From IMG/VR virus record IMGVR_UViG_3300042691_022889, positions 1 through 25,811 of that record: a DNA stretch of 25,811 bases; one strand, 5' to 3'. The DNA comes from a virus. The notes under the pieces were generated by a model. The model was not told the DNA's origin. It made no database searches and was given only the letters and a program-made list of their open reading frames with translations. Numbering within the stretch: position 1 is the first letter of the stretch; every line of letters begins with the position of its first letter. The translations under genes were made by a program, and so were the position numbers. Positions 1 through 25,811 of this stretch are shown here, in pieces.

Positions 1-1
1 T

Positions 2-592
2 TGGAATTCTGGCGTTGAAGCCAACAAGGAAAGTGCTCGTAAGCAGAAGCGCAAGTTGACCTACATCGCAAACGTTCTTGTGATCTCTGACGCAAAGCGT
101 CCGCAAAATGAAGGCAAGGTTTTCCTTTACAAGTTCGGAAAGAAAATTTTCGATAAGGTCAAGGAACAACTTGAGCCACAGTTTGCCGATGAGACACCAA
201 TGAATCCGTTTGATTTCTGGAAGGGTGCAAACTTCAAGATCAAGATTCGCAACGTCGAAGGCTATCGTAACTATGACAAGTCGGAGTTTGAATCTCCTGC
301 TGCATTGTTTAATGGCGACGACGCGCAGATCGAAAAGGTCTGGAAGTCTGCTTATTCTCTGAAAGATTTCCTCAAGCCAGATAACTTCAAGTCTTATGAT
401 GAACTCAAGGCGAAGTTGGACAAGGTGCTTGGGGCAGGTGGTCTTCCAGGTGCTACAGCAAAGCGAATTGATGATGAAGAAGCAAGCGCTCCAGTCATTA
501 GATCTGCTGCTGCAAAGAAAACTGTCACTGCAGAAAGCGTCACTGTCGAAGATGACGACATGGCGTTCTTCGAGAAACTGGCGGCTGAGTAA
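2..592 (+). CDS. 32: ssDNA-binding protein gp32, C-terminal part (5' end outside window)
   Basis: This binds single-stranded DNA cooperatively in phage replication, recombination and repair. The frame is open from base 2 to the TAA at 590-592, giving 196 residues; the true start and the N-terminal zinc-site region lie upstream of the window. The stretch NEGKVFLYKFGKKIFDKV is nearly the same as the T4 gp32 core, and it is followed by the expected WKGANFKIKI strand and an NYDKSEFE segment. The end is a flexible acidic tail (VEDDDMAFFEKLAAE), the part that in T4 contacts partner replication proteins. A TTG at 56 lies inside the conserved fold and is not a credible start. A strong terminator follows 28 bases after the stop, so this is the end of its transcript. 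Confidence 0.93.
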   Translation, partial: WNSGVEANKESARKQKRKLTYIANVLVISDAKRPQNEGKVFLYKFGKKIFDKVKEQLEPQFADETPMNPFDFWKGANFKIKIRNVEGYRNYDKSEFESPAALFNGDDAQIEKVWKSAYSLKDFLKPDNFKSYDELKAKLDKVLGAGGLPGATAKRIDDEEASAPVIRSAAAKKTVTAESVTVEDDDMAFFEKLAAE

Positions 593-620
593 TTTTCTTT
601 AGAAAACCGTAGATGTTTTC

Positions 621-646
621 AGGGGGACTTCGGTCCCCCTTTTTTT
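621..646 (+). terminator. Rho-independent terminator after gp32 (UUCG tetraloop)
   Basis: A perfect 8-bp stem, AGGGGGAC (621-628) paired with GTCCCCCT (633-640), closes on the very stable TTCG loop (629-632) and is followed by a run of T to 646. It ends the gp32 transcript. The stem has no matching A-run on its left side, so it is a one-directional terminator for the plus strand. The T-run overlaps the stop codon (645-647) of the convergent 808-residue gene. Confidence 0.93.
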
Positions 647-3071
647 ATATCAATGAAATGGTTGTAAACGCTGATGGGTGCGAGAAATCTCTTGCCAATG
701 CGCGAGTAAATGAACTATCAGAAGTTCTTGCAGATGCTTTTGACATTTGTGTTGATGGTTGCTGCGGTGGACTAGATGGTCCTTGTTGATTGACAACATT
801 ATTTACCACAGGCGCTGGTGCTGCTTGCATCTGCATTTGATTCGATGCAAGTAACTTGCTTTGTTGTTCCATTTGTGCGCCACTACTACCCATGATAGGC
901 GTAACTGAAGATGCTAATGCTGGTGCATCAGAACCAACTGCTGAGTATGTATCAGTTGATTCTGGTGATGGAGTAGATGGTGCTGGTGCTGCAGCAGATC
1001 CACTTTCTTTCGTCCCTTGTGATGTTGAGGCAGTCATTGCCGCGCCAGTTTGAGGATTAACTTCCTTTCCATTATTCGCAACAACAGCAGGAGTTCCTGG
1101 TTTGTAAGGATTATCTGGAGTTCCACCACGTTTTGCAGTCTCAACTGGCTCAACATGCCATGTTTCTCCGCGAACTGGTCTCGTAAAACCATACTTTGCC
1201 ATCAAGCCGAGCTCGATTGCCTTATTTGCGTCTGGTGAATTAATATCAATCGCCAATCCACTTTCATGTCGACTTCTTCCAGGTGGTGCAGCTTTTGGCG
1301 GACCAAGTTTAGCATATAACGCTGCTTGCTCTTCTGGTGATCTATATCCAGAATTAACTTGAATTTTCTTTCCAGTTTTTTCATAATACTCTTTTGCAAG
1401 ATTAGCAAAACGAGTTTTGAGTTGCTCGTTCAATCCATCTAATTGAACACTTGAATCTTTGAGTCGAACATACTTCTTAAGATCCTGCGATGTTGCATCA
1501 CCACCACCAATGCCGCTCTTTACAGCAGCAATTGCATTTCGCACGCCACTAGTCACAATTGATCTGAATGATGGTTGTTGTGTTGGGATAGATGATGGTG
1601 GTGATGCAGCTGGCGGCGTCATAGATGAAGCAGAAGGAATTGTAGCTGCAGCAACAGGAGCTGCAGCGCTCACTTCACCAGTGCTTTTTGTTGTTTGAAC
1701 TTCTTCACTATAAAGTTCTTTTTCTGCATCATCTAATGCTGAAAATTCTTGCCAAAGTTGATATAGATCATACGCCATCCATATGCTACCAACAACTGTA
1801 ACTGCAGCGCTGATCCAACCCAGAACTGGAATGGTTGCAAGACCACCAGCAAGGGCAAGTCTTGTCCCAACTTTCGCAAATAGTTTTGGTGCTTTTTTCT
1901 TTACAAAGTTCAGAAAAAGATTCCATGCTTTTGACTTAACATTCTTAACAACTTTTGTTTGCGCAACTTTATTCACCGCAACTGCACCAGCGATTGCTCC
2001 ACCCACACCAGCTGCACTTGCTCCAGCTTGAAGTTTTATATCTGTCTTTTGAGCAGTTATTTGATCTTGAATAGCTGATGTTGCTCCAGTATCTCCAGAT
2101 TCTCGAGCTGCAATGGCTTCTTGTTTGAGCATTTCTGGATCATATGATTCTAAATTTTCATCTCGCATAGAATCAATTGCAGAGTATGCAAGATAACCAC
2201 CAGCAGCACCTGCCAGTAATCCACCTAATCCAATTCCACGACCAAATCTACCACGACGTTTACGATTGCCGCCTCTTCTTCCACCTTTTCTGCCTCTCCG
2301 TCCACCCCTTCCACCACCCATACCAAGAAGATCATCTATGCCAAATCCATCCTCACCGCTTTGGATGAGAATTTGATCTAACTTTTCGTGTACATTCTTA
2401 CTTTTTGTTTCCTTACCTAGACTCTTATAAATCGATTCCACTGTCTCAGTAAGTTTGATCATAGGATTTTCATCGGCTTGAATTGCCTTTGTTAAATCCT
2501 CTGTTCTCTTTAATGCAATATCTTTGCTTACAATTTTATTCGTGGCAGATTCTTTAAATCTACCACCACCAGCCATTCTAGAATCGAAAAAATACCCTTC
2601 TTTGACAGAGGGTGCAGATTTTCCTGTAAGTGACTTACGAATCAATCCAACATTTTTTTGTATATCAACAACAGCTTTCTTGAGAGATCTAAATTCTTTT
2701 GACGCTCTCTCAGACTTTTTAGCAGAAACTTTATCTTTCTTTTCGTCTTGTTTCTTATACTTTTCAAAAAACTCTTGTGCCTGTTTTACTTGATTGTCAT
2801 CAGCTTTTGCATATTTCTTAGCAAGTAATTTTCCAGCTTTCTCGCCAACTAAACTGTTTAGAAGTCCACTCATAAAACCAGTGGTTTGTTCAGTAGCCAT
2901 TTGCCACTGCTCTCTAATTTCATTCGTTTTTCTCTCAGATTGAAAGTAACCCATGCCTTCTGTTTCGGCTTTGATTGCACGCTCGAGAGTTTTTGGATCT
3001 GACTTCTTTTTCTGTTGAGCCAGAGCCTCACGGAGTTTTTTTAGATCTTTATCTGAGATGTTACTTTTCAT
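645..3071 (-). CDS. Tape-measure-like tail protein with M15 zinc-peptidase domain
   Basis: This 808-residue protein is probably a virion protein that cuts peptidoglycan. Residues 1-240 are charged and mostly helical. Residues 252-279 are a dense Arg/Gly tract. Hydrophobic segments follow at about 280-297, 347-367 and 404-434, the last strong enough to span a membrane. A Pro/Ala/Ser linker (465-500) leads to an M15 domain at about 535-645. That domain has SGYRS (574-578), the ligands H602 and D609 (in RHESGLAID), and E636 with H639 (in ETWH), so the whole HxxxxxxD...ExxH site is present. The tail from about 645 is low-complexity. It begins in an ATGA overlap with the preceding ORF and lies just after the gp26/51 pair, where tape-measure genes sit in many phages. 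Helices plus hydrophobic segments plus a late peptidase domain fit a tape measure, but this is inference; T4 gp29 itself has no such domain. No clear ribosome site precedes the start, which suggests translational coupling. Confidence 0.72.
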   Translation of the reverse strand: MKSNISDKDLKKLREALAQQKKKSDPKTLERAIKAETEGMGYFQSERKTNEIREQWQMATEQTTGFMSGLLNSLVGEKAGKLLAKKYAKADDNQVKQAQEFFEKYKKQDEKKDKVSAKKSERASKEFRSLKKAVVDIQKNVGLIRKSLTGKSAPSVKEGYFFDSRMAGGGRFKESATNKIVSKDIALKRTEDLTKAIQADENPMIKLTETVESIYKSLGKETKSKNVHEKLDQILIQSGEDGFGIDDLLGMGGGRGGRRGRKGGRRGGNRKRRGRFGRGIGLGGLLAGAAGGYLAYSAIDSMRDENLESYDPEMLKQEAIAARESGDTGATSAIQDQITAQKTDIKLQAGASAAGVGGAIAGAVAVNKVAQTKVVKNVKSKAWNLFLNFVKKKAPKLFAKVGTRLALAGGLATIPVLGWISAAVTVVGSIWMAYDLYQLWQEFSALDDAEKELYSEEVQTTKSTGEVSAAAPVAAATIPSASSMTPPAASPPSSIPTQQPSFRSIVTSGVRNAIAAVKSGIGGGDATSQDLKKYVRLKDSSVQLDGLNEQLKTRFANLAKEYYEKTGKKIQVNSGYRSPEEQAALYAKLGPPKAAPPGRSRHESGLAIDINSPDANKAIELGLMAKYGFTRPVRGETWHVEPVETAKRGGTPDNPYKPGTPAVVANNGKEVNPQTGAAMTASTSQGTKESGSAAAPAPSTPSPESTDTYSAVGSDAPALASSVTPIMGSSGAQMEQQSKLLASNQMQMQAAPAPVVNNVVNQQGPSSPPQQPSTQMSKASARTSDSSFTRALARDFSHPSAFTTISLI

Positions 3072-3313
3072 CTATTTTTTTGTGCTTGCATCAATTTTAT
3101 TTTTTCGTTTTGTTCATTTATATGATTCGTTAACATGCGAACATATATTTGTTTTTCCCACGGAATCAAATTGTCTAATTCTGTCAACGAATATTTGTGA
3201 TGTTGCATCAGAGAAAAATTCGTCGAGTAGTAATTCTTCAATTCATCATAACCAAGCGTCATTCGAAAAAATTTAAGATGCCCTCCAAGACCATATGATT
3301 GATATTTCCGCAT
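3068..3313 (-). CDS. Short ORF in gene 51 position; likely the -1 frameshift extension of gp26
   Basis: The frame is open for 81 codons in the -1 frame relative to gp26 and overlaps its 3' end by 55 bases. It contains SLTELDNLIPWEKQIYVRML, a pattern like the 'ST/SLxE(L/I)xxxxPxE(R/K)xIYxxxL' region of tail-assembly chaperone extensions. Two ATG codons are possible: 3313, or 3262 whose ATG overlaps the gp26 TGA (64 residues). Neither has a Shine-Dalgarno sequence at normal spacing, while gp26 has a good one. Together with the slippery site at 3265-3274 this suggests the segment is made mainly as a gp26 fusion of about 303 residues. Position matches T4 gene 51, whose product is needed for baseplate hub assembly, but I see no clear sequence match to T4 gp51. 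The stop TGA overlaps the next ATG. Confidence 0.65.
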   Translation of the reverse strand: MRKYQSYGLGGHLKFFRMTLGYDELKNYYSTNFSLMQHHKYSLTELDNLIPWEKQIYVRMLTNHINEQNEKIKLMQAQKNR

Positions 3314-3978
3314 TTAGAACATTTTACGTCTTGTTCTAACACTACGGAAGGTGTTGTAGCAAAGAAGTTTTTAATGCTTTTTACTTGCTCTAAAGATAAG
3401 TCATCTAGAAAGGCTAGTAGTTCTTCCTTGCTGACTTGATCTATACTATATTTTTGTTCTGCATCATAGACATACTCTAAGAACTCAGAAATAATCTCGT
3501 ATCCACCGTCAGTAAATTTGTCATCGAGTATTGATTGTGGGAGGTTTAATGATGGATATCGCATACAAACACCAATCTCATTTGTCAATGGAATAATATT
3601 TTTATGGTCATCATTAAATCTGTATTTTACATTCTTCAGTTCAAGATTAAATTCAACAACGTTGCCGCATGAATTCTCATCAACAACATTCGAACATGTA
3701 TAAACTAGTTCTGCAGTTTCACCCACAGAGTTAACACGAAGATGAATAAAGAACATCTCAACGTCGAAGATTGGTAATGACTCGACGTCAATATTATCTA
3801 AGCAACAGTTACCGATAATCTGTTTAATTGTCTTTAAAATATCTTGTACGTCATCGGATTCTTTTGCCATAAGAAGAAGTTTTTCTTCTTTAACAAGAAA
3901 TGGTCTGTATCGCACTTTTTTATCTAATGATTTCAAGTACACTTCATAAATTGGATGTTCAATTTTAGGTAATGCCAT
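3259..3978 (-). CDS. 26: Baseplate hub assembly protein gp26 (T4_baseplate family)
   Basis: In T4, gp26 is required for assembling the baseplate hub. The protein is 239 residues (T4 about 208). The N-terminal pattern LPKIEHPIYEVYLKS, followed by KVRYRPFLVKEEKLLLMA, is typical of this family in T4-like phages. Four cysteines occur as two pairs, C95/C104 (the second followed by Gly-Asn) and C220/C223 (CSKCGN), which could hold one zinc ion; this is inference. The start ATG at 3978 has a good ribosome site, GGAG at 3985-3988, six bases upstream. The C-terminal codons carry an apparent -1 frameshift signal leading into the next ORF. The gene lies between a tail-tube-fold gene and the tape-measure-like gene, a position that suits a tail-assembly chaperone. 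Confidence 0.88.
   Translation of the reverse strand: MALPKIEHPIYEVYLKSLDKKVRYRPFLVKEEKLLLMAKESDDVQDILKTIKQIIGNCCLDNIDVESLPIFDVEMFFIHLRVNSVGETAELVYTCSNVVDENSCGNVVEFNLELKNVKYRFNDDHKNIIPLTNEIGVCMRYPSLNLPQSILDDKFTDGGYEIISEFLEYVYDAEQKYSIDQVSKEELLAFLDDLSLEQVKSIKNFFATTPSVVLEQDVKCSKCGNINHMVLEGILNFFE
3265..3286 (-). promoter_or_regulatory. Putative programmed -1 ribosomal frameshift site
   Basis: On the minus strand the gp26 codons read TTA AAT TTT TTC GAA TGA. This holds two overlapping X XXY YYZ heptamers in the correct phase: A AAT TTT (3274-3268) and T TTT TTC (3271-3265). The purine-rich GGAGGG (3286-3281) lies 6 bases before the first and 9 bases before the second, like the internal Shine-Dalgarno that stimulates -1 slippage in E. 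coli dnaX. A slip at either heptamer enters the 81-codon frame before the gp26 stop and gives the same fusion junction (LNF-FRM). I see no convincing downstream hairpin. Efficiency cannot be judged from sequence. Confidence 0.65.
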
Positions 3979-3998
3979 AATTTACTCCATAGTTTAGT

Positions 3999-4736
3999 TT
4001 ACCAGCTTCCAGTTGCACCGCCACCAGCAAAAGTTCCACCACCGCCCTTGATTGGTTTTGGTTTGACTACTGGTGCAACTATTAGAGGTGGCTGTTGTCG
4101 TCTATTTTCAGTCATTGGTGGCGTAGATCCATTTGGTTCGTTTTTCTGTCCTCTTGGTTGTTCAGAGGCAGGCAATGCTGTATTAAAATTACCTGGTAAC
4201 CAATAATCATACTTAAAGATCACAGGTAAACGATGAATTCCATCGTCTGCCCAATTTAAATTCATTGCACCGATTGAAATCGGAAATGCATTGAATAGTA
4301 TTGCAGAGTAACTTTTATTTGATGTTGCAGTTATTTGTTCGCTTGTCGCTACTCCATCGAACTGGCATATTTCTATCTTTGAAGAAATATACTCATCTTT
4401 GTATCTTGGATTATAGTTATTGATTGGAACAATCGCATTCATCCATCTATCAAATAACTTTTTTTCCCACATATCACCAGCGCAAATAAATGTTAAAGTT
4501 AAATCATTAAATGCTACAGGCGCAGAGGCTACAGGGAGTCCAACTCCATATTGACGATTTTCTACTGTATTGATATTGTATCCAGGAAGTTCAGTCGATT
4601 CACACTGAAAACGAAGTTCATATGTGGCTAGATCTGCGATTCCTGGTGGAGGAGCGATACGAACTTCAAATCTAGAGGTTCTTGCAAAATCGTTGTGCTT
4701 ATTGAAGTGCGATAAAAAATCAGATACTTTGAACAT
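3999..4736 (-). CDS. Tail-tube-fold baseplate protein, probably gp54-like tube initiator
   Basis: This 245-residue protein probably adopts the gp19-type tail-tube fold and starts or continues the tube above the hub. Support is the pattern FEVRIAPPPGI... followed by LRFQCESTELPGY, an FNDLTLTFICAGDMWEKKLFDRWM segment typical of tube proteins, and a last strand pair near FNAFPISIGAMNLNWADDG with FKYDYWLPG, which resembles the T4 gp54 C-terminal region. T4 gp54 is longer (about 320 residues). After about residue 190 the protein is a Pro/Gly/Gln-rich tail with two GGG tracts, not expected in a tube domain. It begins in a TAATG overlap with the upstream gene. It could instead be a variant tube monomer; gp19 itself is not otherwise in this window. 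Confidence 0.6.
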   Translation of the reverse strand: MFKVSDFLSHFNKHNDFARTSRFEVRIAPPPGIADLATYELRFQCESTELPGYNINTVENRQYGVGLPVASAPVAFNDLTLTFICAGDMWEKKLFDRWMNAIVPINNYNPRYKDEYISSKIEICQFDGVATSEQITATSNKSYSAILFNAFPISIGAMNLNWADDGIHRLPVIFKYDYWLPGNFNTALPASEQPRGQKNEPNGSTPPMTENRRQQPPLIVAPVVKPKPIKGGGGTFAGGGATGSW

Positions 4737-5287
4737 TACTTTTTATACACCATCTTTTCCGTAGGTAAAAATACCGCTGTTTCCCAATTATCTGGTTCGA
4801 TATAGATTAATGATGAACGAATATGACTACTCAAATATCTTTTAATACAAGGTTCGATCATCTTATATCTTCGTGATGCAGAAAGTAGGCTGTATGACAA
4901 GTTTAATCGAGTGGTATCGTCGTATTTATCGTTGTTCGCGAAATCATATAGTCTATTGAGGAGAGCCAGACGATTATATGGATCGAGATAGTGCAAATTG
5001 AGACCCAAAAATCCGTCATCATACATCTCTATTGGGATAACAAGTGGAAACTTATCCCACACAGGAAGAATATCTTTAAATTTCGGATCGTAATGGTAGA
5101 AGTACATTCTACCGATAAATGCTTTTGGCGAAATTCTCTTTGCATCGTTCAATACATTTGAGCGATTGGCTGGCATTTTAAGGCTCGATATCTTTCCTCT
5201 AAGCCAGTCTTGAGCTGCAGTTGTTCGTGGTTTGATACCAGATTTTGCCAGATCTGCATTGACTTTATCAAGTAGAGAGTTTGCCAT
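4736..5287 (-). CDS. Conserved T4-like morphogenesis protein of unknown role (possibly gp2-like)
   Basis: A 183-residue soluble protein without signal peptide or membrane segment. The first 45 residues are basic and helical. From about 52 comes a compact domain with FIGRMYFYHYDPKFKDILP, then WDKFPLVIPIEMYDDGFLGL and a Leu/Tyr-rich helix. I recognise this pattern as recurring beside gp4 in T4-like phages but cannot name it firmly. Its neighbour gp4 acts in head completion, and in T4 gene 2 (DNA end protector) adjoins gene 4, so a gp2-type role is possible. The order is reversed compared with T4 and I cannot align it to T4 gp2. The gene starts at an ATG overlapping the gp4 stop (TAATG) and ends in a TAATG overlap with the next gene, so the three are translationally linked. 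Confidence 0.55.
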   Translation of the reverse strand: MANSLLDKVNADLAKSGIKPRTTAAQDWLRGKISSLKMPANRSNVLNDAKRISPKAFIGRMYFYHYDPKFKDILPVWDKFPLVIPIEMYDDGFLGLNLHYLDPYNRLALLNRLYDFANNDKYDDTTRLNLSYSLLSASRRYKMIEPCIKRYLSSHIRSSLIYIEPDNWETAVFLPTEKMVYKK

Positions 5288-5721
5288 TAAATACCTAGAT
5301 CATCTTCTGTGATTACTTTAAACATCCATCCTCGAGACTTACAATATTCGAGCGCAGCATTCCATTTCGCCTCATTTACACCCCAAGTCATAACTTCAGT
5401 TATGTACCTTCGTGTAATTTTGCTTCGCTTTTCTGGAGGTTTCGCCTGACTTTTCGGCTTAACTTCTAGAATCATCGATTCGGCGATCCCACTTCTGTTT
5501 CTAACCTTCACAAAGAAGTCGGGAAAGTATCGATGCCATCTACTATCCACAGGCGATAAATATGGAATTACTATTTCTTCGTTTGACCATTCAATCACAT
5601 TTGGATTCGAATCCAGGTGCACCATTACTCGGCGTTCCCACAAACTACGATACCAAACGTTCGTGGGGTCACCTAAATATTTATTGATATTTTTCGGACT
5701 GAATTTACCGCTGTAAGCCAT
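5287..5721 (-). CDS. 4: Head completion protein gp4 (TnsA/PD-(D/E)XK nuclease fold)
   Basis: In T4, gp4 (also called gp50/gp65) is needed to finish filled heads so that tails can join. The 144 residues (T4 150) begin MAYSGKFSPKNINKYLGDP, the conserved family start, followed by YRSLWERR. The nuclease-like signature is complete: E29, then P67-D68 (YFPDFF), and E86-V87-K88 (LEVKP). I chose ATG 5721 over the longer GTG 5790 because homologous residues begin exactly at 5721 and the extension would overlap the divergent gp48 gene. No Shine-Dalgarno precedes this ATG, and a perfect TATAAATA lies at 5727-5734, so the mRNA may be leaderless. It is the first gene of the left-going operon. Confidence 0.92.
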   Translation of the reverse strand: MAYSGKFSPKNINKYLGDPTNVWYRSLWERRVMVHLDSNPNVIEWSNEEIVIPYLSPVDSRWHRYFPDFFVKVRNRSGIAESMILEVKPKSQAKPPEKRSKITRRYITEVMTWGVNEAKWNAALEYCKSRGWMFKVITEDDLGI

Positions 5722-5726
5722 AAAAA

Positions 5727-5734
5727 TATTTATA
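5727..5734 (-). promoter_or_regulatory. T4-type late promoter TATAAATA in front of gp4
   Basis: The exact T4 late promoter motif TATAAATA reads on the minus strand from 5734 to 5727. It is followed by TTTTT and then the gp4 ATG. In T4 this octamer covers about -13 to -6, so the predicted start is the A of the ATG itself (5721). I found no other exact copy on either strand of the window while reading, and this one lies in the only divergent gene gap, so chance is unlikely. Confidence 0.65.
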
Positions 5735-5737
5735 GGA
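5734..5737 (+). promoter_or_regulatory. Ribosome binding site of gp48
   Basis: AGGA lies seven bases before the ATG at 5745 and fixes the start of gp48. It shares base 5734 with the minus-strand late promoter. A poorer octamer, CATAAAAA (5719-5726, 6 of 8 matches to TATAAATA), precedes it and could be the plus-strand promoter, which is speculative. Confidence 0.6.
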
Positions 5738-5744
5738 ACTCTCG

Positions 5745-6959
5745 ATGGCAAATCAACAGGCTTCTCCGACCGATGGAAAGCGTAACGCACAACCTGTCAT
5801 AACGAATGCACCAACTGGTCCGCAGCGATCTTTAGTCCAGGACCCATTCAGTTTTGCACAATATAGATTTCCATTAAATCTGGGAGAAAATCCAAGAAAT
5901 CTACACTATATTAAATTTACTCCATGCATTCAAGAGAAGTCTAGTTATCAAGTTAAGACGACTGGATTAAGTCAAGCAGATAAGAGCAGAGCTGCTGGTG
6001 CGAGTGGATTGGCTGGGAAAACAGACCCATTTGGAGCTGTTACTGGCACTGCAGTTTCAGGTATACTTGGATCAATAGGTGCAGCAGAAGCATTGATTGA
6101 TAATGCAGGAAGTGCAATCCAAGCGGCTTTAGGTAACAAGACTGCTCAAGGAGAAATTCTTGGCGAAACAATTAAAGGTGGTGCTGGTGGGCTTATAGCA
6201 GGTGCAATCGTAACTGCAATTGACTTGAGCCGAAAGACTCGAAGAGCTGCATCATCTATCTGCCTTTATATGCCCGATACTGTTACTAATCAATTGGTAA
6301 ACGATTATGATGCAGTGAGTTTAACTGCGGCGTTGGGTAGAGCAGGGCTTGCTGCACAGGGTGTCAATGCAGTTGGAACATCAGTATTAGAGAGCGTCAC
6401 AAATAAATTGCAAGGATCAAACCCATCATTTGGATTAGGTGGTGGTGGGACTTCAGGAACTGGCGCGGGGTTTGGTGCTGAAATCGGTGGAGCAATTGCA
6501 GAAAAGACAGGTCAATTTGGCGCTGGCATCACTGATGTTCTTTTGTTTTCTGCAGGATTAGCGCAAAACCCTCAAGTTGAGTTGTTGTTTAAAAATATCC
6601 AAAATCGAGAGTTCTTATTTGACTTTAAGTTTGCCCCAAGAAATGCAAAAGAAGCGGCAGTGATTCGAAATATCATTAAAGAATTTCGCTTTCATGCAGC
6701 ACCAGAAATCCCAAATAATGCTTCTGGACGATATTTTATTCCACCATCAGAATTTGACATTGAATTCATGATTGGGAAACTACCAAATAATAATCTACCA
6801 AAAATTTCAACTTGTGTATTACAAGGCATTGACGTGAATTATGGTAGTGCAGGGCAATGGACTGCATTTCAAGATGGTATGCCAGTAGAGATAAGTATGC
6901 AGCTTCGATTTAAGGAAGTTGAAATCATGCATAAGAAACTCATCAAGGATGGGTACTAA
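5745..6959 (+). CDS. 48: Baseplate tail-tube cap protein gp48
   Basis: gp48 sits on top of the hub and carries the tail-tube initiator. The protein has 404 residues (T4 364). The N-terminal part has FAQYRFPLNLGENPRNLHYI and a short beta stretch. Residues about 80-170 are Gly/Ala-rich with hydrophobic helices (for example GGAGGLIAGAIVTAI), followed by SSICLYMPDTVT. The C-terminal part from about 270 is the conserved tube-like domain: NPQVELLFKNIQNREFLFDF, KFAPRNAKEAAVIRNIIKEF, and a terminal segment with GMPVEISMQLRFKEVE. This whole order is typical of gp48 in T4-like phages of cyanobacteria and related groups. It leads the right-going operon, and its TAA overlaps the gp53 ATG. Confidence 0.85.
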   Translation: MANQQASPTDGKRNAQPVITNAPTGPQRSLVQDPFSFAQYRFPLNLGENPRNLHYIKFTPCIQEKSSYQVKTTGLSQADKSRAAGASGLAGKTDPFGAVTGTAVSGILGSIGAAEALIDNAGSAIQAALGNKTAQGEILGETIKGGAGGLIAGAIVTAIDLSRKTRRAASSICLYMPDTVTNQLVNDYDAVSLTAALGRAGLAAQGVNAVGTSVLESVTNKLQGSNPSFGLGGGGTSGTGAGFGAEIGGAIAEKTGQFGAGITDVLLFSAGLAQNPQVELLFKNIQNREFLFDFKFAPRNAKEAAVIRNIIKEFRFHAAPEIPNNASGRYFIPPSEFDIEFMIGKLPNNNLPKISTCVLQGIDVNYGSAGQWTAFQDGMPVEISMQLRFKEVEIMHKKLIKDGY

Positions 6960-7639
6960 TGAAATACTTCGAGAGTTTTCCAAAAACGCTTTATACGTTT
7001 AACAAGAATACAGTTAACATCAATGCTGTTACGAACATCTTGGCTAGATCGACATTTTTAAGAGAAATCACAGAGAACGTTGATCTCTCTTATGAATATT
7101 TGGTATCTGAAGAGGACACTCCTGACATTCTAGCCCATAAAGTATATGGCGACTCATACAGAAGTTGGATTATTCTGCTATTCAATAACATATTAAATCC
7201 AAACTATGATTGGCCACTAAAGCAAACTGTTCTCGATTCATATATTGAGAAAAAATATTCTATGACATTGCAGGAATCGCAAACTACGATCCATCATTAC
7301 GAGAAAGAAGTCACATCAACATCTTTATATCAAGGTGTTATAATTAGTCAGACAGTCGAAACTTCTGTTATTGGAGATCATGCTGTAAATTTTCGAACAA
7401 ACGCATTAACACCGCATGTTCCTCCGCTACCTACGATTGCTGACACATCAAACAGCGTGACTTCTGAGAGCGTTTCGTTCACAGATTATGAGTTGAGTGT
7501 TGTAACAAAACATAAAGCTGTTTCTATCTATACGTTTGAGGCAGAAGAAAACGATAAGAAACGAAAAATTAGACTCTTAGATCCAAAATATGTTGCTCGT
7601 GTTGAAAATGAGTTTAAAGAGTTGATGTCAAATGGCTAA
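6959..7639 (+). CDS. 53: Baseplate wedge protein gp53
   Basis: gp53 clamps neighbouring baseplate wedges together around the hub. The product is 226 residues (T4 196). Residues 58-86 hold the family hallmark: ILAHKVYGDSYRSWIILLF, then NNILNPNYDWPL, which parallels the T4 region with IYG...YWVLLMCN...DPYYGW. The C-terminal part (KKRKIRLLDPKYVARVENEF) matches the family's closing 'RxIxxLxPxYVxxxxxEF' pattern. The middle, about 100-175, is a Ser/Thr-rich insertion. It starts at a TAATG junction with gp48 and overlaps gp27 by eight bases. Confidence 0.9.
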   Translation: MKYFESFPKTLYTFNKNTVNINAVTNILARSTFLREITENVDLSYEYLVSEEDTPDILAHKVYGDSYRSWIILLFNNILNPNYDWPLKQTVLDSYIEKKYSMTLQESQTTIHHYEKEVTSTSLYQGVIISQTVETSVIGDHAVNFRTNALTPHVPPLPTIADTSNSVTSESVSFTDYELSVVTKHKAVSIYTFEAEENDKKRKIRLLDPKYVARVENEFKELMSNG

Positions 7640-8942
7640 TGAGACTGGTATTGCTGGTGATGGAGTATTTGGTTCTAAAGACTTTAAATTAGAATCACTA
7701 GACCTTATCAATTCTGGCGGACAAACAGTAGATCTAAAAAAGATATTTGTTGAAATGCAAATTTTTCAGGATATCTACTCTAGCGTCATGCATGGTGAAA
7801 TACTCATTAACGATGGCAATGATGTATTCAGTACATTTTATCTTGTTGGCAATGAGTATTTAAAAATTAGCATTGACAAGCCAGGATTAAATAGACCACT
7901 AAAACGACTTTTTAGAATTTTCAAAGCATCTCGAAGAGAACCATCAACAGATTCTGGACAAAGTTATGTCTTACATTTTTGCTCAGATGAAATGGTTTCT
8001 TCTCAACAAATTCTAGTGAGCAAATCATATAAATCTTCTAAAATAAAACAAGTTGTTTCTGACATTTTAGTCAATGAACTATCTGTTGAGCCAGACAGAA
8101 TCAATAAACTTGAGGAAACTTCTGGATCATTTGATCTTATTGTTCCAAATTATAGACCATTAGAAGCAATTCAATGGGTGACTGCTCGTGGATATGATCA
8201 GAATAAGTTTTGCTATTTCTTTTTTGAAAATAAGCAAGGATTTAATCTTACTTCTCTACAAACTTTAATTAAGCAACCACCATATAAAACTCTAAAGTAC
8301 GAAATAAAAAATAGTGATCGCGATCCAGCAAATAATAAAGACTCTATTGATAATCTTGATATTGTAAATGATTTCGATATGCTTACGTCTATATCAAATG
8401 GTGCATTTTCTTCTCGCTTAATGAGCATTGACATTTTTACGCAAGGATTTAATTACATTGAATATGATTTAGCCTCTGCTGAAGGGAGAGGGAATCTGAT
8501 CAATAAGTTTAAACCTGTAAATAGTTTTAAAAACTCGAAAGATAAAACTCTGTTTCAGTCCAGCGATTCTTTCTTTAGAACATACCTGTCAATTAACGAT
8601 ACAGTGTCAGAAAAGAGTAATGACATCAAATACTGGATGTTACCAAGAGCAATGCATATGGTTATGCTCAATCATTTCAAGATTAGAGTAACATTGCCAG
8701 GAGATATTGAACTTAAAGCAGGTGACATTGTCAACTATGAATTTCCTTTATTTGAATCTGCGAATAAAGCAGGAAAGAAGTTAGATAAAAAGCGCACAGG
8801 AAAATACCTTGTCACTGCAGTAAATCATAAATTTTCAGAAGATGTATTTGAATCAATTGTTGAATTAGTCTCAGATTCTTTTGCTGAACAAATACCTGAA
8901 GCAAAAGAAGGATTGAATAGATTATCAAAGAAGGGTAAGTGA
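7632..8942 (+). CDS. 27: Baseplate central hub protein gp27
   Basis: gp27 forms the trimeric hub ring that joins the tail tube to the gp5 spike. The product has 436 residues (T4 391). Visible features are an early FKLESLDLINSGGQTVDL segment, an IFQDIYSSVMHGEILINDG motif typical of hub tube-like domains (compare gpD/VgrG-type hubs), a PNYRPLEAIQWVTARGYD helix, and a C-terminal beta domain ending KYLVTAVNHKFSEDVFESIV, typical of hub proteins. Its place directly before gp5, its physical partner, with a TGATG overlap supports the call. Homology to T4 gp27 at residue level is weak, as is usual for this protein. Confidence 0.82.
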   Translation: MANETGIAGDGVFGSKDFKLESLDLINSGGQTVDLKKIFVEMQIFQDIYSSVMHGEILINDGNDVFSTFYLVGNEYLKISIDKPGLNRPLKRLFRIFKASRREPSTDSGQSYVLHFCSDEMVSSQQILVSKSYKSSKIKQVVSDILVNELSVEPDRINKLEETSGSFDLIVPNYRPLEAIQWVTARGYDQNKFCYFFFENKQGFNLTSLQTLIKQPPYKTLKYEIKNSDRDPANNKDSIDNLDIVNDFDMLTSISNGAFSSRLMSIDIFTQGFNYIEYDLASAEGRGNLINKFKPVNSFKNSKDKTLFQSSDSFFRTYLSINDTVSEKSNDIKYWMLPRAMHMVMLNHFKIRVTLPGDIELKAGDIVNYEFPLFESANKAGKKLDKKRTGKYLVTAVNHKFSEDVFESIVELVSDSFAEQIPEAKEGLNRLSKKGK

Positions 8943-10513
8943 TGCCAGGAGCAAAAAAGAATTTTATCGGACTTGAGGGATTTATCTGGTGGATTGGAGT
9001 CGTTGAAGACCGCAATGATCCAGAGCAGCTCGGTCGTGTTCGCGTTCGATGCTTTGGTTGGCATACAGAAGATAAAATTAAAATTCCAACTGACACACTT
9101 CCGTGGGCGCATCCTGTAATCCCAGTAAATAGTCCGAATGCATACACACCGAAAGAAGGTGATATGGTTTTTGGTTTCTTTATTGATGGAGAAAATGCGC
9201 AAAATCCAGCAATCATGGGTGTACTTCCAGGAAAGCCAGAAAAGAAACCAAACTATCAAAAAGGGTTTAGTGATCCTGGAACATCACTTGGTTCTCGCCC
9301 AAAAAAGTCGAACGATAGTGCTGAGCAGTATCCAAAATCAAAGTATCTAAAAGAGCCAACAACGAATCGTCTCTCTAGAAACAAGCCAGAAGGCACAATT
9401 ATTGAGACAAGAAAAAAGAATCTTAAAAAAGGCATCAAGTCTGCAGGTGGTGTTTCTTGGAGCGAGCCACCACCAGCATATGCACCAAAGTATCCATACA
9501 ATAATGCGCTTGAAACAGAATCAGGTCATGCATTAGAATTTGATGATACTCCAGGAAAAGAACGAATACACTTGGCTCATCGAGGTGGATCGTTTATTGA
9601 AATTGACAGCGCAGGTAATCGCGTTGAGCGAGTTCAGAAAGATCATTATACTGTAGTTATGGGTAGTGATTACATCTATATTAAAGGTAAGGCTTCTATT
9701 ACAGTTGATGGCGATTTCAATATGAAAACATCAACAATCAATATTGAAGCAAAAGCAATTAATATGGCTGCTGATGGAGACGTAAGAATTAAAGGTCGTT
9801 CTGTTAAGATTGAATCAACAAGTGGAATGGATTTGAAGGCTGGCGGCTCTGGTAACTTTACCTCTGGTGGCAAACTCTCGCTCAAGGGAGCAACCGCTGC
9901 ATTAGCAGGTGCCACTGTTGATATTCCTGCGGGCAAAATTGGATTGCAATCTGGCTCAGCATCAAGTGCTTCTGGAACTGGATTGAAGGGTGGTGGATCA
10001 ACACCATCTGCAGAAGAAATGAGTGAGGCTGCAAACTCAGCGGCAAATGTTGCCTCTGGTGGAGTTGCCTCCGAGAGTCTGGAAGAAGTCGCTGTAACTT
10101 CGAAAAAGGTTACAGTTTCTGAGGGATCTAAACTCGGCAAAATTCTAGAAGGTGTAACATCAACTGTATCAAATGTATTTACAGAAGTTAAGAATGCTGC
10201 TGATGGATTGTTAAAAGACTTTGCTGCAAACATTCCGCTGGGTGAACTTACAGATAAAACATTCTCGTTTGAGGGAATGATTAATGACAGTAAGGGATCA
10301 ATTTTAAGTTTGAAGGAGGATCTTAAGAATACACTCTTAAATAAGATCGATCAGGTTGCGACAGAGGCAATTAATAGAAATATTGAGTTTAATCCTGATT
10401 CTGATATAAAGAGTGCAATCGCAGCTACAGCTGTGAGTGCAATTGAACGCAAACTCGCAAAACGAGTTTATCCGAAAACTGAGACCTATACAGATGAGAC
10501 TGGAGAAGGGTAA
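8942..10513 (+). CDS. 5: Baseplate spike protein gp5, without a lysozyme domain
   Basis: gp5 is the trimeric membrane-puncturing spike under gp27. The 523 residues start at ATG 8942, which overlaps the gp27 stop; a GTG at 8939 is inside the overlap and less likely. The OB-fold is at about 10-96 (FIWWIGVVEDRNDPEQLGRV, then WAHPVIPVN, then GDMVFGFFIDGENAQNPAIM). A Lys/Pro-rich linker covers about 97-190. Residues 194-231 (SGHALEFDDTPGKERIHLAH) start the VgrG/gp5 beta-helix, whose short repeats run to about 335 (IYIKGKASITVDGDFNM, then INIEAKAINMAADGDVRIKG). T4 gp5 carries a lysozyme domain (about 174-339) between OB-fold and helix; nothing like it is present. A 170-residue Ala/Ser-rich, partly helical tail follows the beta-helix and has no T4 counterpart I can recognise. 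Confidence 0.88.
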   Translation: MPGAKKNFIGLEGFIWWIGVVEDRNDPEQLGRVRVRCFGWHTEDKIKIPTDTLPWAHPVIPVNSPNAYTPKEGDMVFGFFIDGENAQNPAIMGVLPGKPEKKPNYQKGFSDPGTSLGSRPKKSNDSAEQYPKSKYLKEPTTNRLSRNKPEGTIIETRKKNLKKGIKSAGGVSWSEPPPAYAPKYPYNNALETESGHALEFDDTPGKERIHLAHRGGSFIEIDSAGNRVERVQKDHYTVVMGSDYIYIKGKASITVDGDFNMKTSTINIEAKAINMAADGDVRIKGRSVKIESTSGMDLKAGGSGNFTSGGKLSLKGATAALAGATVDIPAGKIGLQSGSASSASGTGLKGGGSTPSAEEMSEAANSAANVASGGVASESLEEVAVTSKKVTVSEGSKLGKILEGVTSTVSNVFTEVKNAADGLLKDFAANIPLGELTDKTFSFEGMINDSKGSILSLKEDLKNTLLNKIDQVATEAINRNIEFNPDSDIKSAIAATAVSAIERKLAKRVYPKTETYTDETGEG

Positions 10514-11406
10514 TGGGTTTTGTAACAAAAGCAGAAGCATATATCATTTCAGAACTTAAATCTACCGTAATGGACCGCCTCCATATGGGCGGATCGTTCT
10601 TGCAGCAGGTCCCAACAGTTACTGTTGGTGGACTTCCTGTCGCAATTCGAGAGGGTGGGGGAATCGGTGCATTGGGTGGACAACTTGGCGGTGTGATCAG
10701 TCAAATTCAAGGTGCTGCGGGGCAATTATCAGGTCTCGTTGAAAATCCAATGGGAGCAATCCAAGGCGCGATTGGAGATAAATTAACAGGAATTGCGTCT
10801 GAACTTGGAGGTGGCGCTCTCAATGCTGCTCTTTCTGGTGGGCAATTATCCTCTCTCACGACTGCCTTAAACAGCGTTCAGTCCTCTTTAACAAGTTTCG
10901 AAGCACATACAGACAGACTCTCTGGAATTACAGATTCAGTAAGTGATACAGTCCCTGATTTAAAAAAGTTAATGAATACAGGGAATACGCTCAAAAGTCT
11001 AGGAACTAAGACTTCGAGTGAATTTTTAGAATCTACCGCCTCTGCTCTGTTTTCGGACAATAAACTAGAAAAAGTTCGTGATAATCTTCAAAATACTGTG
11101 ATGGAAAAGTTGAATTCAATTAAAGAGTTAGACCCTATTTCTGATGCTGCGCAGATCGATCAGATTGTAACCGATACAATAACACTACTAAATAATCAAC
11201 AAGCAACACTCGATGATATTCGAATTACAGACGAGGGTAACTTTGCAAACTCTGTAAGTATGGTAGATTATGCCACCTCTGCAGTTGGACTTGCATCGCA
11301 ATTCTCCGATACAGAGAGTGTTACATATACATTGTTTAATCGTGTCGGTAAAAGCGAAATTGTAGATTCTTTAACAACAGCGATAGATAGCGCAACACAA
11401 GAATGA
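10513..11406 (+). CDS. Unrecognised baseplate-operon protein (Gly/Ala-rich, helical)
   Basis: I do not recognise this 297-residue protein. Residues about 35-115 are Gly/Ala/Leu/Gln-rich with repeated GGxxGxxxxxxxG(A/Q)xG(Q) spacing (IGALGGQLGGVISQIQGAAG), and the remainder is Ser/Thr-rich amphipathic helix with frequent Asp, Leu and Asn, suggesting a coiled coil or an elongated structure. There is no signal peptide and no clear membrane segment. It is locked in the operon by TAATG with gp5 and ATGA with gp25, so it is made in step with hub and wedge proteins. A structural or assembly role at the hub-wedge interface is likely but not shown by its sequence. Confidence 0.75.
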   Translation: MGFVTKAEAYIISELKSTVMDRLHMGGSFLQQVPTVTVGGLPVAIREGGGIGALGGQLGGVISQIQGAAGQLSGLVENPMGAIQGAIGDKLTGIASELGGGALNAALSGGQLSSLTTALNSVQSSLTSFEAHTDRLSGITDSVSDTVPDLKKLMNTGNTLKSLGTKTSSEFLESTASALFSDNKLEKVRDNLQNTVMEKLNSIKELDPISDAAQIDQIVTDTITLLNNQQATLDDIRITDEGNFANSVSMVDYATSAVGLASQFSDTESVTYTLFNRVGKSEIVDSLTTAIDSATQE

Positions 11407-11795
11407 GCCTAATCACAAGAAGATATTCAGATTTTGATCTAGATTTTGATGCGCATCCAGTTACAAAGGATGTGTCGAAGAAGTTGAATGAGAACGCAAT
11501 CACACAGTCTGTTCGAAACCTATTGCTCACTTCTCATTACGAAAGACCATTTAAGCCAGAGTTAGGATCGAATCTAAAGAAGTTTTTATTCGAGCCAATC
11601 GATAATATTACAACATCGCTGATTCAAGACGCAATTTGGTACACACTAACAAATTATGAGCCTAGAATCGAAATTCAAGAGGTTGTTGCTTCACCAAATT
11701 ATGAAGAAAACAGATACGATATAACAATGTCGTTTTTTATAAAAAATACGGTTGATCCAATTACCATATCCTTCTTCCTAGAAAGAGTACGCTAA
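11403..11795 (+). CDS. 25: Baseplate wedge protein gp25 (GPW/gp25 family)
   Basis: gp25 is the small wedge component at the interface of wedge and tail sheath and is among the most conserved contractile-system proteins. The product has 130 residues (T4 132). It shows the family order: an N-terminal D-rich strand, NAITQSVRNLLLTSHYERPF with the start of the GSNLKKFLFEP segment, and the hallmark EPR at 86-88 (NYEPRIEIQEV), ending in paired beta strands (YDITMSFFIKN, ITISFFLERV). The start ATG overlaps the previous stop (ATGA), and the TAA overlaps the gp6 ATG. Confidence 0.95.
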   Translation: MSLITRRYSDFDLDFDAHPVTKDVSKKLNENAITQSVRNLLLTSHYERPFKPELGSNLKKFLFEPIDNITTSLIQDAIWYTLTNYEPRIEIQEVVASPNYEENRYDITMSFFIKNTVDPITISFFLERVR

Positions 11796-13867
11796 TGGCA
11801 AATTCTGATGCAAAACTCAAAGTTGCAGAACTTGACTTTGATAACATTAAAGACAATTTGAAGGGATTCTTAAAGTCTCAGACAGAGTTTAGTGACTACA
11901 ATTTTGAAGGATCTGGTATGTCCGTTCTTCTAGATTTATTGTCATATAACACACATTACATGGGTTACTATTTAAATATGGTATCCAATGAAATGTTTAT
12001 TGATACAGCACTCACGCGCCAATCAGTCGTATCGCACGCCAAACTTCTTGGATACACACCACGCTCTCGTGTTGCTGCTCGTGCTGCTGTTGATCTAACA
12101 ATCACTCCTGTCGCAAACGACGCGAATAGTGCAGTCTTAATTCCTCGTTTTACTAGATTTGCATCAGAAACAATTGATGGTTCCAATTATGTCTTTGTGA
12201 CCACAACAACTCGAGTTGCAACGAAAAATACAACAACAGGAACATTCTCAGTTGAGAATCTAGAAATTAAAGAAGGTCAACCAGTTGGATTCACGTTCAC
12301 TTATGATGAACAAACAAATCCAAAGCAATATTTCGAACTCCCAGACACAAATATTGATACGTCGACTCTACAGGTTTCTGTGCAAATTTCTGCTGAAAAT
12401 GCAAATCAAGAATCATATATTCTTTCCGAAGATGCAACAAATGTTGATAGTAATGCTCGAGTTTTTTACCTAGAAGAAAATAAAAACGGTAAATATCAAA
12501 TCTATTTTGGCGATGGTGTTATTGGTAAAAAACTAACAAACGGTAATATTGTTGTTGCTTCTTATATTGTGACAAATGGAGTAGCAGCTAATGGCTTACG
12601 CACATTTAAACCATTAGATACTATTCTTCAAGGAAATACATCAGTTGCGGTCACTCTGGTGAACGAATCTTCTTCAGGAGCAGCAGCAGAAAGTATCGAT
12701 AAGATTCGTTTCACTGCACCGAAAGCATATATTTCTCAAAATCGCGCAGTAACAAAGAACGATTATATTGCATTGATAAATCGCGACTACCCATATTTTG
12801 ATGCAGTAAACGTCTGGGGCGGAGAAGATAATACACCACCAGTATATGGAAAGGTTTTCTTTTCAGCAAAGCCTCTCGGTGGATATGAGATTACTGCTAC
12901 AGAAATCGAACATGTTAAGAAAAACATTCTAAAGCCATTTAGTATCCTAACTGTCACTCCAGAATACGTCCCAGCAGATTATAATTATGTGAATGTAAAA
13001 GCTGAGGTTTGGTTTGATCCAACAAAAACAAATAAAACAACAGAAGAAGTAAATGCAGCAGTCATCGCTGCAATAAGAAGTTTTGCAACTACAAATCTAA
13101 GTAACTTCAATTCTATTTTTAGAGTCTCTCAAGTGTCTCGCGCAATTGATGATTGTGATAATTCTATCGTAAGTAACGATGTTTTCATTTCTCTAGAGAA
13201 ACGTTTCTTTGCTGACAGTACAAAACGATTATCATACTCACTAAACTTCAATACAGAACTAGTACAAGGGACTGTCTCAAATCATATCAAAGTGTATCCA
13301 TCGTTTAAATATTTTGATCAAACAGGTGTCTTGAGAGACTCTTATATTGAAGAGGTTGTACAATCGTATACTGGCGTTGAGAATATTGAAGTTTTTGCGC
13401 CAGGAAATGGATATACATCAACCCCAGAAGTTATTATTGAAGGTGATGGTCAAGGCGCAACAGCAGAAGCGTTGATCGTAAATGGTCAAATAAAGAAAAT
13501 TGTTATCACAGAAATGGGTTCTGACTATACCTCAGCAAGCGCAAGAGTTGTTGGTGGAGGAGGAGTTGGTGCATTATTGAACGTAAATCTTCAGGGAAGA
13601 ACGGGACGTATGCGTATTTACTATTATGATGATGTTTCTCCAGTTAAGAAAACAATTCAAGATAATGTGGGTACTATAGATTATAAGTCTGGTATTGTAA
13701 CAATTAATAATTTCCAACCCGTTTCAGTTTCTGATCCGTTTGGCACTCTTGTTGTTTATGCAACTCCAGCAAAGAAAGTATTTAATTCTGTACAAAATCA
13801 AATTATAACAATGGATTTGTCAGATCCTGGAAGTGTATCAACAATCATTAATCCAGTTGTAGGGTAA
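11795..13867 (+). CDS. 6: Baseplate wedge protein gp6 (baseplate J-like)
   Basis: gp6 forms the wedge core dimer that builds the inner ring of the baseplate. The protein has 690 residues (T4 660). The N-terminal region at 12-72 (ELDFDNIKDNLKGFLKSQ, then YNFEGSGMSVLLDLLSYNTH, then NMVSNEMFIDTALTRQSVVS) is the classical gp6 start, followed by LGYTPRSRVAARA. The middle has the J-like RFTAPKAYISQNRAVTKNDY motif. Residues about 529-602 hold a double Gly-Tyr beta module (APGNGYTSTPEVIIEGDGQG with MGSDYTSASARV) that recurs in gp7 and gp8 downstream and is not a part of T4 gp6 that I know. It starts at a TAATG overlap with gp25. Confidence 0.93.
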   Translation: MANSDAKLKVAELDFDNIKDNLKGFLKSQTEFSDYNFEGSGMSVLLDLLSYNTHYMGYYLNMVSNEMFIDTALTRQSVVSHAKLLGYTPRSRVAARAAVDLTITPVANDANSAVLIPRFTRFASETIDGSNYVFVTTTTRVATKNTTTGTFSVENLEIKEGQPVGFTFTYDEQTNPKQYFELPDTNIDTSTLQVSVQISAENANQESYILSEDATNVDSNARVFYLEENKNGKYQIYFGDGVIGKKLTNGNIVVASYIVTNGVAANGLRTFKPLDTILQGNTSVAVTLVNESSSGAAAESIDKIRFTAPKAYISQNRAVTKNDYIALINRDYPYFDAVNVWGGEDNTPPVYGKVFFSAKPLGGYEITATEIEHVKKNILKPFSILTVTPEYVPADYNYVNVKAEVWFDPTKTNKTTEEVNAAVIAAIRSFATTNLSNFNSIFRVSQVSRAIDDCDNSIVSNDVFISLEKRFFADSTKRLSYSLNFNTELVQGTVSNHIKVYPSFKYFDQTGVLRDSYIEEVVQSYTGVENIEVFAPGNGYTSTPEVIIEGDGQGATAEALIVNGQIKKIVITEMGSDYTSASARVVGGGGVGALLNVNLQGRTGRMRIYYYDDVSPVKKTIQDNVGTIDYKSGIVTINNFQPVSVSDPFGTLVVYATPAKKVFNSVQNQIITMDLSDPGSVSTIINPVVG

Positions 13868-13870
13868 GTT

Positions 13871-16800
13871 ATGGCTGTTTCAGAAAAAACAGTATCGGCT
13901 TTAGTTCAAACGCAACTGCCAGACTTTGTCAGAGCAGATCACCCAAAGTTTCAGCGCTTTGTTGAACTATATTATCAGTGGTTAGAAAGCAATAACCCTG
14001 ACGGTATTTCCAACACTGCAGGAAATACAATTTATCATGCTATGAACATTGATTCATATCGTGATATTGATAACACGCCATCTGAATTTATTCGTTATTT
14101 TAAACAAGAAATTTTACCACACTTTCCAGAAAGAACAGCGCTCAGTACTGAGAAGATTTTAAAAAGCGCGAGAGAATTCTATAGTAAAAAAGGTAGCGAC
14201 GAGTCATTACGTTGGCTATTTAAAGCATTATTCAATGAAGATATTGAAATTCTTTATCCAAAAGAAGAAATTCTTATCGCCTCTGATGGTAAGTGGCTCA
14301 AACCAAAGGCATTTCAAATTACTTCTAGTGACACTAACAAAAGTGTCAATGTCCAGTTACTTAAGAAAAGAATAGTAACTGGTGTAGATTCTGGCGCAAC
14401 TTGTGTTGTTGAATCAGCTGATCGTACCATTGACAAAACAAATGGTAAAGAGATTATCGAAATTTATGTCTCCAATGTTAAGAGATACTATAATAATGGC
14501 GAAAAAATTAGCATTAAGTATCTTGATGAACAAGGAGAAGAAAGAGAATTTTTAGAACGAATCGTTGGAACAATTTCAAACATTAAAATTGATTCTAATA
14601 TAAGAACTGATCCAACTCAGCGTCGTCGCGGTCTATATTACAATATCGGTGATCCAGTTGTAGTCACTGGTGGTCTTGGTATTACTAGTGATGCAAATGA
14701 TGCTGTGGCAATTGTTGGAAATGTTACACTTGGTTCTATTGAATCAGTTACAACAAAGTTCCCAGGTTATGGGTATCGACTATATTCAAATACAGAGGTG
14801 ATTGTATATCGTAATACTGGTGACGATCCTCGCGCCAATATGTTTACAGATTTACAGGTCTCTGTTTTAAATGAGACAGCTTGTACTGCAAACAGCGAAA
14901 AGAATTTCTCCGAATCAATCACATATGATCGATCTGTAATTGAGTTTAGCGCTGATACTTTAATTAGTTCTGCCAATTATGCAGTATTCACACAAAATAA
15001 TAGAAATGTTATTTTAAATGTTACTGAGACAGACAAGGACGATGGTTATGATAATGCAGAACAAGTTTGGGCAAATGGAACAAATTTCTTAGATGCGCGT
15101 TTCTCTGGTAAGATTGCAACAAGAAATAACGCTATCTTTGGTGTTGGCGGACCAACAAATAACACTGGAGCGCTGGTCATATATGACGTGAAACTTCAGG
15201 GTGTTGAGACTATTGAGATAGCATTGACTGGCGCTCAACTACAAACAAAAAATACTGATAAAGTATTTACGTTTAACTCAGTTGTAAATGCTCAAGTTCC
15301 TGCAAATCAAGATAGTCAATTAGTTCAATGTTTTGATTTTGTTACAGAAAATACTGGTGGTATTGCACTAATTTCTGTAATCAATGGTGGTGCTGGGTTT
15401 AGACAATCACCACCTCTTGGTATTGAATCACACTATGACACACAATTATCGTCTTTATATGATTATCAAGATGATGAAGATCGTCCATTTAAGAAAACTC
15501 ACTGGCAAACATTTAAAGATCTTGGTTTAATTGCGCATATCCGAATTGTAGACGGTGGTCGTGGTTATGCAATCAATGATACAATTTCTTTTGCTGGAAG
15601 AGGATATGGCGGTGCAGCAAAGGTCAAAAGTGTTGGCGCTGGAGGTCGTATCACCTCAATCGAGATAACAGATCGCGGCGAAGGCTATTATGCTCGTCCA
15701 GAACTTCATGTAACTCGAGTAAGTCCAACATATACTTCTCTTACAGGAACTGTCAACGTTGTGACTGGAAGCAGTATTGTAGTTGGTACTGGGACTGCAT
15801 TTACAGGAGTCAGCGGCGCAAATACTCGCAATCTAATTCGAGTTAATAGCGAAATTCGTCGTGTCATAAGTGTTGTCAATAATACTCACTTGATTGTCAA
15901 TAGCGCATTTAAAAAGACTGGAACAGCAAATACGATTGAGAAACAGAGTGGAGCGGAACCTGTATTGATTGGTTATCTATTCGGTGATGGTGTAGAAAAT
16001 ATTGTCAACACTTCTGCAATCGGACGCATTAAAGATTTGCGCCTCATTTATCGTGGTTATGATTATGTATCAACACCAAACGTTTCTCTTAAAGTTTTAG
16101 ATACAGTAATTAATCCAATTCCAGAGGCAAATGTTTTATATGAGACAGAATACGCTTATCAAGGAAATAGTATTCTTGACTCAACATTTAAAGCAAATAT
16201 CAAGTCTTATAATTCAACAACTGGTGTTTTAAGACTTTATAATTATTCTGGAACCTTTAGTAATACACAAGATTTAATAACCGCAAATGGTGTGTATTGC
16301 AACTCAAATCTTTCTATGAATGTTCCAGCTCCATCGCAGTATCCTTCTCAAGTTATTGCTGATGGATTACCAAATCCAATGCGCTATGGCAACGGTCTTG
16401 CGAAGGCGAGGGCATTTTTTGCGAATGGATTGATTGAATTTAATGGATTCTATTTAAACACTGATGGATTTGTGAGCGCGGATAAAGTTTTACAAGATGG
16501 AAAAATTTATCACAACTTTGCATATGTGGTCGAGTCAGAGAAAAATCTAGTTGATTATGAATCAACAATTAAGAACATTGCGCACCCAGCTGGCATGTCA
16601 TTGATTTCTAAAACACTTTCCAGAAATGACATTGAGCGAACAGTTGAATATTCTTCAAATGTAACTACAATCTTGTCTAGAAATAGAACAGAAGGTGGTG
16701 CTGCTGCAACAGTTACTGTTGCAAACTCTCGCTCAAATGTGGTTACTGGCTCTGCAACTACATTTTTACCTGATGCTAATGGTGTTGCGCTTTATGCAAA

Positions 16801-17692
16801 TACTCGCGTCAACGTTGGTGATCTCATCATTATCGATGATGATCCAGATGATATTGTTGTTCCAGAAGTTCTTCGATTACCGATCAGTAAGGTTATCTCT
16901 AAAATCAATAGTAACACTGAACTAGAAGTTTATGGAGATTTCATTTATCGCGGTCAAGGATTAGTTTCGAGCAACAATCAATTCCTTCGAATTTTAGGAA
17001 CATCAAATACTAGTGGAAATCAAGTAACTGCTAACGCTGATAGTCGTTATGACGGAACATACTTTCAAAATAATAATCCAAATCCTGACGCGCCGATTGT
17101 GTCTGTAAATAACATTATTCGTATAAATGGTGAGGTTCGTGAGGTTATCTCTGTCACAAACGCCACACATTTTGTTGTTAATTCAAACTTTACTTCAAAT
17201 GTCACGCTAAAGCCTCTTGAAATATTATCAAATACTCGTTTAGTTGTTACAGGAAATGCGAATATCTTGTCTGAAATAGTTAAGGCTGGAGATAATGTTT
17301 CATTGAATATCTTTACTGCAAATGTATACACAGCTCAAACAGGAACTGTGACAATATTTGATACGAATGCAACTGTTATTGGTTCAGGGACGTCTTTCAA
17401 TACTCAACTGATTGTTAACGATTATATCATGGTTGCGAACCAGACGAGACAGGTAATAAATATCTCAAATGCCACGGTTATAACTGTTGACTCACCGTAT
17501 ACTTCTAATGCAAATAGTATGATTTATCTTAAGAAAGCAACTGTACAAAACGCAAGAGTTAATGCCGTGGTCAGTAACTATATTGATATCAATCTATGGC
17601 AGTATGGAAATACAACAAATGCTGTATATCATGTTATTCCGAATTTAACTAGTGCGCAACGATTTAAGATTGTAACCCTTACAGGAAATTGA
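13871..17692 (+). CDS. 7: Large baseplate wedge protein, gp7-like
   Basis: Position between gp6 and gp8 and a size of 1273 residues (T4 gp7 1032) identify this as the gp7 wedge backbone equivalent. The N-terminal 115 residues are helical, with LPDFVRADHPKFQRFVELYY and QWLE, then SAREFYSKKGSDESLRWLFK, a pattern seen in the large wedge protein of T4-like phages of cyanobacteria and related groups. From about 290 on the protein is a chain of beta modules: Gly-Tyr type modules (for example IRIVDGGRGYAINDTISF and ITDRGEGYYARPELHV) and GTxF-type modules at about 622-695 and 945-1225 (TGTVNVVTGSSIVVGTGTAF). The GTxF stretch looks like serial duplication. A ribosome site for gp8 overlaps its stop. 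Residue-level likeness to T4 gp7 is not evident, so the symbol rests on position and architecture. Confidence 0.72.
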   Translation: MAVSEKTVSALVQTQLPDFVRADHPKFQRFVELYYQWLESNNPDGISNTAGNTIYHAMNIDSYRDIDNTPSEFIRYFKQEILPHFPERTALSTEKILKSAREFYSKKGSDESLRWLFKALFNEDIEILYPKEEILIASDGKWLKPKAFQITSSDTNKSVNVQLLKKRIVTGVDSGATCVVESADRTIDKTNGKEIIEIYVSNVKRYYNNGEKISIKYLDEQGEEREFLERIVGTISNIKIDSNIRTDPTQRRRGLYYNIGDPVVVTGGLGITSDANDAVAIVGNVTLGSIESVTTKFPGYGYRLYSNTEVIVYRNTGDDPRANMFTDLQVSVLNETACTANSEKNFSESITYDRSVIEFSADTLISSANYAVFTQNNRNVILNVTETDKDDGYDNAEQVWANGTNFLDARFSGKIATRNNAIFGVGGPTNNTGALVIYDVKLQGVETIEIALTGAQLQTKNTDKVFTFNSVVNAQVPANQDSQLVQCFDFVTENTGGIALISVINGGAGFRQSPPLGIESHYDTQLSSLYDYQDDEDRPFKKTHWQTFKDLGLIAHIRIVDGGRGYAINDTISFAGRGYGGAAKVKSVGAGGRITSIEITDRGEGYYARPELHVTRVSPTYTSLTGTVNVVTGSSIVVGTGTAFTGVSGANTRNLIRVNSEIRRVISVVNNTHLIVNSAFKKTGTANTIEKQSGAEPVLIGYLFGDGVENIVNTSAIGRIKDLRLIYRGYDYVSTPNVSLKVLDTVINPIPEANVLYETEYAYQGNSILDSTFKANIKSYNSTTGVLRLYNYSGTFSNTQDLITANGVYCNSNLSMNVPAPSQYPSQVIADGLPNPMRYGNGLAKARAFFANGLIEFNGFYLNTDGFVSADKVLQDGKIYHNFAYVVESEKNLVDYESTIKNIAHPAGMSLISKTLSRNDIERTVEYSSNVTTILSRNRTEGGAAATVTVANSRSNVVTGSATTFLPDANGVALYANTRVNVGDLIIIDDDPDDIVVPEVLRLPISKVISKINSNTELEVYGDFIYRGQGLVSSNNQFLRILGTSNTSGNQVTANADSRYDGTYFQNNNPNPDAPIVSVNNIIRINGEVREVISVTNATHFVVNSNFTSNVTLKPLEILSNTRLVVTGNANILSEIVKAGDNVSLNIFTANVYTAQTGTVTIFDTNATVIGSGTSFNTQLIVNDYIMVANQTRQVINISNATVITVDSPYTSNANSMIYLKKATVQNARVNAVVSNYIDINLWQYGNTTNAVYHVIPNLTSAQRFKIVTLTGN
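15735..15955 (+). repeat. GTxF-type beta module in gp7-like protein
   Basis: The copy encodes LTGTVNVVTGSSIVVGTGTAF, then RVNSEIRRVISVVNNTHLIV and NSAF. It follows a Gly-Tyr type module directly and is the clearest single copy in this gene. Confidence 0.7.
16705..17545 (+). repeat. Serial GTxF-type beta modules at the gp7-like C-terminus
   Basis: About four diverged copies are seen. The clear landmarks are ATVTVANSRSNVVTGSATTF, then SVNNIIRINGEVREVISVTN with ATHFVVNSNF, and last QTGTVTIFDTNATVIGSGTSF with VNDYIMVANQTRQVINISN. The shared phase (GTxF, then GD/ND-x-I, then R-x-V-I-x-V, then V-N/D-S) suggests repeated internal duplication. Confidence 0.65.
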
Positions 17693-17694
17693 GG
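17691..17694 (+). promoter_or_regulatory. Ribosome binding site of gp8
   Basis: GAGG overlaps the gp7-like stop codon (TGA at 17690-17692) and lies five bases before the ATG at 17700, which fixes that start and couples the two genes. Confidence 0.55.
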
Positions 17695-17699
17695 CATCG

Positions 17700-19730
17700 A
17701 TGAAATCCCTTATTACACCTCTTTTTAGTAATTTTCTTATCGATAGATTAAAAAAGGATCTGTCGAATACGGAAATTTGCAACACATATGTTACTGTTGG
17801 GCGTTCACCTGAATTTACAGGAACTGATTCAAGTAATGTAAAAAATGTTGTATATACAACGAATAGTAAAAACGAATTTTTCTATAGTATGGTTGGACTC
17901 AAGAAAGTTTATGAGTCAGATATGCAACCTGTTATTTCTCGCGTAGACTGGAGTGCAAATACAACATATGACACTTATGAAGATCATATTGAGATTTTCT
18001 CGTATGTTGATTATCATAATTTAGGATTAGTAAATTCTAACGCCAATACAATTCTCAGCGGAACTGTTTCTATTGCCACAAACTCAAACGTTGTTACAGG
18101 AACAGGCACTACATTCTCAACTTATCTTTTCCCTGGTGATAGAATTGTTGTAAACAATTCAACTAAAAGTATTGTAGCAGTAACTAACAACACTCAATTG
18201 ATGGTTAATAGTGTATTCTCAAATACAAACTCAAGCCAATCACTCACTCTTTTGTCAAATAGCCAAACAATTATCGGCACAACTGCTCATTTTGTTGGCA
18301 ACGTTGGAACAGGAAATGTGGTTATTGTGGGTGAAGATGCTCGCGAAGTAATCTCTGTTCGTAGTGATAAGGTGATCTCGGTAAATGCAAACGCTGCATA
18401 TTCAAACGCAAATGTCACTATTCAGCGACGAGACAATACCTATCCTCAAGTTGCAAACACTTTCTATGTTCGTAACAATCGTGATCAAGTCTTTAAGTGC
18501 TTGTTCAATGGAAATACTGCAGTTTCTACTGTTGAACCAACGATTGATATCGACGGTCAACTTCCAGAAAATCCATTTATCGTGACCTCCGATGGATATC
18601 GCTGGAAGTATATGTATACGATTCCTCCTGGACTTAAACAAAAGTTCTTTACAAAGCAATGGATGCCTGTTGTGACAGATCCAGCAGTTATCGCTGGATC
18701 AGAAGATGGAAGAATTGATATCATTCGTATTTTATGGGGAGGCTCTGGATATGTGGGTGGTGGAAATACAAATACTGGAACATTCCTCTCAGTAACAAAT
18801 ACTGATGGAAGCGGTGCAAAGTTACTTGCTCGAGTTACAAACGGTAATATCACGTCAGTAACTGTACAAATTGGTGGAAATGGGTATACTCGCGGTGACA
18901 TAACTGCAAATAATACTCTTGCAATGCGCCTAGATGCTGCAACACTGAACGGAACATTTAACATTGATGGATCGACTTATGTAAATGCAAACTCATCCTC
19001 GAACTCTACGAATTTCTTGGGTAATGTTTATGTAAATGATATTATTACTGTTAATGGTGCGTCTCGTAATGTCGTTTCTATCGTAAACAATACAGTCTTG
19101 CAAGTAAATACTCCATTTATACATGCAGCCTGCACTCAAACAGCTTACATTACTCGTTCAAATGCAGTTTTCGATATTCAGATCGGACCTTCTGGTGGAC
19201 ATGGATCTGATCCTGCAAAGGAACTCCGTGCCCATAGTCTAATGGTCTGTGTCGAACTCAACGACGATACAGACGGAACAAAGATCCCAATCAGTGATTC
19301 AACGTCTACTTTCCAGTTTAATCAGGTGGGATTATTAGTAAATCCTTTGATCGCGAATAGTGCTTGGTTTGCAAATCTAACGAACTATAGAGCAACTACA
19401 AGACTACTGGTTAGCGACCCAGTAGTTGCAAATTTTGTCAATGGAGAGACTGTGTATATCGGTTCCTCTCTTGCGGCGGCAAATGCAGTCGGAAATGTTG
19501 CTCACTGGTCTGCTGGAGATAATTATCTCTACATAAATAATATCACAGGATCTTTCCCAGTAGGTCAACCAGTTAGAGGGGCGAATTCTGGAATTACGAC
19601 TCCAATATTAGCTGTTTCTAATTCTGAGATTAAACCGCACAGCGGAGATCTAGTTTATATGGAAAACAGAACGAATATTAAGCGCGTGGATAATCAAATT
19701 GATCAAATCAAAATTGTACTTTCATTCTAG
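17700..19730 (+). CDS. 8: Baseplate wedge protein gp8, enlarged by inserted modules
   Basis: gp8 is the wedge protein that in T4 binds gp7 and gp10 as a dimer. The protein is 676 residues against 334 in T4. Conserved parts match T4 gp8 in order: TYVTVGRSPEF near the N-terminus, VISRVDWSANTTYD, then YVRNNRDQVFKCLFNG, TSDGYRWKYMYTIPPGL, and the end HSGDLVYMENRTNIKRVDNQ with QIKIVLSF, which parallels the T4 C-terminus (SGEMIYMENR...ILFTF). The extra length lies in separate beta insertions: residues about 118-245 (two GTxF-type modules), about 343-414 (Gly-Tyr type module) and about 416-486 (another GTxF-type module). The flanking fold is intact, so these look like surface additions. Confidence 0.9.
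   Translation: MKSLITPLFSNFLIDRLKKDLSNTEICNTYVTVGRSPEFTGTDSSNVKNVVYTTNSKNEFFYSMVGLKKVYESDMQPVISRVDWSANTTYDTYEDHIEIFSYVDYHNLGLVNSNANTILSGTVSIATNSNVVTGTGTTFSTYLFPGDRIVVNNSTKSIVAVTNNTQLMVNSVFSNTNSSQSLTLLSNSQTIIGTTAHFVGNVGTGNVVIVGEDAREVISVRSDKVISVNANAAYSNANVTIQRRDNTYPQVANTFYVRNNRDQVFKCLFNGNTAVSTVEPTIDIDGQLPENPFIVTSDGYRWKYMYTIPPGLKQKFFTKQWMPVVTDPAVIAGSEDGRIDIIRILWGGSGYVGGGNTNTGTFLSVTNTDGSGAKLLARVTNGNITSVTVQIGGNGYTRGDITANNTLAMRLDAATLNGTFNIDGSTYVNANSSSNSTNFLGNVYVNDIITVNGASRNVVSIVNNTVLQVNTPFIHAACTQTAYITRSNAVFDIQIGPSGGHGSDPAKELRAHSLMVCVELNDDTDGTKIPISDSTSTFQFNQVGLLVNPLIANSAWFANLTNYRATTRLLVSDPVVANFVNGETVYIGSSLAAANAVGNVAHWSAGDNYLYINNITGSFPVGQPVRGANSGITTPILAVSNSEIKPHSGDLVYMENRTNIKRVDNQIDQIKIVLSF
18051..18435 (+). 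repeat. GTxF-type beta modules inserted in gp8 (two copies)
   Basis: The encoded consensus is roughly GTVxxxxxSxxVxGTGTxF, then L-x-x-GDxIxVN, then xxVxxVxNNTxLxVNxxF. The first copy begins GTVSIATNSNVVTGTGTTF and has PGDRIVVN and NNTQLMVNSVF. The second is more diverged (SQTIIGTTAHFVGNVG, then REVISVRSDKVISVNANAAY). Related copies occur at 15735-15955, 16705-17545, 18945-19157 and 21191-21414. Likeness is at protein level; the DNA copies are diverged. Confidence 0.7.
18945..19157 (+). repeat. GTxF-type beta module, third copy in gp8
   Basis: The copy encodes LNGTFNIDGSTYVNANSSSN, then FLGNVYVNDIITVNGASRNV and VSIVNNTVLQVNTPF. The NDIITVNG and NNTxLxVNxxF parts match the other modules closely, while the first strand is altered. 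Confidence 0.6.
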
Positions 19731-19740
19731 GTAGAAGTTC

Positions 19741-22700
19741 ATGGAATTTAACATCGATCCATATTACGACGATTTCAAAGAGAACGCATTAGATAATAAC
19801 TATATGAAGATTCTCTTTAAGCCTGGTCGTTCCGTTCAGGCTCGTGAACTTACACAGATGCAGTCTATTCTGCAGAATCAGATTAAGGCTTTCGGTGATC
19901 ACGTATTCCAAGATGGTTCCCCAGTTATTGGCGGAAACATGACGCTTGACAACAAGTGCAAATGGCTCAAACTTGAACGAACATATAGCACAGTTGATAT
20001 TGATATTGCCGATTTCGAAGATCGCGTTATTCGAAACACTTCAGGGAACGTTCAAGCAAAAGTTCTTGCAACTTACTATCCATTTGAAGGCGAGCCAACT
20101 CTTATGGTTCGTTATGTAACAGGTAACGAATTTCAAAATGGGGATGTCATTAAGGTCGCAGGAGAAACTACAGAAGCCCAAGCCAATAGTTCAAACTCAG
20201 GTGGTCTTGGTACAGTAGTTTCTATCAATGAAGGTATCTTCTATGCTGATGGATACTTCGTTCAGGTTTCTGATCAGACAGCTGTTGTCAACGCCTATTC
20301 TTCCTCTGCAAATGTGAAGATTGGTCTCGAGATTAATGAAGAAATTGTTGATAGCGAAATCGATACAACTCTTCTCGATCCCGCCCAGTCTTCATTTAAT
20401 TATCAAGCTCCAGGTGCAGATCGCTATCAATTCAGTCTAGTTCTTACAACTCGTCCACTTGATACTGTTGTAGATGAATCAAAATTCTTCGAACTCATGA
20501 GAGTCGAAAATGGAATCATTACAAAACAGGTTAAGTATCCAGTTTATGCAGAGTTAGAAAAAACTCTTGCTCGCCGCACCTTTGATGAGTCTGGTGATTA
20601 CACAGTCAAACCATTCCGCGCAACAATTGTAAATGGCGTCGATGATGATCAATATACGATCGCCGTTGAACCAGGAAAGGCTTATGTTAAGGGTTTCGAA
20701 TTTGAAACTCTTGGCACTATGAAAATTAACGTAGATAAACCAAGAAGCGAATCTGATGTTAAGAGACTCGTAGAAACAGATGTTGATATTTCTTATGGAA
20801 ATTACATCTATGTCACAGGACTTCGTGGATCTTCAAATGGATTTGTAAACATCGCAGCTCTTGAAAAAGTCGATCTGCACTGCGTTGATACATCTAGTGT
20901 GAACATTGGTCTTGGATATAATGCAAATACTTATGCATATCAAAATACCAAAATGGGTACAGCACTAGTTAAGAATTTTGTTCGACATGCTGCTGATGCC
21001 TTTAATACTGTAAATGACTCTGCTGGTGTTTACAAACTATATCTTTCTGACATCAGCCTACGTCCAATTGTTACAAAGGTTTCAACTGGATCCTCGAATG
21101 CAAATACGATTGTCTTAAGTGATAAGTTCTCTCAAAAAGATAATGCTTATGTAAACGTTTCTGTCACTATACTTCCAATTGCACTTACTGCAGTGGCAGA
21201 TGTATTAGTTAATACTGCAATTGCGAATGCATTTACAATAAATGCAAATAACAGCGGAACGTTTACATCTAAGTTGTCAGTTGGTGACGTGATTCGTATC
21301 GGTGATGATGTCCGCGAAGTTGTAAATGTCGCTACGGGAAATGTAATTGTAAATACTGAGTTCTCAAGAACTCACACATTCAATTCTTCTATTCCTGTGC
21401 AGGTCTTTAAACAGACAACTTATTCTTCGAATGTTGTTAATCAGACACGTAATGTGGTTCGTTATCATGGCTCATCTAAAACTTTGTTTTTAGACAGAGA
21501 ATTTGATGATGGAGCAAAAATTGGCGGTGCAGTTGCTAATGCAACCACAGTGGTTCAATTAAACTTTAAAGTTGATCAAGTAGAATCATTTATTGCTGGA
21601 CCAGTTGTTGCAAATTCTCTCGCAATCGTTTCTAACTCTTCTATGAATGTTTCTGGATATGCAAAGTATCTAACTGGAGAAACAACTGCAGAAGATACTG
21701 TAAAGCAATCTCTAATCTTTAGATTACCAAGAACATATGCAAAACGCGGATCTCTTAACAATAGCGACTATGTTCATAATAAAATCCTTTTAAATCGCAC
21801 TCCAACTTCTGTTGGTAGTGGTATCTTTGAAATATCTTCAGGTTCTGGTCTTACGACTACTTTTGAAACTCTACCATGGGCTGACTCAACTGGCGCAATT
21901 CAAGACAATCTAATTGTCATTGTGCGAGATGATGGTGGAGATGCCACAGTAGCAAATGGTGACGTGTTGCAACTTGATGCTGGTGATATCACCAAAACAA
22001 ACGATTCTCTGCAAATTAATACTGGATTGACTGATCTTAAAGCTGTTGATATTCTTGTATCAGTTAAGCAAAATGATGCCGAAGATAAGATTCGTCGAAA
22101 GGTGTTCCAGAGCAATACATCGTATGATACAACAACATACTTTACTCGTGGAACAGTAAGTGGTGGTGTTACAACAATCACAACTGCAGTTGCAAATGCA
22201 TATCCAACTACAACAACGAATGCAAATACTAACATCGAATTGAGAGTTAATTCTGCAAATGTTGCATATGGTAATGTCGACGTTGCAAATGGTCTGGTGT
22301 TTATCACGAACGTTGATTACACGACTGTTCGTCCAGGCGACTCAATTTCTCTATATGTTCCAGATGTGGTTAAGGTTCGTAAGGTTTTTGCTGGAACTGC
22401 GACAGCATTACCAAATGGTGTAATTAGTTCAACGCAAACTGTTCCAGGATTCCGTGATATAACAGATCACTTCTATGTTGATTATGGACAACGCGACGAT
22501 CGTTACGATCATGCTAAACTTATCCTCAAAGAAGGATATGACTCTCCGAGCGCTCAGTTATTAGTACATGTTGATTTTTATCAGCATATCTACGCAACAG
22601 GCAGTAATGTTTCCTTCTTCTCAGTAGATTCGTATCCAGAAAGTCACTACACCTCTGGAATTATTCCAATTTATACATCATCTTCTGGAATTGTATACAA

Positions 22701-24015
22701 TCTACGTGATTGCTTAGACTTTAGACCAACGCAAACTCTTGGTGATGGAGACAAAAAGTTTATTGTACCAGCAATTCCATCTCCAGATGAAACAACAGAA
22801 CTATCATACGATTATTATCTACCTCGTATTGATAAACTTGTTTTATCTAAAGATAAAGAATTTAGAGTTGTGAAGGGTAAAGCAGCACCGCAGCCTCTAC
22901 CACCAGCAGATCTAGATGATGCAATGACATTGTATACACTATATCTTCCACCGTATGTGGCAGATGTTCGTGAAATTCGCACGAAGTATCGCGAAAATCG
23001 CCGATACACAATGCGTGACATCGCAAGCATTGATAAGCGACTAGAACGAGTTGAGTTCTTTACTTCTCTCAACAATGTAGAGAAACTTGCAATGGCTGAT
23101 AAAACTCAATACGAAGATGGTACTGAGAAAGAGAAGTATGGAATTGTTGGTGAGAACTTTACAAATTTCAACATATCAGATTATAAGAGTTCAGACTTTA
23201 ACGTTGCTCTTGAGAATGGATTTATGATTCCTTCAATGAAGGTCTACTCTCTTGGGTTAAAGGCTGTTGATAAGAACAACACAACAGTGAACCGTAAAAC
23301 TGTTTGCTTGAGTTATGGTGAAGCGCCAGCAATTGTACAGGGTCTAGCGTCAGATAAATCTGTCTCTGTGCAACCATTCTTGTTTGGCCAGTTTAATGGT
23401 TCTCTTGCTCTTACACCAGAAACAGATGTGTGGGTTTCAGAAACGTTGAAGCCTGAGATTATCAGTGTTCCTGAGAAGATTATTGAGAAAGAAACTGTCA
23501 TTCGCGAAGTTATCATTGAGCCTCAAACTCCACCAACGATACAGCCTCCAACAAATAATGCAAATACAGTTATCATTACTGATCCAGGTCTTGATCTACC
23601 AGAAACAGATCCAGATGACATAATCGTCATCCAACCTGAGCCAGAACGTCCAATCATTGGTGGACCAAGCGAACCATTTAAAGAAATTTCTTATCCAGAA
23701 CCTTATCCTGAATTTAGTGGGTTTGAGTTTGATCCATGGTGGAGCATAACACCAATTAACTTTGGTGTCAGCTTTACTTTTGGTGCAACAGGATATAATC
23801 CTGGTAATCTGTTCTCAAATGGTGGAATCTTTAATGAGAGTCTTTGGTATCCAGCAGTTACAGAAGTTTCTGGCGTCATTCAACCTGAACCAATTTATGA
23901 ATCTTCAATTCCAACAGCAGTTTCACCAATATTACTAGATGCCGCAGCAAGTCTAGACTTGGATGGTGGAGGCGGAAAAGGGGATCTTGAACGCTATAAT
24001 TATGATAGAGAATAA
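19741..24015 (+). CDS. Large DUF4815-type baseplate/tail structural protein
   Basis: This 1424-residue protein starts MEFNIDPYYDDFKENALDNN, then FKPGRSVQARELTQMQSILQ and GDHVFQDGSPVIGG, which I recognise as the DUF4815 region of large structural proteins in T4-like phages of cyanobacteria and related groups. The N-terminal domain runs to about residue 350 (YTIAVEPGKAYVKGFEFETL). One GTxF-type module sits at about 484-558. A helical RYTMRDIASIDKRLERVEFF segment at about 1095 precedes the C-terminal part, which turns Pro/Glu-rich (DPDDIIVIQPEPERPIIGG) at about 1295-1330 and ends with aromatic WWSITPINFGVSFTFGATGY and an acidic Gly-rich tail. It takes the place of T4 gene 9/10 after gp8, so peripheral baseplate or fibre attachment is likely but not shown. 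Confidence 0.75.
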   Translation: MEFNIDPYYDDFKENALDNNYMKILFKPGRSVQARELTQMQSILQNQIKAFGDHVFQDGSPVIGGNMTLDNKCKWLKLERTYSTVDIDIADFEDRVIRNTSGNVQAKVLATYYPFEGEPTLMVRYVTGNEFQNGDVIKVAGETTEAQANSSNSGGLGTVVSINEGIFYADGYFVQVSDQTAVVNAYSSSANVKIGLEINEEIVDSEIDTTLLDPAQSSFNYQAPGADRYQFSLVLTTRPLDTVVDESKFFELMRVENGIITKQVKYPVYAELEKTLARRTFDESGDYTVKPFRATIVNGVDDDQYTIAVEPGKAYVKGFEFETLGTMKINVDKPRSESDVKRLVETDVDISYGNYIYVTGLRGSSNGFVNIAALEKVDLHCVDTSSVNIGLGYNANTYAYQNTKMGTALVKNFVRHAADAFNTVNDSAGVYKLYLSDISLRPIVTKVSTGSSNANTIVLSDKFSQKDNAYVNVSVTILPIALTAVADVLVNTAIANAFTINANNSGTFTSKLSVGDVIRIGDDVREVVNVATGNVIVNTEFSRTHTFNSSIPVQVFKQTTYSSNVVNQTRNVVRYHGSSKTLFLDREFDDGAKIGGAVANATTVVQLNFKVDQVESFIAGPVVANSLAIVSNSSMNVSGYAKYLTGETTAEDTVKQSLIFRLPRTYAKRGSLNNSDYVHNKILLNRTPTSVGSGIFEISSGSGLTTTFETLPWADSTGAIQDNLIVIVRDDGGDATVANGDVLQLDAGDITKTNDSLQINTGLTDLKAVDILVSVKQNDAEDKIRRKVFQSNTSYDTTTYFTRGTVSGGVTTITTAVANAYPTTTTNANTNIELRVNSANVAYGNVDVANGLVFITNVDYTTVRPGDSISLYVPDVVKVRKVFAGTATALPNGVISSTQTVPGFRDITDHFYVDYGQRDDRYDHAKLILKEGYDSPSAQLLVHVDFYQHIYATGSNVSFFSVDSYPESHYTSGIIPIYTSSSGIVYNLRDCLDFRPTQTLGDGDKKFIVPAIPSPDETTELSYDYYLPRIDKLVLSKDKEFRVVKGKAAPQPLPPADLDDAMTLYTLYLPPYVADVREIRTKYRENRRYTMRDIASIDKRLERVEFFTSLNNVEKLAMADKTQYEDGTEKEKYGIVGENFTNFNISDYKSSDFNVALENGFMIPSMKVYSLGLKAVDKNNTTVNRKTVCLSYGEAPAIVQGLASDKSVSVQPFLFGQFNGSLALTPETDVWVSETLKPEIISVPEKIIEKETVIREVIIEPQTPPTIQPPTNNANTVIITDPGLDLPETDPDDIIVIQPEPERPIIGGPSEPFKEISYPEPYPEFSGFEFDPWWSITPINFGVSFTFGATGYNPGNLFSNGGIFNESLWYPAVTEVSGVIQPEPIYESSIPTAVSPILLDAAASLDLDGGGGKGDLERYNYDRE
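21191..21414 (+). repeat. GTxF-type beta module in the DUF4815 protein
   Basis: The copy encodes NNSGTFTSKLSVGDVIRIGD, then DVREVVNVATGNVIVNTEF. The VGDVIRIGDDVREV part is very like REVISV/GDxIxV in the gp7 and gp8 copies. It shows that the same module has entered a third neighbouring gene. Confidence 0.6.
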
Positions 24016-24034
24016 TAGGAAATAGAGAAAAAAC

Positions 24035-25811
24035 ATGGCAATTACAACACAGACTGGCAAAGTTGTCGTCGACACAAACCTTGTTCCTTACATCAGAGGG
24101 CGAGAGGTAGAATTTGTTGCTCATAATCTAAAGCCATATAAAATTGCACGTCTCTTTTTTGATGACGCCGCAGTTAATGGATTTTGTCAAGCAGGAAGCA
24201 GAGTTCTACTTGACTCTAAGAAAGTCGTAGAAGTTGATCGAAATAATGCCGCTACAGTCTATCAAAGCGATATTGTCTATCAAGGAACAAGCGCAACTGT
24301 AAACACTTTTAATGGTATCGTTGAGTCATTTGATACAACAAGCCAAAAAGTTACTATTCGTCGTTTAGATGGCGATTTTGATGACAACGCTCAGTTGTAT
24401 TTTCAAAATGTTCGAACAACATTAACTTATTCAAACGCAAATGTTGTTTCAGTAACTGATTCGAATACTGCAGATTTATTTTACTCAGGTGAGGGCGTTA
24501 TTGCACCTCAAAGAGGAAATGGATTTGCAACCGTTATCTCAACATCTGGATCAAATATTATCTATTTGAAACAGAACTATATGAATATTAATGTTGATCC
24601 TGTTGGTGTTAGCCTTTCAGTTGCTGCGGGTCAATGCAAACCAGGAGACATGGTTTATCAAACAGCAGATGGTGCTAAAAGATATGATCAAGCGACATTT
24701 CGCGGAATTGTAAGATACTTCCATGGTGTTGGGCAAGGTTTAGTAGCCATTGAACCAATTCAAGGAACATTTGTCGCGAATGCAACCAACTCTACAGCAA
24801 ATGCAAAAACATATATCTGGAATGCGACAACTCCGAGCGCTGCAGCAATTGCCGCAAATAATCATAATAGCGCAACATTTGCTTCAAATAGTTTGATTGC
24901 AAGTATACAAAACTCAGCCGTTTCAATCAACATAAGTTCATTTGTCCATCGTTCTGGTGTAGTTGCAAATTTAAATTCTGGTTCAGCCTCTGCACTTATT
25001 TTAAATTCTAATAGCGGAAATGCTCCAGCAGTTGGTAATCTAATTTATTTTTGTGCTGGAACTGGCGTTGGTGAGATTAAAAAGATTACAGCAATTGACG
25101 GTGCAAATGCAACACTAAACAGTGCGCTGACATTTGTTCCTGATTGTACAACAAGATACTCTATCGGAAATCATGAAGTAGATCAATATGGTTCTCTTTC
25201 TGGACTATTCCATATTCCATCTTTCCCAGGATTCAAATTTAAGACTGGTAATCGTATCTTTACAATCACAGACACTGCTCGATATAATGATCCAGATTAT
25301 GGTATGCGCGCTGCAGCGTCTTATGCAGCCTCTGGAATTTTGCAAACGACTCAGCGTATTCAGACAACACCAGTACTCGGACCATTGCCAGAAACAGATG
25401 GCAACTCACTAGTTGTCCCATCATCTCCTGCAGATAGACCTGCTACTGGAACACCTGTTAAACCTCCAGTCACAGGATCCAGCGCATCAACTATTCCAAG
25501 AGTTCCTCTTGGAGACGGTATGGCTCAAACATTCTTTGTTCCAAAACCAAACTCAAACAAGCAGGATTATGGCATTTATTGCACATCAATCGATTTGTTC
25601 TTCAAGAGCAAACCATCTGTTGCAACTTACTTCAAGAATTCCAAACTAATTTCTCGCGGTAGTTTACAGCTTCCTGTTACTGTGAAAATCGCTGAAGTTC
25701 AAAATGGATACCCAACGAAGAACTATCTTGCATCTAAAACAGTTAATGCAAAGGATGTGAATGTTTCTGATATTCCTAGCGTAAATGACCCAACAACATC
25801 AACAAAATTCA
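24035..25811 (+). CDS. Large tail/baseplate structural protein, N-terminal part (3' end outside window)
   Basis: The frame is open from ATG 24035 to the window edge (592 codons, no stop). It begins MAITTQTGKVVVDTNLVPYI, then RGREVEFVAHNLKPYKIARL and FFDDAAVNGFC. The middle is Asn/Thr/Ala-rich beta material. After about residue 455 a Pro/Thr-rich linker (PADRPATGTPVKPPVTG) leads to GMAQTFFVPKPNSNKQDYGI, then YCTSIDLFFKSK and LPVTVKIAEVQNGYPTKNYL. That AQTFFV...TSIDLFF...PVxVxI pattern is typical of large structural proteins of T4-like phages of cyanobacteria, often found together with DUF4815. It follows the DUF4815 gene by 19 bases with a weak purine-rich leader. Function is probably in the outer baseplate or the fibres; this is inference from place and pattern. 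Confidence 0.75.
   Translation, partial: MAITTQTGKVVVDTNLVPYIRGREVEFVAHNLKPYKIARLFFDDAAVNGFCQAGSRVLLDSKKVVEVDRNNAATVYQSDIVYQGTSATVNTFNGIVESFDTTSQKVTIRRLDGDFDDNAQLYFQNVRTTLTYSNANVVSVTDSNTADLFYSGEGVIAPQRGNGFATVISTSGSNIIYLKQNYMNINVDPVGVSLSVAAGQCKPGDMVYQTADGAKRYDQATFRGIVRYFHGVGQGLVAIEPIQGTFVANATNSTANAKTYIWNATTPSAAAIAANNHNSATFASNSLIASIQNSAVSINISSFVHRSGVVANLNSGSASALILNSNSGNAPAVGNLIYFCAGTGVGEIKKITAIDGANATLNSALTFVPDCTTRYSIGNHEVDQYGSLSGLFHIPSFPGFKFKTGNRIFTITDTARYNDPDYGMRAAASYAASGILQTTQRIQTTPVLGPLPETDGNSLVVPSSPADRPATGTPVKPPVTGSSASTIPRVPLGDGMAQTFFVPKPNSNKQDYGIYCTSIDLFFKSKPSVATYFKNSKLISRGSLQLPVTVKIAEVQNGYPTKNYLASKTVNAKDVNVSDIPSVNDPTTSTKF

Follow-up and report, generated by a model that had tools for sequence, protein, structure and literature searches.

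The window analysed here, a stretch of 25,811 nucleotides of viral DNA (IMG/VR record IMGVR_UViG_3300042691_022889), encodes a homolog of T4 gp26 whose gene meets, at its 3' end, a short open reading frame in the -1 frame, which raises the question of whether these are two genes or a single gene read in two ways through a programmed ribosomal frameshift. T4 gp26 and gp51 have been catalogued as chaperones of hub assembly, gp51 being required yet absent from the particle (PMC3004832). The target of lambda gpG and gpGT is the tape measure, and equivalents of their -1 frameshift occur in other long-tailed phages (Xu et al. 2004, cited in PMC5009743), among which a 2016 review describes the tail-chaperone frameshift as conserved 'except T4' (PMC5009743). 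We found no report in the open-access literature of a frameshift in gene 26 or of gp51 as a paralog of gp26. Comparative analysis makes it highly probable that a programmed -1 ribosomal frameshift at the end of gene 26 yields a short and a long product, putatively a G/GT-like tail-assembly chaperone pair, and that T4-type phages have the paralogous genes 26 and 51 for these products. The frameshift is a strong comparative conclusion, and the G/GT role is one that we infer.

All features of the locus lie on the minus strand. Gene 26 (3978-3259) encodes 239 residues and is preceded by the Shine-Dalgarno (SD) sequence GGAG (3985-3988), with a predicted anti-SD duplex of -5.9 kcal/mol. Profile searches place its product, over the full gp26 domain, in the PF12322/phrog_150 family of T4 gp26 and gp51: PF12322 (T4_baseplate) covers residues 9-239 above its curated cut-off (E 2.6e-57), and phrog_150 matches with E 1e-62. 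The gene ends in TTA AAT TTT TTC GAA TGA, with the zero-frame TGA at 3261-3259, and these codons hold, in phase with gene 26, a slippery heptamer of the X_XXY_YYZ type, T_TTT_TTC (3271-3265), and a second possible heptamer, A_AAT_TTT (3274-3268), at which slippage would give the same product. An SD-like GGAGGG (3286-3281) ends 6 nt 5' of A_AAT_TTT and 9 nt 5' of T_TTT_TTC. The -1 frame tail, the piece usually annotated 'gp51', runs from CGA (3265-3263) to TGA (3070-3068), comprising 65 codons and a stop (3265-3068), and matches phrog_634 (E 1.3e-27); a virtual -1 fusion has 238 + 65 = 303 residues. Two ATGs, at 3313 and 3262, are usable by the -1 frame, and for the one beside the gp26 stop the predicted anti-SD duplex is weak (-1.5 kcal/mol). 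The stop codon of the tail is overlapped by the start of the next gene (ATGA at 3071; gene at 3071-645), which encodes 808 residues with an M15/VanY peptidase domain and is, by its position, a tape-measure candidate. An earlier note on this DNA had read the gp26 coordinates, the terminal codons, both heptamers, the GGAGGG spacings and the extent of the -1 frame to 3068 from the sequence, and had described a fusion of about 303 residues and a ribosome site at gp26 with none at the short frame; all of these statements were confirmed. Just 5' of the SD-like element, gene 26 also contains a stable hairpin (TTAGAACA..TGTTCTAA), itself enclosed by a larger stem (z -2.4, window positions 3270-3360, minus strand).

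Junctions between gene 26 and the tail were gathered from IMG/VR and from annotated phages using retrieval patterns placed within the tail or gp26 and never at the slip site, covering cyanophages, pelagiphages, and T4-like phages of Pseudomonas, Stenotrophomonas, Aeromonas and Vibrio. Of 117 loci, 116 have the tail in the -1 frame with respect to gene 26, and an in-phase T_TTT_TTN is present at 109 of 110 distinct junctions (60/61 clusters). The one locus with another frame relation, L050, was considered as an in-frame fusion and rejected, as its indel lies further upstream in gp26 and its junction is a normal T_TTT_TTC. For codon statistics, we used 60 gp26 clusters with less than 60% amino acid identity. 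The Phe codon of the heptamer is TTT in all 60 of them, compared to 418/592 elsewhere in the same genes, and the codon 5' of this TTT ends in T in 60/60, compared to 476/830 elsewhere, the residue that it encodes varying among Ser, Asn, Asp and Ala. Other FF pairs in gp26 form T_TTT_TT in only 3 of 48 instances, and in a few lineages the last residue has become Leu (TTA), leaving the heptamer slippery. The junctions share descent, so that cluster counts overstate independence and multiplied codon frequencies are not true probabilities; the contrast is still very large, and conservation of the slip site, as judged from these codon comparisons, goes beyond chance. Of the two heptamers in the window, T_TTT_TTC is the only conserved site. 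The A_AAT_TTT heptamer, which requires an A preceding the Asn codon, is local to the clade of the window. Within the Straboviridae, the frameshift layout is found in KVP40, PVA23 and PX29, and is absent from Tequatrovirus, Lazarusvirus, Biquartavirus and Pseudotevenvirus.

An SD-like 5-mer occurs within 20 nt 5' of the heptamer in 22 of the 60 clusters, always with 8-10 nt between its end and the heptamer (exactly 10 in 17 cases), and the Glu-Gly codons that form it favour GAG over GAA (Fisher p 4.5e-5). In E. coli dnaX, an SD-like element likewise lies about 10 nt 5' of a heptanucleotide slip site; the spacing in these phages is of the dnaX type, and the GGAGGG of the window probably acts as a stimulator of this type. 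The two systems differ in that the dnaX shift leads to the short form and the gene 26 shift to the long one, and in that dnaX combines A_AAA_AAG with a defined 3' stem-loop, whereas 3' stem-loops accompany gene 26 only in some lineages, being clear in P-SSM2, S-RIM32, MED4-213, S-N03 and ACG-2014f. No significant 3' stem-loop was predicted in the window (z -0.48 for the 50 nt downstream and -2.1 for a 96-nt stretch). A conserved 3' stimulatory RNA structure was rejected as a general feature, the mean z being -0.95 downstream, where a control stretch gave -0.44 (Wilcoxon p 0.03), and the signal strong only in some lineages.

To relate these products to those of T4, we compared them with T4-type gp51 (RB32 and Meroveus), whose residues 1-201 are covered by PF12322 (E 4e-55) and whose C-terminus matches phrog_634. 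In profile comparisons with hhalign, the match of gp26 to T4-type gp51 (E 3.8e-11) ends at residue 200 and that of the -1 tail (E 4.6e-8) begins at residue 200, and the virtual fusions align with gp51 with no gap at the junction. Because the two matches meet at this residue and the alignment is free of gaps, T4 gp51 is the in-frame equivalent of the whole predicted frameshift product, joined at the same residue. Its homolog T4 gp26 ends three residues past its FF, where the short form ends. T4 gp26 is in this way the equivalent of the short product and T4 gp51 that of the long one; in the window, a gp51-type long form (a gp26 domain and a tail after the xFF motif) arises only through the virtual -1 fusion. 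Since gp51 consists of a gp26-like domain plus the tail, and gp26 is the short form, T4 would therefore make the pair from two paralogous genes, in contrast to the one gene and frameshift of its relatives. Two other correspondences were rejected: the short tail is not a homolog of the whole of T4 gp51, as it matches the C-terminal fifth only, and T4 genes 26 and 51 are not a frameshift pair, as they lie on opposite strands and no frameshift can therefore join them. The proposal in the earlier note that T4 genes 26 and 51 be recast as a G/GT pair consequently survives as a correspondence by way of gene duplication, and does not survive for gp51 as the short tail or for the two T4 genes as a frameshift pair.

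In T4-type phages, gene 26 is separate from gene 51. The two run divergently in RB32, Meroveus and Aeromonas phage 31, as in the genera Tequatrovirus, Lazarusvirus and Biquartavirus, and in tandem in the Pseudotevenvirus leN. In the latter (Cronobacter phage leN, positions 3001-4294), a long-form gene 51 and a short-form gene 26 lie on one strand with an 8-nt overlap, an arrangement that may represent a step between one frameshifting gene and the divergent pair of T4. In a tree of the gp26 domain, a branch (96/94) splits eight proteins of the two-gene type from fifteen of the one-gene type, and the gp51s group together (100/100). This tree has long branches and no outgroup, and the switch between one and two genes may have gone in either direction. 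We consider it probable that T4 obeys the G/GT rule after all: genes 26 and 51, both essential, would be a duplicated pair that encodes without recoding the short and long chaperones for which most relatives of T4 use one programmed frameshift. A single gene duplication would have taken the place of frameshifting in the T4 lineage, or frameshifting that of the duplicated pair, and the control of stoichiometry would have been solved in two ways, by gene dosage and by frameshift efficiency.

A real frameshift could also yield factors of hub or baseplate assembly whose role has nothing to do with that of lambda G/GT, in keeping with the classical view of T4 gp26 and gp51 as hub factors. Profile searches with gp26 returned no match to known tail-assembly chaperone families, and a Foldseek search of the PDB with its AlphaFold model (mean pLDDT 88.5) returned no significant match (E > 1). 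The highest Foldseek probabilities among the matches listed nonetheless correspond to 3fgx (0.21) and HK97 gp13 (2ob9; 0.20), both of which are tail-assembly chaperones (PMC9603447), a ranking that, for a predicted model, is suggestive only of chaperone likeness. Furthermore, the genetic logic and the position upstream of a tape-measure candidate are the same as in G/GT, and T4-type gp26 and gp51 are already named 'tape measure protein assembly chaperone' in a database record. On balance, we regard a hub role unrelated to that of G/GT as unlikely. Foldseek searches of the PDB with T4-type gp51 yielded nothing useful, sequence searches against solved structures nothing relevant, and NCBIfam nothing.

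The downstream gene had been called tape-measure-like in the earlier note, a designation that is based on its position and on weak tape-measure profile hits of the corresponding gene in S-CRM01 and MED4-213; in the window, only VanY/endolysin profiles match the 808-residue product. In this product (645-3071, minus strand), the M15/VanY domain lies near residues 547-617 and is accompanied by two hydrophobic Gly/Ala-rich segments. Tape measures of the T4 gp29 type came mostly from phages of enteric bacteria, Acinetobacter and Aeromonas, with Synechococcus not among the leading names listed.

If the tail were instead a separate small gene, it could be translated by coupled re-initiation at an ATG overlapping the gene 26 stop (ATGA or TAATG). 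In the window, an ATG overlaps the gp26 stop (ATGA) and would formally permit coupled initiation; KVP40, S-CRM01 and locus L012 likewise have an ATG at the stop or no more than a few bases away, and database annotators treat the tail as a separate gene. Across the relatives, however, no ATG, GTG or TTG is found near the gp26 stop in 32 of 59 clusters, and ATG is found in only 16. An SD sequence is strong at 12% of the ATGs beside the stop, close to the background of random positions (9%) and far from gp26 starts (58%). The interval from the last stop in the -1 frame to the conserved tail core contains no ATG, GTG or TTG at 48 of 110 junctions, and no ATG at 72 of 110. The tail has no start codon at all in S-MbCM6, ACG-2014i and S-CAM4, and only an internal TTG in S-CAM1 and Syn10; the tail gene is missing from the annotation of all five. 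Re-initiation would also leave the invariant in-phase T_TTT_TT unexplained, and in T4 gp51 the tail is fused to a gp26-like domain. Substitutions in the tail follow the -1-frame codon position (279, 126 and 652 at positions 1, 2 and 3 in 37 pairs), indicating that it is translated and selected in this frame. Taken together, these data render re-initiation very unlikely. The relatives, which keep the heptamer and the -1 frame and often lack a start codon for the tail, are the opposite of what the earlier note had named as evidence against a frameshift, namely homologs with no slippery heptamer and a short frame in other relative frames with its own ribosome site.

Some relatives depart from this layout. 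The Ackermannviridae (EP75, KN2-1 and Ds16CZ) have a -1 tail whose core is preceded by no start codon, and lack the canonical heptamer; in three loci of this family (L031, L133 and L134), gp26 ends in GAR ATT TTC ATT TAA, the -1 tail is open with no ATG before the core, and there is no X_XXY_YYZ heptamer. In Vibrio phage D506 (2190-2260), a related -1 tail follows TCA CTT TTC AAG TAATGG, with an overlapping ATG, and this lineage possibly initiates its tail separately. The conserved tail is unannotated in the cyanophage genomes L019, L020, L036, L037 and L039, and elsewhere, as in L035, L023 and L034, its annotation begins at an internal codon.

Transcriptional slippage on the T run, which would change the frame without the ribosome and yield an identical fusion product, is extremely improbable, as the run is mostly of 6 T (49 of 60 clusters, with 7 in seven and 8 in four), compared to the runs of about 9 for which bacterial slippage has been described (PMC5009743), many sites have C or A as the seventh base, and the constant spacing of the SD stimulator suits a ribosomal event.

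Under the preferred explanation, a programmed -1 ribosomal frameshift, most ribosomes would stop at the TGA at 3261-3259 and release the short form of 239 residues, while a fraction would slip back one base at U_UUU_UUC (3271-3265), probably aided in the phage of the window by pairing of GGAGGG with 16S rRNA. The slipped ribosomes would read the -1 frame to produce a 303-residue long form, consisting of gp26 and a helical tail of 65 residues. The short and long forms would be the counterparts of lambda gpG and gpGT, respectively, acting as tail-assembly chaperones for the tape-measure candidate directly downstream, and T4-type phages would obtain the same two products from the paralogous genes 26 (short) and 51 (long). 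Comparative sequence support covers the site, the frame relation, the missing starts in many relatives, the selection on the tail and the in-frame equivalence to T4 gp51, and from it we infer the shift in cells, its efficiency and the chaperone role; the proposal of a programmed frameshift and a G/GT-like pair made in the earlier note is in this way strongly supported by comparison.

The predicted translation resembles that of lambda G/GT in its short product and -1-frameshift-extended long product, in a shift site at the extreme 3' end of the first reading frame, and in the place of the pair before a tape-measure gene, here a candidate. It differs from lambda in that the window pair is unrelated in sequence (PF12322, with no match to a tail-assembly chaperone family), in that its proteins are larger (about 240 and 303 residues) and the slip site is U_UUU_UUC, and in that the type member of its phage group, T4, has been stated to lack the device. 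The T4 'exception' among long-tailed phages would be explained by its use of two paralogous genes.

These results place the frameshift throughout the wider relatives of T4, with two paralogous genes as its substitute in T4 itself. They also indicate that the annotation of cyanophage and marine phage genomes is often at fault here, giving a short 'gp51' of about 30-60 residues or overlooking the tail altogether. Furthermore, a role that can be tested, that of the long form in a chaperone pair, is proposed for gp51, the long-unclear 'hub assembly catalyst'.
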